A stretch of DNA of 64,000 nucleotides from positions 4,712,001-4,776,000 of the forward strand of contig NZ_CP087164.1 of the NCBI RefSeq assembly GCF_021172045.1, given 5' to 3'. This document shows positions 1 to 64,000 of the stretch, in pieces. A program made the position numbers and the translations under genes. The number at the start of each line of letters is the position of its first letter. Position 1 is the first letter of the stretch. The stretch comes from Capillimicrobium parvum. GTDB taxonomy: Bacteria; Actinomycetota; Thermoleophilia; Solirubrobacterales; Solirubrobacteraceae. Below the pieces are notes generated by a model. That model had not been told where the DNA came from. It worked only from the letters and a program-made list of their open reading frames with translations, and searched no databases.

Positions 1-687
1 TGCGGGCCGGGAGCCGTCCTGAGCCACTTCGCCGCCGGGGTGAAGTGGGGATACGTCGAGTGGGACGACCGGCTGCCCGAGGTGACCGTCATGGGTGACG
101 CGACACGGGTGCACCGTGGCATCCGCGTCCATCGCACGGCGGCGTTGGCGCCCCACGAGACGCTCCGGTTCGACGGCATCCCGATCACCTCGCCCCTGCG
201 GACGCTGCTCGACCTGGCGGCGGTCGTCGACGAGCAGACCCTGCGGCGCGCGGTGCGGCGCGCGCAGGGCCTGAGGCGCGTCACGGTCCGTCAGATCGCC
301 GAGCTGCTGCGCCGGTGCGGTCCTCGGCGCGGCGTGCGCCGGCTGGCGCGCATCATCGCCACCGGGCCGGCGCCGACCCGCAGCGAGCTGGAGAACGTGG
401 TGCTCGACCTGCTGATCGACGGCGGGTTCGCCCACCCCGACGTCAACCGCGCGCTGCGGCTCGACGGCCGCCGCGTCGTTCCCGACTTCCGCTGGCCCGC
501 CGAGCGCCTGGTGGTCGAGGCCGACGGCGCGGCCTGGCACGACAACCCGGTGGCTCGGCAGGAGGACGCCGAGCGCCAGGCCGTCCTCGAGGCCCACGGC
601 GAGCGTGTGCTCCGCGTGACGTGGAACCAGGCGGTCGCGCGCCCCGCGCAGACGCTCGCTCGGCTCCCGGGCGGCCGGCGTCCCGGA
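1..687 (+). CDS. DUF559/AbiEi-like endonuclease-domain protein, 5' truncated, native stop missing
   Basis: The frame is open from the first base and already encodes GPGAVLSH, a motif normally well inside these proteins, so the start lies outside the window. The AbiEi/HTH-like N-terminal part is followed by a DUF559 (Vsr-like) nuclease-fold part: VVPDFRWP, VVEADGAAWH and ERVLRVTW are the usual conserved blocks. DUF559 proteins normally stop shortly after the last block. Here the frame instead runs through a hairpin element and a G/C tract and does not stop until 1989, antisense to two real genes. I end the gene at the hairpin; the native stop has probably been lost. Family assignment is fairly sure. 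The function (nuclease or antitoxin-like) is unknown. Confidence 0.6.
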
Positions 688-689
688 TC

Positions 690-732
690 GAGCGTCGAGT
701 TCCTCAGCATGACGTTGAGGAAGTCGACGCTC
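690..732. repeat. Hairpin element copy 1 (17-bp arms, one G-G mismatch)
   Basis: Left arm 690-706 (GAGCGTCGAGTTCCTCA) and right arm 716-732 (TGAGGAAGTCGACGCTC) are inverted copies with a 9-nt loop. The only mismatch is G699 opposite G723. A second copy at 44691-44743 has the same core and the same G-G mismatch. Both copies are followed on the right by G-rich low-complexity DNA. It could be a REP-like extragenic palindrome or a terminator. Confidence 0.75.
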
Positions 733-735
733 GCC

Positions 736-915
736 GCGTGGGGCGCGGCCGCGTGGGGGCGCGACCGCGTGGGGCGCGGCCGCGCGGCGGGGCGGGGCGC
801 GGGCGCGCGGCGGGGCGGGGCGGGGCGGCCGCGCGGCGGGGCGGGGCGGGGCGGCCCGCGCGGCGGGGCGGGGCGGCCACGCGCGGCGGGCGGGCGGCGG
901 GGCGGAGCGGGGCGC
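736..915. repeat. G/C low-complexity tract with quadruplex potential
   Basis: This is almost pure G and C, built from imperfect repeats of GGGGCGGGGC and GCGCGGC. Several runs of three or four G separated by 1-7 nt fit the G-quadruplex pattern on the plus strand. It lies directly after the hairpin and runs up to the stop of the convergent acyltransferase gene. It is not credible as coding sequence: the encoded residues are only G, R, A and P. Confidence 0.7.
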
Positions 916-1713
916 TCAGGCCGGGGCGGCGCTGCCGCGCTTGGACCGGCGCAGCGCCCGCTGCTGGTCGCGCACCCGCTGGGCGATCCCACGGCGGCCG
1001 TGCTGCTCGAGGCCCGCGTGCAGCTCCTTGATGCGGGCGAAGATCTCGTCGGCGACCTCCTGCTGACGCTCGCGCGACGGGTCCGCCTCGACCGGGAACG
1101 CCACTGGCTCGCCGTACTGGACGGTGACCTTCGGGAACTGCAGCTTCTTCCAGTTGCGCACGCGGTGCGAACCGAAGATCGCCACCGGCACGACCGGGGC
1201 GCCCGACGTGAGCGCCAGCCGGCCGATCCCCGGCTTGGCCTGGTCGGCGAGCTTGCCGGTCCGCGACCGGCCGGCCTCCGGATACATCGCGATGCAGCCG
1301 CCGTTCTCGAGGATCCCCTCGGCGGTGAGGAACGCGTCCTCGTCGCGGGCGCCGCGGCGCACGGGGAACACCCCGCCGTGGGTGTAGATCCACTGCATCG
1401 GCGGCGTGAACAGCTGCGACTTCGCCATGAACCGGATCCGCCGGCGGACGAACATCCCGCACAGGAAGTGGTCCATGAACGAGAAGTGGTTCGGGGCGAT
1501 GATGACCGACCCCGACGCCGGCACGTTGTCCGCGCCGATCGCCCGCGCGCGGAACGCGGTGTAGCCCCAGATCGTCGTCAGGGTCCGCACCAGCTCGTAG
1601 ACGTAGTCCGGCTCGCGGGTGCGCGCGCGCTCGTGGAACCGATCGAAGTACTCCTTGGGGCGCGGGTCCCGGTAGACCTGCTCCTTCAGCCCCGACAGCT
1701 TCTCGTCCGTCAT
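916..1713 (-). CDS. 1-acyl-sn-glycerol-3-phosphate acyltransferase (PlsC family)
   Basis: A 265-aa protein of the PlsC/LPLAT family, which transfers an acyl chain to lysophosphatidate or a related acceptor at the membrane. The catalytic HX4D motif is NHFSFMD (His76, Asp81). The acceptor-binding block is PEAGRSR (about 145-151), and the VVPVAI block is at about 174-179. The start has a good Shine-Dalgarno (AGGGAG) about 5 nt upstream. It follows glpK by 31 nt on the same strand, so the pair could feed glycerol 3-phosphate into phospholipid synthesis. The exact acyl acceptor is not resolvable. Confidence 0.88.
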   Translation of the reverse strand: MTDEKLSGLKEQVYRDPRPKEYFDRFHERARTREPDYVYELVRTLTTIWGYTAFRARAIGADNVPASGSVIIAPNHFSFMDHFLCGMFVRRRIRFMAKSQLFTPPMQWIYTHGGVFPVRRGARDEDAFLTAEGILENGGCIAMYPEAGRSRTGKLADQAKPGIGRLALTSGAPVVPVAIFGSHRVRNWKKLQFPKVTVQYGEPVAFPVEADPSRERQQEVADEIFARIKELHAGLEQHGRRGIAQRVRDQQRALRRSKRGSAAPA

Positions 1714-1744
1714 GTGCTCCCTTTACCCGAGGACGCGGCGAGGG

Positions 1745-3205
1745 TTACCGCTGTTCCCAGCCGCGGGCGCGTTCGACCGCGCGTCCCCATCCTTCCAGGA
1801 GCGCGGCGCGCTCGGCGTCCTCCATGCGCGGCTCGAAGCGCGCCCGTTCGCGCCAGCCTCGCTGGACCGTGTCGAGCGTCCACATCCCCACCCCGACGCC
1901 GGCCAGGTACGCGGCGCCCAGCGCGGTCGTCTCGGCCACCTCCGGCACGAGCACCGGCACGCCGAGCAGGTCCGCCTGGAACTGCATGAGCCACCGGTTG
2001 GCGGTCGCGCCGCCGTCGGCCCTCAGCTCGCGCAGCGGATGCGCGCCGACTGCCTCCATCGCCCGCACCGCGTCGACGGTCTGGTACGCCATCGCCTCGA
2101 GCGCCGCCCGCGCCAGATGCGCGCGACCGGTCCCGCGCGTCAACCCGACGATCGTGCCGCGCGCATACGGATCCCAGTACGGCGAGCCGAGCCCGGTCAG
2201 GGCCGGCACGAAGTAGACGCCGTCGTTGGCGTCGAGCGACGCCGCGAGCAGCTCGGTCTCGCCTGCCGCCTCGATGATCCCGAGCCCGTCGCGCAGCCAC
2301 TGCACGCCCGCGCCGGTGACGAAGATCGACGCCTCGAGCGCGTACGTGACGTTGCCGGCGATCTGCCACGCGATCGTCGTCAGCAGCCCCGCGGGGGCCG
2401 GCGGCCGCCGCGATCCCGCGTTGAGCAGCACGAACGAGCCCGTCCCATACGTGTTCTTGCCCATCCCCGGCTCCAGGCAGGCCTGGCCGAACAGCGCCGC
2501 CTGCTGGTCGCCGGCGATCCCCGCCACGGGAACGCCGGCCGCCGTGCGCCCCACCTCGCCGGCGCTCGGCCGCACCGACGGCAGCGCCCGCGACGGCACC
2601 CCGAACAGCTCGCACAGGTCATCGTCCCACGCGCCGCGACGGATGTCGTAGAGCAGCGTCCGCGAGGCGTTGGACGCGTCGGTCACGAGCTCGCCCGTGA
2701 GCTTGAAGACGAGCCACGCGTCGATCGTGCCGAACATCGCCCGCCCCTCGCGCGCCCGCTGCGCCAGCCCGTCCACGTTGCGCAGGAGCCACTCGATCTT
2801 CGTGCCCGAGAAGTACGGATCCAGGACGAGCCCGGTGCGCTCGCGGACGAGCTGCTCGTAGCCGGCCTGGCGCAGCTCGTCGCAGCGCGCCGCGGTCCGC
2901 CGGTCCTGCCACACGAGCGCGCGGTGCAGCGGCTCGCCCGTGGACGGATCCCAGACGCAGACGGTCTCGCGCTGGTTGGTGATGCCGATCCCGTCGAGCT
3001 CGGCTTCCTCCAGACCCGCGTCCTCGAGCGCCTCGTCGGCGACGGCGCGCGTGACGTCCCAGATCTCCGCGGCGTCGTGCTCGACCCACCCCGGTCGCGG
3101 GAAGTGCTGGCCGAACTCGCGGTAGCCGCGGCCGATCAGCTCCCCTTCGGCATCGAAGACGAGACAGGTCGTCCCGGTCGTGCCCTGGTCGATCGCCAGC
3201 AGCAT
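1745..3205 (-). CDS. glpK: Glycerol kinase
   Basis: A 486-aa FGGY-family kinase that phosphorylates glycerol to glycerol 3-phosphate with ATP in the cytoplasm. The N-terminal phosphate-binding motif DQGTTG is at residues 6-11, TNQRET at 76-81 and GDQQAALFGQ at 232-241, where Asp233 is the expected catalytic base. Length is close to the usual 495-505. A GATACT -10 box lies 6 nt before the ATG (3212-3217), suggesting a leaderless transcript. The neighbouring acyltransferase is probably co-transcribed. Confidence 0.95.
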   Translation of the reverse strand: MLLAIDQGTTGTTCLVFDAEGELIGRGYREFGQHFPRPGWVEHDAAEIWDVTRAVADEALEDAGLEEAELDGIGITNQRETVCVWDPSTGEPLHRALVWQDRRTAARCDELRQAGYEQLVRERTGLVLDPYFSGTKIEWLLRNVDGLAQRAREGRAMFGTIDAWLVFKLTGELVTDASNASRTLLYDIRRGAWDDDLCELFGVPSRALPSVRPSAGEVGRTAAGVPVAGIAGDQQAALFGQACLEPGMGKNTYGTGSFVLLNAGSRRPPAPAGLLTTIAWQIAGNVTYALEASIFVTGAGVQWLRDGLGIIEAAGETELLAASLDANDGVYFVPALTGLGSPYWDPYARGTIVGLTRGTGRAHLARAALEAMAYQTVDAVRAMEAVGAHPLRELRADGGATANRWLMQFQADLLGVPVLVPEVAETTALGAAYLAGVGVGMWTLDTVQRGWRERARFEPRMEDAERAALLEGWGRAVERARGWEQR

Positions 3206-3211
3206 CGGCGA

Positions 3212-3217
3212 AGTATC
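3212..3217 (-). promoter_or_regulatory. -10 box of glpK (leaderless)
   Basis: On the minus strand GATACT stands 6 nt before the glpK ATG with no Shine-Dalgarno between, as expected for a leaderless mRNA. The rest of the 277-nt gap up to the glycosyltransferase holds no credible gene. Apart from the hairpin at 3432-3469 I see nothing else in it. Confidence 0.5.
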
Positions 3218-3431
3218 CCGGCCGGGGCCGCCCGGACGCTGGCTGTCCCGTCCAGCGCCCGGGCGATGTCGGCCCCAGCCGGTCCCTCACCGTCGCGGGC
3301 GGCGGTGGGTCAGGCCGCCGGCCGCTCCGCATGCACGACGCACCCCGGCCGGAGGAGGAGAGACCTGCCGGACGTCCGTTGCGGGTGCGGGTGCATGACC
3401 GCAAGCTACGGGCGCGCGGCCCCGCGCCCCA

Positions 3432-3469
3432 CCGACCGGCGGTCGGAACCGGCCTCGACCGCCGGTCGG
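3432..3469 (-). terminator. Perfect 14-bp inverted repeat after the glycosyltransferase gene
   Basis: Arms 3432-3445 and 3456-3469 are perfect inverted copies of CCGACCGGCGGTCG with a 10-nt loop. They start 13 nt past the stop of the minus-strand glycosyltransferase gene. No U-tract follows, so this is a candidate terminator or transcript-stabilising hairpin without the classic tail. Confidence 0.5.
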
Positions 3470-3482
3470 AAGCGGCCGCGCG

Positions 3483-4169
3483 TCAGCGCCGCGCCCACCA
3501 CGCGGCCAGCAGGTCGCGCAGCTGGCGGCCCCGATGCGCGAACCCGCGCCACGTCCGCCCGGTCGCCCGGTGCTCGAGCTCCAGCGGCACCTCGACGACC
3601 CGGAAGCCCGCGCGGGCCGCGTCGATCGTCATGCCGACCTCCATCCCGAACCCCGGCGCGAACGGCGTGACGCAGGCGAGCACCTCGCCGCGCATCGCCC
3701 GCTGGCCCGACAGCGGCGCCGCGAGCTCGAGCCCGGCGGCGCGCCGGATCGCCCACCGCGCCGCCCCGACCGCGAGCCCGAACCCGCCGCCCACCCGGCG
3801 GGCGAACACGGCGACCGCGAGGTCGCCCTCGCCGCGCGCGACCGCATCGAGCAGGCCGGCCAGCCGCGCGGCGCTCTGACCCAGGTCGGCGTCGCACAGC
3901 AGCACGAGCGGCGGATCGGGGGCCGCGGTGACGTCGAGCACCGCCTGCGCCGCGCGCGACGCCGCCGCGCCCTTGCCCGCCGACCGCGAGCTGCGCACCA
4001 CCTCGGCGCCGGCGTCGCGCGCCACCCGCGCCGTCGCATCCGTCGAGCCGTCGTCGGCCACCACCACGCGCGCGCCCGGAAAGGCCTCCCGCAGCGCCGC
4101 GAGCGTCGCCGGCAGGCGGTCGGCCTCGTCACGCGCGGCGATGAGGACGATGGGCGGTCGCGGCGGCAT
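3483..4169 (-). CDS. Family 2 glycosyltransferase
   Basis: I start at the ATG giving MPPRPPIVLIAARDE. The longer open frame upstream is antisense to the biotin carrier gene. The protein is 228 aa. The GT-A nucleotide-binding motifs are visible: VVVADDGSTD (Asp39, Asp40) and LLCDADLG (about 91-97, the DXD-type metal site). It resembles dolichyl-phosphate-mannose-synthase-like GT2 enzymes that use a nucleotide sugar. It has no membrane helix, so it is probably cytosolic or peripheral. Its acceptor is unknown. Confidence 0.85.
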   Translation of the reverse strand: MPPRPPIVLIAARDEADRLPATLAALREAFPGARVVVADDGSTDATARVARDAGAEVVRSSRSAGKGAAASRAAQAVLDVTAAPDPPLVLLCDADLGQSAARLAGLLDAVARGEGDLAVAVFARRVGGGFGLAVGAARWAIRRAAGLELAAPLSGQRAMRGEVLACVTPFAPGFGMEVGMTIDAARAGFRVVEVPLELEHRATGRTWRGFAHRGRQLRDLLAAWWARR

Positions 4170-4227
4170 GCGGACGGCTATCGTGCCAGCCACCGTCGTC
4201 ATCTGCCGTTTGAGGAAGGAGGGCACG

Positions 4228-4440
4228 TTGCCCGAGGTCGAGGCCCACATCACGGGCACCGTGTGGAAGATCGAGTGCCGGATCGGCGACGACGTCGCCG
4301 AGGGCGACACGGTCGTCATCCTCGAGTCGATGAAGATGGAGATGCCGGTCGAGGCCGAGGACGCCGGCACAGTCAAGGAGATCCTCTGCGAGGAGGGCCA
4401 GGCGGTCAGCGAAGGCGACACCCTCGTCGTCCTCGCCTAG
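4228..4440 (+). CDS. Biotin/lipoyl carrier protein (BCCP-type, 70 aa)
   Basis: A stand-alone biotin carrier domain. The biotinylation motif ESMKMEM places the biotin-accepting lysine at Lys36. The start is TTG at 4228, chosen because a very strong Shine-Dalgarno (AGGAAGGAGGG, 4213-4223) stands just before it and the domain begins at once. A TATCGT -10 box at 4179-4184 would give a leader of about 37 nt. It is expected to act as swinging arm of an acyl-CoA carboxylase or biotin-dependent decarboxylase. The carboxylase subunits are not nearby. A crotonase follows by 24 nt. Confidence 0.88.
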   Translation: MPEVEAHITGTVWKIECRIGDDVAEGDTVVILESMKMEMPVEAEDAGTVKEILCEEGQAVSEGDTLVVLA

Positions 4441-4464
4441 GCGACCCCCCAGGCCACCACGCGC

Positions 4465-5271
4465 ATGCCCGGCGAGGTCCTCGTCGACGAACCCGCCGAC
4501 GGGGTCGTCCGGCTCACCATCTCCAACCCCGAGAAGCGCAACGCGCTCGACCACGCGATCCTCGACCGTCTGGCCGAGCTCCTGCGCACGCTCGACGCCC
4601 CCGCGGTCGTGCTGACCGGCACGCACGGGATGTTCTCGTCGGGCTACGACATCGGCGATCTCTCCATCGACTCCGTCGGCGCAGCCACGTCCGACGTCTT
4701 CGCCGTCGAGGCGGAGAAGCTCGTCGCCCATCCCTTCGCAGCGGCGATCCAGGCGCTCGAGGCCTACCCCTACGCGACGGTCGCCGCGCTGTCGGGCCAC
4801 ACCATCGGCGGCGGGCTCGAGCTCGCCCTGTCCTGCGACCTGCGCGTCGCCCACGACGGCATCCTGCTGGGCATGCCGCCCGCGAAGCTCGGGCTCGTCT
4901 ACTCGCACACGGGGCTGCGTAAGTTCCTCGACGCGATCGGCGAGCCGCGCACCCGCGAGCTCTTCCTCCTCGGCCGCAACGTGGACGCCGCCACCGCGCT
5001 GCGCTGGGGACTGGTCAATCGCGTCGTCGGGGAGTCCGAGCTCCAGGAGACCGCGCTCGACCTCGCCGAGGAGCTGGCCGGCAACGCCCCGCTGTCGATC
5101 AGCGGCAACAAGCGCGTCATCCGCGAGCTGCTGCGCGCCCGCGGCGCGCTGGATCCCGACGTCGAGCGCGAGCTGCTCGCGCTGCGCGAGGCGTGCTTTC
5201 GCTCCGAGGACCTCAAGGAAGGGGTCCGCGCGTTCGGCGAGAAGCGGCCGGCGCGCTGGCGCAATCGGTAG
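4465..5271 (+). CDS. Enoyl-CoA hydratase/isomerase family protein, decarboxylase-like active site
   Basis: A 268-aa crotonase-fold protein. The oxyanion-hole segments are SGYDIGD (59-65) and GHTIGGG (111-117). The second catalytic glutamate of true hydratases (PEI.LG in the family) is replaced by PPAKLGLVYS around 138-147, which looks like methylmalonyl-CoA decarboxylase-type crotonases. Hydratase activity is therefore doubtful. A decarboxylase or other acyl-CoA role is likely. It sits 24 nt after a biotin carrier gene, so carboxylated acyl-CoA substrates are plausible. Confidence 0.8.
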   Translation: MPGEVLVDEPADGVVRLTISNPEKRNALDHAILDRLAELLRTLDAPAVVLTGTHGMFSSGYDIGDLSIDSVGAATSDVFAVEAEKLVAHPFAAAIQALEAYPYATVAALSGHTIGGGLELALSCDLRVAHDGILLGMPPAKLGLVYSHTGLRKFLDAIGEPRTRELFLLGRNVDAATALRWGLVNRVVGESELQETALDLAEELAGNAPLSISGNKRVIRELLRARGALDPDVERELLALREACFRSEDLKEGVRAFGEKRPARWRNR

Positions 5272-5283
5272 CCGAGGCCGCGA

Positions 5284-5715
5284 TCACGAGCGGCCCGTTC
5301 CCCGTCCCGACGGGTCGGCGGCGCGGCGACGACCGACGGCCATCGCCGGGCAGTCGTCCATCACGACGTCGAGACCCGCCGCGCGCGCCCGCTCGGCCGC
5401 CGCCACGTCGACCACGCCGAGCTGCAACCACACCGCCTTGGCGCCGAGCGCGATCGCCTCGTCGACGTGCGCGCCCGCCTGGTCGGAGCGCCGGAAGATG
5501 TCGACCACGTCGACCGGGCCGGCCGCGGCCAGATCCTCGACGGCGACGTCGCCGGGCGCGTTCGGATTGACGCGGATCACGTCCTTGCCGAGGCGCTCGA
5601 GCAGCGCCGCGATGCGGTGCGAGTCGCGCGACGGGTCCGGCGACCAGCCCACGACCGCCCAGCGGCTGTAGCGGTCGAGCACCTGTCCGGCGTCGGTGTT
5701 CACGAAGCTCGCCAT
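5284..5715 (-). CDS. CoA-binding domain protein (YccU-like)
   Basis: A 143-aa protein of the CoA_binding_2 family (Rossmann fold). It begins with WAVVGWSPDPSRDSHRIA, the nucleotide/CoA-binding loop, followed by VIRVNPNAPGD, VDVVDIFRRSD and VMDDCPAM, all typical. These small proteins bind CoA. Their physiological role is not established. It is convergent with the crotonase gene, with 12 nt between the stops. Confidence 0.82.
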   Translation of the reverse strand: MASFVNTDAGQVLDRYSRWAVVGWSPDPSRDSHRIAALLERLGKDVIRVNPNAPGDVAVEDLAAAGPVDVVDIFRRSDQAGAHVDEAIALGAKAVWLQLGVVDVAAAERARAAGLDVVMDDCPAMAVGRRRAADPSGRGTGRS

Positions 5716-5788
5716 GCACCGGAAGCGTTCCCCATGCGGCGGCGGACGAAGCGGGACGTCTCCGTCATGACGCGTCCGGGACCGCGCC

Positions 5789-5794
5789 TACGCT
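5789..5794 (+). promoter_or_regulatory. -10 box of bioF-like gene
   Basis: TACGCT (TAnnnT class) stands 8 nt before the ATG at 5803 with no Shine-Dalgarno. It predicts a transcript that starts at or within about 2 nt of the start codon. Confidence 0.5.
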
Positions 5795-5802
5795 GGCGGC
5801 CC

Positions 5803-7044
5803 ATGGATCTGCAGCAGCGCCTGGACCACCTGGAAGGTCTGGGCCTCCAGCGCCGGATGCGCATGGTCAGCGGGCCGCAGGGCCCGCGCATCGTCCTCGA
5901 CGGCGAGCCGGTGCTCGTGCTCTGCTCGAGCAACTACCTCGGCCTCGCCGACCATCCCCGGGTGCGTGAGGCGGCGGCGGACGCCGCGATGCGCTGGGGC
6001 GTCGGCGCGGGGGCCGCGCGCGCGGCGAGCGGCACCATGACGGTCCACCGCCGGCTCGAGACCAGGCTCGCGGCCTTCATGCGCACCCCGGCGGCGCTGC
6101 TGTTCGGCTCCGGCTACCTCGCCGCCGTCGGGGTCGTGCCGGCGCTGGCCGAGGCGGGCGGCCTGATCTTCGCCGACGAGCTCAACCACGCGGCCCTCGC
6201 GGACGGCTGCGCGCTGGCCGCGGCCGAGACGCGGCTCTACCGCCACGGTGACGTCGAGCACCTCGCGGCGCTCATGGCGCAGGCCGCAGGGCGACCCATG
6301 CTCGTGGTCACCGACTCGGTGTTCGCCACCGACGGCGACGTCGCCCCACTCGAGGATCTCGCCGCCCTGGCCGAGCGTCATCGCGCGCGGCTCGTCGTCG
6401 ACGAGGGCCACGGGATCGGCTGCCTGGGACCGGGCGGGCGCGGCGCGGTCGCCGAGGCGGGGCTCGAAGGCGCCGTGGACGTGGTGATCGGCTCGCTCGG
6501 CAAGGCGCTCGGCTCCTACGGCGCGTTCGCCGCCTGCGACGGGGTGACCGCCCGCTATCTCGCCCAGCGCGCGCGGACGCTGCTCGGCTCCACCGCCCCG
6601 CCGCCGCCCGCGGTCGCCGGTGCGCTTGCCGCCCTCGAGCTGCTGGCCGAGCAGCCGCAGCGCGTCGCGAAGCTGCAGGCGAACGCCGACGCCCTGCGCG
6701 CCGAGCTCGCCCGCGAGGGCTTCGAGACGGCCGGCTCGACGACGCAGATCGTGGCGGTCGTCGTCGGCGACGCCGCGCTGGCCGCGCGCATCTGTGACGC
6801 GGCGATCGAGCGCGGCGTGCTGGCGGAGGCGCTGCGGCCGCCCGAGGTCCCGCACGGCACCTCGCGCCTGCGCCTGACGGCGATGGCCTCCCACACGAAG
6901 GCCGAGCTGCGCGAGGGCGCGCAGGTGCTGGGCCGCGCCGCGCTGCAGACGGGCTTCCGGCCGGGCGCGGGCCTGCCGGTGGCGGCCACCCACGCACTCC
7001 CTGCCAGGCCGGGCGTCTTCGACGCCGAGGCGCGCGCGGCATAG
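5803..7044 (+). CDS. bioF: 8-amino-7-oxononanoate synthase / alpha-oxoamine synthase
   Basis: A 413-aa fold-type I PLP enzyme that condenses alanine with pimeloyl-ACP or -CoA in biotin synthesis. NYLGLADHP is at 44-52, SVFATDGD at 172-179 and DEGHG at 200-204. The PLP lysine is Lys234 in SLGKALG. The start is set at the ATG at 5803, where a TACGCT -10 box precedes it by 8 nt. A C-terminal extension of about 25 aa goes beyond the usual length. No other biotin genes are in the window, so a related oxoamine synthase (KBL-like) cannot be excluded. Confidence 0.82.
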   Translation: MDLQQRLDHLEGLGLQRRMRMVSGPQGPRIVLDGEPVLVLCSSNYLGLADHPRVREAAADAAMRWGVGAGAARAASGTMTVHRRLETRLAAFMRTPAALLFGSGYLAAVGVVPALAEAGGLIFADELNHAALADGCALAAAETRLYRHGDVEHLAALMAQAAGRPMLVVTDSVFATDGDVAPLEDLAALAERHRARLVVDEGHGIGCLGPGGRGAVAEAGLEGAVDVVIGSLGKALGSYGAFAACDGVTARYLAQRARTLLGSTAPPPPAVAGALAALELLAEQPQRVAKLQANADALRAELAREGFETAGSTTQIVAVVVGDAALAARICDAAIERGVLAEALRPPEVPHGTSRLRLTAMASHTKAELREGAQVLGRAALQTGFRPGAGLPVAATHALPARPGVFDAEARAA

Positions 7045-7061
7045 GCGGCGCGCGCCGCGCG

Positions 7062-8657
7062 TCACCGCTCCCCGTCGGCCGCCACCTTCACGATCGACGC
7101 GTCGATGAGCCACTCCACCGGCGCGATGTCGTCGGTGTAGACGCGCCCGCCGGGGATCCGCGGGGCCAGTCGCGCCGCGGTCCGCGTGGCGACGGGTCCC
7201 AGCCCGGCCGGCAGCGACGCCGCGTGGCCCGCCAGCGCGCCCGCCGAGACCGCGGTGTCGCTCGCCACGAGCATCGTGTTGGTCGGCTGCACCGAGTCGC
7301 GCGCGACGTGGGTGAACACGGCGTTCAGCGTCGCGCCGAGCACCTGCTCCAGGCGCTGCGAGTGCTCCGGATGCCCGACGTTGATGACCACCATCCCCCC
7401 GGGCGCCAGCCGGTCCCGGCACAGCTCGAAGAACTCGCGGGTCGTCATGTAGAACGGGATGTACGGCTGGCGGTACGCGTCGACGACGATGAGGTCGAAG
7501 CCGCCGTCGCTCGTGCGCAGGTACGGGCGCGCGTCCCCTGTGTGCAGGTGCAGGTTGCGCCCGTGCAGGTCGAACCAGCGGCGGCCGAGCTCGGTCAGCT
7601 CGCCGTCGATCTCCACCGCGTCGACCCGCGTGTCCGGGAAGAAGTGCCCGAACGCACGCGCCGTCGTCCCGCCGGCGTTGCCGAGGATCGCGACGCGCCC
7701 CGGCGGGTCGTCCGCGGCCCGCGCGACCGAGGCGAACGGCAGCACGAGCGGCTCGTCCCAGTAGTCGCCGGTCAGGTACGAGCCGTCGGCGGGCAGCAGC
7801 GAGTGGATCGCCTGGCCCTCGTTGAGCTCCATCCAGCGGTCGCCGTTGGGCCGCTCGATCACTCGCGCGTAGCCGTACTCGGTCTCCGCCTCGGCCAGCA
7901 GCCGCTCGCCGGGCTCCGGAGCCTTGATCGTCCCGGCCGGCAGCGCGATCAGCGCGGCGAGGACGAGCGGCGCCACGGCCGCGCGGCGCGTCAGCCCCAG
8001 CACCGCGGCGATGGCGAGCGACAGCGCGAACACGAGGAACGTGCGCCGCGTGCCGAGGAACGGGATGAGCACGAGCGCGCTGAGGAACGTGCCGGTCAGC
8101 GAGCCGAGGGTCGAGATGGCGTAGAGGCGCCCGGTCACCCGGCCGGTCTCGCCGACGACCGACACGCTCAGGCGCACCGCATACGGCGAGCACATCCCGA
8201 GCAGGAACACCGGCACCGCCACGAGCACGAGCACGGCGATGAGCGACCCGACGAACGCGCCCGCCTGGATCGCGTCGAGCGCGTTGACCGCCTCGCGCAG
8301 GAACGGCCCGGCCACGAACGGCACGATCGCCAGGAGCACCGCCGCGCCGAGCGCGAGGCGGCAGAGCCCCCGCAGCGACGGGTCACGGTCGGCCGCACGA
8401 CCGCCGATCCAGTAGCCGACCGAGAGGGCGACGAGCACGGTGGCGATCGTGTTCGCCCAGATCAGCGTGGAGTCGCCGAAGTACGGCGCCAGCAGGCGCG
8501 CCGCGGCGATCTCGCTGCCCAGCGACGAAGCGCCGACGACGAAGGCGATGACGGCGATCCGCCGCGAGCCCGCCGGACGAGCGGTCGGCGCGGCGGAGTC
8601 CGCGGCGCGATCATCGGGCACCCCGGAGTCGACGGCGGGCCGCGCTTCAGCGGCCAC
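7062..8657 (-). CDS. Membrane-fused spermidine-synthase-like protein
   Basis: A 531-aa fusion. The first 260 or so residues hold a run of hydrophobic helices (MFS/SpeE-associated membrane part, starting IAVIAFVVGASSLGSEIAAARLLAP). The rest is a Rossmann methyltransferase/aminopropyltransferase domain with ILGNAGGTTARAF, VEIDGELTELGRRWF and VVDAYRQPYIPFYMT. The usual polyamine-site acidic residues are not obvious, so a true polyamine product is uncertain. It overlaps the upstream GerW gene by 11 nt and is the last gene of the rubredoxin-GerW operon. Confidence 0.8.
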   Translation of the reverse strand: MAAEARPAVDSGVPDDRAADSAAPTARPAGSRRIAVIAFVVGASSLGSEIAAARLLAPYFGDSTLIWANTIATVLVALSVGYWIGGRAADRDPSLRGLCRLALGAAVLLAIVPFVAGPFLREAVNALDAIQAGAFVGSLIAVLVLVAVPVFLLGMCSPYAVRLSVSVVGETGRVTGRLYAISTLGSLTGTFLSALVLIPFLGTRRTFLVFALSLAIAAVLGLTRRAAVAPLVLAALIALPAGTIKAPEPGERLLAEAETEYGYARVIERPNGDRWMELNEGQAIHSLLPADGSYLTGDYWDEPLVLPFASVARAADDPPGRVAILGNAGGTTARAFGHFFPDTRVDAVEIDGELTELGRRWFDLHGRNLHLHTGDARPYLRTSDGGFDLIVVDAYRQPYIPFYMTTREFFELCRDRLAPGGMVVINVGHPEHSQRLEQVLGATLNAVFTHVARDSVQPTNTMLVASDTAVSAGALAGHAASLPAGLGPVATRTAARLAPRIPGGRVYTDDIAPVEWLIDASIVKVAADGER

Positions 8658-9165
8658 GGCCGAGCCGGCGGCGCCCGACGCGCGCGGCGCGCAGGCCGGC
8701 GAACGCCGTGGCCAGGGTGACGGCGGCGGCCGTCACGGTTCTGACGGCCCGGTTGATCGCCTCCGGGTCCTCGATGCGCTGGAAGCGGGTGCCCTCCGGG
8801 CCGATCTCGATGTAGCCGAACGGGAGCGCGTCGAGCGTGCCGCCTCCGCCCCCGCCTCCGCCCTGCTCGGCGGGGCCGCGGCCGAAGCCGGCTCCGCCGA
8901 TCGCGCGCACCCGCGCGACGGGGACGATCGTGCGGCCGTTGTCGCGGATGGGCTCGCCGTAGCAGAGCTTCGAACCGGTCAGGCGCTCAACCAACCCGGA
9001 GATCGGAAGGACGCCGTCACCGGGGCCCCACGCCGGCGCGGGCGCGGACTCGGGCTGGGCGGCGGGACGCGCGGCGGCGACCGCCGGCTTCGCCAGCTTG
9101 GGCTTGGGCGCCTTCACCGGCTTGAGCGGCTTCGGCGAGACCTTCGCTTTGATCTCCTTGGCCAC
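8647..9165 (-). CDS. GerW (YtfJ) family protein
   Basis: A 172-aa protein starting at GTG 9165 (MAKEIKAKV...). The longer upstream frame would run into rubredoxin. A basic, proline-rich N-terminal region (residues 1-55) leads to the GerW domain: YGEPIRDNGRTIVPVARVRA, a poly-glycine stretch of eight, and FGYIEIGPEGTRFQRI. A C-terminal hydrophobic stretch (about 145-165) could anchor it. In Bacillus this family acts in spore germination. In non-sporulating actinobacteria its function is unknown. It lies 7 nt after rubredoxin and overlaps the next gene by 11 nt. Confidence 0.85.
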   Translation of the reverse strand: MAKEIKAKVSPKPLKPVKAPKPKLAKPAVAAARPAAQPESAPAPAWGPGDGVLPISGLVERLTGSKLCYGEPIRDNGRTIVPVARVRAIGGAGFGRGPAEQGGGGGGGGTLDALPFGYIEIGPEGTRFQRIEDPEAINRAVRTVTAAAVTLATAFAGLRAARVGRRRLGRGR

Positions 9166-9172
9166 GCCACGA

Positions 9173-9352
9173 TCACTCGTACGGGACGAAGTCCTTCTTG
9201 CGGGCCCCGCAGACGGGGCAGAACCACGTGTCCGGGATGTCCTCGAACGCCGTCCCGGGCGGGATCCCACCGTCGGGGTCGCCCTCGGTGGGGTCGTAGA
9301 TGAACCCGCAGGACTCACAGAGCCACTGCTGGGCGGTACTGGTCTCGCTCAT
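9173..9352 (-). CDS. Rubredoxin
   Basis: A 59-aa iron protein for single-electron transfer. Cys12-x2-Cys15 and Cys45-x2-Cys48 form the Fe(SCys)4 site, with the usual Y/P/G-rich core between. I start at the ATG at 9352 (MSETS). The GTG three codons further upstream overlaps the predicted -10 box TAACGT, so it is unlikely to be used. It is the first gene of an operon with GerW and the spermidine-synthase-like protein. Confidence 0.93.
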
Positions 9353-9359
9353 GCCAAGC

Positions 9360-9369
9360 ACGTTATCGT
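9360..9369. promoter_or_regulatory. Symmetric bidirectional -10 element (rubredoxin / NUDIX)
   Basis: ACGTTATCGT fits AnnnTAnnnT. Read to the left it gives TAACGT 7 nt before the rubredoxin ATG. Read to the right it gives TATCGT 12 nt before the NUDIX ATG. The two start codons are only about 30 nt apart, so one element must serve both genes. Confidence 0.6.
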
Positions 9370-9381
9370 CCGTCGCCGCGC

Positions 9382-9981
9382 ATGGAGCAGCTCAACACGA
9401 GTGGCGCCGTCTCCGAGCCGCGCCCCGCGGCTTCGGTCATCCTCGTGCGAGGCGGCGGCGAGTCGCTCGAGGTGCTGCTCGTCCAGCGCACGTCGGAGGC
9501 GCGCTTCATGGCCGGCGCCTGGGTCTTCCCGGGCGGCGCGGTCGACCCGGGCGAGGACGAGCGTGCCGCCGCGATGCGCGAGCTGCAGGAGGAGGCGGGC
9601 GTCACGCTCGGCGACCCGGGCGCGCTCGTGGCCTTCAGCCGCTGGATCACCCCGCCCCAGGTCAAGCGGCGCTTCGACACGTACTTCTTCGTCACCGCGC
9701 TGCCGGCGGGCGAGGAGCCCGCGATCGACGGCTCGGAGTGCGTGGCGCTCGGCTGGTTCACGCCACGCGAGGCGCTCGACGCCCACGGCCGCGGCGACCT
9801 GCTGCTCGTCTTCCCGACGATCAAGCACCTCGAACAGCTCGGCCTGTTCTCCAGCGCCGACGCGCTCGTCGAGCACGCCCGCGGCCGGGTCGTGCAGCCG
9901 GTCGAGCCGCGGGTGATCCTGACCGGCGAGACGGCGCGGATCGTCCTGCCCGGGGAGCCCGACTACGACGTCGAGACCTGA
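9382..9981 (+). CDS. NUDIX hydrolase
   Basis: A 199-aa protein with a complete NUDIX box at residues 52-74 (G-x5-E-x7-REL-QEE-AGV), which binds metal and hydrolyses nucleoside diphosphates linked to another moiety. The N-terminal SVILVRGG...[22 protein letters not shown] segment is typical of the NUDT19/RppH-like branch that acts on CoA or ADP-sugar type substrates. The substrate cannot be assigned. Its stop overlaps the start of the next gene by 1 nt (TGATG), so the two are translationally coupled. Confidence 0.88.
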
Positions 9982-10981
9982 TGGGCCTGACGGTCGCCGT
10001 CACCGGTCCCACGGGCGGCATCGGCAAGCCGCTGCTGCGCTCCCTCGAGCGCGCGCGGGAGGTCGAGCGCGTCGTCGGGATGGCCCGCCGCCCGTTCGAT
10101 CCGAGCCCGCTGCGCAAGGTCGAGTATCGCCGCGGGGACGTGACGAACCCCGACGACGTCGCCGCGCTCGTCGAGGGCGCCGACGTCGTCGTGCACCTCG
10201 CGTTCATCATCGTCGCCGGTTCGGAGGGCAGCGAGGCGGTCAACCTCGAGGGCTCGCGCAACGTCTTCCGGGCCGCCGTGGACGCCGGAGCCAAGCGGCT
10301 CGTCTACGCTCGTCGGTCGCCGCCTACGGCTTCCACGAGGACAATCCGTCGCCCCTGACCGAGAGCGTGCCGGTGCGCGGCACCGAGCGCCATCCGTACT
10401 CGAGCCACAAGGCCAAGGTCGAGGACCTCCTGCGCGAGGTGCTCGCCGGGCAGGCGACGCAGGCCTACGTCTTCCGCCCGAGCATCGTCGGCGGCCCCGA
10501 CGCCCTCATGCTGATCGAGCAGATTCCGTACATGCGCATCGGCGAGCGGCTGCCCGTCGCGGTGCGGTCGCTGTTCGACAGCGTGCCGATCCTCAAGCCG
10601 GTGATCCCGGACCCCGGCGTGCCGTTCCAGCTCGTCCACCATGACGACGTCGCCAGCGCCTTGCGCGCCGCGGTCGTCGGCCGCGGTGACGCAGGCTCGT
10701 ACAACCTCGCCGGCCCTGGCGAGGTCACGCTGTCGGACCTCGCGCGCGAGCTCGGCTGGTACAGCGTGGCGGTCCCCGACCTCGCGGTCGACGCCGCGGC
10801 GGAGGTCGTCGCGCGGCTGCCGTTCCTGCCCGCCGAGGCGACCTGGATCGAGGCGGTCCGCACCCCGGTGATCATGAGCACGGCGAAGGCCCGCCGCGAG
10901 CTGAGCTGGCGCCCCCGCCACGACGCCCGCGAGACTCTGCACGCCACGGTCGCGGCCGCGCGCGAGGACCTCGAGGCGTAG
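9981..10981 (+). pseudogene. NAD-dependent epimerase/dehydratase (SDR) with a 1-nt frameshift
   Basis: The first frame (9981 to about 10310) encodes TGPTGGIGKPLL, the NAD-binding motif of extended SDRs, and continues to KRLVYA. It then goes out of frame at 10310-10311. With one base restored the frame reads YASSVAAYGFHEDNPSPLTE and joins the second frame, which has YSSHK (the YxxxK catalytic pair) and runs to 10981. The full protein would be about 333 aa. A single deleted base explains everything, so it is either a young pseudogene or a sequencing error. Confidence 0.85.
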
Positions 10982-11022
10982 CCGCTCAAGTCCGTGGCGG
11001 TCCCGGCCGATGAGTGGGGTCG

Positions 11023-11961
11023 ATGCGCTTCGCTGTCCTCGCCCTCATCGCCGCCGCCCTGATCGCCGTGCCCGCCGGCACCGCCGCGGGCGCCACCCCG
11101 CCGCAGATCGGCATCTCCGACCAGAACGTCTCGATGTTCTCGGCCCCCTTGTTCCAGAACCTGGGGCTGCGCTACGCGCGCTTCGTCACGCCCTGGGACG
11201 TCGCGCTCAAGCCGACCTCGCCCGAGGCGGCGAAGCTGCGCGACTGGATCGTCGCCGCGTCGTTCGACGGCGTCGAGCCGCTCATCTCCTTCGAGCACCG
11301 CACCGCCGACCGCTGCCCGGATCGCCCGTGCATGCTGCCGTCGACGTCCGCCTACGCCAAGGCGATCCGCGCGTTCCGCCAGGAGTACCCGACGGTGACC
11401 ACGCTGTCGGCCTGGAACGAGGCCAGCCACGTCACCCAGCCGACGTACAAGCACCCCGATGCGGCGGCGCGCTACTACCTCGCCATGAAGCGCCTCTGTC
11501 CGACGTGCACGATCGTCGCCGCCGACGTGCTCGACACCCGCTTCATGCAGGGCTGGCTGCAGCAGTTCCTGAAGGTCGCGCCGAGCGCGCGCCTATGGGG
11601 CCTGCATAACTACGGCGACACGAACCGCTTCCGCACGTCGGGCCTCGACACGCTGCTGGCCACGGTCAAGGGCGACGTCTGGCTGACCGAGACCGGCTCG
11701 ATCGTGTCGTTCACGACGTCCGACGGGCGCCAGTCGTTCAAGCCGAGCCAGGCGCGCGCGGCGAAGGCGATGCGCTACCTGTTCACCCGTCTCGTGCCGC
11801 GGTCCTCGCGCATCAAGCGCGTCTATCTCTACAACTGGCGCAGCGACCCGGCCAACCGCTGGGACTCGGGCCTCGTCGGCTATCGCGGCGAGAAGCGCAA
11901 GGTGTACGACGTCGTCGCGCAGTACGTGAAGCGCACCGCGGCGGCGCGCGCCGGGCGCTAA
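11023..11961 (+). CDS. Secreted glycoside-hydrolase-like protein (clan GH-A fold)
   Basis: A 312-aa protein with a Sec signal peptide (MRFAVLALIAAALIAVPAGTA, cleavage near 24). It has the look of a TIM-barrel clan A hydrolase: SAWNE with Glu133 as candidate acid/base after strand 4, GLHNYG at about 193-198, and WLTETG with Glu223 as candidate nucleophile after strand 7. No specific GH family is recognised and the substrate is unknown. It converges on the stress-protein-like gene, with stop codons overlapping by 4 nt. Confidence 0.65.
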   Translation: MRFAVLALIAAALIAVPAGTAAGATPPQIGISDQNVSMFSAPLFQNLGLRYARFVTPWDVALKPTSPEAAKLRDWIVAASFDGVEPLISFEHRTADRCPDRPCMLPSTSAYAKAIRAFRQEYPTVTTLSAWNEASHVTQPTYKHPDAAARYYLAMKRLCPTCTIVAADVLDTRFMQGWLQQFLKVAPSARLWGLHNYGDTNRFRTSGLDTLLATVKGDVWLTETGSIVSFTTSDGRQSFKPSQARAAKAMRYLFTRLVPRSSRIKRVYLYNWRSDPANRWDSGLVGYRGEKRKVYDVVAQYVKRTAAARAGR

Positions 11962-12335
11962 GCCGCGCGGACGACCCGCACGCCGAAGCGCTCGGCTGCC
12001 TCGCGCTCGAGCGCCTCATCGCCCGTCAGCAGGAGCACGACGTCGGCGTCGTAGGTCGCCAGCGCGTCGCCGAGCGCGAGCAGCGGCTCGCTCTCGCCCA
12101 CCTCGCCGGCGGCCTTGACGCCCTCGGAGCGCAGCGCATCGACGCTGCGCTCCTCCTTCTCGCGCGCCTCGGCGATCGCCTCGTCGCTGTCGGACATCCA
12201 GAACGCCAGGCGCGAGCGGTTGACCGCCGGCTCCACCACGAGCACCTCCGCCTCGTCGAGCCCCTGCTCGCCCGGCAGCGCCGCTCGGATGCGAGCGGAG
12301 TCCACCTGCTCGTCGGCGAGCACGAGCAGGCGCAT
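11958..12335 (-). CDS. Small Usp-like (universal-stress-fold) protein
   Basis: 125 aa, starting [16 protein letters not shown] and ending VVRAA. The pattern of an N-terminal beta strand, helix, a central VVEPAVNRSRLAFWMSD strand-helix and a later DADVVLLLTGDEALEREAAERFG unit fits a small Rossmann/universal-stress fold. No ATP-binding G-x2-G-x9-G motif is evident. Its ATG overlaps the stop of the upstream secreted protein gene by 1 nt (TGATG), so it is translationally coupled. Function unknown. Confidence 0.6.
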   Translation of the reverse strand: MRLLVLADEQVDSARIRAALPGEQGLDEAEVLVVEPAVNRSRLAFWMSDSDEAIAEAREKEERSVDALRSEGVKAAGEVGESEPLLALGDALATYDADVVLLLTGDEALEREAAERFGVRVVRAA

Positions 12336-12730
12336 CAGCGCGCGTTGCCGTCGCGGCGGTAGGTCACGACGTCCTTGAACCCCGTCTGGCACGTCGTGCG
12401 CCACCAGCGCTTGTTGTCGCTCTGCTCCTCCCAGGCCGACCGGCAGAAGAAGTTGCGGGCGCCGACGGACAGCACCGGCGTGACGATGCACTCCCGGAAC
12501 GGCGCGATCGTCGCCTGGCGGTAGGGGCGGCACTGAGCGCCGTGGGCCTCGACGGACCGGATCACCACCCGCGTGTCCCCGCAGGAGATGCCGCGCTTCT
12601 GGATCCCGTTGACGAGGGCTCCCAAGCCGGTGGTCTTGCAGTTCTTCAGCGGCTTGATCTTCGCGGCGTCGGCGGAGGCGGCGGGGATGAGGGCGGCGGA
12701 GACAGCGCCGCAGAGCAGGAGCTTCTTCAT
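12335..12730 (-). CDS. Small secreted six-cysteine protein
   Basis: 131 aa with a clear signal peptide ([22 protein letters not shown]). The mature part of about 108 aa contains six cysteines, an even number suggesting three disulfides, and a [11 protein letters not shown]-terminal segment. I do not recognise the family. A TAGCAG -10-like box stands 7 nt before the ATG. It lies 44 nt after the GH15 gene and is coupled to the small Usp-like gene downstream. Confidence 0.7.
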
Positions 12731-12774
12731 TGCGTCACTGCTACTTCCCGGTGCAACAGCCGGGGAAACGCCCT

Positions 12775-14619
12775 TCACCCCGCGTCGTCGATGACGTGCG
12801 AGACGGCGTTGATCAGCGCGAGGTGGGTGAAGGCCTGCGGATAGTTGCCGAGGTGGCGGCCGCTCTCGCTGTCGAGCTCCTCGGCGTACAGGTGCAGCGG
12901 GCCCGCGTAGCTGAGCAGCTTCTCGCACAGCGCCCGGGCGCGATCGGCGTGCCCGGCCTCCGACAGGACGGACACGAGCCAGAACGAGCAGATGAGGAAG
13001 GTGCCCTCGCGCCCGTGCAGCCCGTCGTCGGTCTCGTCGACCTTGTAGCGCAGCACGAGGCCGTGCTCGGTGAGCTCGTCGGCGATCGCCTCCGCGGTCG
13101 CGCGCACGCGGTCGTCCGTCGCGGGCAGGAAGCGCACGAGCGGGATGAGCAGCGTGGAGGCGTCGAGGGCGTCGGTGTCGTAGTGCTGGCGGAAGACGCC
13201 GTCCCTTACGCCGCGGTCGATCACCTCGGCGTGGATCTCGTCGGCGAGGGCCTGCCAGCGCGCGGCCATCTCGGTCTCGCCGCGCATCTCGGCCAGCTGC
13301 GCGCCGCGGTCCATCGCCACCCAGCACATGACCTTCGACGAGACGTAGTGCTGCGGGGCGCCCCGGGCCTCCCAGATGCCCTGGTCGGGCTCGCACCAGA
13401 CGCGCGCGGCCGCCTCGACCTGGTCGACGAGCACCGGCCACAGGCGCTCGGGGATGTGGTCCGAGCGCTTCGTGTGGATGTAGACCGAGTCGAGCACCGC
13501 GCCGTACACGTCGTTCTGGCGCTGGTCGAACGCGCCGTTGCCGACGCGTACCGGCCGCGCGTTCTCGTAGCCCTTGAGGTGGTCGAGCGTGCGCTCGGTC
13601 AGGTCCTTCTCGCCGCGCAGCCCGTACATGATCTGCAGGGACCCGTCCGGGTTGCGCTCGAGGTCGGCGACGTACTGCAGGAAGTCCTCGGCCTCCCAGT
13701 CCATGCCGAGCGCGTGCAGCCCCCACAGGGTGAACGCGGCGTCGCGCATCCAGCAGAAGCGGTAGTCCCAGTTGCGCTCGCCGCCGGGCGTCTCCGGCAG
13801 CGAGGTGGTGGGTGCGGCGACGAGGGCGCCGGTCGGCTGGAACGTCAGGCCCTTGAGCACGAGCGCCGAGCGCTGGAGGAACACGCGCCACGGGTGGTCG
13901 GGAAACGTGCCGTTCAGCAGCCACAGCCGCCAGAAGTGGCGGGTGCGGTCGATGTGGGCGAACGCATCGAGCGCGGTGCGCGGGCCGCGCAGCTCCTCGG
14001 TCCAGGACATCGCCACGAACGCCGTCTCGCCCTCGCGCATGATGTGGCGCGCTCGCACGCGGTCGCCCTCGATGCCGGCGCGCAGGTCGGTGAACAGGCG
14101 GAACTGGGTCTCCTCTCCGTCGACGGCGTCGAAGAAGCGGTGCCCGTCCGCGTCGACGTCGGTGCTCCACGAGGCGACGTCGGCGCCGTAGTCGAACTGC
14201 GGCTCGCAGACGAGCTCGACCGGCACCGTCCCGTAGGTGCACTCGATGGTGCGCACGAGGAGATGGTCGGCCTCGTGGTCGGTCGGCGGGCGCACGTGCT
14301 CGGTGCCGTCGGCGTCGTGCCACTCGCCGATCGTCAGCGCGTCGCGCACGATGATCCAGCCGCCGGGCATCATCCACGTCGTCTCGAGCACGTTCGTGCC
14401 CGGCTCGTAGCGGCGGGCGGCGGGCACCGAGGCGCCGTAGGGCCCGACGCGGAACGTCCCGGCGCCCCGGTCGAGCGCGGCGCTGAAGATGCTCGGGCTG
14501 TCGAAGTACGGCAGGCAGAGCCACTCGATGGAACCGTCGGGTGCCACGAGAGCGCCGGTGTGGCAGTCCGAGAGGAAGCCGTAGTCGGCGATCGGGGGAA
14601 ACGGCGAGGCGTCCGGCAT
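12775..14619 (-). CDS. Glycoside hydrolase family 15 protein (trehalase/glucoamylase-like)
   Basis: A 614-aa cytosolic GH15 enzyme. The N-terminal beta-sandwich begins [25 protein letters not shown]. The (alpha/alpha)6 catalytic part has [19 protein letters not shown] (283-301), [11 protein letters not shown] with Glu417 as general acid, and [20 protein letters not shown] with Glu580 or Glu581 as base. The bacterial family members most like this are alpha,alpha-trehalases, so trehalose is a likely substrate, but other alpha-glucosides are possible. A TAGGCT -10 box lies 6 nt before the ATG. It is divergent from the aldehyde dehydrogenase. Confidence 0.87.
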
Positions 14620-14625
14620 CGCGCG

Positions 14626-14631
14626 AGCCTA
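14626..14631 (-). promoter_or_regulatory. -10 box of GH15 gene (leaderless)
   Basis: TAGGCT on the minus strand, 6 nt before the ATG at 14619, with no Shine-Dalgarno. The divergent aldehyde dehydrogenase has its own separate -10 box at 14674-14679, so this pair does not share one element. Confidence 0.5.
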
Positions 14632-14673
14632 TCCAGAGCGGCAGAATCCGCCGCGAGCGGGGTCGCGCAGTGC

Positions 14674-14679
14674 TACGTT
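14674..14679 (+). promoter_or_regulatory. -10 box of aldehyde dehydrogenase (leaderless)
   Basis: TACGTT stands 6 nt before the ATG at 14686, with no ribosome-binding site between. I see no clear -35 hexamer. Confidence 0.5.
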
Positions 14680-14685
14680 CGCGCG

Positions 14686-16128
14686 ATGAGCACCGTGACC
14701 GTCGTGCCGACCTTGCAGAACTTCATTGATGGTGAGTTTGTCGATTCGGTGGAGGGGGCGACGTCGTCGGTGATCGACCCGGCGACGGGGCGGGAGATCG
14801 CGCGGGCGCCGGACTCGACGGCGGAGGACGTCGACCGGGCGGTGGCGGCGGCGCGGCGGGCGTTTGCGGGGTTTGGGTCGTCGACGCCGCAGGAGCGGTC
14901 GTTGATGTTGTTGCGGTTGGCCGATGCGCTCGAGGCGCATGGTGAGGAGATCGCTGAGCTTGAGGCGCGTAATGCGGGCAAGCCGTTGCAGGCGGTCCGG
15001 GATGATGAGCTCCCGGCGATGGTGGATCCGTTGCGGTTCTTTGCGGGGGCGGCGCGGGTGATGGAGGGCCGGGCGGCGGGCGAGTACCTGCCGGGGTTCA
15101 CGTCGATGATCCGGCGTGAGCCGGCGGGGGTGGTGGGCCAGATCGCGCCGTGGAACTACCCGTTGATGATGGCGGTCTGGAAGATCGGGCCGGCGTTGGC
15201 GGCGGGCTGTCCGATCGTGCTCAAGCCGGCGCCGTCGACGCCGGTGACCGCGCTCAAGCTGGCCGAGCTGGCGGCCGGGATCCTGCCGGCGGGGGTGTTG
15301 AACGTGGTGGCGGGCGGCGATGAGACCGGCCGGGCGCTGGTCGAGCATCCCGGGGTCGACATGGTGTCGTTGACCGGGTCGGTGGAGACGGGCAAGTGGA
15401 TCGCCGAGCACGCGGCGCGGACGCTCAAGCGGGTGCATCTCGAGCTTGGCGGCAAGGCGCCGGTCATCGTCTTCGATGACGTCGATCTGGGGGCGACGCT
15501 GGAGGCGATCGCCGGGTTCGGCTACTACAACGCCGGCCAGGACTGCACCGCGTCGACGCGGGTGCTCGCCGTCGGCGGGGTCTATGACGCGGTCGTCAGC
15601 GGGCTTGCGGCGCAGGCGCAGGGCTATGTCATGGGCGACACGATGGCCCCGGACACGACGCTGGGGCCGCTGTCGTCGGCGCGCCAGCGCGAGCGGGTGG
15701 CCGGGTTTCTGGAGCGCCGGCCCGACCGGGCCGAGGTCGTCACCGGCGGTCGCCGGCCCGACCGGCCCGGCTTCTTTCTCGAGCCGACCGTGGTCGCCAA
15801 CCTCGAGCAGGACGACGAGATGATCCAGCGCGAGATCTTCGGGCCGGTCATCACCGTGCAGCGCTTCAGCGACGAACAGGAGGCGATCACGTGGGCCAAC
15901 GGCACGCCCTACGGCCTGGCCTCCTCGGTGTGGACACGCGACATCGCCCGCGCCCTGCGCGTGTCGAAGGCCCTGCGCTTCGGCGCGGTCTGGATCAACA
16001 ACCACGGCGCCCTGGCCAGCGAGATGCCCCACGGCGGCTTCAAGCACAGCGGCTACGGCAAGGACCTCTCCATGTACTCCCTCGAGGACTACACCATCAT
16101 CAAACACGTCATGGCGTCGCTCGACTGA
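14686..16128 (+). CDS. Aldehyde dehydrogenase (gamma-aminobutyraldehyde/betaine-aldehyde type)
   Basis: A 480-aa NAD(P)-dependent aldehyde dehydrogenase. Motifs: PWNYP at 155-159 (Asn157), Lys180 in IVLKPA, LELGGK with general base Glu253, and NAGQDCTA with nucleophile Cys287. The C-terminal [16 protein letters not shown] is typical of aminobutyraldehyde and betaine-aldehyde dehydrogenases. The start is the ATG at 14686, placed right after the -10 box. The first half uses unusually many TTG, GGG, GCG and GAT codons. The second half returns to the C-ending codons of its neighbours. Polyamine or choline catabolism is likely but not fixed. Confidence 0.9.
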
Positions 16129-16187
16129 CCGAGCCGCGGCGGCGATGATCGCGGAGGAGCCGTGGTGAGGGCGCCGCCGCGCGCCGC

Positions 16188-17411
16188 TCAGGCGGCGTGC
16201 TCGCCGTGGATGAGGTGCTTGAAGAAGACCGCCGGCAGACCGGCGGTGTCGCCGACGAACCCCGCGGTCGACATGAACGCCACGAAGTTCGCGCGTGCGC
16301 TCGTGACCGCGCCGGAGATCGGCGACGACGCCGGCGCGTGCGCGAGCGGATGGATGTTGCCGCTGTTGTTGTTGCGGAAGTAGAGGACCGACGTCGCGCG
16401 TTCGTTGACGAACACGACGATCCCCCGGGTGGCGGCGAACGCGGTGATGCCGCCGTTGAAGCTGTGGCCGCCGAGGCTGCGCCCGCCGCGTCGCGTCGCC
16501 GAGATGAGATCGGTCCTCGACGGGCCGCCGCGGGGGCCCAGCACCCGCATGTAGACGTCGCGTCCACGGTTGCGGTCGCGGCGCGTCAGTCGCGCGGAGG
16601 TGTCGAAGCTGACCGCCCACCGGTGGCCGTCGTCGTCGCTGACCGTCGGGTCGGCGCCCGGACCGACGCGAGCGACGCGGCCGGCGCGCCGGATGAGCAC
16701 GCTGGCGCCGCGCACCCAGACGATGGCGGTGCCGTCGCGCGCGAAGTGCGGGTCCGCACCGGCGGCCACGCGCTCGGGCATGCCGCCGGCCACGCGGGCG
16801 GAGTAGATCGCGCCGTCGGCCACGAAGGCGACGCGGCGGCACGCGCCGTCGATCGACGCGTCTTCCGCGGGCGGGGCGATCCCGCGGGAGATGAGCCGCG
16901 TGCGGCCGCTGCGCAGGTCGCGCACGAAGACGTCGGAGACGGGGTCGACGTCGTCGGGGGCGAGATTGGAGGCGGTCGACTGAAACGCGACGCAGTGCGG
17001 CGCCCGGCGCATGGAGCCGTCGAGGGCGGGGCGCGTCGAAGCGCCGTCGGCCTGCGCGCCGGCGCTGCTCACGCTCGCGCGCTGCAAGGTCCCGCCGGGG
17101 GCGGACAGCTCGAGTCCGGCCGGGCCTGCAGGACGCGTCCAGACGAACGCGTCGGGCTCGCCATTGGTGTCGGCCGGGACGAGGTTGGTCGCCGTCGAGT
17201 CGAAGGCGGCGTACCGCGTCTGGCGGTCGTCGCCCGACACGGCGGCGTGGCCGGACGGCCCGTCCGGCGGGCCGCCCCTCGGGAGGATGGAGATGGCGAG
17301 CGGGTCGGTGCCGAAGATCGCCGCGGCGCCCGCGCCGGACGGCGCGGCCGCGCAGACGATGCCGGCGAGCGCCGCCAGACATCCGGATGTCAGAAGCCGC
17401 CTGCGTGAAAT
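16188..17411 (-). CDS. Secreted TolB/propeller-like protein with candidate ATT start
   Basis: Repeated blades such as RYAAFDSTATNLVPADTNGEPDAFVW and CVAFQSTASNLAPDDVDPVSDVFVRD resemble PD40/TolB-type beta-propeller repeats of surface proteins. A signal sequence (SRRRLLTSGCLAALAGIVCAA) follows immediately after an ATT codon. No ATG, GTG or TTG lies in frame near it. A GAGGTGA ribosome site stands 4 nt before the ATT. The alternative GTG starts at 17609 and 17618 would add about 66-69 Pro-rich residues and overlap the divergent sigma gene. I therefore propose ATT at 17411 (407 aa). Function unknown. Confidence 0.55.
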   Translation of the reverse strand: MSRRRLLTSGCLAALAGIVCAAAPSGAGAAAIFGTDPLAISILPRGGPPDGPSGHAAVSGDDRQTRYAAFDSTATNLVPADTNGEPDAFVWTRPAGPAGLELSAPGGTLQRASVSSAGAQADGASTRPALDGSMRRAPHCVAFQSTASNLAPDDVDPVSDVFVRDLRSGRTRLISRGIAPPAEDASIDGACRRVAFVADGAIYSARVAGGMPERVAAGADPHFARDGTAIVWVRGASVLIRRAGRVARVGPGADPTVSDDDGHRWAVSFDTSARLTRRDRNRGRDVYMRVLGPRGGPSRTDLISATRRGGRSLGGHSFNGGITAFAATRGIVVFVNERATSVLYFRNNNSGNIHPLAHAPASSPISGAVTSARANFVAFMSTAGFVGDTAGLPAVFFKHLIHGEHAA

Positions 17412-17570
17412 GCCGTCACCTCGCCCCGCCGGTCCGAGCGAGCCTAACCGGGCAATGTTACGCAGGCGAGCCCCGGCCGCGCTGCCCGCGCCGGGTCCAG
17501 GCCGCGGGGGTTTCGGCGGAGCCGCCGGGGAGAATCCCGCCGTCGAGAAACTTCCGGGGGCGTCAGGGGT

Positions 17571-17576
17571 TAGAGT
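17571..17576 (+). promoter_or_regulatory. -10 box of sigma factor gene
   Basis: TAGAGT, 17 nt before the GTG start at 17594. It gives a leader of about 10 nt containing a GAAGGA ribosome site. The -35 region (around 17547-17555) contains GAAACTT, which may be a non-housekeeping element and hence possible autoregulation. Confidence 0.45.
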
Positions 17577-17593
17577 CGGCCGAAGGACACCAC

Positions 17594-19192
17594 GTGGAAG
17601 CCGGCGCACTCCAAGCACCCGCAGGGCTCAGCCGGATCTCGATCGCGGCACCGCTCCTGCGGCTGCGCACCGATGATCAGCTGGTGGCGTTGTTCCGGGC
17701 CGGCAACGAGGACGCCTTCCAGGTCATCTTCGACCGCTATCGCCAGCGCCTGTTCGCCTACACGCGCCAGATGCTGGCCGGCTCACGCCAGGACGCCGAG
17801 GACGCGCTGCAGGACGTGTTCCTGCGCGCGTACGGGGCGCTGCGCGCCAACGACCGCCCGGTGTCGCTGCGCGCGTGGCTGTACCGCGTGGCGCACAACC
17901 GCTGCATCGACCAGCTGCGCCGGCCGGTCCCCGCGAGCGCGGACGTCTTCGACGTCTCCCGCGCGCCGCTGAAGGATCCGATCGACGAGAGCCAGCGTCG
18001 CGAGGACCTGCGCCGGCTCGTCGAGGACGTCCGCCGGCTGCCCGAGGCCCAGCGCTCCGCGCTGCTCATGCGCGAGATGGAAGGGCTCAGCTACCAGGAC
18101 CTCGCCGCGGCGCTCGACGTCACGGTCCCGGCGGTGAAGTCGCTGCTCGTGCGCGCCCGCATCGGGCTCGTCGAGGCGATCGAGGCGCGCGACACCGCCT
18201 GCACCGACATCCGCAACGACCTGCTCGCCTCCTACGACAAGGGCGTGCGCGCGACCGGCAAGGCGCGCCGGCACCTGCGCGACTGCGCCGGCTGCCGCGC
18301 GTACCGCACCCAGCTGCGCAGCGTCCAGCGCGGTCTCGGGGCGCTGAGCCCCGGCCATTCGGGCCCGATCGGCATGCTCGCCAAGGTCTTCGGGATCGGC
18401 GGCGGCGCGGGCGGCGCCGCGGCGGGTGGCACCGCGGTCGTCGGCGGCGGCGGCGCGGCCGTGGTCGGCGGCGGGGCCGCCGCGACGGTCACCGCCTGCA
18501 AGGTTGCCGCGCTCGTCTGCTCGGCGGCGCTGGTCACCGGCGCGGCCTCCGACATCGAGAGCGCCGTGCGCCACGTCGTCCACACGAGGACGCCGGCCGC
18601 CCATGCGGCCACGCCGTCACACGGCGCGCGGCACGCGGCCGCGGGCATGCACGCGTCGCTCACCGCGCCGCACATCGTGCGGCTCCCCGCACGGTCCACC
18701 GCGGGAGCGAGCGCCGCCGCCGCGATCACCACCGCCGCCGTGACGAAGCCCGCGCATCTCGCCGTCGAGTCCGGGCGCGACGAGCCGAGCGCCGCCGTGG
18801 CTTACGCCCACCACGAGGCGCGCGTCATCACGCCCGACGACGAGGTCTACGCCGAACCGCAGAGTCCCACCCAGGGCGCCACGAGCGGCGCCGGGTCGGT
18901 GGCCGGGGCGTCGGCGGGCGACACGGTCGGCGGCGGCGTCAAGGCGCCCGACGAGCCGGCGACGGCGCCGGCGAGCACCACGGGCACCGGGACCTCGGCA
19001 CCGGCGACCGGCACGACCGGGACTCCGTCGGCCGCCACGACGACGGGCACGGCGCCCACGGCCGCGGACGGGACCACCGCGCCCACGACCGGCACGGGCG
19101 CCGCGACCGGGTCGACCGGGACCAGCGGCTCATCGGCGACGGCCGCGCCGCCGGCGCTCACGGTGGCCGCGACGGCCACCGGCTCGCACTGA
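17594..19192 (+). CDS. ECF sigma factor fused to zinc anti-sigma motif, membrane segment and Thr-rich tail
   Basis: 532 aa, GTG start with GAAGGA ribosome site. Order: sigma region 2 (about 40-110), linker, sigma region 4 (about 145-195, HTH YQDLAAALDVTVPAVKSLLVRAR), a zinc-binding anti-sigma-type motif HLRDCAGC (His227, Cys231, Cys234), Gly/Ala-rich linker, one likely transmembrane helix (about 294-317), then some 215 residues of Ala/Thr/Gly-rich tail predicted outside. It resembles published ECF groups with C-terminal zinc-finger/TM extensions. Regulation probably depends on release from the membrane. A paralogous design is at 38385-40091. The leucine dehydrogenase gene follows by 10 nt. 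Confidence 0.82.
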   Translation: MEAGALQAPAGLSRISIAAPLLRLRTDDQLVALFRAGNEDAFQVIFDRYRQRLFAYTRQMLAGSRQDAEDALQDVFLRAYGALRANDRPVSLRAWLYRVAHNRCIDQLRRPVPASADVFDVSRAPLKDPIDESQRREDLRRLVEDVRRLPEAQRSALLMREMEGLSYQDLAAALDVTVPAVKSLLVRARIGLVEAIEARDTACTDIRNDLLASYDKGVRATGKARRHLRDCAGCRAYRTQLRSVQRGLGALSPGHSGPIGMLAKVFGIGGGAGGAAAGGTAVVGGGGAAVVGGGAAATVTACKVAALVCSAALVTGAASDIESAVRHVVHTRTPAAHAATPSHGARHAAAGMHASLTAPHIVRLPARSTAGASAAAAITTAAVTKPAHLAVESGRDEPSAAVAYAHHEARVITPDDEVYAEPQSPTQGATSGAGSVAGASAGDTVGGGVKAPDEPATAPASTTGTGTSAPATGTTGTPSAATTTGTAPTAADGTTAPTTGTGAATGSTGTSGSSATAAPPALTVAATATGSH

Positions 19193-19202
19193 TTCCCTGC
19201 CG

Positions 19203-20258
19203 GTGGAGTACCTCGCCACCCTCGACCACGAGGAGCTGGTGGTCCGGCGCGGCCACCGGTCCGGGCTGTACTCGATCGTCGCGGTGCACTCCACCGTGCG
19301 CGGGCCGGCGCTGGGCGGCTGCCGCATGTGGGTCTACGACGACTCGCGCGCCGCGGTGCGCGACGCGCTGCGGCTGTCGCGCGGGATGACGCTGAAGTCG
19401 GCGGTCGCCGGGCTGGACCTCGGCGGCGGCAAGGGCGTGATCCTCGTACCGGAGGGCATGCCGCCCCTCTCGCCCGCGCGCCGGCGCGATGCGCTGCTGG
19501 ACTTCGGCGACACGGTCGAGTCGATGGGCGGCCGCTACATCACCGCCGAGGACGTCGGCACGTCGGAGAAGGACATGGAGGTCATCGCCGAGCGCACGGC
19601 GCACGTCACCGGCCTGGCGCGCCGCCGCGGCGGCTCGGGCGACCCGTCGCCGTGGACGGCGCTCGGCGTCGAGGTGGCGATCCGCGTGTCGGCGCAGGAG
19701 GCGTTCGGGGCGCCGGGCCTGCGCGGGCGCACCGTCTCGGTGATCGGGCTCGGCCACGTCGGCGCCCGGGTGGCCGGCGCGTGCCGCAGGGCGGGGGCGA
19801 AGCTCGTCGTCGCCGACGTCGACCCGTCCAAGCGCGAGATCGCGCGCCGGCTCGGCGCCCGGTGGGTGACGCCGCCGACCGCGCTGTTCGCCGAGGCCGA
19901 CGTCGTGGCGCCGTGCGCGCTCGGGGGCCTGCTCGACCACGAGACCGTGCCGCGGCTGCGATGCCGGGTCGTCGCCGGCGCGGCGAACAACCAACTCGCC
20001 GACGACGCCATCGCCGACCTGCTGCACGCCCGGGGCATCCTCTGGGCGCCGGACTTCGTGGTCAACGCGGGCGGGATCATCAACATCGCGGTCGAGCTCG
20101 CGCCGGGCGGCTACGACCCGAAGCGAGCGCGGACGCGGGTGCGCGAGATCGGCGACACGCTGCGCCAGACCTACGAGGACGCGCGCGCGATCGACGCGAC
20201 GCCGCTGACCGCGGCACACGAGCTGGCGCGGCGCAACCTGCGCGACGCCGCTCAGTGA
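19203..20258 (+). CDS. Leucine/phenylalanine-type amino-acid dehydrogenase
   Basis: A 351-aa Glu/Leu/Phe/Val dehydrogenase that oxidatively deaminates a branched-chain or aromatic amino acid with NAD. The substrate-binding lysines are Lys65 (GMTLKSA) and the catalytic Lys77 in GGGKGVI. The Rossmann motif is VIGLGHVGARVA at about 181-192. The GTG start lies 11 nt after the sigma stop, so co-transcription is likely. Length matches leucine dehydrogenases (360-370). Exact amino acid is not certain. Confidence 0.88.
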   Translation: MEYLATLDHEELVVRRGHRSGLYSIVAVHSTVRGPALGGCRMWVYDDSRAAVRDALRLSRGMTLKSAVAGLDLGGGKGVILVPEGMPPLSPARRRDALLDFGDTVESMGGRYITAEDVGTSEKDMEVIAERTAHVTGLARRRGGSGDPSPWTALGVEVAIRVSAQEAFGAPGLRGRTVSVIGLGHVGARVAGACRRAGAKLVVADVDPSKREIARRLGARWVTPPTALFAEADVVAPCALGGLLDHETVPRLRCRVVAGAANNQLADDAIADLLHARGILWAPDFVVNAGGIINIAVELAPGGYDPKRARTRVREIGDTLRQTYEDARAIDATPLTAAHELARRNLRDAAQ

Positions 20259-20509
20259 TCGCGCGCCACGCGGCGCACGCGCGGCGGCGGCTCGGCGATC
20301 GGCGGCGCGGGCTCGTCCGGCCCGACCAGGCGCCAGGCGCCGCCGCGGCGGCGCAGCGGCCAGCCCGCGAGCTGCAGCGAGTACAGCGCCTGCGCCGGCA
20401 TCGAGACGCCCGCGTCGCGCAGCAGGCCGATGCTCACCTCCGGATGCTGCTGGAGCAGCTCGAGCGCCCGGCGGGCATCGTCGTTGAGCTCTTCGTGACG
20501 TCCGGCCAT
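20252..20509 (-). CDS. Small protein of unknown function with helical N-terminal half
   Basis: 85 aa, MAGRHEELNDDARRALELLQ... followed by SIGLLRDAGVSMPAQALYSLQLAGWPLRRR, which could be a small winged-helix-like unit, and a proline-rich tail. It starts 14 nt after the stop of the MBL-fold gene and probably belongs to that operon. Its end overlaps the end of the leucine dehydrogenase gene by 7 nt on the other strand. I do not recognise a named family. Confidence 0.6.
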   Translation of the reverse strand: MAGRHEELNDDARRALELLQQHPEVSIGLLRDAGVSMPAQALYSLQLAGWPLRRRGGAWRLVGPDEPAPPIAEPPPRVRRVARDH

Positions 20510-20523
20510 CGCTATCGCCAACC

Positions 20524-21261
20524 CTATGCGACGGGCGGGCCCGGCGGTCGGACCGGGCGCTCGACGCCCTCCGGCAGCCGGTCCTCGGCCTCCAGCTTGT
20601 CGAGGTGCGCGGCGAGCGACAGCGAGGCCGGCGCCCGCAGCGCCGCGGGCGCGTCGCTCCACGCGTCGTCGAGCAGCTCGTCGACCGTGCGCGCGCCGCG
20701 GTCGAGCGCGGCGACCAGGCGGCGCTCGCGCTCGAGCCGGTGCTCGATGAGCGCGCCGATCCGCTGCGCGGGCTCGGTGACGGGATCGCCGTGGCCCGGC
20801 AGCAGCAGCGTCAGGCCGCGCGTGCGCAGGCCCTCGAGCGCCTCCAGGTACTCGCCGAGCTGCGCGGACACGAACACGCTGCCCTCGCCGAGCACGGCGT
20901 CCCCCGTGCAGGCGACCGACCCCCAGATCCACGTCATGGAGTCGGTCGAGTGGCCCGGCGTCCGCACCGCGGTGAGCGGACCGAGACGGCCGGCCACCGC
21001 GACCGGCGGCCCACCGAGGCGCTCCCCGAGAGCGTCCAGCCCCTCGACGTGGTCGATGTGCCCGTGCGTGATCGCGATCCCGCCGGCACCACCGCGCGCC
21101 TGCGCCTCGGCCGCGACCGCATCGAGGTGCACGTCGATCGCGGGGCCCGGGTCGACGATCCAGCAGGGCTCGCGCCCGAGGACCCACGTGTTCGTCCCGG
21201 TCAGCGTCAGCATCCCCGGATTGGGCGCCCGGAGGTGCGCGACGTCGTGTCCGGCGATCAT
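20524..21261 (-). CDS. Metallo-beta-lactamase fold hydrolase (LACTB2/glyoxalase II-like)
   Basis: 245 aa starting MIAGHDVAHLRAPNPGMLT. The zinc motif HGHIDH is in ITHGHIDHVEG (about 66-71 from the start). Further metal ligands are the His in RTPGHSTDS and the Asp in CTGDAVL, with the late ligand in LLPGHGDP. The C-terminal winged segment (about 180-235) is typical of LACTB2-type hydrolases and endoribonuclease-like members. Substrate unknown. Its ATG overlaps the stop of a small upstream ORF (ATGA). Confidence 0.85.
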   Translation of the reverse strand: MIAGHDVAHLRAPNPGMLTLTGTNTWVLGREPCWIVDPGPAIDVHLDAVAAEAQARGGAGGIAITHGHIDHVEGLDALGERLGGPPVAVAGRLGPLTAVRTPGHSTDSMTWIWGSVACTGDAVLGEGSVFVSAQLGEYLEALEGLRTRGLTLLLPGHGDPVTEPAQRIGALIEHRLERERRLVAALDRGARTVDELLDDAWSDAPAALRAPASLSLAAHLDKLEAEDRLPEGVERPVRPPGPPVA

Positions 21262-21392
21262 GGAGCGGCCGCCAGGCGGTCGACGGCGGGCAGCCCGGGG
21301 ATCGGCCGGTCGCACAGGTCCAGGAAGGGCTGGTCGAGCGTGCGGCCGTCGTGCATGACGCGGATCATCCCAGGCTGCTCGGCGGCGGTCAC
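21258..21392 (-). pseudogene. Remnant resembling PQQ-dependent sugar dehydrogenase
   Basis: A GTG-started 44-codon frame encodes AEQPGMIRVMHDGRTLDQPFLDL, close to the EQ.G.IRVVRDG...PFLD block near the N-terminus of soluble glucose/sorbosone dehydrogenases. Nothing of the several-hundred-residue propeller that should follow is present, and an in-frame stop lies 12 nt upstream of the GTG. I read it as a leftover fragment now fused into the leader of the MBL gene, with which it overlaps (ATGA). It could still be translated as a small coupled leader ORF. Confidence 0.45.
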
Positions 21393-21463
21393 TCGGCGGA
21401 GCCGTCAAGCGAAGCGGCGGGGCGCGGCGACGGCGGCGCGCATCCCGCCGAGACGCCCAGGGG

Positions 21464-22072
21464 TCAGGCGAGCAGCCCGAGCCGCTGCGCGCGCTGGACC
21501 GCCTCGGCGCGGTTGCGCACCTCGAGCTTGCGGAACACGTTGCGCGTGTAGTCCTTGACCGTGTGGTGGCTGAGGTGCAGCTGGTCGGCGATCTCGCGGT
21601 TCGTGGCGCCGGTGGCCACCAGCGCGAGCACCTCGCGCTCGCGCTCGGTCAGCTGCTCCTGCGTGCGCGGCGGCGCCTCGCCGAACACCTCGCCGCCGAG
21701 GCCGATGACGCGGATCGCCGCCATCACGTCGCGCGCGCCGAGCCCCTTGGACACGAACCCGGACGCGCCCGCCGCGCGCGCCGCCGCGGCCGACATCCGC
21801 CCCGACCCGCTGAACAGCAGCACGTTCGTCATCTCCGAGCGCGTCCGCAGCTCGCGGCACAGCTCGGCGCCCGAGGCGGTGCCGAGGAACAGGTCGACGA
21901 GGGCGACGTGGGGCTCGTAGCGGTCGGCGAGCTCCAGCGCCTCCTCGCCGTTGGACGCCACCAGGCAGCGCTCGACCCACTCCTGGCTGGACAGCAGCGC
22001 GCGCAGGCCCCAGTGGACGACCTCGTGGTCGTCGACGATCAGGACGCGCAGCTTCTCGTTGTGGCGCCTCAT
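21464..22072 (-). CDS. LuxR/NarL-family response regulator
   Basis: 202 aa. The receiver domain has Asp14-Asp15 and phospho-acceptor Asp60 (HVALVDLFLG). The C-terminal LuxR HTH (about 137-202) carries LTEREREVLALVATGATNREIADQL and TVKDYTRNVFRKL. It is the partner of the GAF histidine kinase just upstream: the two genes overlap by 4 nt (ATGA), a standard NarL-type two-component pair. Target genes are unknown. Confidence 0.93.
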   Translation of the reverse strand: MRRHNEKLRVLIVDDHEVVHWGLRALLSSQEWVERCLVASNGEEALELADRYEPHVALVDLFLGTASGAELCRELRTRSEMTNVLLFSGSGRMSAAAARAAGASGFVSKGLGARDVMAAIRVIGLGGEVFGEAPPRTQEQLTEREREVLALVATGATNREIADQLHLSHHTVKDYTRNVFRKLEVRNRAEAVQRAQRLGLLA

Positions 22073-23196
22073 GCCAGCGGCGCGACCAGCCGCACGCGCC
22101 AGTGGTCGTCGTCGCTCGCGCCGAACTCGACCAGCCCGCCGTGGCGCAGCGCCTCCAGCGCGCACAGCCGCAGCCCGACCCCGGCGCCGCGGCCCTTGCC
22201 GTCGCCGCCGAGCACCCCGTCGTTGACGACGGTCATGTGCAGCGCGTCGTCCTCGCAGCCGACCGACACGACGATCGCGGTGGCGCTCGCGTGCTTGTCG
22301 GCGTTGCGCAGCGCCTCGCGCAGGACCGACTGCGCGAGCGGCTCGTACGTCGGCGGCACCTCGCACCCGCCGGACCAGCGGACGTCCAGCGGCGTCTGCT
22401 CGGGCAGGCGGCGGATGCGCTCGAGCTCGGCGCGCAGCGTCGTCGCCGCCGGCTCGACGAGGTCCTGCGCCATCGGCCGCTCGATGAGGTCGCGCAACTC
22501 GTTCATCGCCCGCTCGGCCTCCTCCGCGCAGCGCTCGCGCTCGTCGCCGTCCAGCGGGTCGCCGGAGCGCAGCAGCGCCGTGATGCCGAAGAGCCGCTGG
22601 ATGACCGAGTCGTGCAGCTCGCGCGCCAGCGCGAGGCGCTCGGAGAGGTGCTGGTTGAGCAGCTGCTGGCGGGTGGCGACGCGCACGCTGGCGGCCAGCG
22701 CCGCCGTCTTGCCCAGGCGCAGCAACCGGTCGCGCTCGGCGGCGCTCAGGCGGAAGGCGCGCCCGCCGCGGTCGGAGACGATCACCCCGCGCCAACGGCC
22801 GGCGGCGCGCAGCGGCGTGCAGGCGACGGTCTGCAGGTCGAAGGCGCGGACGTAGGCGCCAGGCAGGGCCTCGTCGCTCAGGGGGCCGGTGAGGACGACG
22901 ACGTCCTCCTGGCCGATCGCGCCCCGGACGAGGCCCGAGGCGTCGAGCGGCAGGTTGATCTCGGCCACGACGGCGGCGTCGAAGCCGTGGCTGCCCATCG
23001 GGCGCACCGCGCGGCGCACGTCGTCCATGAGGAACAGCAGCGCGCGGTCCATGCCGACGAGCTCGCAGACCGCCTGGCACAGCCGGCTGTAGTACTCCGA
23101 GCGCGGGGCGGCGTGGAAGTCCTCCTCGTCGACCTCGCCGAGCAGGCCGACGATGAGATCGACGACATCGACGGGAGCGGTCTCGGCGGCGGCCAT
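22069..23196 (-). CDS. GAF-domain sensor histidine kinase (HisKA_3, NarX/DesK type)
   Basis: 375 aa, cytosolic, no membrane helices. The GAF domain spans about 35-170. The DHp helix has His195 in RELHDSVIQRLFG, the HisKA_3 signature. The ATPase part has REALRNADKHA (N box), VVNDGVLG and GAGVGLRL (G box). The start at 23196 is chosen for the AAGGGG ribosome site 7 nt upstream. A GAF with no obvious cysteine ligands suggests sensing of a small cytosolic signal. It overlaps the response regulator gene. Confidence 0.9.
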   Translation of the reverse strand: MAAAETAPVDVVDLIVGLLGEVDEEDFHAAPRSEYYSRLCQAVCELVGMDRALLFLMDDVRRAVRPMGSHGFDAAVVAEINLPLDASGLVRGAIGQEDVVVLTGPLSDEALPGAYVRAFDLQTVACTPLRAAGRWRGVIVSDRGGRAFRLSAAERDRLLRLGKTAALAASVRVATRQQLLNQHLSERLALARELHDSVIQRLFGITALLRSGDPLDGDERERCAEEAERAMNELRDLIERPMAQDLVEPAATTLRAELERIRRLPEQTPLDVRWSGGCEVPPTYEPLAQSVLREALRNADKHASATAIVVSVGCEDDALHMTVVNDGVLGGDGKGRGAGVGLRLCALEALRHGGLVEFGASDDDHWRVRLVAPLA

Positions 23197-23232
23197 GGTC
23201 TGCCCCTTGACGGTATCGCCCCCCACAACAAA

Positions 23233-23260
23233 GAGCGCCCCGGAGGGGACCGGGGCGCTC
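23233..23260 (-). terminator. Intrinsic terminator or attenuator before the histidine kinase
   Basis: An 11-bp perfect stem (arms 23233-23243 and 23250-23260) with a 6-nt loop is followed on the minus strand by TTTGTTG, a U-rich tail. It lies downstream of the holin-like gene and only 36 nt before the kinase start, so it can end the upstream transcript or attenuate the kinase operon. Confidence 0.65.
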
Positions 23261-23318
23261 GGGGAGGAGAGGGTGTCCCACAAGGGGACGGGTATTCGCT
23301 ATGTGAAGTGAACGTGAG

Positions 23319-23332
23319 CGACCAGCTGGTCG
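23319..23332. promoter_or_regulatory. 14-bp perfect palindrome, candidate operator
   Basis: CGACCAGCTGGTCG is a perfect palindrome in the 230-nt gap between the kinase operon and the holin-like gene. It is about 60 nt upstream of the terminator-like hairpin and 120 nt upstream of the kinase start. A dimeric regulator site is plausible. Nothing else in the gap is recognisable. Confidence 0.35.
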
Positions 23333-23425
23333 ATATGAGTCACGGTCACGGTCGAAACGTACCGCCGGGCCTGGGTCCATGACAACGCATTGGATCCACA
23401 CTTCCCCCAAGTGGGGGGGCCGGTC

Positions 23426-23791
23426 TCAGTCCTCGTCCTTGATGCGGCGGAAGACGGTGGCCGACAGCACCGCGTTGACGGCCCAGACGATGATCGTCGC
23501 GCCCACGGCCGAGCCGAAGCCGGCGATGGTGAAGTCGGGGACGAGCCAGCTCGTGATGTAGAGCATCAGCAGGTTCACGAAGAACAGCGCGATGCCGAGC
23601 GTGAGGATGATCACCGGCAGCGAGAGCACCGTGACGACCGGGCGCACGAGCCAGTTGACGACGCTGAAGACGAGGGCGGCGAGGAGGAGCGCCCACCAGC
23701 TGTCGCCGTAGTCGATGCCGTCGAGCAGGCCCGCCGCCACGAAGAGGGCCGCGACGTTGCCGATCCAGGCGATGAGAAGGCGGCGCAGCAT
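23426..23791 (-). CDS. Phage holin family / YvlD-like membrane protein
   Basis: 121 aa with four likely transmembrane helices (about 5-22, 33-50, 54-75, 90-112). WWALLLAALVFSVVNWLVRPVVTVLSLP and LGIALFFVNLLMLYITSWLVPDF are the hallmark blocks of Phage_holin_4_2 (YvlD), a chromosomal family of unknown function often tied to envelope stress. No phage genes are nearby, so this is not prophage evidence. Confidence 0.85.
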   Translation of the reverse strand: MLRRLLIAWIGNVAALFVAAGLLDGIDYGDSWWALLLAALVFSVVNWLVRPVVTVLSLPVIILTLGIALFFVNLLMLYITSWLVPDFTIAGFGSAVGATIIVWAVNAVLSATVFRRIKDED

Positions 23792-23842
23792 CGGCGGCCG
23801 TCAAGCATGCCGGATCGCGCCGCCGGACGGCTCCCCCGCGCA

Positions 23843-24526
23843 TCAGTCGCGCAGCACGTAGCCCACGCCGCGGACCGTGTGCAGCAGGCGCGGCTCGCCA
23901 CCCTCCTCGAGCTTGCGCCGCAGGTAGCCGACGTAGACGCCGAGCGAGTTCGACGCCGGCCCGAAGTCGTAGCCCCACACGCGCTCGAAGATCGCCGAGC
24001 GAGTGAGGACCTGGCGCGGGTGCGTCAGCAACAGCTCGAGCAGCGAGTACTCGGTGCGCGACAGCTCGATGCGGCGGCTGCCGCGCTGCACCTCGTGGGC
24101 GGCGAGGTCCATCGAGAGGTCGGCGAAGCGCAGCGTCCCGGACCGCTGCTCTGCGCCGTCGCCGTCGTCGGCGCGGCGCAGCAGGGCCCGGACGCGCGCC
24201 TGCAGCTCGCGCAGGGCGAACGGCTTGACGAGGTAGTCGTCGGCGCCCGCGTCGAGGCCGGCGACGCGGTCGTCGATCGCGTCGCGGGCGGTGAGCATCA
24301 GCACCGGCGTGCGGTCGCCCGCGTCGCGCAGGCGCCGGCACACCTCGATGCCGTCGATGCTCGGGAGCCCGATGTCGAGCACGATCATGTCGACGTGGCG
24401 GGTGGCGAGCACGTCGAGCGCGTCCCGGCCGTCGCCGGCCAGCACGACGTCGTGGCGCTCGAGCGCGAGCGCCCGTTCCAGCGCCGAGCGCACGCCCGGC
24501 TCGTCGTCGACGACCAGCACTCTCAC
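23843..24526 (-). CDS. OmpR/PhoB-family response regulator
   Basis: 227 aa from the GTG at 24526 (MRVLVVDDEPG; a GTG two codons earlier is also possible). Receiver: Asp7-Asp8, phospho-acceptor Asp51 (MIVLDIGLP), Lys100 in DYLVKPF. The winged-helix DNA-binding domain covers about 128-225 (RIELSRTEYSLLELLL...VRGVGYVL). It most resembles MprA/TcrA-type regulators. No histidine kinase is adjacent, so it is an orphan in this window. Confidence 0.92.
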   Translation of the reverse strand: MRVLVVDDEPGVRSALERALALERHDVVLAGDGRDALDVLATRHVDMIVLDIGLPSIDGIEVCRRLRDAGDRTPVLMLTARDAIDDRVAGLDAGADDYLVKPFALRELQARVRALLRRADDGDGAEQRSGTLRFADLSMDLAAHEVQRGSRRIELSRTEYSLLELLLTHPRQVLTRSAIFERVWGYDFGPASNSLGVYVGYLRRKLEEGGEPRLLHTVRGVGYVLRD

Positions 24527-24590
24527 GCGCACAGCATGACGCTCCGGCTCATGGCCGGCGATGGCACCGGCGGGCACCCCGGCGGCCTCG

Positions 24591-24596
24591 TAGAGT
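24591..24596 (+). promoter_or_regulatory. -10 box of SRAP gene (leaderless)
   Basis: TAGAGT stands 7 nt before the ATG at 24604, without a ribosome-binding site. Confidence 0.5.
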
Positions 24597-24603
24597 GAGC
24601 CGC

Positions 24604-25314
24604 ATGTGCGGCCGGTACACGAACACGCTCAAGCGCGAGGATCTGGCGAGGATCTTCCCGGAGGCCGCCCACCTCGCCGACGCGACCGGCTGCGAGCGCT
24701 TCAACATCGCGCCGACGCAGGACGTGCTCGCCGTCGTCGAGCGCAAGGGCGAGCGGCGGATGGGGCCGCTGCGCTGGGGGCTCGTGCCGTTCTGGGCCAA
24801 GGACGTGAAGATCGGGGCCAAGATGGTCAACGCGCGGGCCGAGACGCTGGACAGCAAGCCCGCGTTCCGCGACCTCGTCGCGCAGGCACGGTCGCGCTGC
24901 CTCGTCGTCGCCGACGGCTACTACGAGTGGCTGCGCCCCGAGGACCCCAAGGCGCCCAAGGTCCCGGTGCACATGGCGCTGGCCGGCCGCCGTCCGTTCG
25001 CGTTCGCGGGCCTGTGGACGTGGTGGCGCCCGCCGGAGGGCGGCGAGCGCCTCGCCACCTGCACCATCGTCACGACCCGTGCGAACGCGGAGGTCGCGCA
25101 CGTGCACGACCGCATGCCGGTGATGCTCTGCGACGACGACTCGCGCGACGCCTGGCTCGACCCGGCCAACGACGCCGCTGCGCTGGCGCCGCTGCTCGAG
25201 CCGCTCGCCGCGGGCCTGCTGACCGTCACGCCGGCGAACCCGTGCGTGAACTCGCACGTCAACGACGGCCCGGAGTGCCTCGAGGCTCCGGATGCGCCGT
25301 TGACCCTGCTGTGA
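24604..25314 (+). CDS. SOS response-associated peptidase (SRAP, HMCES/YedK)
   Basis: 236 aa. The start must be the ATG at 24604, because the catalytic Cys has to be residue 2 after Met removal (MCGRY). Other active-site residues match the family: Asn76 (MVNARAE), Glu108 (GYYEW) and His168 (VHDRMP). HMCES proteins form a thiazolidine crosslink with abasic sites in single-stranded DNA and protect them. A leaderless promoter precedes it. The stop overlaps the next gene by 4 nt (GTGA). Confidence 0.94.
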   Translation: MCGRYTNTLKREDLARIFPEAAHLADATGCERFNIAPTQDVLAVVERKGERRMGPLRWGLVPFWAKDVKIGAKMVNARAETLDSKPAFRDLVAQARSRCLVVADGYYEWLRPEDPKAPKVPVHMALAGRRPFAFAGLWTWWRPPEGGERLATCTIVTTRANAEVAHVHDRMPVMLCDDDSRDAWLDPANDAAALAPLLEPLAAGLLTVTPANPCVNSHVNDGPECLEAPDAPLTLL

Positions 25315-26063
25315 CCGTCCTCGAGGCGATCCTGGTCGTGATCGCCGGGGTGTGGGCGGGGACGATCAACACGGTGGTCGGCAGCGGGACGCTCGTGACG
25401 TTCCCGGTGCTGCTGGCGATCGGCTACTCGCCCGTGGTGGCGAACGTGTCGAACACGATCGGTCTCGTGCCCGGGTCGGTGTCGGGCGCGATCGGCTACC
25501 GCCGCGAGCTGCGCGGCCAGCGCGACCGCCTGCTGCGCTTCGGCGCGATGACGTTCCTCGGCGCCATCACGGGCGCCGTCCTGCTGCTCGTGCTGCCGGC
25601 GTCGGCGTTCAAGGGCATCGTCCCGTTCTTCATCGTGATCGCGCTCGTGCTCATCGTGCTCCAGCCCCGGTTGGGCGGCTGGATCGCGCAGCGCCGCCCC
25701 CACGGGGCCGAGCACCACGTCGGCCTGCTGCTCGGCATCTACGCCACCGGCGTCTACGGCGGCTACTTCGGCGCGGCGCAGGGGATCATCCTGATCGCGA
25801 TGCTCGGCGTCGCGGTCAACGACGACCTGCAGCGCCTCAACGGCCTGAAGAACGTCCTCGCCGGCCTGGCCAACCTCGTCGCCGGCGTCATCTTCATCTT
25901 CGTCGCCGACGTCGCCTGGGGGCCGGTCGTCCTCATCGCCTGCGGGTCGATCGTCGGCGGCCAGCTCGGCGCGCGCTACGGCCGGCGGCTGTCGCCGAGC
26001 GCCCTGCGGATCGTGATCGTCGCCGTCGGCGTGTTCGCGATCGTGCGGCTCCTCGCGTTCTAG
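25311..26063 (+). CDS. TauE/SafE-family sulfite/organosulfur exporter
   Basis: 250 aa, GTG start overlapping the SRAP stop. About seven to eight membrane helices. The duplicated family motif is visible as GTINTVVGSGTLVTFPVLLAIGYSP near the N-terminus and GVYGGYFGAAQGI in the second half. TauE/SafE proteins move sulfite, sulfoacetate or similar anions across the membrane. The substrate here is unknown and linkage with SRAP is probably only transcriptional. Confidence 0.88.
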   Translation: MTVLEAILVVIAGVWAGTINTVVGSGTLVTFPVLLAIGYSPVVANVSNTIGLVPGSVSGAIGYRRELRGQRDRLLRFGAMTFLGAITGAVLLLVLPASAFKGIVPFFIVIALVLIVLQPRLGGWIAQRRPHGAEHHVGLLLGIYATGVYGGYFGAAQGIILIAMLGVAVNDDLQRLNGLKNVLAGLANLVAGVIFIFVADVAWGPVVLIACGSIVGGQLGARYGRRLSPSALRIVIVAVGVFAIVRLLAF

Positions 26064-26317
26064 AGAACCCACGGGGGCCCGCCTCCCCGCCGCAGCCTTC
26101 AGCAGCGCACCTTGTCTCGCCCGGGCGGCGGTCGGCACCCCTAGCGAGAGAACCCACGGGGGCCCGCCTCCCCGCCGCAGCCTTCAGCAGCGCACCTTGT
26201 TTCGCCCGGGCGGCGGTCCGCACCCCTAGCGAGAGAACCCACGGGGGCCCGCCTCCCCGCCGCAGCCTTCAGCAGCGCACCTTGTCTCGCCCGCGCGACG
26301 GTCGGCACCCCTAGCGA
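26063..26317. repeat. Three 85-bp tandem repeats between convergent genes
   Basis: Units 26063-26147, 26148-26232 and 26233-26317 are each exactly 85 bp and differ at only a few positions (two in unit 2, a small cluster in unit 3). The array fills the gap between the TauE stop and the cyclase stop. Each unit ends in CTAGCGA, the end of the cyclase gene, so the array looks like tandem duplication of that gene's downstream flank. No spacers are present, so it is not CRISPR. Confidence 0.92.
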
Positions 26318-27075
26318 TCCTCGAGGATCGCGACGACGCGCGCGGGCGCGGCACTCGCCCGCTCGATCTTCAGCGGGAAGCAGGCGACCATGAAGCCGGT
26401 CGGCGGCAGCGCCGCGAGGTTCGTCAGCCGCTCGATCTGCGAATACGGCAGGTCCATCTGGTGCGCCGCCCAGAGGATCCCCGGCTCGTCGCGCTCGAGC
26501 GCCTCCTTGGCCTGCCCGTCGAGCGGCGCGTCCCAGCTCCAGCCGTCGATGCCCATCACCCGCACGCCGCGATCGAACAGCCACCGCGTCGCCTCCGGGG
26601 TCACGCCCGGGCCGCGGAACATGTAGTCGCGCTGCCCGTAGAACCGGTCCGAGCCGGTGTGCACGAGGACGATGTCGCCCGGCCGCAGCTCGTGGCCGGC
26701 AGCGGCGATCCCCTCCTGCATCTGCGCGGCGGTGACCGCATCGCCGTCCTCGCGGCCGAGCGCGTCGACCACGACGCCCGGCCCGTAGAACCGCTCGATC
26801 GGCAGCTCGTCGATCGTCTGCGCCCGCTCTCCGCCGATCGTGGAGTTGTAGTGCCAGGGCGCGTCGACGTGGGTGACGCTGTGCGTGCCGGCGTTCAGGC
26901 GCTCGGCCGCCGGCCCCTCGCCGTCGCGCAGGAGGCGCGGCGGCGTCCCCAGGAGCTTCTCGAACTCGGCCGCTCCCGACGCGTGATCGTTGTAGGTGAT
27001 CTCGGTGCGCAGGAACTCCGGCAGGTCCGGCGGATCCGAGGTGATCGTGTGCGACAGGTCGACGATGCTCGCCAT
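26311..27075 (-). CDS. Cyclase family protein (kynurenine formamidase-like metal hydrolase)
   Basis: 254 aa. It begins IVDLSHTITSDPP. The metal motif is GTHSVTHVDAP (His65, His69, Asp71), and VLVHTGSDRFYG and VMGIDGWSWDAP are further conserved blocks. The family hydrolyses N-formyl or ring-opened amides/esters using Zn or Mn. It is the last gene of the minus-strand catabolic operon, 11 nt after the FAH gene. The stop codon lies inside the third 85-bp repeat. Specific substrate unknown. Confidence 0.87.
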   Translation of the reverse strand: MASIVDLSHTITSDPPDLPEFLRTEITYNDHASGAAEFEKLLGTPPRLLRDGEGPAAERLNAGTHSVTHVDAPWHYNSTIGGERAQTIDELPIERFYGPGVVVDALGREDGDAVTAAQMQEGIAAAGHELRPGDIVLVHTGSDRFYGQRDYMFRGPGVTPEATRWLFDRGVRVMGIDGWSWDAPLDGQAKEALERDEPGILWAAHQMDLPYSQIERLTNLAALPPTGFMVACFPLKIERASAAPARVVAILEDR

Positions 27076-27086
27076 GGCGCCGCTCC

Positions 27087-28022
27087 TCAGCGTCGCTTCG
27101 GCGCGCCGTGGTCGACGGGCTCGGCGCCGGCCACGATGCGGTTGGCGATCGTGCCGATGCCCTCGACGGTCATCGTCACCTCGTCGCCCGGGGCCAGCGG
27201 CGGCGGGTCGATCGCGCCGCGCCGCCCCCACAGCTCGCCGAGGCATCCGCCGCCGCACGTGCCCGAGCCGATCACGTCGCCCGGCACGAGCCAGGCGCCG
27301 CGCGACGCGTAGACGAGCATCTGCTCGAACGACCACGCCGCGCTCGCCAGCGAGTCGGACCCCATCTCCTCGCCGTTGCGCCAGACGGTCATCCGGAGGT
27401 CCAGGCGCCCGTCGCCGTCGCGCCGGCCCTCGAGCTCGTCGGCGGTGACGATCCACGGGCCGAGCGTCGAGGCGAAGTCCTTGCCCTTCGCCCATCCCAT
27501 CCCGAGCTTGCGGTCGAAGCCCTGCAGGTCGCGGCCCGACCAGTCGTTGAAGATCGCGTATCCGGCGATGTGGTCCCGGGCGGTCTCGACGGTCAGGTCG
27601 CGCCCCGGCGTCCCGATGATCGCGGCCACCTCGAGCTCGTAGTCGAAGAGCCTGCACCGCGGCGGCACCTCGATGTCGTCGCCGGTCGCGAACAGCGCGT
27701 TCGGGTTGGAGAAGTAGAACGCGGGCGCCTGGTACCAGGCCTCGGGGACCTTCGCGTCCGGCCCCTCGGTCATGACCATGCCCTCGACATGCTGCTCGAA
27801 GGCGACGAAGTCGCGCACGACGGGAGGGTGCAGCGGCGCACGCAGGCGCACCTCATCGAGCGTGACCGGATCCTCGGCGTCGGCGGCCAACGCGTCGCGC
27901 TCGGCCGGCGTCGCCGTCAGCAGGGTGAGGACGTCGACCTCCGGCGCCAGGGCGCTGACGCGGTCCTCCTCCACCACCCCGAGGTGGTCGGCCCCGGCAT
28001 GTCGGTAGCGGGCGATGCGCAT
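27087..28022 (-). CDS. Fumarylacetoacetate hydrolase family protein
   Basis: A 311-aa FAH-fold hydrolase acting on C-C bonds of beta-diketo acids or related hydratase/decarboxylase reactions. The metal site is in FDYELEVAAIIG (Glu/Asp cluster near 184-186), with GYAIFNDWSGRDLQ, KGKDFASTLGPWIV and VIGSGTCGGGCLGE as conserved parts. It is long enough to include the N-terminal FAH-like cap. Operonic with the ABM gene (12 nt) and the cyclase gene (11 nt), so it probably cleaves a ring-opened intermediate. Confidence 0.9.
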   Translation of the reverse strand: MRIARYRHAGADHLGVVEEDRVSALAPEVDVLTLLTATPAERDALAADAEDPVTLDEVRLRAPLHPPVVRDFVAFEQHVEGMVMTEGPDAKVPEAWYQAPAFYFSNPNALFATGDDIEVPPRCRLFDYELEVAAIIGTPGRDLTVETARDHIAGYAIFNDWSGRDLQGFDRKLGMGWAKGKDFASTLGPWIVTADELEGRRDGDGRLDLRMTVWRNGEEMGSDSLASAAWSFEQMLVYASRGAWLVPGDVIGSGTCGGGCLGELWGRRGAIDPPPLAPGDEVTMTVEGIGTIANRIVAGAEPVDHGAPKRR

Positions 28023-28034
28023 GGCAGCTGCTCC

Positions 28035-28325
28035 TCAGTCGATCGGCTGGAAGTGCTCGACGGCGGGCGGCTCGGCGAAGTACGGGCCGATGAGCTCGCG
28101 CCAGCGCCCGAAGCGCTCGGACTCGCGGAAGCCCTGCATGTGCGCCTCGACGCTGTCCCACTCGATGAGCAACAGGTACGTCGAGGGTTCCTCGATTCCT
28201 CGAGCGATGCGCACCGACCGGAAGCCGTCGGCCTCGGCGACGACCTTGCGGGCCTCGCGGAACCCCGCCTCGAAGTCCGCCTCGAAGCCTGGCGTCACGC
28301 TGATCACGGCGCGCTCGACGATCAT
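28035..28325 (-). CDS. Antibiotic biosynthesis monooxygenase (ABM) domain protein
   Basis: A 96-aa single ABM/dimeric alpha-beta barrel domain: VERAVISVTPGFEADFEAGFREARKVV, STYLLLIEWDSVEAHMQGFRES, and a final FAEPPAVEHF. Such proteins are cofactor-free monooxygenases, heme-degrading enzymes or accessory isomerases. The position 47 nt after the P450 gene and 12 nt before FAH suggests oxidation of the same substrate. Confidence 0.82.
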   Translation of the reverse strand: MIVERAVISVTPGFEADFEAGFREARKVVAEADGFRSVRIARGIEEPSTYLLLIEWDSVEAHMQGFRESERFGRWRELIGPYFAEPPAVEHFQPID

Positions 28326-28372
28326 CCTTCGACTCCCTCTTGCATCGCGTTGGCGGGCGGCAGCGTAGCGGG

Positions 28373-29602
28373 CTATGCCGACTCGAACGCGATCGGCAGC
28401 GCGTCCGTGCCGTAGATGCCGCTCACGCTCTGGAGCACCGGCTCGCCGTCGAGGCGCAGCGTCCGAATGCGGCGGGCGAGGAAGGCGAGGGCCTCCTCGA
28501 GCTCGGCGCGGGCCAGGTTCGCCCCCACGCAGTAGTGGATGCCGGCGCCGAAGGTGAGCATCCGCGGGCCCTTGCCCTCGCCCGTGATGTCGAACGTCTC
28601 CGGGTGCGCGAACACCGCCGGGTCGCGGTTGCCGGAGTACGCGCACACGACGATCACGGTGCCTTCGGGAAACGTGACGTCGCGGTAGGTGACCTCCTCG
28701 ACGAGCAGCCGCGCCGTGAACGGCGTGATCGGCTCGAAGCGCAGCGCCTCCTCCGCGGCCCGGGCCGCGAGCCCGTCCGGGTCGGCGCGCAGCGCACCCC
28801 ACTGGTCGGGGTGCAGCGCGAGCAGCCGCACGGCGTGGGCGAGCTGGCTCTGGGTCGTGTCGACCCCGCCGACGAGGATGTTCAGGACGAGGTTCTCGAG
28901 CTCCTTGTCCGACAGCCGGTCGCCGGCCTCCTCGGCGGCGATGAGCGACGAGATGAGGTCGTCGGCCGGGTCGTCGCGCCGGCGGGCGATGAGCGGTCGC
29001 ACCCAGTCGTAGAACTCGCCGACCTTGCGCTGGATGATCGCCACCTGATCGGCGTCGGACAGCGCGATCGGGTCGAACTGGCGCTGGATCCACATCGACC
29101 AGTCGTGCAGCCGCGGCGCGTCGTCGAGCGGCGCGCCCATCACCGTGGCGATGGTTCGCGCCGGGTACGGCTTGCAGAGCGCCTCGACGAGGTCGCAGCG
29201 CCCGGCCGCGGCGGCCGGCGCCCACAGGTCGGCGAGGAACTCGCGCATCGCCGGTCGGTAGCGGATCACCGCGCGCGGGGCGAGCGCCGGGTTGACGAGC
29301 GAGCGCAGGCGCCGGTGCTCGTCGCCGTTCGTGTTGATGATGTTGCCCTCGATCTGCTCGTGCAACGGCCCGTCGACGATGCCGAACAGCTGCGCGATGA
29401 GCCGGCCGGGGAAGATCGCCGCCTTCGTGCGCAGGAAGTGCTCGCCCGCCTCGCGGTCGAGCACGATCGTGGCCAGCGGCGAGCGGGCCAGCCACCCGCC
29501 GCCGTCCATGAGCCGGGCGATCGCCTCGTGCCAGCGCTCGCCGTACAGCTCGGGGTCGGCGATGTCGAGGTCGGGGAGGTCGAGCTCGGCGACCAGCGTC
29601 AC
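28373..29602 (-). CDS. Cytochrome P450
   Basis: A 409-aa soluble bacterial P450. Heme-binding loop FGAGIHYCVG with Cys358. I-helix oxygen motif GGVDTT (245-250), in place of the common AGxDT. The ExxR pair is Glu285/Arg288. It needs a ferredoxin and reductase, neither of which is in the window. Its ATG overlaps the stop of the LLM oxidoreductase gene by 4 nt. CYP family and substrate are not assignable by eye. Confidence 0.93.
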   Translation of the reverse strand: MTLVAELDLPDLDIADPELYGERWHEAIARLMDGGGWLARSPLATIVLDREAGEHFLRTKAAIFPGRLIAQLFGIVDGPLHEQIEGNIINTNGDEHRRLRSLVNPALAPRAVIRYRPAMREFLADLWAPAAAAGRCDLVEALCKPYPARTIATVMGAPLDDAPRLHDWSMWIQRQFDPIALSDADQVAIIQRKVGEFYDWVRPLIARRRDDPADDLISSLIAAEEAGDRLSDKELENLVLNILVGGVDTTQSQLAHAVRLLALHPDQWGALRADPDGLAARAAEEALRFEPITPFTARLLVEEVTYRDVTFPEGTVIVVCAYSGNRDPAVFAHPETFDITGEGKGPRMLTFGAGIHYCVGANLARAELEEALAFLARRIRTLRLDGEPVLQSVSGIYGTDALPIAFESA

Positions 29603-30573
29603 GTGCGGCCCGCGCTCACGCCGATGAGCGGGGCCAGCGTCTCGCCGGCCAGCGTCAGGGTCTCGATGTCGTGGACGTCGGGCAGCGAGAACGTCAGCCC
29701 GTCGAGGCCGGCGTCGAGGTAGCGCTGCACCTCCTCGCCGACGCTGTCCGGATCGCCGGCCATGACCATCCGGCTGAGGCGCTCCGGGTCCGTGTGAGGA
29801 CGGATCTGGTCGAGCTTGGCCTGCGCCGCCTCGTGCGTCGGCGCGATCAGCAGGACGGCGAGCCGGGTCTTCGTGATCTGGCCGGGGTCGCGGCCGGCCT
29901 TCTCGCAGTGTCCGCCGAGGACGCCCATGAGGTGCTTGACGTGCGCGACGTCGCCGAAGACGTTGCAGCCGTCGGCGTACTCGGCCACCATCCGCAGCGT
30001 CTTGCGCTCACCGCTGCCGCCGACGACGATCGGGACGTCACCGCGGATCGGGCGCGGGTTGTTGAGCACGTTGTCGGTGCGGTAGTGCCTGCCCGAGAAG
30101 CTCGACTCCTCCTCGGTGAACATCTTGCGCGCGATCTGCAGCGCCTCCTCCAGGCGCTCGAAGCGCACGCCCAGCGCGGGGAAGTCGAAGCCGTAGGCGT
30201 TGTGCTCCTCCTCGAACCACGCCGCGCCGAGCCCGAGGAAGGCCCGGCCGCCCGACAGCACGTCGATCGTGGTCGTCGCCTTGGCCATGAACGCCGGATT
30301 GCGATAGGTCACGCCGCCGACGAGCAGCCCGAGGTTGATCGTCGACGTGCGCGCGGCCAGCGCGGCCAGGCCGGCGTTGCCCTCGAGCATCCAGTTCGTG
30401 CGCGGACCGACCCCCGGGATCTGATGCAGATGGTCCATCAGCGTCACCGACGTGAAGCCGGTCCGCTCCGCGGTCCGGGCGATCTCGGTGAGCTTGTCGA
30501 GCAGCCCCTCCGGGCCCACCCCCGGGTAGTTGAAGTTCGGCAGGTGCAGGTCCAGCGAGATCGGCGCGCGCAT
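29599..30573 (-). CDS. LLM-class flavin-dependent oxidoreductase (luciferase-like)
   Basis: 324 aa from MRAPISLDLHLPNF. The bacterial-luciferase-like TIM barrel shows GFTSVTLMDHLHQIPG, INLGLLVGGVTYRNPAFMAK, GRAFLGLGAAWFEEEHNAYG and PIVVGGSGERKTLRMVAEYADGCN, typical of F420- or FMN-using members. The start is supported by a TAGCGT -10 box 8 nt upstream. It opens the P450-ABM-FAH-cyclase operon and overlaps the P450 gene by 4 nt. Confidence 0.9.
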   Translation of the reverse strand: MRAPISLDLHLPNFNYPGVGPEGLLDKLTEIARTAERTGFTSVTLMDHLHQIPGVGPRTNWMLEGNAGLAALAARTSTINLGLLVGGVTYRNPAFMAKATTTIDVLSGGRAFLGLGAAWFEEEHNAYGFDFPALGVRFERLEEALQIARKMFTEEESSFSGRHYRTDNVLNNPRPIRGDVPIVVGGSGERKTLRMVAEYADGCNVFGDVAHVKHLMGVLGGHCEKAGRDPGQITKTRLAVLLIAPTHEAAQAKLDQIRPHTDPERLSRMVMAGDPDSVGEEVQRYLDAGLDGLTFSLPDVHDIETLTLAGETLAPLIGVSAGRT

Positions 30574-30581
30574 GTCGAGAC

Positions 30582-30587
30582 ACGCTA
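30582..30587 (-). promoter_or_regulatory. -10 box of the LLM-P450 operon
   Basis: TAGCGT on the minus strand, 8 nt before the ATG at 30573. It suggests the five-gene catabolic operon has its own leaderless promoter, separate from the GntR/acyl-CoA dehydrogenase unit. The 151-nt gap holds no other credible feature. Confidence 0.5.
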
Positions 30588-30724
30588 CTCCTCGGCCGCG
30601 CGAGCCTGGACACCCTCGAGGTGCATGGCGCCGATGGTCGGCGGATCCTCGAGGGCGCGCCCGACCGCGACGAGGCGTCGGCGCAGGTCGATCACTGCCG
30701 ATCGCCGCGACGGAGTGAGCGCGG

Positions 30725-31471
30725 TCAGCGCTTCGCGCCGCTCCAGGTTCGCTCATACCCCGGCCGCAGCGAGCGCAGGTGACGGCGCATCGCCTCCTCG
30801 GCCGCATCGGCGTCGCCCGACTCCATGGCCAGCGCGATCTCCTGGTGCTCGTCGTTGATCGCCTGCAGCGCGCTGCGCGGCAGCTTCGAGCGCTGCAGGT
30901 GCGTCTGCAGCACGACGAAGATCGGCTGGGCGGCGATGGACAGCAGCGGGTTGCCGCTGGCCTGCACGAGCCGGAAGTGGAAGTCGCGGTTGTGGACGAA
31001 CTGCTGCTCGACCGACAGGCTGAGCGGGTCGCCGGGAACCGTGTCGCGCAGCGCCCGGACCTCGTCGGGCGAGCTGCGCAGGGTGGCCAGCCGCGTGGCC
31101 GGGACCTCGATGAGCTCGCGGGCCTCGAGGAAGTCGTCGAGGCGCAGGCCGGCCGACGCGCTCATCAGGCCGAGGTTCGAGCTCAGCAGCTCCGAGACCC
31201 CGGCGACGGTGGGGACGTTGACGTAGCTGCCGCCCCCGGTGCCCTTCGCCGTGCGCACGAGGCCCTGCGCCGACAGCAGGCGCAGCGCCTCGCGCACCGT
31301 GGCCCGGCTGACGCCGAACTCGGCGGCGAGCATCGCCTCGGTCGGCAGGCGCTGGCCGGGCCCGAGGACGCCCGAGGTGATGAGCTCGCGCAGCTGCTCG
31401 GCGACCTGCTCGAACGCCTTGCGGACCCGGCGGATCGGGACCGCGCCGCCGCCCAGCTGCGCGGGCGCCAT
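30725..31471 (-). CDS. GntR-family (FadR subfamily) transcriptional regulator
   Basis: 248 aa. The N-terminal winged HTH is at about 17-80 (QLRELITSGVLGPGQRLPTEAML, FGVSRATVREALRLLSAQGLV). The C-terminal all-helical FCD ligand domain (about 100-235) has the expected metal-site histidines in HNRDFHFRLV and a late MRRHL. Its ATG overlaps the stop of the acyl-CoA dehydrogenase gene by 1 nt. It likely controls its own operon and perhaps the P450 operon, with an acid or acyl-CoA as effector. Confidence 0.9.
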   Translation of the reverse strand: MAPAQLGGGAVPIRRVRKAFEQVAEQLRELITSGVLGPGQRLPTEAMLAAEFGVSRATVREALRLLSAQGLVRTAKGTGGGSYVNVPTVAGVSELLSSNLGLMSASAGLRLDDFLEARELIEVPATRLATLRSSPDEVRALRDTVPGDPLSLSVEQQFVHNRDFHFRLVQASGNPLLSIAAQPIFVVLQTHLQRSKLPRSALQAINDEHQEIALAMESGDADAAEEAMRRHLRSLRPGYERTWSGAKR

Positions 31472-32631
31472 CAGTAGGACCGCGGCAGGCCGAGGACGTG
31501 CTGGCCGACGAAGGCCTGCACGAGGTTGTTGCTGACCGGGGCGACCTGGTAGAGCCGGGTCTCGCGGAACTTGCGCTCGATGTCGTACTCCTCGGCGAAG
31601 CCGAAGCCGCCGTGGGCGTCGAGCGCGGCGTTCGCCGCCTGCCACGAGGCCTCCGACGCCAGGTACTTCGCCATGTTCGCCTCCGCGCCGGCGGGCTGGC
31701 CGGACTCGTAGAGCCACGCCGCCTTCCAGCGCATGAGGTCGGCCGCCTCGACCGCCATCTTCGCGCGCGCGAGCGGGAACTGCACGCCCTGGTTGGAGCC
31801 GATCGGCCGGCCGAACACGACGCGGTCGCTCGCGTACGCCGTCGCGCGATCGAGGAAGAAGTGACCGTCGCCGATGCACTCCGACGCGATCAGGATCCGC
31901 TCGGCGTTCATGCCGTCGAGGATGTAGCGAAAGCCCTTGCCCTCCTCGCCGATGAGCGACTCGGCGGGCAGCTCGAGCCCGTCGAAGAACACCTCGGTCG
32001 TCGCGTGGTTCATGAGGGTCTTGATCGGCTTGATCTGCAGCGTGTCGCCGCGGTCGCGCATGTCGACGAGGAAGACCGACAGCCCCTCGGTCTTCTTGCC
32101 CACCTCGTCGAGCGGCGTCGTGCGCGCGAGCAGGACCATGAGGTCGGAGTGCTCGGCGCGCGACGTCCAGATCTTCTGGCCGTCGACGACGTAGCCGCCG
32201 TCGTCCTTGCGCCGGGCGCGCGTCTTGATCTTCGTCGTGTCCGAGCCGGCGTCGGGTTCCGTGACGCCGAACGCCTGCAACCGCAGCTCGCCCGACGCGA
32301 TCCGCGGCAGGTACTGCTGCTTCTGCCCCTCGCTGCCGTGGCGCAGCAGCGTCCCCATGACGTACATCTGCGCGTGGCACGCACCCGGGTTGCCGCCGCT
32401 GCGGCTGATCTCCTCGAGGATCACGCTCGACGCGCCGATCGGCAGGCCCGAGCCGCCGTACTCCTCCGGGATCAGCGCCGCGAGCCAGCCCTGCCGGGTG
32501 AGCTCCTCGACGAACTCCGTCGGATAGGTCGAGGGCTCCAGCGCGCGCCAGTACTCGCCGGGGAACTGGGCGCACAGGGCGCGGACCGCGTCGCGGATGT
32601 CGGCGATCTCGTCTGGTTGGGAGAAGTCCAT
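31471..32631 (-). CDS. Acyl-CoA dehydrogenase
   Basis: A 386-aa FAD enzyme introducing an alpha,beta double bond in an acyl-CoA. Domains: N-terminal helical, middle beta (LQAFGVTEPDAGSDTTKIKTRA) and C-terminal helical (GFGFAEEYDIERKFRETRLYQVAPVSNNL). The start at 32631 has GGAG 5 nt upstream; a GTG two codons earlier is possible. First gene of a two-gene unit with the GntR regulator. Confidence 0.9.
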   Translation of the reverse strand: MDFSQPDEIADIRDAVRALCAQFPGEYWRALEPSTYPTEFVEELTRQGWLAALIPEEYGGSGLPIGASSVILEEISRSGGNPGACHAQMYVMGTLLRHGSEGQKQQYLPRIASGELRLQAFGVTEPDAGSDTTKIKTRARRKDDGGYVVDGQKIWTSRAEHSDLMVLLARTTPLDEVGKKTEGLSVFLVDMRDRGDTLQIKPIKTLMNHATTEVFFDGLELPAESLIGEEGKGFRYILDGMNAERILIASECIGDGHFFLDRATAYASDRVVFGRPIGSNQGVQFPLARAKMAVEAADLMRWKAAWLYESGQPAGAEANMAKYLASEASWQAANAALDAHGGFGFAEEYDIERKFRETRLYQVAPVSNNLVQAFVGQHVLGLPRSY

Positions 32632-32664
32632 CGTCACTCCGGCTCGCGTGGGGTTGAATAGCCC

Positions 32665-32676
32665 ATTGTATGACTT
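32665..32676 (-). promoter_or_regulatory. -10 box overlapped by FadR-type operator
   Basis: On the minus strand TACAAT (32670 to 32665) is a good -10 for the acyl-CoA dehydrogenase/GntR unit. Overlapping it, TTGTATGACTT (32666-32676) matches the FadR-subfamily operator pattern TnGTnnnACnA at 10 of 11 positions. Repression by the co-encoded GntR protein would follow directly. Confidence 0.45.
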
Positions 32677-32689
32677 TGGGCGGTTTGGC

Positions 32690-33006
32690 CCGCGCTTCGC
32701 ACGCAGCCGCCAGGATTCGTGCGGCGGTCCTCGGCACGCGGTTCGTCGCGGCCGCCGAGGCCGATGCGTACCCCGGCTACCAGGAGCGGATCGCCCGCCG
32801 CGGGCGCGGCCGACGCGGTGCGCCGCGACGTGTTCGGCTTCGACTTCCCCGACGCCGAACGGCGGCGGGCGACCTCGACCAGATGAGCCCGCTCGCCGGG
32901 CAGTCGTCGGGCCTGATCGCGGGCGTGCGGCCCGCGACCCGAGATCGTGCGCGACATCGCCGCCGAGGCCGGCGCAGCGATCGCGCGGGTCGCTTCAGGC
33001 GCGTAG
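32690..33006 (+). pseudogene. Nitronate monooxygenase C-terminal remnant, multiply frameshifted
   Basis: Three frames in order give VLGTRFVAAAEADAYPGYQERIA, then ADAVRRDVFGFDFPDAERRR, then PLAGQSSGLIAGVRP, then PEIVRDIAAEAGAAIARVA and a stop at 33004-33006. Together these match the end of nitronate monooxygenases (2-nitropropane dioxygenase family). The N-terminal two thirds are missing. At least three frameshifts make it a true pseudogene, not a single sequencing error. It lies upstream of the divergent acyl-CoA dehydrogenase operon. Confidence 0.75.
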
Positions 33007-33035
33007 ACCCGCACGCCGCGGGGCAACAGGCGCCC

Positions 33036-33917
33036 ATGACCGCAACCAGAGCGCCGCGACTGGCGGCGGCGGGGCGCGTCGCGCGCATCGCCGCACTCGA
33101 CGGGCCGGCCAAGCGCGCCGGCAAGGCCGTCCGGGGAGCGCTGTCGCCGGGGCCCCTGCGCGACGCGCTGGCGGGCACCTGGCTCGGGCACGCGCTGCAC
33201 CCGGTGCTCACCGACACGGTGATCGGCACGTGGATGAGCGCGACGCTCCTCGACGTCACCGGGGGCGACCGGGCCGCGGCGCGCCGGCTCGTCGGGGCGG
33301 GCGTGATCGCCGCGCTGCCCACCGCGGTGACCGGCTTGGCCGATTGGGCCGACAGCGAGGCCGCCGACGACGGCGTGCGCCGCGTCGGCGCTGTGCACGC
33401 GGTGGCGAACAACGCGGCGCTCGGACTGCAGGTGGCGTCGTTGGTCGCGCGCGGCCGGGGCCGGGACGGGCGCGGGGCCGCGCTGTCGCTCGTCGCGATG
33501 GGCGGCGTCGCGGCGAGCGCCTACCTCGGCGGCTACCTCAGCTTCGAGCGCGGCGTCGGGGTCGACCAGACCGCGTTCGACCCGGGGCCCGCCGACTGGA
33601 CGCCGGCGATGGCGGCCGCCGATCTGCGGGAGGGCGAGACGACCTCGGTGGTCGTCGGCGACACGCCGGTGCTCCTCGTGCGCTCGGGCGGCCGGGTCCG
33701 CGCGCTGCACGACCGCTGCTCGCACCGCGGCTGCTCGCTGGCCGAGGGCGACCTCGACGGCGACGTCATCCAGTGCGGCTGCCACGGCAGCCGCTTCCGC
33801 CTCGACGACGGCGCGATCGAGCGGGGACCGGCCACGGCGCCGCAGCCCGTGCTCGACGTCCGGGAGGCGGACGGGAGCATCGACGTGCGCCTCGCGTCAG
33901 CATCCGCGCTCGGTTAG
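33036..33917 (+). CDS. DUF2231 membrane domain fused to Rieske [2Fe-2S] domain
   Basis: 293 aa from ATG 33036. Residues about 40-170 form a DUF2231-type membrane part (GTWLGHALHPVLTD, then helices at 86-103, 120-138 and 150-168). Residues about 195-290 form a Rieske domain with Cys228, His230 (RCSHRGC), Cys247 and His250 (CGCHGS) binding the cluster. A membrane-bound electron carrier is likely. The redox partner is unknown. Upstream DNA is a decayed nitronate monooxygenase gene. Confidence 0.87.
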   Translation: MTATRAPRLAAAGRVARIAALDGPAKRAGKAVRGALSPGPLRDALAGTWLGHALHPVLTDTVIGTWMSATLLDVTGGDRAAARRLVGAGVIAALPTAVTGLADWADSEAADDGVRRVGAVHAVANNAALGLQVASLVARGRGRDGRGAALSLVAMGGVAASAYLGGYLSFERGVGVDQTAFDPGPADWTPAMAAADLREGETTSVVVGDTPVLLVRSGGRVRALHDRCSHRGCSLAEGDLDGDVIQCGCHGSRFRLDDGAIERGPATAPQPVLDVREADGSIDVRLASASALG

Positions 33918-33933
33918 CCCGCAGCGGCCCGCG

Positions 33934-33945
33934 GGTAGCGCTACC
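33934..33945. promoter_or_regulatory. 12-bp palindrome upstream of secreted protein gene
   Basis: GGTAGCGCTACC is a perfect palindrome 35 nt before the ATG of the next gene. It also holds TA-rich hexamers that could be -10 boxes. Operator or promoter role is only a suggestion. Confidence 0.25.
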
Positions 33946-33980
33946 GCCAGATCGGCCACGGAAGGACGTTTGGGGGTCAC

Positions 33981-35651
33981 ATGCGCTTGTCCCATCTGCT
34001 CGCTGCCGCGGGCTCGCTCCCGGTTCTCGCCATCGCTCCCTCCGCCGCCCACGCGGCGTTCGGGGTGACGACGCTCGCCGCGACGCCGGGCTCCACGCAG
34101 GCCGGCGGCCACGCCGACTTCACGCTCGACATGAGCTTCGCCGCGGGCGACGACGTGCGCGACCTCGTCATCCACCTGCCGAAGGGCTTCGTGGGCAATC
34201 CGCAGGCGGCGACGGTGTGCACGCAGGCGCAGTTCGCATCCGACAAGTGCCCGTCCGGCGCCCAGGTCGGCACGACCACCGTGACCGCGACCGTGACGCC
34301 CAACGGGATGCTGCCCGCGGTCACGCAGACGCAGGCCGTCTCCGGACAGGTCTTCAACCTCCAGCCGCGGGCCGGGGAGCCGGCGCGCCTCGGCGTGCTG
34401 CTGCCCGCCACCTCGACCGGCGGCGGGCTCGTCACCACGCGGCCGATCCGCCTGCAGTCGGTGGCGACCGTCCGCACGAACGGCGACTACGGGCTCGACT
34501 CGACGATGGCGAACCTGCCGCGCACCGTGGAGTCGAACGTCGGCTCGCTGACGAGCCACATCGACCGCATCCAGCTGACGCTGCGCAGCCGCGCGCCCGG
34601 CGCTTCGCTGCCGTTCCTGACGAACCCGACGACCTGCACCCCGGCGACGACCAGCGTCGATGCGACCTCCTACGCGGGCGCGCGCGGGTCCAACGCCTCG
34701 ACGTTCACGCCGACGGGCTGCGACGCGGTGCCATACGACCCGAAGGTCACCGCGACGCTGGACGGGGCCGGCGTGCACCAGCACCCGAAGCTCACGACGG
34801 TCGTCAGCCAGCAGGCGGACGAGGCGACGAGCTCGCGGGTCGTGGTCACGCTGCCGTCCGGCATCGGGCCCAACCTCGCCGCCCTGTCGAACCCGTGCTC
34901 GTCGGAGGCCTTCCAGTCCGGGGACTGCCCGGACAGCGCCAAGGTCGGCTCGGGCACCGCGGTCACCCCGCTGCTCGCCGACCCGCTCTCCGGCCCGGTG
35001 TATCTCGTGACCGCCCCCAGCGGCGGGCTGCCCCAGCTCGGCATCGCGCTGGCGGGCCTGCTGCCCGTGAAGCTGCGGGCGTCCGTGTCGGTGGGCTCGG
35101 GCACGCGTCTCGTCTCGACCCTCGACGGGCTGCCCGACGTCCCGCTGTCCTCGTTCACGCTGGTCCTCGACGGGGGCGACAGGGGTCTGCTCGTCTCGGG
35201 CCTGGACCTCTGCGCCGCCCAGCCGACGGTCGACGCGGTCTTCACGTCGCAGTCGGGCATGGAGCGCACCGCGACCGCGCCGGCCACGGCGACGAACTGC
35301 GCCCCCGATCCGTCGGGCTCCGGCCCCACCGGTGGCGGCGGTGGCGTGAAGAAGCGGCGCCCGAAGGTGACCGCCCGGCTGTCGAGGGCCGGCACGCTCG
35401 TGGTCGTCGCGCGCGTGCCGAAGGGCGCGTCGAAGCTGCGCCGCGTGCGCGTCTCGCTGCCCAAGGGCCTGAAGGCGGACGCCGGCCGGCGGCTGCGGGT
35501 CAACCGCGCGAAGGGCGCCCGCTCGATCAGGCTGCGCGTCGCCGCCAGGCACCTGACCGGTACGACGATGTCGAAGAAGGCGAAGGTCACGGTGGTCGCC
35601 CGGACGGCCGCGGGGCGGACGTACGAGGTGCGGGCCAAGCTGCGCCGCTGA
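33981..35651 (+). CDS. Large secreted protein with repeated beta domains, unknown function
   Basis: 556 aa. Signal peptide MRLSHLLAAAGSLPVLAIA...AHA. Two long beta-rich repeats each contain a conserved pattern: LPKGFVGNPQAATVCTQAQFASDKCPSGAQVGT (about 69-100) and LPSGIGPNLAALSNPCSSEAFQSGDCPDSAKVGSG (about 290-325), each with a paired Cys. A Gly-rich linker and a basic C-terminal beta domain follow (about 455-556, KVTARLSRAGTLVVVARVPKGASKLRRVRV). Such proteins are common and uncharacterised in Solirubrobacterales. It probably stays at the cell surface. Confidence 0.75.
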   Translation: MRLSHLLAAAGSLPVLAIAPSAAHAAFGVTTLAATPGSTQAGGHADFTLDMSFAAGDDVRDLVIHLPKGFVGNPQAATVCTQAQFASDKCPSGAQVGTTTVTATVTPNGMLPAVTQTQAVSGQVFNLQPRAGEPARLGVLLPATSTGGGLVTTRPIRLQSVATVRTNGDYGLDSTMANLPRTVESNVGSLTSHIDRIQLTLRSRAPGASLPFLTNPTTCTPATTSVDATSYAGARGSNASTFTPTGCDAVPYDPKVTATLDGAGVHQHPKLTTVVSQQADEATSSRVVVTLPSGIGPNLAALSNPCSSEAFQSGDCPDSAKVGSGTAVTPLLADPLSGPVYLVTAPSGGLPQLGIALAGLLPVKLRASVSVGSGTRLVSTLDGLPDVPLSSFTLVLDGGDRGLLVSGLDLCAAQPTVDAVFTSQSGMERTATAPATATNCAPDPSGSGPTGGGGGVKKRRPKVTARLSRAGTLVVVARVPKGASKLRRVRVSLPKGLKADAGRRLRVNRAKGARSIRLRVAARHLTGTTMSKKAKVTVVARTAAGRTYEVRAKLRR

Positions 35652-35677
35652 GCGCCGGAGCGAGACCCGAAACGAAG

Positions 35678-35705
35678 GAAGCCCCCGTCGCGTGACGGGG
35701 GCTTC
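35678..35705. terminator. Bidirectional terminator hairpin, copy of the tRNA-Pro terminator
   Basis: GAAGCCCCCGT pairs with ACGGGGGCTTC around a short loop. It lies between the convergent secreted-protein and Kelch genes and can end both. It is nearly identical to the hairpin just past tRNA-Pro at 37903-37928. Confidence 0.7.
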
Positions 35706-35719
35706 GTTCAATCGGGGCG
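35678..35719. repeat. Distal copy of tRNA-Pro 3' end plus terminator (att-like repeat)
   Basis: 35691-35719 (29 bp) is identical to 37914-37942. Allowing one CG dinucleotide gap, the match extends to the whole 35678-35719 versus 37903-37942. It includes the last 8 nt of the tRNA (CGCCCCGA read on the minus strand) and the terminator. A duplicated tRNA 3' end at the far side of a segment is the usual trace of site-specific integration. Confidence 0.7.
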
Positions 35720-37902
35720 ATGGTTCAAGTCGCGGCTCGCTGGCGCGTGCCGGGGAGGGTGCCGATATGTGCCATCCCGGCCGGGCCCGGTCGCTCAGCC
35801 GCGCACCAGGGGAGCGGACGCGGTCACGTTCAGACCGGCGCTTACGAACTGGCTGGTGATCCGCACGGCGCGCACTTTGTCGCCGTGCAGCAGCTTCTTG
35901 CCGCGGCTCGTGACATGCAGGAGGAGGTGTGCGGGGCCGGCTGACGTGGATCGCACACGCCCGTAGGCGATCGTGTGTCTGCGGTTGCCGGTGGTATGCA
36001 GGCGCACATGTTCTACGCCGGCGGCAGGCAACGTGATGTGCATCGTCGCCGCGCCGGTTCGGCGTAGCTTGCGGATCGCGCCGCGCAATCGCTTCTGGTC
36101 GGTGTGGAGCTGGGCGTAGACGGCTTGCCTGGTGAGTCCCGCGGAGCGGCCTTCGTGCCGGGGCGGCGGCGTGCCGGACTCATTGGATGACGGCGGCGGC
36201 GGGGGATGCGTCTCGTCATCGCCTTGTGCGGTGCTGGCGAAGGCGCGCACGTCGATGGTCGCCGTCGCCGACGCGGTCTGGCCGCCCGCCGCGGTGACAT
36301 GCACACCGACGCGGTACAGGCCCGGCTCGGGGAACGCATGGGCCACGCGCGGCCCGCCCGGCGTTTCGTAGCGTTCGTCGCCGTCGAGATCCCACACGAA
36401 GCTCAGCGCTAGGTCGCTGGGATCGCGCGATCCTGAGGCGTCGAGGATCACATCGCCGCCGGCCACCGCGGGCAACGCGCCGGTATCGAGGACCGCGTGA
36501 GGCGCGGGGGGCAGCGTGAGGATCTCCGCACTGGCGAGCGGCCGGCGATCGCGGCCGCTGCCGCCGGCCACGAGGACGCGCCCGTCTGACATCAGCGTCG
36601 CGGCATGGCCGCGGCGCTGCGACTGCATCGCCGGGCCGGGCGACCAGGCGTTCGTCGCGGGGTCGTAGAACTCGGTGGTTGCCAACGCGGCACTCTGCGC
36701 GTTCACCCCACCGGCCACGAGCACGCGGCCATCGCGCAACAGCGTCGCCGTGTGCAACGCGCGGGGCGTGCTCATCGGCGGACCCTCAACCCACGCGTTG
36801 GTCGCCGGATCGTAGATTTCGGTGTCGGCGATCACCGGCCCGATGTTGTCGGACCCACCACCAGTGACGACGACCCGCCCGTCGGCCAACCGCGTCGCGG
36901 TGTTCCCGACCCGCCCGACGAGCATGTCGGGCGCGGCAATCCAGTCGTCGGGTTCCGGCGCAAAGAGAAACGACTGCGGGCTGCATCCGCACTCGAACTC
37001 GTTGGTGCCGCCCGCCACGAGCACCCGGGCATCGTCCAGCAGCGTCGCGGTCAGCCGCTCGCGGCCGTCGGGCATGTCGGGCAACGCCGACCAGGCGTTC
37101 GTGGCGGGGTTGTAGGCCTGCACGGTGGCGACTTCACTCGGGCGACCGGCCGTGCCGCCGAGTGCGAGCACGCGTCCGTCGGCGAGTCGCACGGTCCCAC
37201 CCGGCCACTGGTAAGTGGTCATCGGGCCGGTCCATGACCACGTGTCGCCGACGGCGTCGTACACGCGCGCGCGCAGGTCGTCAACCGTCTGCGGCCCCGA
37301 GATGAGCACCCGGTCATCCGCAAGCAGCGTCCCGAGGCCCCCATTCGAGCCGGGGCCCGACGCCGATCGCGACCACGTCCGCGTTGCCGGCTCGAAGATG
37401 TCGACGTCGATCCCACCAGGGACCGCTCCGGATCCCCCCGGCACGAGCACCCGGCCATCACGCAGCACCAACGCGTCGGTTCCTGCCCGGGGCTTGGTCA
37501 TCGTCCCCGCGTCCGACCACGCCGCGGGCGCGGCACCCGCGGTCACGGGCGTCCACACCACATACGCGGTCATGAGCACGCCCACGAACATGACCGGCAT
37601 CGGCAACAGGCGCCACCACGGCGCCAAGATCCTCATGACCACGATACGCACCGCACGCACGCCAGCCGACAGGCAACCGTTCTGGTTCTTCACCCGTGAC
37701 CGTCGCGTCGATCGCTGTGCGGGTAGGCCAACCAGAACGCCCGGCCCGCACATACCTACCGTCACTGCGATGCGGCCGGCGATCTCTGGCCTCGAGGATT
37801 TTGCTAGCGACGCGACCCTGAGCGCGCTCCGTTGCATCAGTCGCCACGGCGAAGGCCGCGACGGATTGCTACCTCATTACCTCGAGCTTCTGCCAGAACG
37901 AC
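35720..37902. mobile_element. Small tRNA-Pro-bounded segment (putative mini-island) carrying a Kelch gene
   Basis: A 2.2-kb segment lies between the intact tRNA-Pro (with its terminator) and a second copy of the tRNA 3' end plus terminator. Its base use looks less GC-extreme than the flanks. It holds one gene, the Kelch/PKD protein, and no integrase. The 298 nt between the Kelch start and the tRNA contain nothing I can name. It could be a non-autonomous or decayed integrative element. A simple terminator duplication is the alternative. Confidence 0.35.
35795..37636 (-). CDS. Kelch-repeat/PKD-domain secreted protein
   Basis: 613 aa from MRILAPWWRLLPMPVMF, with an N-terminal membrane anchor or signal (about 8-25). 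Roughly seven Kelch-type blades follow, each with a DGRVLVAGG turn and a WS.GPAM-like block (propeller to about 395). Then comes a PKD domain (LDASGSRDPSDLALSFVWDLDGD), a Pro-rich linker PPPPPSSNESGTPPPR and a basic C-terminal domain. A TATCGT box is 4 nt before the ATG; an open frame extends further upstream. It sits alone in the tRNA-bounded segment. Probably an extracellular binding protein. Confidence 0.82.
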   Translation of the reverse strand: MRILAPWWRLLPMPVMFVGVLMTAYVVWTPVTAGAAPAAWSDAGTMTKPRAGTDALVLRDGRVLVPGGSGAVPGGIDVDIFEPATRTWSRSASGPGSNGGLGTLLADDRVLISGPQTVDDLRARVYDAVGDTWSWTGPMTTYQWPGGTVRLADGRVLALGGTAGRPSEVATVQAYNPATNAWSALPDMPDGRERLTATLLDDARVLVAGGTNEFECGCSPQSFLFAPEPDDWIAAPDMLVGRVGNTATRLADGRVVVTGGGSDNIGPVIADTEIYDPATNAWVEGPPMSTPRALHTATLLRDGRVLVAGGVNAQSAALATTEFYDPATNAWSPGPAMQSQRRGHAATLMSDGRVLVAGGSGRDRRPLASAEILTLPPAPHAVLDTGALPAVAGGDVILDASGSRDPSDLALSFVWDLDGDERYETPGGPRVAHAFPEPGLYRVGVHVTAAGGQTASATATIDVRAFASTAQGDDETHPPPPPSSNESGTPPPRHEGRSAGLTRQAVYAQLHTDQKRLRGAIRKLRRTGAATMHITLPAAGVEHVRLHTTGNRRHTIAYGRVRSTSAGPAHLLLHVTSRGKKLLHGDKVRAVRITSQFVSAGLNVTASAPLVRG

Positions 37903-37928
37903 GAAGCCCCCGTCGTGACGGGGGCTTC
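37903..37928 (-). terminator. Terminator of tRNA-Pro
   Basis: A GAAGCCCCCGT...ACGGGGGCTTC hairpin begins 6 nt past the tRNA 3' end on the minus strand, followed by GTCGTTCT. It is the proximal copy of the hairpin at 35678-35705. Confidence 0.65.
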
Positions 37929-37942
37929 GTTCAATCGGGGCG
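37903..37942. repeat. Proximal att-like repeat (tRNA-Pro 3' end plus terminator)
   Basis: Partner of 35678-35719: 29 bp identical (37914-37942), longer if a CG gap is allowed. It ends inside the acceptor stem of tRNA-Pro. Confidence 0.7.
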
Positions 37943-38006
37943 CCCGGATTCGAACCGGGGACCTCACCGACCCGAACGGTGCGCGCTACCAGGCTGCGCC
38001 ACGCCC
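37935..38006 (-). tRNA. tRNA-Pro(CGG), 72 nt, two bases short at the D/anticodon stem junction
   Basis: Acceptor arms CGGGGCG/CGCCCCG with discriminator A, D-loop AGCCTGGTA, anticodon loop TTCGGGT (anticodon CGG, reads CCG) and T arm CCCGG-TTCGAAT-CCGGG are all clear. The usual actinobacterial form has GGTAGCGCG before a 5-bp anticodon stem. Here GGTAGCGC runs straight into ACCG, so a GC dinucleotide is missing and base 26 plus one stem pair are lost. CCA is not encoded. A TAGACT -10 box lies at 38019-38024. It could be functional, a pseudogene or an indel error. Confidence 0.85.
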
Positions 38007-38018
38007 CGATGAGGGTGC

Positions 38019-38024
38019 GGAGTC
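38019..38024 (-). promoter_or_regulatory. -10 box of tRNA-Pro
   Basis: TAGACT on the minus strand, 12 nt before the tRNA 5' end. No clear -35 is seen. The remaining gap to 38130 shows no other feature. Confidence 0.45.
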
Positions 38025-38130
38025 TAGAAGATCGCCAGCGCCAGGCGTCGTGGCCGGACGTTCGGCCGTCTGCACCCGCTCAGCGGGCACGGACGCCCAC
38101 ACGTCGCCTCGCCGGCGTCGCGACGCCCGG

Positions 38131-38388
38131 TCAGCCGTCGCCGCCCGCGACCGCCTTGTAGTACCGGACCGCCAGGCCGGTCATCAGCGTCTGGAAGGCG
38201 CGCTCGAGCTCGGCGCCCTCGGCGGCGGCCCAGCGCTCGAGGCCCTGGTCCTCGATCGCCTGCGCCTGGGCGATCACGTCGTCGACGAGATCGGGGTGGC
38301 GGTCGGTGAAGTAGGCGCCGATCGAGTAGAGGCTCGTGTCGGTGAGCGACTCGAGGAACAGCGCCGCGTCGGAGGGATCGGCGGTCAA
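38131..38388 (-). CDS. Small helical protein coupled to sigma factor gene
   Basis: 85 aa, starting at TTG 38388, which overlaps the stop of the sigma gene (TTGA, 4 nt). The sequence is rich in helices: FLESLTDTSLYSIGAYFTDRHPDLVDDVIAQAQAIEDQGLERWAAAEGAELERAF. I do not recognise the family. The overlap implies translational coupling, so it may modulate the membrane-tethered sigma factor. That role is inference only. Confidence 0.6.
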   Translation of the reverse strand: MTADPSDAALFLESLTDTSLYSIGAYFTDRHPDLVDDVIAQAQAIEDQGLERWAAAEGAELERAFQTLMTGLAVRYYKAVAGGDG

Positions 38389-40091
38389 CCGCCGAGCAGT
38401 CCGCCGGTGACTCCCGTCGCGGCGTCCCCCACCTTGTTCGTCACGTCCTGGACGGCGCCCGTGACCGGGGTCACGGTGCTCTCGACGGCCTGGGTGACGT
38501 CGTTGGCGGTTGGCACCTGGATCTGAGTATCGCCCAACGACGACACATCCGTCGAGGGGAGCGCCGGCGCGGAGGGCACCGAAGGGGTGCTCGGCACCGT
38601 GCTCGTGACCGGCGTGGCGGTGGTCGGAGAGCTCGTCGACCCGCTCACGATGCGCTTGCCCTGGTCGGCCGCCTGGTTGAGCGTGCTGCTCGAACCGGAG
38701 CCCGCGCCCGAACCGGACGCCGGCTGCGAACCGATCCCGCCGCCCGAACCGGCCGCGGCGGGCGCCGTGCCCGTCGCGCCGGTCGAGGTGCCGGTCGAGG
38801 AACCGCCCCCCGCCGAGCCCGAGCCCTTCGCCGGCGACCCGCCGGCGCCGCCCTTCGCCGCGCCCGAGCGCTTCGTGCGGCGCGACGGCGCGGACGCCTT
38901 CGGCGCGACCACGCTCGCGGAGCGCGTCACGGCCGCAGCGGTCCGGACCGGGGCCGATGCCCGGCGCGCCGGCGCGGACGCCGGGCCGCTGCTCGAGCCG
39001 CCGGATACCGCAGCGGCCAGTGCCGCAGGGTCGCCCGCGCGATCCACCTGCGGACCCGAAGAGGTCACGACGTTCGCGCCGACCCCCGCCACGGCGACCG
39101 TCGCCGCCGTCGCGACCGCCTTGAACCACCCGCCGCCGCCCGCGTCGAGCACCGGCCCCGCCGCGTGCGCCCAGGACGCCAGCGCACCCGCGCCCCCGCC
39201 GGCATCGCCTCCGGCCGCCACGTGATGCGAGCCGATGCCGAGCCAGCGATCGCGCAGGAACGCCGGGAGCGGCAGAAGCCCGGCGACCTTCGCGCGCACG
39301 CCCGTGCGCGCGGGAAGCTCGTCGGCGAGCCCGGCCAGCGCGGCCGCCCGCCGGCACGGCTGGCAGTAAGACACGTGGCGCGCCATCCGCCGCTGGTCGC
39401 GCGCGCCCAGCCGTCCCGCGTCGGTGGCGGCGATGATGGCCTGCACGCGCTTGCAGCGCTCCCCGGTCACCAGCTCGTCGTACTCCTCGGCCAGGCGCTT
39501 GCGCGCCCGGAACAGCGTGGACTCGACGGCCGGACGCGTCATGCCCAGGCGGTCGCCGATCTCCGCGTACGTGCGCCCCTCGAGCTCGCGCATGACGAGG
39601 ATGCGGTGATGCGTGTCGGTCAGACCGACGAAGGCGCTGCGCAGGCTGTCGAACTCCATCCGCGCGCTGACCTCGGCGTCAGGCGTGGGGCTCGAGGACT
39701 CGAGGGTCGGGCCGACGCCGTCGTCCGCGTCGAAGGAGACCTCCTCGGCGCGCCGCGACCGCCGGAACTGGTCGATGCACGCGTTCTTGGCGATCTCGTA
39801 GATCCACGGCTTGAACGCGATGGGCCGATCCGTGCGGCGCATGCGGCGCAGCGCGCTGACGAAGATCTCCTGGGTGACGTCCTCGGCGCGGCCGTGGTCC
39901 TTGACCATGCCGAACACGTACGCGGTGATCCGCCGCTGGTACCGGGCGTAGAGTGCCTCGAAGGCGCGGTCGTCGCCGGCGCGGGTGGCGGCGACCAGGT
40001 CGTCGTCGGTGGGTTCCCCCCGGCACGCGCGCACCGGCGGGTTCAGTGTGGCTGCTTCCATTCCCCTCAGCTCCCGGCAGGTGCCGTCCAT
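38385..40091 (-). CDS. ECF sigma factor fused to zinc anti-sigma motif, membrane segment and long tail
   Basis: 568 aa. Sigma region 2 is at about 42-112 and region 4 at about 150-203 (RTYAEIGDRLGMTRPAVESTLFRARKRL). A zinc motif HVSYCQPC (His239, Cys243, Cys246) is followed by a TM helix at about 322-343 and some 225 residues of Gly/Ser/Thr/Pro-rich tail. The start ATG 40091 has AGGGGGAG 9 nt upstream; the shorter start at 40061 lacks good spacing. Same architecture as 17594-19192 but clearly diverged in sequence. Shares a bidirectional -10 element with the NIF3 gene. Confidence 0.82.
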   Translation of the reverse strand: MDGTCRELRGMEAATLNPPVRACRGEPTDDDLVAATRAGDDRAFEALYARYQRRITAYVFGMVKDHGRAEDVTQEIFVSALRRMRRTDRPIAFKPWIYEIAKNACIDQFRRSRRAEEVSFDADDGVGPTLESSSPTPDAEVSARMEFDSLRSAFVGLTDTHHRILVMRELEGRTYAEIGDRLGMTRPAVESTLFRARKRLAEEYDELVTGERCKRVQAIIAATDAGRLGARDQRRMARHVSYCQPCRRAAALAGLADELPARTGVRAKVAGLLPLPAFLRDRWLGIGSHHVAAGGDAGGGAGALASWAHAAGPVLDAGGGGWFKAVATAATVAVAGVGANVVTSSGPQVDRAGDPAALAAAVSGGSSSGPASAPARRASAPVRTAAAVTRSASVVAPKASAPSRRTKRSGAAKGGAGGSPAKGSGSAGGGSSTGTSTGATGTAPAAAGSGGGIGSQPASGSGAGSGSSSTLNQAADQGKRIVSGSTSSPTTATPVTSTVPSTPSVPSAPALPSTDVSSLGDTQIQVPTANDVTQAVESTVTPVTGAVQDVTNKVGDAATGVTGGLLGG

Positions 40092-40116
40092 AGCTCGGCA
40101 CTCCCCCTACCCAGAA

Positions 40117-40126
40117 ACACTAGCGT
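40117..40126. promoter_or_regulatory. Symmetric bidirectional -10 element (sigma factor / NIF3)
   Basis: ACACTAGCGT fits AnnnTAnnnT. Leftward TAGTGT serves the sigma gene (leader of about 19 nt with a ribosome site). Rightward TAGCGT stands 13 nt before the NIF3 ATG. Start codons are 49 nt apart. Confidence 0.6.
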
Positions 40127-40139
40127 TCAAAAGCACAGG

Positions 40140-40901
40140 ATGACGCCTCTCGCCGACCTCCTCAGCCACCTCGACGCGCTGCTGCGTCCGAACACGTTCG
40201 CCGACTACGGCCCCAACGGCCTGCAGGTCCCCGGGCGCGACGAGATCGACCACGTCGTGACCGGCGTGTCGGCCTCGGTCGCTCTGTTCGAACGGGCCGC
40301 GGAACTCGGCGCCGGCCTCGTGCTCGTGCACCACGGCCTCTTCTGGGGGTCGGGCCCGGCGCGCCCGATCGACGCCGCGCTCAAGGCCCGCCTCAAGCCG
40401 CTCTTCGACCACGACATCGCGCTCGCCGCCTACCACCTGCCGCTCGACGCCCACCCCCAGGTGGGCAACAACGCGCTGCTCGCCACCGGGCTCGGCGGGT
40501 CCGTCGACCGGTCGTTCGCCGCGCACGGCGGCGAGCCGGTCGGGTTCGTCGCGCGCTTCGACCCCCCGATCGGCCGCGACGAGCTGGTCGAACGGATCCG
40601 CACCCTGACCGCCCGCGAGCCGCTCGTCTTCCCCGCCGGCCCGGACCCGGTGACCACGCTGGGCATCGTCTCGGGCGGCGCCGCCGATGACGTCGTCGAG
40701 GCGATCGACCTCGGGCTCGACGCCTTCCTGACCGGCGAGCCGGCCGAACGCGTGATGGCCATCGCACAGGAAGGTGGTGTCACATTCGTCGCTGCGGGGC
40801 ACTACGCCACGGAGACCTTCGGAATCCGGGCGGTCGGCGAGCTCCTCGCCGAGCGGTTCGGGGTGCGCCACACGTTCGTCGACATCCCGAACCCGATCTA
40901 G
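40140..40901 (+). CDS. NIF3-like dinuclear metal centre protein (YbgI family)
   Basis: 253 aa from ATG 40140. The family's metal ligands are visible in LVLVHHGLFWG (about 61-71) and the late VTFVAAGHYATETFG (about 217-231). FADYGPNGLQVPG near the N-terminus is typical. The length fits the short bacterial form without the PII-like insert. YbgI/NIF3 proteins form hexamers and are sometimes annotated as GTP cyclohydrolase I type 2. Their real role is unsettled. Confidence 0.92.
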   Translation: MTPLADLLSHLDALLRPNTFADYGPNGLQVPGRDEIDHVVTGVSASVALFERAAELGAGLVLVHHGLFWGSGPARPIDAALKARLKPLFDHDIALAAYHLPLDAHPQVGNNALLATGLGGSVDRSFAAHGGEPVGFVARFDPPIGRDELVERIRTLTAREPLVFPAGPDPVTTLGIVSGGAADDVVEAIDLGLDAFLTGEPAERVMAIAQEGGVTFVAAGHYATETFGIRAVGELLAERFGVRHTFVDIPNPI

Positions 40902-40911
40902 AAAATCGGCA

Positions 40912-40940
40912 TTGAGGACGTCCAGAGGTCGCGCTATCGT
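40912..40940 (+). promoter_or_regulatory. Strong promoter of the 61-aa protein gene
   Basis: TTGAGG (40912-40917), 17 bp, TATCGT (40935-40940). This is the clearest -35/-10 pair in the window. It gives a leader of about 28 nt containing GGGGGAGG, a strong ribosome site. Confidence 0.65.
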
Positions 40941-40975
40941 CGGCCGCACGTCCATCAACACAAAGGGGGAGGCCC

Positions 40976-41161
40976 ATGGCGATCCACCTCACGCCCACCG
41001 AGCTCGCACGCGAAAGCGGACTCGAGAGACGAGAAGTCATCTCCAAATGCATGGAGTTGGGCGTGCCGATCTTCCAGGGCCGCATCGACAAGAGCCTCTT
41101 TCTGGACAGCATGCGCGAGGTCGGCGACCCGTCGCCCGACGCGCAGACTGCCAGGGTCTGA
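40976..41161 (+). CDS. 61-aa protein with MerR-like N-terminal helix-turn
   Basis: MAIHLTPTELARESGLERREVISKCMELGVPIFQGRIDKSLFLDSMRE... The pattern LTPTELARESGLERREVISKCMELGVPIFQGRIDKSLF resembles a small DNA-binding domain of the MerR/excisionase type, but too short for a regulator with an effector domain. Expression signals are unusually good (see promoter). Conserved small actinobacterial protein; function unknown. Confidence 0.7.
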   Translation: MAIHLTPTELARESGLERREVISKCMELGVPIFQGRIDKSLFLDSMREVGDPSPDAQTARV

Positions 41162-41215
41162 GTCACTTCACACGCAGTAGCATCGGCCTCCGGTTCCCGA
41201 CGGAGGAGGAAAGGG

Positions 41216-43018
41216 ATGGAGGCCACCGCGTCGACCGCGTCGACCCCCGAGCGGACCGGGTCGAAGACGATCGCCGATCTGCTGCCGCGTGCCGCAGAGC
41301 TGTTCGGCGCCCGCACGGCGGTGCGCTACCGCGACGGCGACAAGTGGCGGGACCGGTCGTTCGCTGAGCTGGGGGCGATCGCCCAGGAGATCGGGCTGGG
41401 GCTCGTGGACCTGGGCATCGCCGCCGGCGACCGAGTCTGCATCCTCGCCAAGACGCGCGCCGAGTGGTCCTATGTGGACTTCGGCATCACGATGGCCGGC
41501 GGGATCGTCGTGCCGATCTACCAGACGAACTCGCCGGAGGAGTGCGAGTGGGTGATCGGCAACTCGGAGGCGGTCGCGATCTTCTGCGAGGACCCCGAGC
41601 AGCTCGCCAAGGTCGCTGAGATCCGCGACCGGCTTGCGCTCCTGCGCCATGTTGTCGTGATGGAGGGCGCAGCGGAGGGCGACGCGATCACGCTCGACGA
41701 GCTGCGCGAGCGCGGCCGCCGCCACGAGCGTGCCGAGCTCGAGGCGCGCTGGAACGCCGTCGGCCCCGACGACCCGTACACGATCATCTACACGTCGGGG
41801 ACGACCGGGCCGCCGAAGGGCTGCGTGCTCGCCCACGGCAACTACCGCGCGATCGTCGACATGGTCGCCGAGCGGGAGCTGTTCCGCGGCCCCGACGACC
41901 TCGTCTACCTCTTCCTGCCACTCGCCCACTCGTTCGCGCTGCTGATCCAGCTCGCCGCGTTCGACCAGGGCACGGCGATCGCCTACTGGGGCGGCGACAC
42001 GAAGCAGATCGTCGCCGAGCTCTCGCAGGCCAAGCCGACCTACCTGCCCTCCGTGCCGCGGATCTTCGAGAAGATCTACACGCTCGTCTCGGCGAACGTC
42101 GAGCCGGAGATGCTCGCCCAGGCCGTCGCGGTCGGCGGCCGGGTGCAGGACCTGCGCGTCGCCGGCCAGGACGTCCCGGCCGAGCTGCAGGCCGCCTACG
42201 ACCAGTTCGACGCGAAGCTGTTCGCCAACGTGCGCGCGGCGTTCGGCGGGCGCCTGCGCGAGGCGATCACGGGGGCGGCGCCGATCGCCAAGGAGATCCT
42301 CGAGTTCTTCTGGGCCTGCGGCGTACCGGTCATGGAGGGCTACGGCATGACCGAGACCGCCACGGCGGCGACGGTCTCCACGCCGGAGAACCACAAGTTC
42401 GGGACGGTCGGCCGGGCGCTGCCGGGCGTGGAGCTGGCGATCGGCGACGACGGCGAGGTGCTCATCCGCGGCGCGAACATCTTCCGCGGCTACTACCGCA
42501 ACGAGGACGCGTCGTTCGGCGCGGTGGTCGACGGCTGGCTGCACACCGGCGACCTGGGCTCGCTCGACGCGGACGGCTACCTCTCGATCACCGGCCGCAA
42601 GAAGGACATCATCATCACCGCGGGCGGCAAGAACCTGACGCCGGCGAACATGGAGAACGACCTCAAGCAGTCGCGCTGGATCTCCCAGGCGGTGATGCAC
42701 GGCGATCGGCGGCCGTTCCCGTCGATGCTCATCACGCTCGACGAGGAGGAGATCGTCCCCTGGGCGCAGCAGCACGACATCGAGGACACCTCGATGGCCG
42801 CGCTCGCGCGCGATCCTCTGGTGCTCGAGCTCATCCAGGGCGAGCTCGACCGCGCGAACGCGAGGTACGCCCAGGTCGAGCAGGTCAAGCGGTTCTTCAT
42901 CCTCGACCATGACCTGTCCCAGGAGACCGGCGAGCTGACGCCGACCCTCAAGGTCAAGCGCAACGTGGTCAACGAGATGTACGCCGGCCGCTTCGACGAG
43001 CTCTACGCGGGGCGGTAG
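41216..43018 (+). CDS. Long-chain acyl-CoA synthetase (FadD15-like, AMP-binding)
   Basis: A 600-aa ANL-superfamily ligase activating fatty acids to acyl-CoA through acyl-AMP. Motifs: IIYTSGTTGPPKGCVLAHGN (about 188-207), MEGYGMTETATAATV (A5 block), WLHTGDLGSLDADGYLSITGRKKDIIITAGGKNL (A7-A8), and a C-terminal lysine in LTPTLKVKRN. Like FadD15 it has a bulky helical insertion. The GGAGGAAAGGG ribosome site directly precedes the ATG. A TAGCAT -10 box lies at 41178-41183. Confidence 0.93.
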   Translation: MEATASTASTPERTGSKTIADLLPRAAELFGARTAVRYRDGDKWRDRSFAELGAIAQEIGLGLVDLGIAAGDRVCILAKTRAEWSYVDFGITMAGGIVVPIYQTNSPEECEWVIGNSEAVAIFCEDPEQLAKVAEIRDRLALLRHVVVMEGAAEGDAITLDELRERGRRHERAELEARWNAVGPDDPYTIIYTSGTTGPPKGCVLAHGNYRAIVDMVAERELFRGPDDLVYLFLPLAHSFALLIQLAAFDQGTAIAYWGGDTKQIVAELSQAKPTYLPSVPRIFEKIYTLVSANVEPEMLAQAVAVGGRVQDLRVAGQDVPAELQAAYDQFDAKLFANVRAAFGGRLREAITGAAPIAKEILEFFWACGVPVMEGYGMTETATAATVSTPENHKFGTVGRALPGVELAIGDDGEVLIRGANIFRGYYRNEDASFGAVVDGWLHTGDLGSLDADGYLSITGRKKDIIITAGGKNLTPANMENDLKQSRWISQAVMHGDRRPFPSMLITLDEEEIVPWAQQHDIEDTSMAALARDPLVLELIQGELDRANARYAQVEQVKRFFILDHDLSQETGELTPTLKVKRNVVNEMYAGRFDELYAGR

Positions 43019-43038
43019 GGCGCAGGCGCCCGCGCCGC

Positions 43039-43044
43039 TACCGT
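43039..43044 (+). promoter_or_regulatory. -10 box of small membrane protein gene
   Basis: TACCGT stands 8 nt before the ATG at 43053. No ribosome site is seen, so the gene probably has a leaderless transcript. Confidence 0.45.
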
Positions 43045-43052
43045 CAGCCTCG

Positions 43053-43529
43053 ATGCGCACCGATCCCACCGACACCGGCGGGCTGTTCACCGGCCGCCGT
43101 CCGGGAACCGCCCCGGTTCGCTACCGGGGAATGCCGCAACGCGGCTCGTCGCGGCGCCAGCACGTCGACGATGCGCTCGCGCTGCTGATCGCGGCGGGGA
43201 TGGCCGTGGTCAACCTCCTGTTCTGGGGACCGATCCCGGCCGGGGCGCTGTGGATCGCCTCGCGCATCAGCGGCGACGGCGGCCAGCGCATCTTCCTGGC
43301 GATCGTCGCCGCGTTCGCCCTCTGCATCGCCGGGCTGTTCACCGGCCTGATCGTGCTCAAGAAGCTCGACGGATGGTGGCTGCTCGTCCGGCGCGCGGCA
43401 GGCCACGACCAGCGCAAGGGGATCATCGGGCCGATGTTCGGCGTGTGCGCGGTGGTCGGCGGCACCGCGTTCGTGATCTGGCTGGTGTTCATCGCCGGGC
43501 TGGGCTCGACGTCGATGCCCGGCTCCTAG
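43053..43529 (+). CDS. Small membrane protein, three TM helices, unknown function
   Basis: 158 aa. Hydrophilic N-terminal 38 residues, then helices at about 41-62, 79-103 and 128-150, with a basic loop LVRRAAGHDQRKG between. No family recognised. It is followed by the aminotransferase gene after 6 nt, so they are co-transcribed. Confidence 0.72.
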   Translation: MRTDPTDTGGLFTGRRPGTAPVRYRGMPQRGSSRRQHVDDALALLIAAGMAVVNLLFWGPIPAGALWIASRISGDGGQRIFLAIVAAFALCIAGLFTGLIVLKKLDGWWLLVRRAAGHDQRKGIIGPMFGVCAVVGGTAFVIWLVFIAGLGSTSMPGS

Positions 43530-43535
43530 TCCGAG

Positions 43536-44642
43536 ATGGGCCTGCTGGACTACTACCGGCAGTTCGAGGAGCAGCCGCCGGAGGAGGTCTCGGCCGAGCT
43601 GCGCGAGCGAGCGGCCGAGCGCCGCCGGCAGGCGCTGTCGCGCGTCGAGCCCCTCGACCTGTCGGCGCTCACATGGCCGGAGCTGCCGCCGTCGGTGGTC
43701 GTCAACGCGGTCACCTACGTCGCGCGGCGCGGGCTGCACCGCTATCGCGAGCCGCATGCCGCCGAGTTACGCTCCGAGCTCGCGCACCGGCTGGGCCTCC
43801 CGGCCACGCGCGTGGTCGTCGGCAACGGCGCGGCGCAGCTGCTCGGCTCTGCGGCCCAGGCGCTCATCGAGCCGGGCGACGAGCTCGTCACGCCGTGGCC
43901 CTCGTACCCGCTGCTGCCCGTGCTGGCGCGGCGGGCGGGCGGCTCGGCGGTGCCGGTCGGCGCCGCGTCGGGCCGGCCGGCGGAGGCGATCGTCGCCGCG
44001 CTGACCGACCGCACCCGGATCGTCGCCCTCTGCAACCCGAACGACCCGACCGGCGAGTGGCTCGACGAGGCGGCGCTGCGGGCGCTGCTGTCGGCGCTGC
44101 CCGAGCGCGTGGTCGTGCTGCTCGACGAGGCGCTCGTGGAGTACGCGCCGTCGAGCGCGGCCGGGCTCGTCGAGGAGTTCCCGCGGCTGCTCGTCTTCCG
44201 CTCGTTCTCGAAGGCGTGGGGGCTGGCCGGGCTGCGGATCGGCTACGCGGTCGGCGGGCCGGACAGCGAGCCGCTGCTCGAGCGCGTGGAGCCCGAGCTG
44301 GGCGTCAACGAGCTGGCGCAGGCGGGCGCCCTGGAGGCGCTGCGCGCAACGGATGCGCACATGGCGCGCCGCGTCGAGGCCGTGCGGATCGAGCGGGCGC
44401 GGCTCGCCGGCGAGCTGGAGGCGCTGGGCCTCTCCGTGGCGCCGAGCGAGGCGAACCTCCTGTGGCTGGGCGCCGACGGCTTCGATGGCGCGGGGCTCGC
44501 CCACGAGCTCGAGACCCGCGCGAAGATCCGCGTCGCCGAGGGCGGCCGGTTCGGCGACCCCGACCGCATTCGCGTGGCGGTGCAGGACGAGGCGGCCGGC
44601 GACCGCCTGCGCGACGCGCTCGCGGCGATCCTGCGCGGCTGA
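43536..44642 (+). CDS. HisC-like class I/II aminotransferase
   Basis: A 368-aa fold-type I PLP enzyme. NPNDPTG (residues 167-173), the PLP-binding lysine in FRSFSKAWGLAGLRIGY (about 224-240), and a final RIRVAVQ block match histidinol-phosphate aminotransferase and CobD relatives. The LLLDEAL segment holds the PLP-contact Asp. No his genes are nearby, so another amino-acid role is possible. The last 9 codons and the stop lie in a 36-bp tandem duplication that runs past the gene. Confidence 0.85.
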   Translation: MGLLDYYRQFEEQPPEEVSAELRERAAERRRQALSRVEPLDLSALTWPELPPSVVVNAVTYVARRGLHRYREPHAAELRSELAHRLGLPATRVVVGNGAAQLLGSAAQALIEPGDELVTPWPSYPLLPVLARRAGGSAVPVGAASGRPAEAIVAALTDRTRIVALCNPNDPTGEWLDEAALRALLSALPERVVVLLDEALVEYAPSSAAGLVEEFPRLLVFRSFSKAWGLAGLRIGYAVGGPDSEPLLERVEPELGVNELAQAGALEALRATDAHMARRVEAVRIERARLAGELEALGLSVAPSEANLLWLGADGFDGAGLAHELETRAKIRVAEGGRFGDPDRIRVAVQDEAAGDRLRDALAAILRG

Positions 44643-44687
44643 GCGCCGCCCGCGCTCGCGGCGATCCTGCGCGGCTGAGCGCCGCCC
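44616..44687. repeat. 36-bp tandem duplication across the aminotransferase stop
   Basis: 44616-44651 and 44652-44687 are identical 36-bp copies. The first contains the last codons and TGA of the aminotransferase gene; the second repeats them downstream. It lies directly against the hairpin element that starts at 44691. Confidence 0.93.
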
Positions 44688-44690
44688 GCA

Positions 44691-44743
44691 GCGCCGAGCG
44701 TCGAGTTTCTGCGCCGTGGGCTGAGAAAGTCGACGCTCGGCGC
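44691..44743. repeat. Hairpin element copy 2 (20-bp arms, same G-G mismatch)
   Basis: Left arm 44691-44710 and right arm 44724-44743 pair over 20 bp with one G-G mismatch, at the same place in the stem as in copy 1. The common core is GAGCGTCGAGTTYCT ... AGRAAGTCGACGCTC. The loop is 13 nt and unrelated to that of copy 1, so the stem itself is what is conserved. Confidence 0.75.
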
Positions 44744-44840
44744 GGGTGCGCGGGTGCGCGGGTGCGCGGGTGCGCGGGTGCGCCGGTGCGCGGGTGCGCC
44801 GGTGCGCGGGCCCGCGGGCGCGCGGGCGCGCGGGCGCGAT
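44744..44840. repeat. GGGTGCGC octamer array
   Basis: About ten imperfect copies of the 8-bp unit GGGTGCGC (variants CGGTGCGC, GGGCGCGC) follow the hairpin. It grades into GGGCGCGC repeats before AT-richer DNA. The rest of the gap up to the LuxR gene contains TTGAGA (44867-44872), 17 bp, CACGAT (44890-44895), a possible promoter. Confidence 0.85.
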
Positions 44841-44905
44841 TTCCCCCCACAAATCTGGGTCATCGCTTGAGACGCCTCGCCTCGCCTGCCACGATCCTCG
44901 GCGGC

Positions 44906-45955
44906 ATGGTGGCCTCACCCGAACGCACGGAGCGCGCGATCGCAGACCTGAGCCGGCGCGGGCTCGACTCCCCCACGCTGCGCCGCCAGGCGATGACGGT
45001 CCTCAGCCGGGCGGTCCCGGTCGACGGCTACTGCTTCGCGGCGGCGGACCCGGAGACGCTCGCGATGGTCGACCACACGACCGACGGCGTCGACCGCAGC
45101 CAGGCCGGCGCGCTCTACCGCAACGAGTACGGCGAGCGCGACGTCGCCAAGCACGCCGAGCTGGTGCGCCAGGACATGCCGGTCGCCGTCACCTCGCACC
45201 TGACCGGCGGCGACGTCACACGCAGCCGCCGCCATCGCGAGCTCCTCGGCCCGATGGGCATCCGGCACGAACTGCGCGCCGCCACCGTCGCCGACGGCGC
45301 GACCTGGGGCTTCCTGCACCTCTTCCGCGGCCCCGACCGCAGCGACTTCACCGCGCAGGAGGCGGCGCTCGTCGCCCGCGCGTCGCGCCACCTCGCCGCC
45401 GGCCTGCGCGCCGCCACCATCGGTGAGGGCGTGACGATGACCGCCGCTTCCGAGGCGCCCGCCCTCGTCGTCCTCGATGAGCGCGACCGCATCGTCGAGG
45501 CCACGCCCGGCGCCGCGATCTGGCTGCGGCGGGTCGCCGACAGCGAGCGCCCGGACGAGCCCGTCCCCGAGATCCTGCAGCTCCTCTCCGCCTGGGCCCG
45601 CGCGAGCGCCGCCGGCGCGCTCACGGCGGTCCCGCGCGCCCGTCTGCGCGGCGGTGACGGCTGCTGGGTGTCGCTGCACGGCTCGGTCACCGCCGGCGCC
45701 GGCGGGGCCGGCGGCCGCGTGGCGATCATCCTCCAGCCGGCGACCCCACCCGAGCTCGCCCCGCTGCTGCTGTCGGGCTTCGGCCTCACCCCGGGCGAAC
45801 GCGAGGTCTGCGAGCTCGTCCTCGCCGGCGAGTCGACGAAGGCGATCGCCGCCGACCTCTTCATCTCGCCCTACACGGTGCAGGACCGCCTCAAGACGAT
45901 CTTCGCGAAGGTCGGCGTCCGCAGCCGCCGCGCGCTGGTCGCGCGGCTGCGCTGA
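44906..45955 (+). CDS. LuxR-family regulator with GAF-like N-terminal domain
   Basis: 349 aa. The C-terminal LuxR HTH (about 285-349) has GLTPGEREVCELVLAGESTKAIAADLFISPYTVQDRLKTIFAKVGVRSR. The N-terminal 160 residues (SRAVPVDGYCFAAADPETLAMVDHTTDG...) look like a GAF-type sensor, and the middle part (ALVVLDERDRIVEATPGA) like a PAS fold. No receiver Asp, so it is probably a direct ligand sensor. A candidate promoter precedes it. Targets unknown. Confidence 0.85.
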   Translation: MVASPERTERAIADLSRRGLDSPTLRRQAMTVLSRAVPVDGYCFAAADPETLAMVDHTTDGVDRSQAGALYRNEYGERDVAKHAELVRQDMPVAVTSHLTGGDVTRSRRHRELLGPMGIRHELRAATVADGATWGFLHLFRGPDRSDFTAQEAALVARASRHLAAGLRAATIGEGVTMTAASEAPALVVLDERDRIVEATPGAAIWLRRVADSERPDEPVPEILQLLSAWARASAAGALTAVPRARLRGGDGCWVSLHGSVTAGAGGAGGRVAIILQPATPPELAPLLLSGFGLTPGEREVCELVLAGESTKAIAADLFISPYTVQDRLKTIFAKVGVRSRRALVARLR

Positions 45956-45973
45956 ACGGCGCCGGCGCCGCCG

Positions 45974-47224
45974 TCAGTCGTTCGCCGACTGACGCAGCAG
46001 CGCGCCCGTCGTCTGCTCGAGGATCTTCCGCCACGCCCGCGTCTTCTCGGTCTCCGGCGACGCGAAGTGCTTCATGACCTTGCGCACGCGCTTCGCCGAG
46101 ATGTCGATCCCGTGACGCTCGCAGATCTCGCGGTAGTGGTCGTAGTCGGCGGCGAGCTTCATCGTCACCGATTCGAATCCGTGGCGCGCGATGTCGACCC
46201 GCGACGCGAAGTTCATGACCGACGTCTCGAACATCAGCTCGTCGTCGGGCTCCGGCTCGATCAGGATGATGTCGACGCCCGGGTAGCGCTGCTCCCACTG
46301 GCGCGCCATCTCGTGCAGGCGCTGGTAGGCCAGCAGCTTGAACACCTGGTAGCCGATCTGCGGGAAGCCCATGTCCGACACCCGGCGCGGGCGCTGGCCC
46401 ATCAGCGTCGGGACCGTCTTGGAGAAGTCGTTGACGTAGGGCACGAGCGGGTTGACCACCACGATGAGCTTGGCGCCCGCCTCGACCGCGATGTCGAGGT
46501 TCGTCGTCGAGACGATCCCGCCGTCGACGAGCTCGCGATCGCCGACCTGCACCGGCTCGTAGACCATCGGGAGCGCCGTCGAGGCGCGCACGGCGGTCGA
46601 GATCGGCACGTCGTCCCACCCGTCGGCCCCGAAGACGATCCGCTCGCATGTGTCGAGGTCCGTCGCCGTCAGGTACAGCTCGGAGTCGAGGAAGCGGAAG
46701 TCGTCGGAGCGGTCCGGATCCGAGAGCACGTCGCGGATGTAGCGCTCGATGCCGGCGCCCGAGTAGAACCCGGCCGGCAGCCCCTCGCCCAGCCCGAGCA
46801 GCAGGTCCATCACCGAGACCGAGCCGAGGTGCCCCACCATCTGGCGCAGGACCGTCGCGGTGCGCAGTGGCAGCAGCGCGCCCTTCCTCGCCCACGCGAG
46901 CAGGTTCGGCCGCAGGACCGTGCCGACGTCGATGTCGCGAAACGCCGTCGGCACCTGCTGGTTGACGACCCGCATCATCTCCTCGGGCGTCACGCCGTTG
47001 GCGGTGAGGGCGGCGACGAACGACCCCGCGGACGTGCCGACGTAGACGTCGAACTGGTTGACCGTCCGGTTGACCGAGAGCAGATCGAGGGCGCGCAGCG
47101 CGCCGATCTCGTAGACCGCGCCGGTGAACCCGCCGCCGCCGAGCACGAGCGCCGTCTTGGACCGCTTGCGCGCCCGTCGCGCGCCGCGCGACTTCTTGGC
47201 GGGCAGGGGTACGACGTTGTCCAT
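45974..47224 (-). CDS. Patatin-like phospholipase
   Basis: 416 aa. After a basic N-terminal stretch (KKSRGARRARKRSK) comes the oxyanion loop LVLGGGGFTGA (27-37). The nucleophile elbow GTSAG has Ser65, and the catalytic Asp is in ELVDGGIVSTTN. RssA/NTE-like bacterial patatins hydrolyse phospholipid or lysophospholipid. The C-terminal third is a family extension of unknown role. A TAGAAT -10 box is 8 nt before the ATG, so the mRNA is probably leaderless. Confidence 0.9.
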   Translation of the reverse strand: MDNVVPLPAKKSRGARRARKRSKTALVLGGGGFTGAVYEIGALRALDLLSVNRTVNQFDVYVGTSAGSFVAALTANGVTPEEMMRVVNQQVPTAFRDIDVGTVLRPNLLAWARKGALLPLRTATVLRQMVGHLGSVSVMDLLLGLGEGLPAGFYSGAGIERYIRDVLSDPDRSDDFRFLDSELYLTATDLDTCERIVFGADGWDDVPISTAVRASTALPMVYEPVQVGDRELVDGGIVSTTNLDIAVEAGAKLIVVVNPLVPYVNDFSKTVPTLMGQRPRRVSDMGFPQIGYQVFKLLAYQRLHEMARQWEQRYPGVDIILIEPEPDDELMFETSVMNFASRVDIARHGFESVTMKLAADYDHYREICERHGIDISAKRVRKVMKHFASPETEKTRAWRKILEQTTGALLRQSAND

Positions 47225-47232
47225 CGAAAGGG

Positions 47233-47242
47233 ATTCTACGCT
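47233..47242. promoter_or_regulatory. Symmetric bidirectional -10 element (patatin / DacB)
   Basis: ATTCTACGCT fits AnnnTAnnnT. Leftward TAGAAT lies 8 nt before the patatin ATG. Rightward TACGCT precedes the DacB gene by about 31 nt. Third pair with this geometry in the window. Confidence 0.6.
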
Positions 47243-47273
47243 GCCCCGACACCGCAACCCGCGCGCCCGCGGG

Positions 47274-48485
47274 GTGTCACAGTCCTACGTGTTCCGCCTT
47301 CGCCTGCTCCTGGGGCTCGTCCTCGCCGCCGCCCTCGCCGTGCCCGTCGCGCCCGCCGCGGCGATCTCCCCCGGCCAGCTGCGCTCGGCGCTCAGCGCCC
47401 AGATCCGCAAGGTCCCGGCCAGCTCCGGCGTCTACGTCATGGCCCTCGACGGCGACACGCCGCTGTACTCCCGCCGGGCCGACCGCTCCCTGATCCCGGC
47501 GTCGGTCAACAAGCTCTTCGTGACGTCGACGGCGCTGCTGCGCTTCGGCGCGAGCACCCGGCTGGACACGACGGTCGTGACCGACGGCGAGATCGACGAG
47601 AACGGCGTCCTGCGCGGCAACCTGTACCTCGTCGGAGGCGGCGATCCGACCCTGTCCTCGACGCGCATCGCCCAGCTCGCCGCGGATCTCGACCTGACCC
47701 GCGTGCGCGGCAGCGTCATCGGCGACGAGAGCCGGTTCGACGCCCTGCGCGGCTCCGCGGCCACCGGCGGGCGCCTGGACTCCGAGATCGGCGGTCAGCT
47801 CGGCGGCCTCGTCGCGGACCGCGGCTACGTCCGCGGCGGCTGGCAGAAGCGCCCGGCCGCCGTCGCCGCCGACGCCCTGCGCGCCGCCCTGGAGAAGCGC
47901 GACGTGCCGGTCAGCGGGCGCAGCAAGCTCGGGACGGCGCCCGAGGACGCCGTGGAGCTGGCGACGTCCTCGTCGGTGCCCATGTCCGAGCTCATCGCGC
48001 GCACGAACATCCCCTCCGACAACTACTACGCCGAGACGCTGCTGAAGAACCTCGGCGCGAGCTTCGGCGACGAGGGCAGCACCGACGCCGGCGCCCGCGT
48101 GGTAAAGGAGCAGATGGAGGAGCTCGAGATCGCCCCCACCGTCGTCGACGGCTCCGGGCTGTCACGCTCGGATCGCACGCAGCCACGACAGGTCGTGCAG
48201 CTGCTGGCAACGATGGCGGGCGGCGAGGAAGGCGGCACGTTCCTCGACTCGCTCTCGACGGTCGGACGCACCGGCACGCTCGCCAACCGCATGAAGGGCA
48301 CGCCCGCGGCGGGACGCTGCCACGGCAAGACCGGAACGCTGAGCAACGTCTCCAACATCGCGGGCGTCTGCGACACGCCGGCCGGGCAGGTCGCCTTCGC
48401 GATCCTCATGAACAACGTGAGCGTCTGGACCGCCCACAGCGTCCAGGACCGCATGGTCGCCGCGATCGCACAGCTCGCGAGTTGA
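47274..48485 (+). CDS. dacB: D-alanyl-D-alanine carboxypeptidase/endopeptidase (PBP4 family)
   Basis: 403 aa, GTG start at 47274 (a GTG at 47289 is also possible). Signal peptide FRLRLLLGLVLAAALAVPVAPAAA. Penicillin-binding triad: SVNK with Ser77 and Lys80, SDN in the IPSDNYYAETLLK segment, and KTG in CHGKTGTLSN. It trims peptidoglycan stem peptides outside the membrane. Shorter insertion than E. coli PBP4, as usual in actinobacteria. Confidence 0.9.
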   Translation: MSQSYVFRLRLLLGLVLAAALAVPVAPAAAISPGQLRSALSAQIRKVPASSGVYVMALDGDTPLYSRRADRSLIPASVNKLFVTSTALLRFGASTRLDTTVVTDGEIDENGVLRGNLYLVGGGDPTLSSTRIAQLAADLDLTRVRGSVIGDESRFDALRGSAATGGRLDSEIGGQLGGLVADRGYVRGGWQKRPAAVAADALRAALEKRDVPVSGRSKLGTAPEDAVELATSSSVPMSELIARTNIPSDNYYAETLLKNLGASFGDEGSTDAGARVVKEQMEELEIAPTVVDGSGLSRSDRTQPRQVVQLLATMAGGEEGGTFLDSLSTVGRTGTLANRMKGTPAAGRCHGKTGTLSNVSNIAGVCDTPAGQVAFAILMNNVSVWTAHSVQDRMVAAIAQLAS

Positions 48486-48520
48486 GTGACACGCCCGGAT
48501 CTTCGGTATAGCCTGCCGCC

Positions 48521-48931
48521 ATGCTCAAGGAGTTCCGGCAGTTCCTCCTGCGTGGCAACGTCATCGACCTGGCCGTCGCGGTCGTGATCGGAGCGGCCTT
48601 CGGAGCGGTGGTCGCGTCGCTGGTGGCGGACATCATCACGCCGATCATCGCCGCGATCATCGGCAAGCCGGACTTCTCGAACCTGACGTTCACGATCAAC
48701 GGCTCGGTCTTCCGCTACGGCTCGTTCCTCAACGCGGTCATCTCGTTCGTGTCGATCGCGGCCGCCGTGTTCTTCTTCGTCGTGGTGCCGGTCAACCGGC
48801 TCAACGAGATGCGCCGGTCCGGCAAGCCGGTCGACGAGACGACGCGCCAGTGCCCGGAGTGCCTCAGCGACGTGCCCAAGGCGGCCCACCGCTGCGCCTT
48901 CTGCACGTCCGAGCTGCAGCCCGCGGTCTGA
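48521..48931 (+). CDS. mscL: Large-conductance mechanosensitive channel with C-terminal zinc ribbon
   Basis: 136 aa. The N-terminal MLKEFRQFLLRGNVIDLAVAVVIGAAFGAVV is the MscL amphipathic helix and pore-lining TM1; TM2 is about 69-93. After RLNEMRRSGKP a zinc-ribbon-like tail has Cys111, Cys114, Cys125 and Cys128 in place of the usual cytoplasmic helix bundle. It protects against hypo-osmotic shock. A TATAGC -10 box stands 8 nt before the ATG. The stop abuts the stop of ligA. Confidence 0.93.
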   Translation: MLKEFRQFLLRGNVIDLAVAVVIGAAFGAVVASLVADIITPIIAAIIGKPDFSNLTFTINGSVFRYGSFLNAVISFVSIAAAVFFFVVVPVNRLNEMRRSGKPVDETTRQCPECLSDVPKAAHRCAFCTSELQPAV

Positions 48932-50962
48932 TCACACGCCGCCGAGCAGCGCGAGCAGCCCGTTCTCGTCGACGACGTCGACGCCGAGCCGCTCGGCCTT
49001 CGCGAGCTTCGAGCCGGGCGAGTCGCCGGCCACAACGTAGTCGGTCTTCTTCGACACCGAGGAGGTCACGCGGCCGCCGGCGGCGACGATCCGCGCGGTC
49101 GCCTCCTCCCGCGTCAGCTCGGGCAGCGTGCCGGTCAGCACGAACGTCCGTCCGGACAGCGGCCCGTCGCCGGGCGGCGGGCCCTCCTCCTCGAAGCGCA
49201 CCCCCCGCGCCCGCAGGGCCGCGATCAGGGCCCGCATGTCGTCGTCCTGCAGCTGCTCGTAGATCGTCGCCGCCATCTTCTCGCCGATGCCCGGCGTCTG
49301 CGCGATCTGGTCCGGGGTCGCCTCCAGCAGCGCGTCGATCGAGCGGAACCGCTGGGCGAGGTTGCGCCCGGTGACGAAGCCGACCTCCTCGAGGCCGAGC
49401 GCGAACAGCACGCGCCCGAACGGCACCTCCTTGGAGCGCTCGATCGCGGCGACGAGGTTGCGGGCCGACACCTCGCCGTAGCCCTCGAGCTGCGCGATCC
49501 GCTCGGCGGTCAGGTCGTAGAGGTCGGCGACGCTCGAGATCACGCCCGCGTCGAGCAACCGCTGCACCTGCAGCTCGCCGAGGCCCTCGACGTCCATCGC
49601 CCCGCGCGAGACGAAGTGCTTGGTCAGCTGCCACTGCTGCCCCGGGCAGCCCTTGCGGTTCGGGCACTTCGTGAAGACCGCGCCCTCGGGCTTGACCGTG
49701 CGGGTGCCGCAGTCCGGGCAGCGCTCGGGCGGGCGCGGGAGCGGCCCGCGATCGGTGCGCTCGGCCACGTGGGGCGCCGGCGAGACGACCTGGGGGATCA
49801 CGTCGCCGGCGCGCAGGACGATGACCTCGTCGCCCACGCGCAGGTCCTTGCGGGCGAGGTCCTCCTCGTTGTGCAGCGTGGCGAGCTTGACGGTCACGCC
49901 GCCGACCGGCACCGGCTCGAGGACGGCGAACGGGTGCAGGTCGCCGAACTTGCCGACGTTCCAGTCGACGCGCAGCAGCCTGGTCACCTTCGTGGTCGGC
50001 GGGAACTTCCAGGCGATCGCCCAGCGCGGGTCGCGCCCGACCACCCCGAGCCGGCGCTGCAGCTCGGCGTCGTCGACCTTGACGACGACGCCGTCGATCT
50101 CGAAGTCCAGCGAGCCCCGCCGCTCCTGCCACCCGAGGCACTGCGCGACCACCTCGTCCTCGCCGTCGCGTACGACGATGTCCTCGTTGACGGGGAAGCC
50201 GCGCTCGCGCAGCCAGGCAAGCGCGTCGGAGTGGCGCGCGAACGACACGCCCTCGGTGACGCCGACCCCGTAGGCCCACATCGACAGCGGGCGCTGGGCG
50301 GCGAGGTTCGGGTCGAGCTGGCGGATCGTCCCCGCCGCGGCGTTGCGCGGGTTCATGAACGTCGACTCGCCCGCCTCGGCGCGGCGCTCGTTGAGGGCCT
50401 GGAAGTCGGTGAGCGCCATGTAGACCTCGCCACGCACCTCGAGCAGCGGCGGCGCGTCCTCGAGGCGAGCCGGGATCGCGGCGATCGTGCGCAGGTTGTG
50501 CGTGACGTCCTCGCCGACCGTCCCGTCACCGCGGGTCGCGCCGCGCTCGAGCCCGCCGTCGCGGTAGAGCAGCGAGATCGCGAGCCCGTCGATCTTCGGC
50601 TCGCAGACGAACCGGAAGACCGGGTCCTCGATGCCCTCGCGCGCGAGGTGGTTGCGCATCCGCTGCACCCAGTCGCGCAGCTCCTCCTCGCTGCGCGCGT
50701 TGGCCAGCGAGAGCATCGGCTGCGCGTGGGTGACCTTCTCGAGGCGGCTGACCGGCGCGAGGCCGCCGACCCGCTGCGTCGGCGAGTCCGCCGTGACGAG
50801 CGACGGGTCGGCCTCCTCGAGGGCCTTGAGCTCGCCGTAGAGCGCGTCGTACTCGTCGTCGCCGATGACCGGGTCGTCGTGGACGTAGTAGCGCTCGGCG
50901 TGGTCCTGCAACTCGGCGCGCAGCTCCGCCGCGCGGGCGGCGCGATCGCCGCGCCGGCTCAC
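48932..50962 (-). CDS. ligA: NAD-dependent DNA ligase
   Basis: A 676-aa essential replicative ligase. The adenylated lysine is Lys123 in VCEPKIDGLAI. The OB fold is followed by a four-Cys zinc finger (CPDCGTRTVKPEG... CPNRKGCPG), an HhH region (LEGYGEVSARNLVAAIERSK) and a C-terminal BRCT domain (TFVLTGTLPELTREEATARIVAAGGRV). Full length. Its ATG overlaps the surE stop by 4 nt. Confidence 0.97.
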   Translation of the reverse strand: MSRRGDRAARAAELRAELQDHAERYYVHDDPVIGDDEYDALYGELKALEEADPSLVTADSPTQRVGGLAPVSRLEKVTHAQPMLSLANARSEEELRDWVQRMRNHLAREGIEDPVFRFVCEPKIDGLAISLLYRDGGLERGATRGDGTVGEDVTHNLRTIAAIPARLEDAPPLLEVRGEVYMALTDFQALNERRAEAGESTFMNPRNAAAGTIRQLDPNLAAQRPLSMWAYGVGVTEGVSFARHSDALAWLRERGFPVNEDIVVRDGEDEVVAQCLGWQERRGSLDFEIDGVVVKVDDAELQRRLGVVGRDPRWAIAWKFPPTTKVTRLLRVDWNVGKFGDLHPFAVLEPVPVGGVTVKLATLHNEEDLARKDLRVGDEVIVLRAGDVIPQVVSPAPHVAERTDRGPLPRPPERCPDCGTRTVKPEGAVFTKCPNRKGCPGQQWQLTKHFVSRGAMDVEGLGELQVQRLLDAGVISSVADLYDLTAERIAQLEGYGEVSARNLVAAIERSKEVPFGRVLFALGLEEVGFVTGRNLAQRFRSIDALLEATPDQIAQTPGIGEKMAATIYEQLQDDDMRALIAALRARGVRFEEEGPPPGDGPLSGRTFVLTGTLPELTREEATARIVAAGGRVTSSVSKKTDYVVAGDSPGSKLAKAERLGVDVVDENGLLALLGGV

Positions 50963-51777
50963 CCATCGACCTCCTGCGCGGCGGGCGCGACCATGTGCTC
51001 GAGGTCGTACTGGCGCAGGGCGTCCATGCCCGCGACGTCGGTCAGATCGAAATGCAGCGGCGTGACCGCGATGCGGCCCTCCGCGACGGCGGCGAGGTCG
51101 GTGTCCTCGCCGTCGTGGAAGCCGTGGTCGGTCCCGTAGATCCAGTACTGGCGGCGCTCCCCGTCCTCGGCCTTCAGCCGCAGCTCGTCGCGGTAGATCC
51201 GCTTGCCCATCTTCGTCACGGAGACGCCCTGGGGGTGTGCCCCGGGCACGTTGACGTTCAGCAGCGTGCCCGGCGGCAGCGGGACCTCGTCGAGGCGATC
51301 GACCAGGCTCGCGGCGAACTTCGCGGCGACCTGGAAGTCGAACTCGCGGCCGAGGCGGAAGTCCATCTCGCGGTTGGCCGACTGCTGGGAGACCGCGATC
51401 GCCGGCAGGCCGAGGAGGACGCCCTCCAGCGCGGCCGCGACCGTCCCGGAGTACGTGACGTCATCGCCGAGGTTCGAGCCGTGGTTGATGCCCGCGATGA
51501 CGGCCTCGGCTTCGAAGTCCTCGACGAGTCCGAGCTTGGCCAGGCGCACGCAGTCGACCGGCGTGCCGTCGGTCGCGTAGCCGTGGGTGCCGTCGCCGAA
51601 GTCGACCCGCTCGACCCACAGGGGCCGGCGCGTCGTGATCGAGCGGGCCATCGCCGAGCGGTTGCCGTCCGGCGCGATGACGACGAGCTGGATGTCCGGG
51701 ACGCCGAGCAGCTCGCGCCGCAGCGCCTGCAGTCCGTCGGCCCAGACCCCGTCGTCGTTGGTCAGGAGTACACGCAC
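50959..51777 (-). CDS. surE: 5'/3'-nucleotidase SurE
   Basis: 272 aa, GTG start at 51777 giving MRVLLTNDDG; Asp8 and Asp9 are the metal ligands of the SurE family. APDGNRSAMARS, TDGTPVDCVRLAK and GINHGSNLGDDVTYSGTVAAA are all present. It removes phosphate from nucleoside monophosphates and is often linked to stationary-phase survival. TATCCT stands 7 nt before the GTG (leaderless). It overlaps ligA (ATGA). Confidence 0.95.
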   Translation of the reverse strand: MRVLLTNDDGVWADGLQALRRELLGVPDIQLVVIAPDGNRSAMARSITTRRPLWVERVDFGDGTHGYATDGTPVDCVRLAKLGLVEDFEAEAVIAGINHGSNLGDDVTYSGTVAAALEGVLLGLPAIAVSQQSANREMDFRLGREFDFQVAAKFAASLVDRLDEVPLPPGTLLNVNVPGAHPQGVSVTKMGKRIYRDELRLKAEDGERRQYWIYGTDHGFHDGEDTDLAAVAEGRIAVTPLHFDLTDVAGMDALRQYDLEHMVAPAAQEVDG

Positions 51778-51784
51778 GCCATCC

Positions 51785-51790
51785 AGGATA
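51785..51790 (-). promoter_or_regulatory. -10 box of surE-ligA (leaderless)
   Basis: TATCCT on the minus strand, 7 nt before the GTG start at 51777. Confidence 0.5.
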
Positions 51791-51806
51791 GGAGCGGGCC
51801 CGGAGC

Positions 51807-52517
51807 TCAGCCCTCCTCGACCACGCGCGTCTCGATGTCGACCCCGCCCGTGAGCCGCCCGCCGCTGAGCCGGGTGACCTTCTCGCAGACGCTCGTCCAC
51901 ATGTGCAGCTGGACCTCCTTGGCCATCCGCAGGCGGTGGTGGACCAGCGCCGAGACGGGGTCGCCGGGGCGCGCCCACGACTCGATCTCGAACACGAGCA
52001 TGCCGTCGGGCGCGTCGCCGGTGCGCCAGGCGATCTGACCGGCCTCGAGATGCCCGTCGAGGGTGACGAAGCGGAAGCCGTGCTCGTCGGCCTCGACCAC
52101 GCGCACCGGCCCGTCCCACGGCCCGGGCATGCGCACGACGTACTCGTCGCCGGCCTCGAGCGGGCCGTCCTCGTCGCCCATCACCTTCTGGAAGCGGGCG
52201 AGGCTCGACGGCGCCACCGCGTTGAGGTCGGCGCGCACGCGCCGCATCGTCTCGGGCGCGTCCATGTGCGCCTCGCGGATCCGGGCGCGGTAGCGACGAT
52301 GAAAGAGCGGGCCCGACCCGTCCTGCGGGAACTGGACCTCGTCGAGCGGCGTGCCGGGCGGCAGCGGCGGCGGCGCGTCGTCCTCCCAGCGCCCCTCGAG
52401 CTCGCGCCGGTGCAGCGGCACGGTGCGCCACAGGTACGTCCACGACGTGATGAGGATCCCGGCTGGCCACACGGCCGCGGTGGCCAGGCGCCGGGACGGC
52501 GGTGGGCGGCGGGGCAC
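51807..52517 (-). CDS. DUF1990 family protein
   Basis: 236 aa, GTG start with a TAGCAG box 6 nt upstream. After an N-terminal hydrophobic segment (about 12-28) the DUF1990 signature follows: LFHRRYRARI, MRRVRADLNAVAPSSLARFQKV, EYVVRMPGPWDGPVRVVE, and FEIESWARPGDPVSALVHHRL. The family has a lipocalin/SRPBCC-like fold and an unknown function. Confidence 0.8.
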   Translation of the reverse strand: MPRRPPPSRRLATAAVWPAGILITSWTYLWRTVPLHRRELEGRWEDDAPPPLPPGTPLDEVQFPQDGSGPLFHRRYRARIREAHMDAPETMRRVRADLNAVAPSSLARFQKVMGDEDGPLEAGDEYVVRMPGPWDGPVRVVEADEHGFRFVTLDGHLEAGQIAWRTGDAPDGMLVFEIESWARPGDPVSALVHHRLRMAKEVQLHMWTSVCEKVTRLSGGRLTGGVDIETRVVEEG

Positions 52518-52557
52518 GCTCGTCTGCTACCCCGGCTCGGTGGGTAGGTATCCCGGG

Positions 52558-52809
52558 ATGCTCACCAAGGCGCTGCACTCCACCGGCCTGCGCAGCTGGC
52601 AGATGCACGGGATGTCCGGAGCGATGATCGGCCTGTGCATCAGCCTCTGGATCCGGGCCAAGACCGTCGATCAGGACGAGCGCGGCAACGCCGAGCGGCG
52701 CGCGCTGTTCGTCGGGCTCTGGCCGGCGATGTTCTGGCTCATCGGCGACGGGCTCGAGCGCCAGGAGACGCGGCCGGCGTCGCGCCGCCTGCTCAGTCGT
52801 CGTAGCTGA
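52558..52809 (+). CDS. Small membrane-associated protein, unknown function
   Basis: 83 aa, MLTKALHSTGLRSWQMHGMSGAMIGLCISLWI... with one or two hydrophobic segments (about 17-31 and 50-63). A TAGGTA box stands 6 nt before the ATG. The 3' end overlaps the end of truA on the other strand by 17 nt. No family recognised. Confidence 0.55.
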   Translation: MLTKALHSTGLRSWQMHGMSGAMIGLCISLWIRAKTVDQDERGNAERRALFVGLWPAMFWLIGDGLERQETRPASRRLLSRRS

Positions 52810-53521
52810 CGCCCGCGAGGTACAGGCCGTGCGGCGGGGCCGTCGGGCCCGCCTGCGCCCGCGGGCGCCCCTCGAGCAGCTCGGTGAACGCCTCCAGCGT
52901 GCGCCGGCCGCCGGCCACCTCGAGCATCGTGCCCACGAGCGCGCGGTTCATGTTGCGCATGAACGCGTCGGCGGTGATCCAGAAGCGCAGGATGTCGCCG
53001 TCGCGGTCCCAGCGCGCATCGGACACGACGCGCTCGAAGCGCACGTGATCGGTCTCGGTGGGCGTGAACGCGGTGAAGTCGTGCTCGCCGACCAGCGCGG
53101 CCGCACAGGCCTCGAGCGCGCCGAGGTCGGCCGGGTAGGGCCAGTGCAGCGCCCGGCGCTGCTCGAACGGGTCGCGGGCGCGGCGGGCCAGCACGCGGTA
53201 GCAGTACGTCCGCGAGCGGGCGTCGCGGCGGGCGTCGAAGCCGTCGGGCTCGGGCTGCGCGTCGAGCAACACGATCTCCGGCGGCAGCAGCGCGTTGACG
53301 CCGGCGGTGCGATCCGGAAGCGCGCCGGGGTACGAGGCGACCTGCCGCCACGCGTGCACGCCGCGGTCGGTGCGCCCGGCGACGGTGAGCGCCACGGGCC
53401 CCCGGCAGACGGTCGCGAGCGCCCGCTCGAGCTCGCCCTGCACGGTGAGCTGGCCCGGCTGGCGGGCCCAGCCGGCGAACGGCGTGCCGTCGTAGGCGAT
53501 CGTCAGGCGGATCGAGGCCAT
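52793..53521 (-). CDS. truA: tRNA pseudouridine(38-40) synthase TruA
   Basis: 242 aa. The catalytic Asp52 is in the motif AGRTDRGVHAW. IRLTIAYDGTPFAGWARQP at the N-terminus and FTPTETDHVRFERVVSDARW are typical. It modifies U38-U40 in the tRNA anticodon arm. Start ATG 53521 with a GACAAT -10 box 6 nt upstream. The usual ribosomal-protein neighbours (rplQ, rplM) are absent here. Confidence 0.94.
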   Translation of the reverse strand: MASIRLTIAYDGTPFAGWARQPGQLTVQGELERALATVCRGPVALTVAGRTDRGVHAWRQVASYPGALPDRTAGVNALLPPEIVLLDAQPEPDGFDARRDARSRTYCYRVLARRARDPFEQRRALHWPYPADLGALEACAAALVGEHDFTAFTPTETDHVRFERVVSDARWDRDGDILRFWITADAFMRNMNRALVGTMLEVAGGRRTLEAFTELLEGRPRAQAGPTAPPHGLYLAGVSYDD

Positions 53522-53583
53522 CGCGCCATTGTCTTGCACGCGCCGGTTCACCGCCCCGTCACAACCCTGCGTCGCTGCGGGCA

Positions 53584-53589
53584 TAGCGT
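53584..53589 (+). promoter_or_regulatory. -10 box of sulfotransferase-like gene (leaderless)
   Basis: TAGCGT stands 8 nt before the ATG at 53598, with no ribosome site. Confidence 0.5.
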
Positions 53590-53597
53590 GCCGGCGG

Positions 53598-54635
53598 ATG
53601 CAACGAACGGTCTTCCTCCACCTCGGGATGGGGCGCTGCGGATCGAGCTCCATCCAGATCCTCGGCGACCGCCATCGGGACGCGCTGGGCGCTCGCGGGA
53701 TCCACTATCCCAGCCCGCTCGACATGGGCTTCACCGAAGAGGAGGCGCGCGGCGGCAACGGCCGCGTCCTCACCGCGAGCGAGCGCCCGGCGCTCGCCGC
53801 CGAGCGCGTCGCGGTGCACCTCGCCCAGCTCGACGCCGACCGCTTCATGCTCTCCAGCGAGTACCTCATCGGCTCGCCGCTGCCCGTGCTGCAGCGGATC
53901 GCCGACGCGCTGCGTGGCCACGACCTGCGCGTCGTCGGGATCGCCTACGTCCGCGACCAGCGCGACTGGCTCGTGTCGCGCTGGGCGCAGGCGGTCAAGG
54001 CCAACCGCTGGACGATGACCCTCGACGAGTTCCTCGTCAGCCGCTACCGCTCCGACCGCCTCGACTACCTGGCCCAGACGCGCCGGCTGGCCGGCGTCTT
54101 CGGCGCCGAGAACGTCATCGTGCGCCCGTTCGACCGCCACCACCTCCAGGGCGGCGACGCGCGCACCGACCTCTACGCGCTCGCCGGCGTCGACGTCGCC
54201 GACCTCCTGCGCGACGAGCCCGACCTCAACGCGTCGGCCTCCGTCGAGGAGGTCGTGATCATGCGCATCGTCAACCAGCTCCCGCCGCGCGAGATGTTCG
54301 ACCCGCGGATGTTCCTGCGCCACTCCCAGCCGCTGGTCGAGGAGCGCGGATGGACGCCGGTCCGCGACCTCTACCGGCTCGCCTCGCCCGCGGTGATGCG
54401 GATGGTGGGCGAGTACTACGCGCCGCGCAACGAGGCGTTCCGCGCCGCGTACTTCCCCGACGAGCCGGCCCCGCTGCTGCGCAGCCGCATCCCGGACGAC
54501 TACGTGCAGCTGACCGAGGACCTCTGCGTGTCCTCGCGCTCCGTGGAGCTGCTGGCCAGCTTCATGATCGACTACGGAACCCGGCAGATGCGGCGCAGCC
54601 TGCGCCTCAACGAGCCGCAGGCATTGGCGTCCTAG
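53598..54635 (+). CDS. Sulfotransferase-like protein
   Basis: 345 aa from MQRTVFLHLGMGRCGSSSIQ. The G-x-G-R-x-G-S-S-S loop resembles the 5'-phosphosulfate-binding P-loop of PAPS-dependent sulfotransferases. YVRDQRDWLVSRWAQAVK (about 115-132) fits the 3'-phosphate-binding arginine/serine region. Length and spacing suit a bacterial sulfotransferase_3-type enzyme acting on a surface glycan or lipid. Acceptor unknown; no sulfate-activation genes are nearby. Confidence 0.72.
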   Translation: MQRTVFLHLGMGRCGSSSIQILGDRHRDALGARGIHYPSPLDMGFTEEEARGGNGRVLTASERPALAAERVAVHLAQLDADRFMLSSEYLIGSPLPVLQRIADALRGHDLRVVGIAYVRDQRDWLVSRWAQAVKANRWTMTLDEFLVSRYRSDRLDYLAQTRRLAGVFGAENVIVRPFDRHHLQGGDARTDLYALAGVDVADLLRDEPDLNASASVEEVVIMRIVNQLPPREMFDPRMFLRHSQPLVEERGWTPVRDLYRLASPAVMRMVGEYYAPRNEAFRAAYFPDEPAPLLRSRIPDDYVQLTEDLCVSSRSVELLASFMIDYGTRQMRRSLRLNEPQALAS

Positions 54636-54787
54636 TAACGCAGGCGTACGCAGCGGCGCAGGTCCACGACGACGCCGGTGACCGCCGGATGCCGACGAGC
54701 GCGCCGTTGACGGCGACGGCGGTCGTGCCGTGCGCCTGGCTCGCGCCCCCTACCGTCGTGGACGATCGTCAGGCGCGTGATCGGCAT
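54632..54787 (-). pseudogene. Possible small ORF with two compensating frameshifts
   Basis: The gap between the sulfotransferase and ligase genes has a 51-codon frame MPITRLTIVHDG...VTGVVVDLRRCVRLRY. Its ends show normal C/G third positions but its middle does not. In another frame the middle reads GASQAHGTTAVAVNGALVGIR with normal codon use. This is the pattern of a small gene disturbed by one insertion and one deletion. No family recognised. Evidence is codon use only. Confidence 0.3.
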
Positions 54788-54802
54788 GCGCGCCTTGTGG
54801 CG

Positions 54803-56338
54803 TCAGCCGTCCGGGAGGTCGAGCTCGGCGGTCAACTCGCGCTTGAGCACCTTGCCGTAGGCGCTGCGAGGCAGCCGGTCGGCGAAGACGACGTGGCGCG
54901 GCTTCTTGTAGGAGGCCAGCTCGGCACGGCATGCGCCGACCACCTGCTCGGCCGTCACTGCTCCAGGCGCAGTGGGCACGACGACGGCCACGACCGACTC
55001 TCCCCAGTGGCGGTCAGCGACGCCGACGACGGCCACCTCTCGCACGCCCTCCAGACGTCCGATCACGTCCTCCAGTTCCCGCGGGTAGACGTTCGACCCG
55101 CCGCTGATGATCAGCTCCTTGAGGCGGTCGCCGAGATACAGGTAGCCGTCCTCGTCGAGGGTACCCAGGTCGCCGGTCCGGTACCAACCGTCGCGGAAGG
55201 CGTCCGCGGTCGCCTGTGCGTTGCTCCAGTAGCCGCGCATGACCACCGGCCCGCGCACACAGACCTCGCCGGTCTCTCCCGTCTGGACCGGGCCGCCGGC
55301 ATCGTCCATGACCGCCACCTCGATCCCGGCGCGCGGGCGCCCGGCCGACAGCAGGCGCCGGCTGGCGGTCGCCCGCGCCTCGGCATGGTCGGACGGTGTC
55401 AGCATCGAGATCGTCATCGGGCATTCGCCCTGGCCGTACAGGTTGCACAGGATCGGCCCCCAGGCGTCCATCGCGGCGCGCAGGTCGTCGGGATGGATCG
55501 GTGCGCCGCCGTACGCGGCGAAGCGCAGCGACGCGCAGTCCGCGCTCGTAGCCTCCGGTGCCTCCAGCAGCATCTTCAGCATCGTCGGGGAGATGAACAC
55601 GAGGTTGCTGACGCGGTGGCGCTCGATCAACCCGAACAGCTCCGCGGCATCGAAGCTGGGCGAGGACGGCAGCACATGGGTGGCGCCCGCCGCGGTCAGC
55701 GGCAGCGCCCACAGGCCGCTGCCGTGCGTGAGCGGCCCGGCGTGCAGGACGCGGTCGCCGGGCTCGACCGGCGTCACCTCCGCGGTGTAGCGGCCGGCCA
55801 TGAACGCCAGGTTGGCGCAGGTGACCATCGCGCCCTTCGGCCGGCCGGTGGTCCCGGAGGTGTAGAAGAGCCAGGCGAGGTCGTCTCCGCCGCGCGCCAC
55901 CGGCACGCCGAACACCGGGCCGGACGCCACCACGGCCTCGTACTCGTCGGACGGACCCCCCACGATCATCGTCGCGGTCGTGTCCGGCAGGTCGACCGCC
56001 GCGACGCCGTCGGCGAGCCGATGGTCGTAGACCAGCACGCGACTGTCGCTGTGCTCCACCATGTACGCGAGCTCGCGTGGATGCAGTCGCGTGTTGATCG
56101 GCACGACCACCCCGCCCGCCAGCCACGTCGCGAACAGCGTGTCCAGGAAGGCCGGCGAGTTGAACAGTGCCAGCGAGACGCGGTCGCCGGGCGCCACCCC
56201 GCGCTCCACCAACGTGGCGGCGAGGCGCTGCACCCGACACCACCAGTCGTCATAGGTGGTGGTGACGTCAGCCTGGACGATTGCCGGCCCGTCCGGGTGG
56301 GTGGCGGCGGCCTTCTGCAGCAGCGTGGCGACGTTCAT
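54803..56338 (-). CDS. Acyl-CoA ligase (AMP-binding, class I adenylate-forming)
   Basis: 511 aa. Motifs: WLFYTSGTTGRPKGAMVT (ATP loop), LYGQGECPMTISML (A5), WYRTGDLGTLDEDGYLYLGDRLKELIISGGSNVYP (A7-A8), and a terminal lysine in SAYGKVLKREL. The size and sequence suit medium-chain or aromatic carboxylate ligases. It is the last gene of the operon with the molybdenum hydroxylase and overlaps coxS-like by 4 nt. It probably activates the operon's acid substrate to its CoA ester. Confidence 0.9.
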   Translation of the reverse strand: MNVATLLQKAAATHPDGPAIVQADVTTTYDDWWCRVQRLAATLVERGVAPGDRVSLALFNSPAFLDTLFATWLAGGVVVPINTRLHPRELAYMVEHSDSRVLVYDHRLADGVAAVDLPDTTATMIVGGPSDEYEAVVASGPVFGVPVARGGDDLAWLFYTSGTTGRPKGAMVTCANLAFMAGRYTAEVTPVEPGDRVLHAGPLTHGSGLWALPLTAAGATHVLPSSPSFDAAELFGLIERHRVSNLVFISPTMLKMLLEAPEATSADCASLRFAAYGGAPIHPDDLRAAMDAWGPILCNLYGQGECPMTISMLTPSDHAEARATASRRLLSAGRPRAGIEVAVMDDAGGPVQTGETGEVCVRGPVVMRGYWSNAQATADAFRDGWYRTGDLGTLDEDGYLYLGDRLKELIISGGSNVYPRELEDVIGRLEGVREVAVVGVADRHWGESVVAVVVPTAPGAVTAEQVVGACRAELASYKKPRHVVFADRLPRSAYGKVLKRELTAELDLPDG

Positions 56339-56844
56339 CGTTGGGCGTCCTCCCCGGGATCGATCGGCGGTGTGGGTGCCGCGCCCGCGACGGCGCGGGC
56401 GGCGGCGAGGATCCCTGCGTAGCCCGTGCAGCGGCACAGGTTCCCCGACAACTCCTCGCTGATCTGCTCGTCGTCGAGCGGGGCTCGCTCGGTGATGCTG
56501 CTGAGCGTCATCGCGACCCCTGGGGTGCAGAAGCCGCACTGCAGGCCGTAGTGCTCCAGCAGCGCCCGCTGGACAGGATGCAACTCGCCGTCGGCCAGCC
56601 CTTCGATCGTCTGGACGCGACGACCGTCGGCCTGAACGGCGAGCATCAGACAGGCGCGTACCAGCTCGCCGTCGACGCGTACGTTGCAGGCGCCGCAGAC
56701 ACCGTGCTCACAGCCGACGTGCGTCCCGGTCAGCCCCAGGTCGTGACGCAGGAAGTCGCTCAACAATCGCCGAACCGGGACCTGGCGCCGGTAGCGGCGA
56801 CCGTTGACCTCCACCGTCACCGACGCCTCGCTGATCGCGCTCAT
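56335..56844 (-). CDS. [2Fe-2S] subunit of a molybdenum hydroxylase (CoxS-like)
   Basis: 169 aa. The N-terminal plant-ferredoxin cluster is bound by Cys45, Cys50, Cys53 (CEHGVCGAC) and Cys65. The C-terminal cluster uses Cys103, Cys106, Cys137 and Cys139 (CGFCTPG, CRCTGY). This is the small electron-transfer subunit of xanthine-oxidase-family enzymes. Overlaps of 4 nt with both neighbours show strict co-expression. Confidence 0.95.
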   Translation of the reverse strand: MSAISEASVTVEVNGRRYRRQVPVRRLLSDFLRHDLGLTGTHVGCEHGVCGACNVRVDGELVRACLMLAVQADGRRVQTIEGLADGELHPVQRALLEHYGLQCGFCTPGVAMTLSSITERAPLDDEQISEELSGNLCRCTGYAGILAAARAVAGAAPTPPIDPGEDAQR

Positions 56845-57704
56845 GTGTGGGCTCCTCGGTCGACCGCCTCGGCCACCGCGCGCCCGATGGCGACGCCGGC
56901 CAGGTGGCGGCGATAGTCGGGTGAATCGCCATCCGGGTCATCACGCGGAACGGCGGCGTCTCGCGCCGCGTCGGCGACGGCGATGGACGCCGCGTCGACC
57001 AGCGGCGCACCGACCAGCAGCTCCTCGACGGTCCCGATCCGGCGGGGCGCGGCCTCGACGCCGAATAGCGCGACTCGCGCCCGAGCGATCACGCCGCGGT
57101 CGACCGCCAGTGCCGCGACCGCGCCGGCCATCGCGTACTCGCGAGTGCGCCTCGTGATCTCGTGCACACCCCACGCGGCGCCGTCCATCGCGGGCAGCCG
57201 CACGCCGGTGATCAGCTCGCCCGGCGCCAGCGCCCGGTCGAACGTCCCATGAGCGAAAGCGGTGTGATCGACGGTCCGCGAGCCATGGGCGCCGCGCAAC
57301 TCGATCTGCCCACCGGCCGCCGCGACGACCGCCGTCAGCTCGGCGCAGGGGTGCCCATGAGCCAGGCTTCCGCCGAATGTCCCACGCGCACGCACGGGCG
57401 GATGCGCGACCAGCCGCGCCGCGGCGGCCAGTGGTGGGCAGCGACGTCGAACTACGGGCGAGCTCTCGACCTGCGCGTGGCGGGCGAGGGCGCCGACCGC
57501 CAGGCCCTCCGGTGTCTCCTCGATGGCACCGAGCGCGGGCAGGGCGTTGATGTCGACCAGCGTCGCCGGCGCGAGGTCGCCGAAGTTCAGCAGCGGGATG
57601 AGGGTCTGTCCGCCCGCCAAGGCGACGGCGCCCTGCTGCGCCAGCGCATCCAGCGCCTCCTCCAGCGTGCGCGCGCGAAGGTAGGTGAACGGCGGTGGCT
57701 TCAT
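56841..57704 (-). CDS. FAD subunit of a molybdenum hydroxylase (CoxM-like)
   Basis: 287 aa. The FAD-binding loops are AGGQTLIP (30-37) and RGTFGGSLAHGHPCAEL (about 108-124). The C-terminal CO-dehydrogenase flavoprotein domain spans about 178-285 (ALFGVEAAPRRI). It moves electrons from the iron-sulfur clusters to the acceptor. 4-nt overlaps join it to the large and small subunit genes. Confidence 0.93.
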   Translation of the reverse strand: MKPPPFTYLRARTLEEALDALAQQGAVALAGGQTLIPLLNFGDLAPATLVDINALPALGAIEETPEGLAVGALARHAQVESSPVVRRRCPPLAAAARLVAHPPVRARGTFGGSLAHGHPCAELTAVVAAAGGQIELRGAHGSRTVDHTAFAHGTFDRALAPGELITGVRLPAMDGAAWGVHEITRRTREYAMAGAVAALAVDRGVIARARVALFGVEAAPRRIGTVEELLVGAPLVDAASIAVADAARDAAVPRDDPDGDSPDYRRHLAGVAIGRAVAEAVDRGAHT

Positions 57705-60052
57705 GCTGCCCCCCCATAGCGCTGCCAGAGCGTCGCCGGATAGATGGGCAGCGTGTCGATGCGCGCGCCGGCATGGGCCAACGCGTCCTCGACGGCGGCG
57801 GCGATCGCCGCCGGCGCCGACATCGACGAGCTCTCGCCGGCCCCCTTGACCCCGAGCGGGTTGAACGGCGACGGCGCGTTGACGTGGTCGAGGCTCATCG
57901 CCGGCGCGTCGCCCGCCTCCGGGCAGCGGTAGTCCATGAAGTCGCGCACGAGCAGGCGGCCGTCGGGCGCGTAGGCGATGTGCTCCAGCAGCGCCCCGGC
58001 CATCCCGTGCACGATGCCGCCGTACATCTGTCCCGCGACGATGTCGGCGTCGAGCGTGCGGCCGACGTCGTGCACCGCCACGTAGGAGCGCACCCGCGGG
58101 ACGAACGTCTGCTTGTCGACCTCGACGACCGCCACGTCCGCCATGAACCCGTAGGCCAGTGCCGCGTTGACGCGATCGTCGGCGTCGGGCGGGAACGTCC
58201 CGTCGGCGACGAAGGCGCGCGTCACGGCCAGCGGAGGGGTGGCCGACCCCAGCGTCCCCGCATTCCAGTGGGCCGCGCCGGCCAGCTCGCGCAGCCCGGC
58301 CACTGCCCCGTCGGGATGCAGGGCGCGCCCGCGCTCCCAGCGCAGCTCGTCGCGTGGGCGGTCCAAGTGGGCGGCGGCCAGGTCCAGCAGCTCGTCACGC
58401 AGCGCCTCGGCCGTCAGCAGCACCGCGTTGCCCGCCATCACCGCGAAACGGCTGGAGTAGGAGCCGGTCGACACGCTCCACGGGCTGCGCTCGGTGTCGA
58501 CCGCATCGATCGCCCGCACGTCAGACGGCGCGATCTCGAGCACGTCGGCGACGAGCCGGGCCGCGGTCGCGCGATGGCCCTGGCCGGCGCCGCCGGTGGC
58601 GATCTCGACGCCGACCTTGCCGCCCGGGTCCACCCGGACGGTCGCCCATTCGCGCGAGCCCGACTTGGCCCGGTAACGCTCGCCGGCGCGGACCTCGGGA
58701 TCGAGCGCCAGCGTGACGTAGCCCATGTTGGCCGCCGACGAGTGCACCGCGGTGGCCACGCCAACGCCCACCCACGCTCCTCCGTCGTCCGTCTCGCGAC
58801 GAGCCCGCAGCGCGTGGTAGTCCGAGCGGTCCAGCGCCCGCTGCAGAGCAGCGTGGTACTCGCCGCTGTCATACCGGGTGCCGCTGGCGGCCGCGAACGG
58901 GAAGCGGTCGGCGGGGATCAGGTTGCGGCGGCGCAGCTCGGCCGGGTCGAGGTCCAGCTCCGCCGCGACGCGGTCCATCAGCCGCTCGAGCGTGAAGATG
59001 TGCTGTTGGCCGCCGTAGCCCCGATTCAGGCCGGTCGGCAGCTTGTTGGTCAGGACCACCGAGACGTCGATCGCGCCGTGTTCGATGCCGTAGGGGCCGG
59101 CGAATCCCGAGATCGAGCGCATGACGCAGGACGGCTCGGGCGCACGCATATACGCACCGACGTCCTCCAGGATCTCGAAGCGCACCCCGAGCACGCGTCC
59201 GTCGGCGTCGACCGCAGCCTCGGCGCGGGTCACACGGTTGGTTCCGCTCGCGCTGCCCGCCAGATGCTCGGCGCGATCCTCGATCCAGCGCACTGGTGCG
59301 CCCACGACCTTCGACGCGACTGCGGACAGGACGATGTACGGGTAGATCATCGCCTTGACGCCGAAGCTGCCGCCGATGTCCTGCGCGACGACGAGCCGCA
59401 GCTGATGGGACGTCAGGCGCAGCGCGGCGCACATGACGGGGTGCAGCGAGAACGGCCCCTGGAAGTTGCTGTGGACGGCGACGTCGCCGGTGGCCGCGCT
59501 CCAGTCGGCCACCAACCCGTAGGTCTCCAGCGGGGTCGAGTTGTACTTGGGGAACGCCGTCTCGACCGACACGATCCGCGACGCCCGCGCGAACGCGTCG
59601 TCGGGATCGCCGTAGCGATACCGCCGGCCCCAGGGCACATTGGCCGCGTCGGCGGCCGCCGCGCGAGGATCGACGACCGCGGGCAGCGACTCGAGGTCGA
59701 GCTCGACGGCGCGCGCGCCATCCTCGGCGAGGTAGCGGTCGTCGGCCACGACGACCGCTACCGGTTCGCCGGCGTAGCGCACGCAGTCGACCGCCAGCGG
59801 GTGGTAGGGCGGCGCCTCGCGGACGATGCCGGGAAACGGATCGCAGTGCTCCATCAGCTCGGGGGCCGTGATCACGGCGCGCACGCCGTCGAGGGCGAGC
59901 GCCGCGTCGGCCGACACCCCGCGCAGGCGCGCGCAGGCGACCGGGCTGCGCACGATGGCCATCGCCAGCGCACCCGGGAAGCCCAGGTCGTCCACGTAGC
60001 GACCGCCACCCGTGACCAGGCGCCGCTGGTCGCGATCGAGACCTTCTGACAC
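57701..60052 (-). CDS. Molybdenum-binding large subunit of a xanthine-oxidase-family hydroxylase (CoxL-like)
   Basis: 783 aa. TGGGRYVDDLGFPGALAMAIVRSP opens the protein, DIGGSFGVKAMIYPY and GQGHRATA are pterin-contact loops, and VKGAGESS near residue 745 has the catalytic glutamate. The CO-dehydrogenase loop AYxCSFR is missing; the equivalent place reads GLNRGYGGQ, as in hydroxylases of aromatic or N-heterocyclic substrates. So it is not a CO dehydrogenase. Substrate unknown. No Mo-cofactor maturation gene (CoxD/XdhC) is in the visible operon. Confidence 0.93.
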   Translation of the reverse strand: MSEGLDRDQRRLVTGGGRYVDDLGFPGALAMAIVRSPVACARLRGVSADAALALDGVRAVITAPELMEHCDPFPGIVREAPPYHPLAVDCVRYAGEPVAVVVADDRYLAEDGARAVELDLESLPAVVDPRAAAADAANVPWGRRYRYGDPDDAFARASRIVSVETAFPKYNSTPLETYGLVADWSAATGDVAVHSNFQGPFSLHPVMCAALRLTSHQLRLVVAQDIGGSFGVKAMIYPYIVLSAVASKVVGAPVRWIEDRAEHLAGSASGTNRVTRAEAAVDADGRVLGVRFEILEDVGAYMRAPEPSCVMRSISGFAGPYGIEHGAIDVSVVLTNKLPTGLNRGYGGQQHIFTLERLMDRVAAELDLDPAELRRRNLIPADRFPFAAASGTRYDSGEYHAALQRALDRSDYHALRARRETDDGGAWVGVGVATAVHSSAANMGYVTLALDPEVRAGERYRAKSGSREWATVRVDPGGKVGVEIATGGAGQGHRATAARLVADVLEIAPSDVRAIDAVDTERSPWSVSTGSYSSRFAVMAGNAVLLTAEALRDELLDLAAAHLDRPRDELRWERGRALHPDGAVAGLRELAGAAHWNAGTLGSATPPLAVTRAFVADGTFPPDADDRVNAALAYGFMADVAVVEVDKQTFVPRVRSYVAVHDVGRTLDADIVAGQMYGGIVHGMAGALLEHIAYAPDGRLLVRDFMDYRCPEAGDAPAMSLDHVNAPSPFNPLGVKGAGESSSMSAPAAIAAAVEDALAHAGARIDTLPIYPATLWQRYGGAA

Positions 60053-60061
60053 GACGAGCTC

Positions 60062-60847
60062 CTAGCGGCCCTGGAAGACAGCGGGCCGCCGCTCCTTCCA
60101 GGCCATGACGCCCTCCTGGAAGTCCTCCATCCCGCACAGGATCGCCATCGACTTGCCCTCCATCTCGATCCCGGTGGGAAACGAGCCGTCCAACGCCTTG
60201 GTCAGCACCGCCTTGGCGAAGTTCAGCGCGACGGGCGACAGAGTGAGAAAGCGCTGCACGAGCGTCTCCAGCGCGTCGTCGAAGACCTCGGCCTCGACGA
60301 CCTGAGACACCAGGCCCCAGTCCTCCGCCGTGGCGGCGTCGATCCGCTCGCCGGTCAGCACCAGGCGCTTCGCCCGCGACATGCCGAGCATGCGCACCGC
60401 GCGCTGCGTGCCGCCGCTGCCCGGCAGCGCGCCGAGCGTGATCTCCGGGAAGCCGAAGCTGGAGCGCACTGTCGCCAGGCGATAGTCACAGGCCAGCGCC
60501 AGCTCCAGCCCGCCGCCGAAGCACAGGCCGTCGATCGCGGCGATCACCGGCTGCGGACAGCGCTCCGGCGCACCCATCGTCTGAGCCAGGTTCGTCAGCT
60601 GGTGGGGCGGATACTCGGCGAACTGCGGGATGTCACCTCCGGCGCTGAAGGCGAGGTCTCCCGAACCGGTGATGACGATCACGCGGACCGACGCATCCAG
60701 TGCGAGCGACTCGAGCGTGCGCATGATCACCTGGCGCATCTCGAGCGTGATCGCGTTGCGCTTCTCGGGCCGCTGGATCGTGACGGTCGCCACGCCGCGC
60801 TCGTCGCGGTCGAGGCCGACCATGCTGGTGGCATCCACGGGGGTCAT
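60062..60847 (-). CDS. Enoyl-CoA hydratase/isomerase family protein
   Basis: 261 aa with a complete crotonase site: FSAGGDI (67-73) and GLCFGGG (107-113) form the oxyanion hole. Both hydratase glutamates are kept: Glu115 (GGLEL) and Glu135 (GFPEITLGALPGSGG). Unlike the crotonase at 4465-5271 it is likely a true hydratase or ring hydrolase. It lies 9 nt from coxL-like and overlaps the HMGL-like gene by 4 nt. Confidence 0.9.
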   Translation of the reverse strand: MTPVDATSMVGLDRDERGVATVTIQRPEKRNAITLEMRQVIMRTLESLALDASVRVIVITGSGDLAFSAGGDIPQFAEYPPHQLTNLAQTMGAPERCPQPVIAAIDGLCFGGGLELALACDYRLATVRSSFGFPEITLGALPGSGGTQRAVRMLGMSRAKRLVLTGERIDAATAEDWGLVSQVVEAEVFDDALETLVQRFLTLSPVALNFAKAVLTKALDGSFPTGIEMEGKSMAILCGMEDFQEGVMAWKERRPAVFQGR

Positions 60848-62055
60848 CCTTTGCTTCGGGTTGTCATCAGTGCACGGAGCTCGTCGTCCTCGAGCGAGCG
60901 GCCGGCGTCGATCGCCGCCGCCTTGACGCCGGTGAGCAGAGCGTCCAGGTCGAGGTCGTCCGGCGGGTCGCCGCCGACCAGCTCCCTGACCTTGGCCTCA
61001 AGCGACGCGCGTCCGGAGGTCTTGCCGACGACGATGCGCCGGCGCTGGCCCACCAGCTCGGGGGCGTAGGCCTCGGCGGTGAACGGGTCGCGCAACAGGC
61101 CGGCGACGACGAGGCCTGACTCGTGCGCGAAGGCGTTGCGGCCGACGACCGCCTTGTGCGGCTGCAGCCGGACGCCGGAGGCGGTCTCGACGATGGCCGA
61201 CACGGCGGTCAGGCGAGCCAGGTCGATTCCGACGTCGATCCCGTACAGGACGGCCATCGCCGTCACGACCTCCTCCAGCGACGCGTTGCCGGACCGCTCG
61301 CCGATCCCGTTGATCGTGGTCGACAGGTACGCGGCGCCGGCGAGCGCGCCCGCAACGGTGTTGGCCGTGCCCAGTCCGAAGTCGTTGTGACAGTGGACCT
61401 CGATGGGAATCCCGCCACCGGCGTCGTCCATCAAGCCGACGAGCGCCGCCACCGCCTGCGGGCTGGCCGCGCCGGTGGTGTCCACCAAGCGCACCCGATC
61501 GACGCATCCCTCGCGTCGGAACGCGTCCAGCAGCGCCTCCAGCAGCGTTCGGTCGCAGCGAGTGGTGTCGTACGGGCTGAAGATGACATCGAGCCCGCGC
61601 TCCTTGGCGTAGCCCGCGATGCGCAGCGCGCGCTCGACGTACTCGCCGGCGGGCAGGCGCATCTTCGCGGCGCGCTGGCGCTCGCTGATCGGGAGGCTCA
61701 GCCGGACGGCGTCGACACCGCAGGACCGCACGAGGTCGACGTCGGCCTCGGTCGCCCGTCCCAGCGCGCTGGTGTAGACGCCGAGCCCGGCATCGACGAC
61801 GCGCCGGATCGCCTCCGCGTCGTCGGGGGAGACCGCCGGCGTGCCGAGCTCGAGGTCGTGCACCCCGAGCGCTGCCACCGCGCGAGCGATCTCCACCTTC
61901 TGGTCGACGGTGAAGACGATCCCTGGCTGCTGCTCGCCGTCGCGCAGCGTGCAGTCGGCGACCCGCGGAGGGCGGGCGCGTACGCGCCCGCCCTCCAGGC
62001 CCGACCAGTTCCAGGGGCTGACGGCGGTGCGGTCGCCCCCTTCCAACTGGTTCAT
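60844..62055 (-). CDS. HMGL/alpha-isopropylmalate-synthase-family enzyme (homocitrate/citramalate synthase-like)
   Basis: 403 aa. The metal and substrate motif DCTLRDGEQQPGI is at about 34-46. The TIM barrel continues to VHCHNDFGLGTANTV (metal His-x-His) and NGIGERSGNASLEEV. No C-terminal LeuA regulatory domain is present, as in homocitrate and short citramalate synthases. It condenses acetyl-CoA (or similar) with a 2-oxo acid, or cleaves a related adduct. Its place in a catabolic operon suggests a lyase or synthase step on the ring-cleavage product. It overlaps the binding-protein gene. Confidence 0.85.
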   Translation of the reverse strand: MNQLEGGDRTAVSPWNWSGLEGGRVRARPPRVADCTLRDGEQQPGIVFTVDQKVEIARAVAALGVHDLELGTPAVSPDDAEAIRRVVDAGLGVYTSALGRATEADVDLVRSCGVDAVRLSLPISERQRAAKMRLPAGEYVERALRIAGYAKERGLDVIFSPYDTTRCDRTLLEALLDAFRREGCVDRVRLVDTTGAASPQAVAALVGLMDDAGGGIPIEVHCHNDFGLGTANTVAGALAGAAYLSTTINGIGERSGNASLEEVVTAMAVLYGIDVGIDLARLTAVSAIVETASGVRLQPHKAVVGRNAFAHESGLVVAGLLRDPFTAEAYAPELVGQRRRIVVGKTSGRASLEAKVRELVGGDPPDDLDLDALLTGVKAAAIDAGRSLEDDELRALMTTRSKG

Positions 62056-63317
62056 CCGCCCTCCGCGTAGGCCGGCACGGCGGACGGGTCGTAGGTCTTC
62101 ACCAGCTCGAAGCCTCCGTCCGGCGTGAACTTCTCGACCACGCCGTCGATGTCGGTGCCGCGATGGTCGGCGTCGGTAAAGTCGTACGTCAGCTGGATGC
62201 CCTGGTACGGCCCCGCGTCGACCATCGTCTTGGCGATGTCCTCCTCGCTGGCGCCGTCGCCGGCCTTGGCGATCGCGTCGACCACGATCGAGAACGCGTC
62301 GGCCGCGGTCGCCGCGAAGATGTCGGCGGGCTTGCCGTAGGCCTCCTTGTAGGCGGTCGCGAACTCCTGGATCTGCTGCTTCTGCGGGTCGTCGTCGCTC
62401 AGCGCATCGGCGACCTGGATCTTCGCCCCCGCGGTGTAAGCGCCCTGCTTGGGCAGGATGTCCTTGATCAGCTGCGCGATCGGCAGCGAGGCCGAGCCCG
62501 AGGTGACCCACACGGGTACGTCGAACCCAAGCTGGTTGATGCCCTGCAGCGCGGTCACCGCGGCGGCGCCCGTGGAGCAGATCAGCAGCGATTCGGGCTT
62601 CTTGTCACGCAGCTTCGTGAGCTGCGGGGTGACATCGGTGTCAGTCGGGTTGAACGTCTCCGAGTAGAACTCCAGCCCGGCGGCCTTGGCCGCCTTCTCG
62701 GTCACCTCGACGGTCAGCTGGCCGCTGGTGTCGTTGGTGCCGATGCAGCCGACGCTCTTGATGCCCTGTTCCTTGAGCCAGTGCATCGGCATGTCCCCGA
62801 TCCAGCGGCCGAACGGAGACTGCGAGGAGAAGTACATGTTCGGCGGGTCCGGGATCGGCGCCGCCGACAGGCAGTACTGAACGATCTTCTCCTGGTCGGT
62901 GACCGGCTTCATCGCCAGGCACGTCGCCGAGACGGAGCCGCCGATGATCGCCTGCGGCTTGAAGCCCTGGAGCATCGAGCGCGTGGCGGTGACCGCCTGA
63001 TCGGGTGCGCTCTTGTCGTCGACGACCTGCAGCTCCACCGGCCGGCCGTCGACGCCACCGGCGCCGTTGACCTGCTTGGCCATCAGCTCGAGCGCCTCCT
63101 TCTCCTGGACGCCGAGTGACGCCCCGGCGCCGGTGAGCGACAGCACCGCACCGAGCTTGATCGGCTCGCCTGCGCCGCCGGGGGCGGTCGACGCCGCCGA
63201 GGTGGCCGCCGGCTGCGCCGTGCTCGTATCGCCTTCCGTATCGCTACCGCCGCAACCGGCGGCGATGCTCATCGCGGCGATCGCCGCGATCGTGACTGGT
63301 ACGACTCTGCGTCGCAT
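62052..63317 (-). CDS. Liv-type ABC transporter substrate-binding lipoprotein
   Basis: A 421-aa periplasmic-binding protein of family Peripla_BP_6 (LivJ/LivK, UrtA, aromatic-acid binders). The lipobox IAAGC (Cys22) anchors it. Typical blocks are IKLGAVLSLTGAGASLGVQEKEALELMAKQVNGAGGVDG and ITG-free core IGGSVSATCLAMKPVTDQEK. It captures the operon's substrate outside the membrane. Its ligand cannot be told; many members bind aromatic acids rather than amino acids. Confidence 0.9.
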   Translation of the reverse strand: MRRRVVPVTIAAIAAMSIAAGCGGSDTEGDTSTAQPAATSAASTAPGGAGEPIKLGAVLSLTGAGASLGVQEKEALELMAKQVNGAGGVDGRPVELQVVDDKSAPDQAVTATRSMLQGFKPQAIIGGSVSATCLAMKPVTDQEKIVQYCLSAAPIPDPPNMYFSSQSPFGRWIGDMPMHWLKEQGIKSVGCIGTNDTSGQLTVEVTEKAAKAAGLEFYSETFNPTDTDVTPQLTKLRDKKPESLLICSTGAAAVTALQGINQLGFDVPVWVTSGSASLPIAQLIKDILPKQGAYTAGAKIQVADALSDDDPQKQQIQEFATAYKEAYGKPADIFAATAADAFSIVVDAIAKAGDGASEEDIAKTMVDAGPYQGIQLTYDFTDADHRGTDIDGVVEKFTPDGGFELVKTYDPSAVPAYAEGG

Positions 63318-63348
63318 GTGCGTCTCCTCCTTGCCGACCGGGATCCGG

Positions 63349-64000
63349 TCAGGACGTGATGACCCTGCCTCCGAGCAACCCCTGCGGGCGCAGGAGCAGA
63401 AGTACGACCAGCAGCCCGAGCGAGAAGACGTCCTTGTAGGCCGACGAGACGTAGCCCGCCCCGAAGGCCTCCAGGAGTCCCAGCGTCAGGCCTCCGACCA
63501 CGGCGCCCTCGTAGCGCCCGAGCCCGCCGAACGCGGCGGCGATGAATCCCTTGAGCCCGATCATCGTGCCGCCGTCCCACGCCAGCGAGGTCAGCGAGAT
63601 GATCAGCGCGCCGCCCAGGCCCGCGAGTGCGCCCGAGATCCCGAACGCGATCGTCCGCATGCGGGTCGGGCTGATGCCGCTCGCCTGCGCCCCGACCGGG
63701 TCGTCGGAGCACGCGATCATGGCCTTGCCGTAGAGGGTGTGGCGGAAGAACAACCACAGCCCGGCGACCACCACCGCCACGATGCCCCACGTGAGAACGG
63801 CCTGCGGCAGCAGCGACGCGCCCAGGACGTTGATCGGCGCGCCGCCCACCAGGTAGTCGTGGCGCATGGAGTCGGCGCCGAAGACGAGGCGTCCGATCTC
63901 GCGCAGGGCGAACGACGCCCCCAGCGTGACGAGGATGAGCGGTACCAGGTCGTGGCTCTTGACGCGGCGCACCGCGGCAACGTCGAGCACGACCGCCACG
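63349..64000 (-). CDS. Liv-type ABC transporter permease (LivH family), 5' truncated by window edge
   Basis: Only the last 216 or so residues are visible and the frame is still open at the window end, so the true start lies beyond 64000. SHDLVPLILVTLGASFALREI, the helical segments, and GLKGFIAAAFGGLGRYEGAVVGGLTLGLLEAF are typical of LivH permeases. Its stop is 31 nt before the binding-protein start. The second permease and ATPases are presumably further upstream, outside the window. Confidence 0.88.
   Translation of the reverse strand, partial: VAVVLDVAAVRRVKSHDLVPLILVTLGASFALREIGRLVFGADSMRHDYLVGGAPINVLGASLLPQAVLTWGIVAVVVAGLWLFFRHTLYGKAMIACSDDPVGAQASGISPTRMRTIAFGISGALAGLGGALIISLTSLAWDGGTMIGLKGFIAAAFGGLGRYEGAVVGGLTLGLLEAFGAGYVSSAYKDVFSLGLLVVLLLLRPQGLLGGRVITS

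What the first reader, a model, noticed from the sequence alone, without database searches (positions are those of the whole stretch)
690..915. Dispersed hairpin with conserved G-G mismatch beside a G-rich tract (copy 1)
The stem GAGCGTCGAGTTYCT/AGRAAGTCGACGCTC occurs twice in the window, 44 kb apart. Both copies keep the same G-G mismatch, have different loops, sit at the 3' side of a plus-strand gene, and are followed by G/C-rich repetitive DNA. Conservation of the stem and mismatch but not the loop argues for selection on the structure, as in REP/RAYT-type palindromes. I know of no named element with this core.
Basis: partly seen in the sequence, partly recalled or inferred. Interest (0 to 1): 0.72.

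Follow-up and report, generated by a model that had tools for sequence, protein, structure and literature searches.

The report
Nuclease gene bracketed by dispersed hairpins
A short DNA hairpin scattered through a soil bacterium's genome also brackets a gene for an uncharacterised DNA-cutting enzyme, and relatives of that enzyme in other bacteria are often bracketed by repeats of their own, which suggests an unrecognised kind of selfish DNA.

Summary
The two copies are real. The element is a 51-nt hairpin (up to 22 bp plus a mid-stem mismatch position, 5-nt loop) with at least 37 copies in this 5.95-Mb Solirubrobacteraceae genome, mostly after gene ends. The G-G mismatch is common (18 of 37), not universal, but recurs in other genera whose stems differ. 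The genome has no detected RAYT.

The window copy is the right-hand member of a pair bracketing an AbiEi-HTH/DUF559 (Vsr-like) nuclease gene. A hairpin-only model run over 399 genomes found two copies in a genome of another family (G340); they bracket its one DUF559 match. Other DUF559 genes have repeats of their own: matching 5' and 3' flanks in 25 of 88 class genes (1 of 1,291 control comparisons), 12 of 41 in other Actinomycetota, 15 of 21 short-form genes elsewhere. In 7 of 8 families checked the bracketing repeat is also dispersed. The cassette is absent beside plsC in the relatives examined.

Best reading: DUF559 enzymes recognise and spread cognate hairpins, as RAYTs do REPs, through an unrelated nuclease. 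Association and presence/absence are shown; recognition, cutting and mobilisation are inferred.

The parts
1..684 (+). 3' part of an AbiEi-HTH + DUF559 (Vsr-like nuclease) gene; homology begins about 197 bases left of the window (genome 4711803). C-terminus unsure: the frame stays open through the hairpin.
   Evidence: profile match 4711803-4712684 (the gene is itself a row of the profile); Pfam AbiEi_4 2.3e-11, DUF559 1.6e-7; open frame
686..736 (+). hairpin copy 1 (core 690-732), right-hand bracket of the DUF559 gene; the outward-facing left bracket is at genome 4711751-4711801, about 200 bases left of the window
737..915 (+). G-rich low-complexity tract; comparable G-runs beside a minority of copies
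   Evidence: sequence; 7 of 37 copies
44692..44742 (+). hairpin copy 2 (core 44696-44738), a solo copy 3' of an aminotransferase gene
   Evidence: Aminotran_1_2 9.1e-43
44743..44839 (+). G-rich tandem repeats (GCGCGGGT units) beside copy 2
   Evidence: sequence

Best explanation
The hairpin is a REP-like dispersed repeat whose partner enzyme is the DUF559 protein it brackets. The protein joins an AbiEi-type DNA-binding part to a Vsr/homing-endonuclease-like nuclease. Proposed working: the enzyme binds its cognate mismatched hairpin when it extrudes as a cruciform or on single-stranded DNA, cuts at or near its foot, and host repair copies the hairpin, or now and then the whole hairpin-gene-hairpin unit, into a new place. 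Copies persist mainly just after gene ends, where they do least harm and may act as transcript ends. Shown: hairpins, dispersal, bracketing by locus-specific copies, presence/absence at one site, predicted fold and invariant residues. Inferred: recognition, cutting, copying.
For: Bracketing: both sides in G000 and G005, 5' side in G008. Model R2, built from 55 hairpins and using no protein information (three of its four source genomes have a hairpin at a DUF559), found two places in G340, another family; they bracket its only DUF559 match at E 1e-20 or better, 2854-3738. It also found hairpins next to DUF559 matches in G003 (adjacent) and G013 (93 nt). Prediction 1: the different hairpin bracketing a DUF559 in G011 was modelled (R3): 22 places there, two of them bracketing a second DUF559; 0 in G000. 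Prediction 2: the repeat flanking a second DUF559 of G000 has 23 places in G000, 0 for the reversed pattern. Statistics: 25 of 88 genes have matching flanks above the 99.9th percentile of 7,656 cross-locus pairs, 1 of 1,291 control comparisons; 20 of the 25 have a hairpin of score 11 or more at an edge. Edge hairpins (score 12 or more): 28 of 90 at 5', 21 of 91 at 3', against 5 of 103 and 3 of 98 at plsC/glpK/MBL gene edges. Other Actinomycetota: 12 of 41 above the maximum of 1,640 cross pairs. Short DUF559 genes: 15 of 21. The S. meliloti bracket repeat has 30 full or partial places in its record. Presence/absence: 9 of 62 relatives' loci keep plsC near the MBL gene; no DUF559 match in any of the 62 stretches. 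Fold: pLDDT 93; Foldseek AbiEi 6y8q 1.8e-6, I-Bth0305I 1.5e-3, Vsr 1.1e-2; E195, D226, E237, D239, H244, D253 invariant in 63 sequences.
Against: Nothing here shows binding, cutting or movement. 63 of 88 class genes fail the matching-flank test, and 5 of the 25 that pass lack a hairpin of score 11 at either edge. G340 shows no copies beyond its bracket at this sensitivity. G063 and G162 hold many hairpins of this family, yet in the 2 of 2 and 8 of 11 DUF559 loci I fetched R2 finds no convincing copy at the gene (best E 0.012, about 360 nt away). G008 lacks the 3' copy and G001's 5' side is cut by a contig end. Bracket copies are direct about as often as inverted (12 and 14 of 26 listed, one inverted a tie), unlike ordinary transposon ends. 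No target-site duplication was evident by eye; it was not tested systematically. The gene tree within the clade is unresolved. One of the 12 out-of-class matches (L361) has no evident hairpin.
Confidence: 0.6

Rival explanations
1. Homing: the DUF559 nuclease cuts hairpin sites that lack the gene, and repair from a gene-bearing copy inserts hairpin-gene-hairpin there. The solo hairpins are targets rather than products, spread by other means.
For: The catalytic part resembles homing endonuclease I-Bth0305I. In L088, the relative with the closest plsC held, the same plsC-MBL gap holds a single hairpin without DUF559. Bracketing copies are often direct repeats.
Against: It does not explain how 20-40 solo hairpins arose. 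The L088 hairpin is of another family, resembling the one that brackets DUF559 L154. L090, L122, L127 and L130 show no such hairpin in the gap (by eye).
Confidence: 0.2
2. The hairpins are transcription terminators or mRNA-end stabilisers. DUF559 genes are passengers that carry them at both ends, and the repeats spread by another route.
For: The 37 copies lie outside genes predicted by a crude finder of mine, with none between divergent genes; stable RNA fold; REPs are known to lie mostly there (PMC3733652, section read).
Against: Terminators need no genome-specific stem sequence, nor the same locus-specific sequence at both ends of one gene. No T-run follows. 5' copies end next to the start of the DUF559 match, where a terminator would silence the gene.
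Confidence: 0.1
3. The hairpin is an operator: the AbiEi-type HTH binds it to regulate its own gene and others, and the nuclease part is a defence or repair activity.
For: AbiEi binds inverted repeats to regulate its own expression (PMC7319586, abstract in search listing). Many 5' hairpins begin about 40-55 nt before the protein match.
Against: Matching copies lie after the gene too, and solo copies lie at gene ends with none between divergent genes.
Confidence: 0.08

Closest known systems
REP / RAYT (TnpA-REP) units, REPtrons
   Same: Dispersed imperfect palindromes at gene ends; an enzyme gene bracketed by cognate copies; a mid-stem mismatch, whose correction severely impairs activity in E. 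coli REP (PMC8266576, passages read).
   Different: No Y1 transposase found in the genome; no GTAG foot; brackets direct or inverted, whereas rayt genes are said to be always between inverted REPs (PMC2817692, passages read); unrelated enzyme fold.
CGTC-tagged REPs
   Same: Dispersed palindromes, mostly of Alphaproteobacteria, said to lack a dedicated transposase (PMC3733652, abstract and passages).
   Different: The hairpin's consensus foot is CRYC...GRYG, not an unpaired CGTC. Most palindromes at the alphaproteobacterial DUF559 genes looked at here are C-rich/G-rich; a CGTCATT stretch lies in a bracketing repeat only in Novosphingobium.
Vsr and I-Bth0305I-type nucleases (the name EDxHD is recalled)
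   Same: Predicted fold of the C-terminal part and invariant acidic/His residues; Caulobacter VsrA carries DUF559 (PMC12907096, passage).
   Different: Fused to an AbiEi-type part; hairpin-bracketed; neighbours of the window gene are an acyltransferase and an MBL-fold gene.
AbiEi antitoxin (AbiE type IV toxin-antitoxin)
   Same: N-terminal AbiEi_4 in Pfam and structure 6y8q.
   Different: No AbiEii toxin as immediate neighbour of the window gene; nuclease domain added.

Membership tests
REP/RAYT (GTAG class) | Y1 (PF01797) RAYT gene in the genome | tested here: not met
   0 matches in G000; 5 of 14 control genomes ring
REP/RAYT (GTAG class) | GTAG tetranucleotide at the foot | tested here: not met
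   0 of 37 copies within 10 nt
REP/RAYT (GTAG class) | many dispersed intergenic imperfect palindromes | tested here: met
   37 places, all outside genes predicted by a crude finder that missed the DUF559 gene itself
REP/RAYT (GTAG class) | enzyme gene flanked by two inverted copies | tested here: inconclusive
   bracketing met, but of a DUF559 gene, and 12 of 26 listed brackets are direct
CGTC REP | unpaired CGTC at one end and CCA-type tail | tested here: not met
   consensus foot CRYC...GRYG, pairing in part; CGTC or GACG within 10 nt in 9 of 37
IS200/IS605 | Y1 transposase between subterminal hairpins | tested here: not met
   no PF01797 match
Intrinsic terminator | GC-rich hairpin followed by a T-run | tested here: not met
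   3' flanks of the 37 copies show no T-runs by eye and are G-rich on average
AbiE toxin-antitoxin | AbiEii nucleotidyltransferase partner gene adjacent | tested here: not met
   immediate neighbours of the window gene: Acyltransferase and Lactamase_B genes
Vsr/homing nuclease superfamily | fold and conserved residues | tested here: met
Vsr/homing nuclease superfamily | endonuclease activity | not testable with these tools
   needs purified protein

The most novel reading that the evidence does not exclude
DUF559 proteins, with or without the AbiEi part, are a second, RAYT-independent class of palindrome-mobilising enzymes, spread over at least Actinomycetota, Pseudomonadota, Deinococcota and Cyanobacteriota; each drives its own family of mismatched hairpins. 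Part of the abundant palindromic repeats with no known mobiliser, such as rhizobial C-rich/G-rich palindromes, would be their non-autonomous copies.
Probability: 0.5. Interest if true: 0.92.

Novelty: new variant of a known kind. Interest (0 to 1): 0.83.

Why it matters
DUF559 genes are common: 90 of 146 genomes of the family have one or more full-length types at E 1e-40 or better, up to 14 in one genome, and 60 of 296 genomes drawn from the phylum at 1e-25. Their function is unknown. If they spread hairpins, this gives them a function and offers a candidate enzyme for palindromic repeats that have none (CGTC REPs were said to lack one). It would be a case of unrelated enzymes converging on mismatched hairpins, testable with one purified protein and two oligonucleotides.

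Tried and rejected
RAYT/IS200 partner: no PF01797 in the genome. G-rich tract as part of the unit: 7 of 37 copies only. G-G mismatch as an invariant: rejected for the own genome (18 of 37), kept as recurrent across genomes. Known RNA family: only a tRNA in the window at Rfam gathering scores. Pattern GCGTCGA..TCGACGC for finding copies: too loose, 103 hits on each strand, mostly ordinary sequence. Clade-A DUF559 on plasmids: one weak Rhodococcus hit. CGTC motif at short-form DUF559 genes: within a bracketing repeat only in Novosphingobium L400. Gene tree for horizontal transfer: unresolved. Cross-locus control for the short-form set: not usable, since palindromes are shared between those loci; distal windows were used instead. 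In the second short-form batch the distal-window control is spoiled by a further repeat in the Neisseria locus, score 91. My gene finder missed the DUF559 gene at four settings, so the counts of convergent and tandem neighbours are rough. Literature, main-text library only: 'DUF559' with 'palindrom' gave 2 papers, judged unrelated from the listing. Further searches listed nothing linking DUF559 to palindromic repeats, but the listings were capped: 25 of 164 papers, 12 of 2,594, 15 of 105, 8 of 595, and 0 found. Most subscription journals and preprints are not held, so this does not prove novelty.

Full report
1. The observation. The full unit is 51 nt: a 4-nt foot that pairs in part, 9 bp, one mismatch position, 9 bp, 5-nt loop. 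It folds alone as DNA and RNA. A covariance model of 13 copies found 37 distinct places in the 5.95-Mb single-contig genome; three weaker places were dropped, and the tool scored 150 of 12,734 candidates, so this is a lower bound. All 37 lie outside genes predicted with a crude codon-composition finder of mine: 18 between convergent, 19 between tandem, 0 between divergent genes. The finder missed the DUF559 gene at every setting tried; with that gene put in by hand the counts are 17, 20 and 0.

2. The mismatch. Position 14/38 is G-G in 18 of 37 own copies and G-C in 12. It is G-G in 12 of 13 copies of G005, 4 of 4 of G008 and 1 of 1 of G029, and by eye in several copies of G063 and G162 but not in the two of G340, although stems differ between these genomes by paired changes. 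On 55 copies, 76 cells show changes on both sides of a pair against 37 in shuffles (0 of 500; slid controls 10 to 33). Many edge hairpins of unrelated sequence at other DUF559 genes also show a mismatch about 10-13 pairs from the foot (read from the pairing strings, not a counted test).

3. Distribution. With the second model (R2, 55 copies from four genomes) 39 of 399 genomes of the class match, under strict filters with at most 14 candidates scored per genome. One genus mate, G003, then matches. The pattern is patchy.

4. The bracketed gene. The window starts inside an AbiEi-HTH/DUF559 gene (Pfam AbiEi_4 and DUF559). It lies between two outward-facing copies, genome 4711755 (-) and 4712690 (+), the only inverted pair within 1.2 kb among the 37. 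G005 has the same arrangement and G008 the 5' copy. In G340, of another family, the R2 search returned two hairpin places, in direct orientation; a separate protein search put that genome's one DUF559 match between them, 2 and 1 nt away. R2 hairpins also lie next to a DUF559 match in G003 and 93 nt from one in G013. G428's DUF559 has a hairpin 56 nt downstream and a matching one upstream in direct orientation, with further copies elsewhere in that genome.

5. Generality within the class. I collected 93 distinct DUF559 genes. The 40 loci L288-L327 came from genomes in which a hairpin model had hit or that were followed up, and L198-L227 are the best matches per genome, so the sets are not random. 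Strong edge hairpins (score 12 or more): 28 of 90 at the 5' edge and 21 of 91 at the 3' edge, against 5 of 103 and 3 of 98 at edges of plsC, glpK and MBL genes of relatives, and 7 of 1,397 windows elsewhere in the same loci. Of 88 genes with both flanks, 25 have 5' and 3' flanks more alike than the 99.9th percentile of 7,656 cross-locus pairs: 11 of 27, 3 of 25, 10 of 34 and 1 of 2 in the four source sets, against 1 of 1,291 comparisons with distal windows. Of the 25, 20 have a hairpin of score 11 or more at an edge. The bracketing sequence differs from locus to locus and is much alike within a locus.

6. Two predictions tested. In G011 the hairpin bracketing one DUF559 was modelled; it occurs at 22 places in that single-contig genome, two of them bracketing a second DUF559 (4209712-4210566), and at none in G000. 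In G000 the repeat flanking the second DUF559 (3530100-3530969) occurs at 23 places, five of them clustered just upstream of that gene; the reversed pattern gives 0. So one genome can hold two DUF559 genes, each with its own dispersed repeat family. Families checked for dispersal and found dispersed: G000 (two), G005, G008, G011, G428 and S. meliloti, 7 of 8. G340 is the eighth, without dispersal at this sensitivity.

7. Other classes and phyla. Out-of-class Actinomycetota: 12 of 41 genes with both flanks exceed the largest of 1,640 cross-locus scores; one of these (L361) has no evident hairpin. Short DUF559 genes from named records: 10 of 15 with score 21 or more, against a maximum of 15 in 105 controls, and 5 of 6 in a second batch, with one control spoiled. 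These 21 were chosen by me from 40 listed of 45 matching records. Bracketed ones are from Sinorhizobium, Azospirillum, Sphingomonas, Sphingobium, Qipengyuania, Novosphingobium, Deinococcus, Picosynechococcus and Neisseria; three other Azospirillum loci, Shinella, Methylobacterium and Synechocystis were not. Some sit inside operons, such as sufB-sufC and a transhydrogenase operon. The S. meliloti bracketing repeat has 30 full or partial places in its own record.

8. Presence and absence. In relatives fetched with the neighbouring acyltransferase gene (called plsC here; Pfam Acyltransferase), 9 of 62 loci also hold the MBL-fold gene near it, and none of the 62 stretches holds a DUF559 match. In two of the nine another gene lies between: a DDE transposase in L088 and a 527-aa frame in L107. 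The cassette is therefore an insertion in G000 or a loss elsewhere; the breadth of absence favours insertion. L088, whose plsC is 86% identical, has in that gap one hairpin resembling the one that brackets DUF559 L154 of G002; its loop is split by the transposase gene. Insertion sequences landing in REPs are known (PMC1525189, title and abstract in a search listing).

9. The protein. AlphaFold2 on 63 sequences gives pLDDT 93. Foldseek finds the AbiEi antitoxin 6y8q (1.8e-6), the catalytic domain of homing endonuclease I-Bth0305I (1.5e-3) and Vsr (1.1e-2). E195, D226, E237, D239, H244 and D253 are invariant in all 63, as expected of a working nuclease. [quoted passage not shown]

10. Reading. 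The anatomy is that of a REPtron with the enzyme replaced. [quoted passage not shown] coli REP severely affect TnpA-REP activity (PMC8266576, passages). The same kind of feature recurs here beside an unrelated nuclease. It is not a member of the RAYT/REP family: no Y1 gene, no GTAG. That it works like one is inference. Homing into hairpin sites is the nearest rival and may be part of the same process. Against: 63 of 88 genes are not bracketed by this test; G063 and G162 hold many hairpins, but none was found convincingly at the 10 of 13 DUF559 loci of theirs that I fetched; brackets are direct about as often as inverted; no target duplication was evident.

Noticed in passing
window 44618-44689: Exact 36-bp tandem duplication of the 3' end of the aminotransferase gene and its stop, ending 6 nt before hairpin copy 2; possibly a trace of the insertion.
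   Followed up: no
G000 1048147 and 1050269 (L048, L025): Two copies of one unusual hairpin variant, same orientation, 2.1 kb apart, bracketing a 661-aa reading frame with a signal-like N-terminus; possibly a mobilised cargo gene.
   Followed up: partly
L088 2980-4660: A DDE transposase gene (DUF772, DDE_Tnp_1) sits in the loop of a DUF559-type hairpin between plsC and the MBL gene.
   Followed up: partly
L170 and L176: DUF559 directly upstream of an elongation factor P gene in two genera (Pfam-checked in L170 only); a 5' hairpin in one, the other cut by a contig end.
   Followed up: partly
L386, L401: DUF559 genes inside the suf and transhydrogenase operons of a Sphingomonas strain, flanked by palindromes.
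   Followed up: partly
G063, G162: Many hairpins of the window family but no DUF559 bracketed by that hairpin in the 10 of 13 loci fetched; the cognate gene may be lost or unassembled.
   Followed up: partly

Follow-up and report, generated by a model that had tools for sequence, protein, structure and literature searches.

The 2.2-kb segment that follows tRNA-Pro(CGG) in this genome is probably the decayed remnant of an integrase-dependent island, retaining attL (arms and core), one cargo gene, and the core of attR. Position numbers refer to the window, i.e., the whole 64,000-nucleotide stretch of DNA that was analyzed, and the features involved are as follows.

37934 to 38009, minus strand: intact tRNA-Pro, anticodon CGG, the putative integration target (ARAGORN)
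37903 to 37942, minus strand: tRNA-side att core, consisting of the last 8 nt of the tRNA and the hairpin terminator; direct repeat with 35678-35719 (40/42)
37876 to 37883, minus strand: damaged tandem partner of the arm-like site, GAGGTAAT, 3 nt short and abutting the intact copy
37865 to 37875, minus strand: intact arm-like site, GAGGTAGCAAT, 60 nt inside the tRNA end; match to GAGGTASCAAT
35795 to 37636 (likely CDS), minus strand: sole cargo gene, encoding a Kelch propeller and PKD domain protein of ~613 aa (ORF, Pfam)
35678 to 35719, minus strand: distal att core, a copy of the 3' 8 nt of the tRNA and of the terminator, lying between two convergent genes

In a search for the direct repeat over the 38 kb that follow the tRNA, 37903-37942 aligned with 35678-35719 at 40 of 42 positions (E 1e-12), placing the distal copy 2.2 kb downstream of tRNA-Pro(CGG). 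Two blocks make up the repeat, one of 29 identical bp (35691-35719 = 37914-37942) and one of 13 (35678-35690 = 37903-37915), and a 2-nt CG indel in the loop of the terminator lies between them. The repeat contains CGCCCCGA, the last 8 nt of tRNA-Pro, together with the whole hairpin; the first-pass annotation had thus been correct in describing a duplicated tRNA end and entire terminator (29 identical bp, or about 40 bp with one CG gap), both of which are present in two copies. Strong hairpins are predicted in each copy (-26 and -28.5 kcal/mol, z about -6). The 42-bp duplication is unique: no third copy with up to three mismatches was found in the window (nor any in shuffled sequence), and there was no further copy at E<=1e-3 in the 5.95-Mb genome, where the copies of the 29-bp repeat near integrases that the annotation had suggested looking for did not turn up. 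Only 8 nt of the tRNA are part of the repeat, whereas at least 20 nt are included in most other islands of the genome, a difference that speaks against the reading as an island remnant. A decayed T-loop in front of the distal core was considered and rejected, as the alignment did not exceed chance: 48% of random stretches reached an equally high score. Two terminator-type hairpins, both located where a terminator is useful, could also have arisen had the tRNA terminator been duplicated or copied locally, no integrase being involved, and then been kept since both copies terminate. We regard this as highly improbable, because it leaves unexplained both an arm-like site found otherwise only at an integrase island and the same layout at 11 other tRNA genes.

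The Kelch/PKD gene (Kelch_6, E 1.8e-29; PKD_4, E 8e-10) is the single convincing gene between the repeats, as judged from the ORF list and Pfam and as first annotated. Its reading frame is open from 37837; the start and an apparent signal peptide were judged by eye. That the segment carries no integrase was also upheld: PF00589 had no match in or near the window, tblastn with 14 integrases revealed no remnant in the segment (the best match, E 0.01 over 30 aa, is not credible), and a low-complexity-filtered integrase search of the whole window gave no match. Without an integrase gene inside its boundaries, the segment is not an autonomous element, prophage, or AICE. The AICE pSAM2 has tRNA-Pro as its target. 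Many AICEs of actinomycetes use tyrosine integrases to insert at tRNA gene 3' ends (PMC3218068), and the segment resembles them in target class, integrase class, and actinobacterial host, but its content of one Kelch/PKD gene leaves it lacking Int, Rep, and Tra genes. The possibility that the Kelch gene is itself a phage or plasmid gene was dropped; no close homologue was found in the viral, phage, and plasmid collections, where the matches were distant (best ~39% identity in plasmids and 31% in phages), and none in viral contigs was confirmed.

The first-pass annotation had also described the base use of the segment as less extreme than that of its flanks. Within the window this is the case, as the GC content is 70.6% against a mean of 73.0%, and the tetranucleotide distance is 0.304 against 0.191 (sd 0.024) for the rest of the window, but it does not hold genome-wide: among 493 stretches of the same length elsewhere, 12.6% are at least as deviant in tetranucleotides and 32% are as low in GC. 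Stretches around another Kelch gene of the genome have tetranucleotide distances of 0.22-0.40, compared with 0.30 for the segment. Because the deviation from the window is ordinary against these 493 stretches, we abandoned the argument from foreign composition, which is a non-obligatory feature of tRNA genomic islands. A composition that is not foreign, another Kelch gene elsewhere in the genome, and a gap of only 76 nt between the end of the Kelch gene and the distal core, where other islands have their distal arms, would all suit a composite in which an old island left the att scars and the Kelch gene is chromosomal, or was inserted later, rather than being the original cargo. This is quite unlikely given that the gene lies entirely between the two cores, has no match at E<=1e-20 in the three genus members, and does not adjoin tRNA-Pro in the relatives examined.

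It is the arm-like word, overlooked in the first-pass annotation, that as far as sequence can tell settles the choice in favor of a segment derived through an integrase. The N-terminal domain of such integrases is established to bind arm-type sequences (PMC2951348), and the arm-like site at the tRNA end is in the expected place and orientation, on the same strand as tRNA-Pro. Only five matches to GAGGTASCAAT occur in the 5.95-Mb genome, four of them in the att regions of the tRNA-Gly locus and the fifth in the window, whereas the reversed control gave none; the chance of a match within 150 nt is about 5e-6. The intact and damaged copies abut one another just as in GAGGTACCAATGAGGTACCAAT of the tRNA-Gly island. 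The exact two-copy pattern was not found among 298 relatives, and the exact pair is therefore local. A match to the arm word in viral contig L198 was set aside as a coding repeat of an AT-rich phage and unrelated. Inward of the distal core, no arm-like site was found from -170 to -20 nt; a candidate distal pair in GGCACATATCGGCACC was in the wrong position, weak, and judged by eye only, and it was rejected.

The tRNA-Gly(CCC) island (L169, G000:C1:1647101-1667100) is about 13 kb long and encodes a tyrosine integrase, an AAA/Toprim protein, and a YaaC-like protein. Its arm-like word is GAGGTACCAAT, and such words are present at both ends. Like the window segment, the island has a core that spans the tRNA end and the terminator, with GAGGTASCAAT words inside attL; unlike that segment, it encodes an integrase, has arm-like sites at each end, and is targeted to tRNA-Gly. 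A second segment at the same locus, of 2.4 kb, contains a C-terminal integrase remnant 78-91% identical to the adjoining integrase. Here too the distal core begins 8 nt before the tRNA end and arm-like words are found at the tRNA-side end only, both as in the window segment, which differs in having no such integrase remnant. From its sequence, the 2.4-kb segment looks like a half-way stage of decay. Related words appear to accompany related integrases, other genera included: GAGGTAACAAT precedes the tRNA-Val core of a viral contig (L200, IMG/VR 3300032160_000416) whose integrase is 61% identical to that of the tRNA-Gly island, GGTAGCAAT precedes the tRNA core in G012 (62% identical), GGTACCAATCGAGTACCAAT belongs to the tRNA-Val(GAC) island of the same genome (about 45% identical), and GCTACCAAT occurs twice in G213 (50% identical). 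No similar word was seen near several other relatives of the tRNA-Gly integrase in the stretch that was read.

For each of the 46 tRNA genes located, the following 20 kb were scanned for a second copy of that gene's 3' end. Besides the tRNA-Pro of the window, 11 tRNA genes have such repeats 4.8-18 kb downstream, viz., Arg(ACG), Met, Thr(GGT), Gly(CCC), Val(CAC), Val(GAC), Cys, Ser(TGA), His, Glu(CTC), and Leu(GAG); a repeat of tRNA-Ser(cga) was omitted from the count, since it falls on the next tRNA-Ser gene and is not an att site. The 3'-end repeats other than that of tRNA-Gly(CCC) are at loci L161, L163, L167, L170, L174, L175, L178, L179, L184, and L194. Most of the 11 islands have paired words of ~10-12 nt inside both ends, with a period mostly of 11-12, which is how the arm-type sites of an integrase are laid out. 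In nine islands a word of 10-29 nt is common to both inner ends, compared with at most 10 nt for mismatched island pairs. The end words vary between islands, examples being AGAGGACAACC, CCGTTCCCAC, and GCGCGACAA.

Genes for tRNA-Pro serve as integration sites in this order, as seen from the 3'-end repeats of relatives. The element in G030, a family member (L090, G030:C5:17001-35812), has a 43-bp att repeat ~16.5 kb from tRNA-Pro(CGG), the same tRNA as in the window. It is prophage-like: its tyrosine integrase gene adjoins the tRNA, and it encodes a tape-measure-like protein. In G028, tRNA-Pro(TGG) has two repeats. In G039 and G045 (L056, L057) a partial second tRNA-Pro 3' end (43 and 63 bp) starts ~50 nt downstream of the gene, and these tandem ends are like scars of past integration events. 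G036 (L055:6400-10000) has a 3.6-kb segment between 24-nt repeats of nearly the same part of the tRNA-Pro end; it contains genes for RES and Fic/Doc-like toxins and a MazE-like antitoxin, and a tRNA-Glu gene, with no integrase among the listed ORFs. The upstream side of tRNA-Pro is conserved in the family (an AMP-binding acyl-CoA ligase-like protein, a NIF3-like protein, and often a sigma factor), but in none of about 40 relatives are the downstream genes of the window beside tRNA-Pro(CGG); the left-flank genes, one of which spans 33981-35651 in the window, are at other places or missing. The nearest genus members, none of which is a close strain, were compared for an empty site and have no matching left flank. 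No relative examined has the gene order of the window, and the arrangement that was originally held to count against integration, the same order with both repeats in distant relatives, was likewise not seen in any of them. The other such arrangement, no difference in composition along with widespread terminators of this type, does not fully apply, as the repeat has no further copy in the genome. The proposal of integration targeted to a tRNA gene is thus well supported by a unique repeat, an arm-like site in common with the integrase-bearing tRNA-Gly island, the use of tRNA-Pro by elements of relatives, and the att-like repeats at 11 other tRNA genes.

We suggest that an integrase from the clade represented today in the tRNA-Gly(CCC) island recognized the GAGGTASCAAT sites and joined the attP of the element to tRNA-Pro, which would have left a working tRNA on one side and a terminator on each. 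The integrase and distal arms may then have been lost by deletion, with the Kelch/PKD gene retained. Decay is preferred because nine other islands have distal arm-like sites where the window segment has none, and because the proximal partner is damaged. The segment is most likely immobile now. The first-pass annotation had raised the possibility of a minimal non-autonomous island or a cargo cassette mobilized in trans, and this is not supported, given the absence of distal arm-like sites and damage to one of the two proximal ones. The cores nonetheless agree at 95% of positions, one of the arm-like sites has stayed intact, and the genome also encodes an integrase from the matching clade; a resident integrase, e.g., that of the tRNA-Gly island, could in principle still recombine the att cores with the Kelch gene as cargo, either in trans or, once a related element had accreted, in cis. 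That the cassette is still mobile by some such route seems unlikely, for in addition to the state of its arm-like sites the two cores have already diverged by an indel, the genome has no second copy of the segment, and the collections of viral, phage, and plasmid sequences have no close homologue of the Kelch gene. The specific version, a one-gene tRNA-Pro cassette still mobilized in trans by the tRNA-Gly integrase via shared arm sites, is very unlikely; were it true, arm specificity, and not core identity, would set which cassettes an integrase serves.

A CIME is an element that lacks integration and transfer genes but has attL and attR (PMC5704250), and 15 ssrA islands of Dehalococcoides that lack an integration module have been proposed as possible CIMEs (PMC3146451). 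Like these, the decayed remnant at tRNA-Pro lies at the 3' end of an RNA gene (tRNA or tmRNA) with its cargo enclosed by two att cores, lacks an integrase, and has related autonomous islands in the same genome. It differs in being very small, with one gene, in having no sign of past conjugation genes, and in the apparent loss of its distal arm-like sites, which makes att function doubtful. Integration and transfer genes are indeed lacking and both att cores are kept, but without the distal arm-like sites the segment is at most CIME-like.

The segment looks like an ordinary decayed representative of a known class, in a genome with about a dozen tRNA-bounded islands: 12 of the 46 tRNA genes, or about a quarter, have island or att-scar repeats. 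A short, integrase-free segment can thus be linked to an integrase clade through an arm-like word alone.
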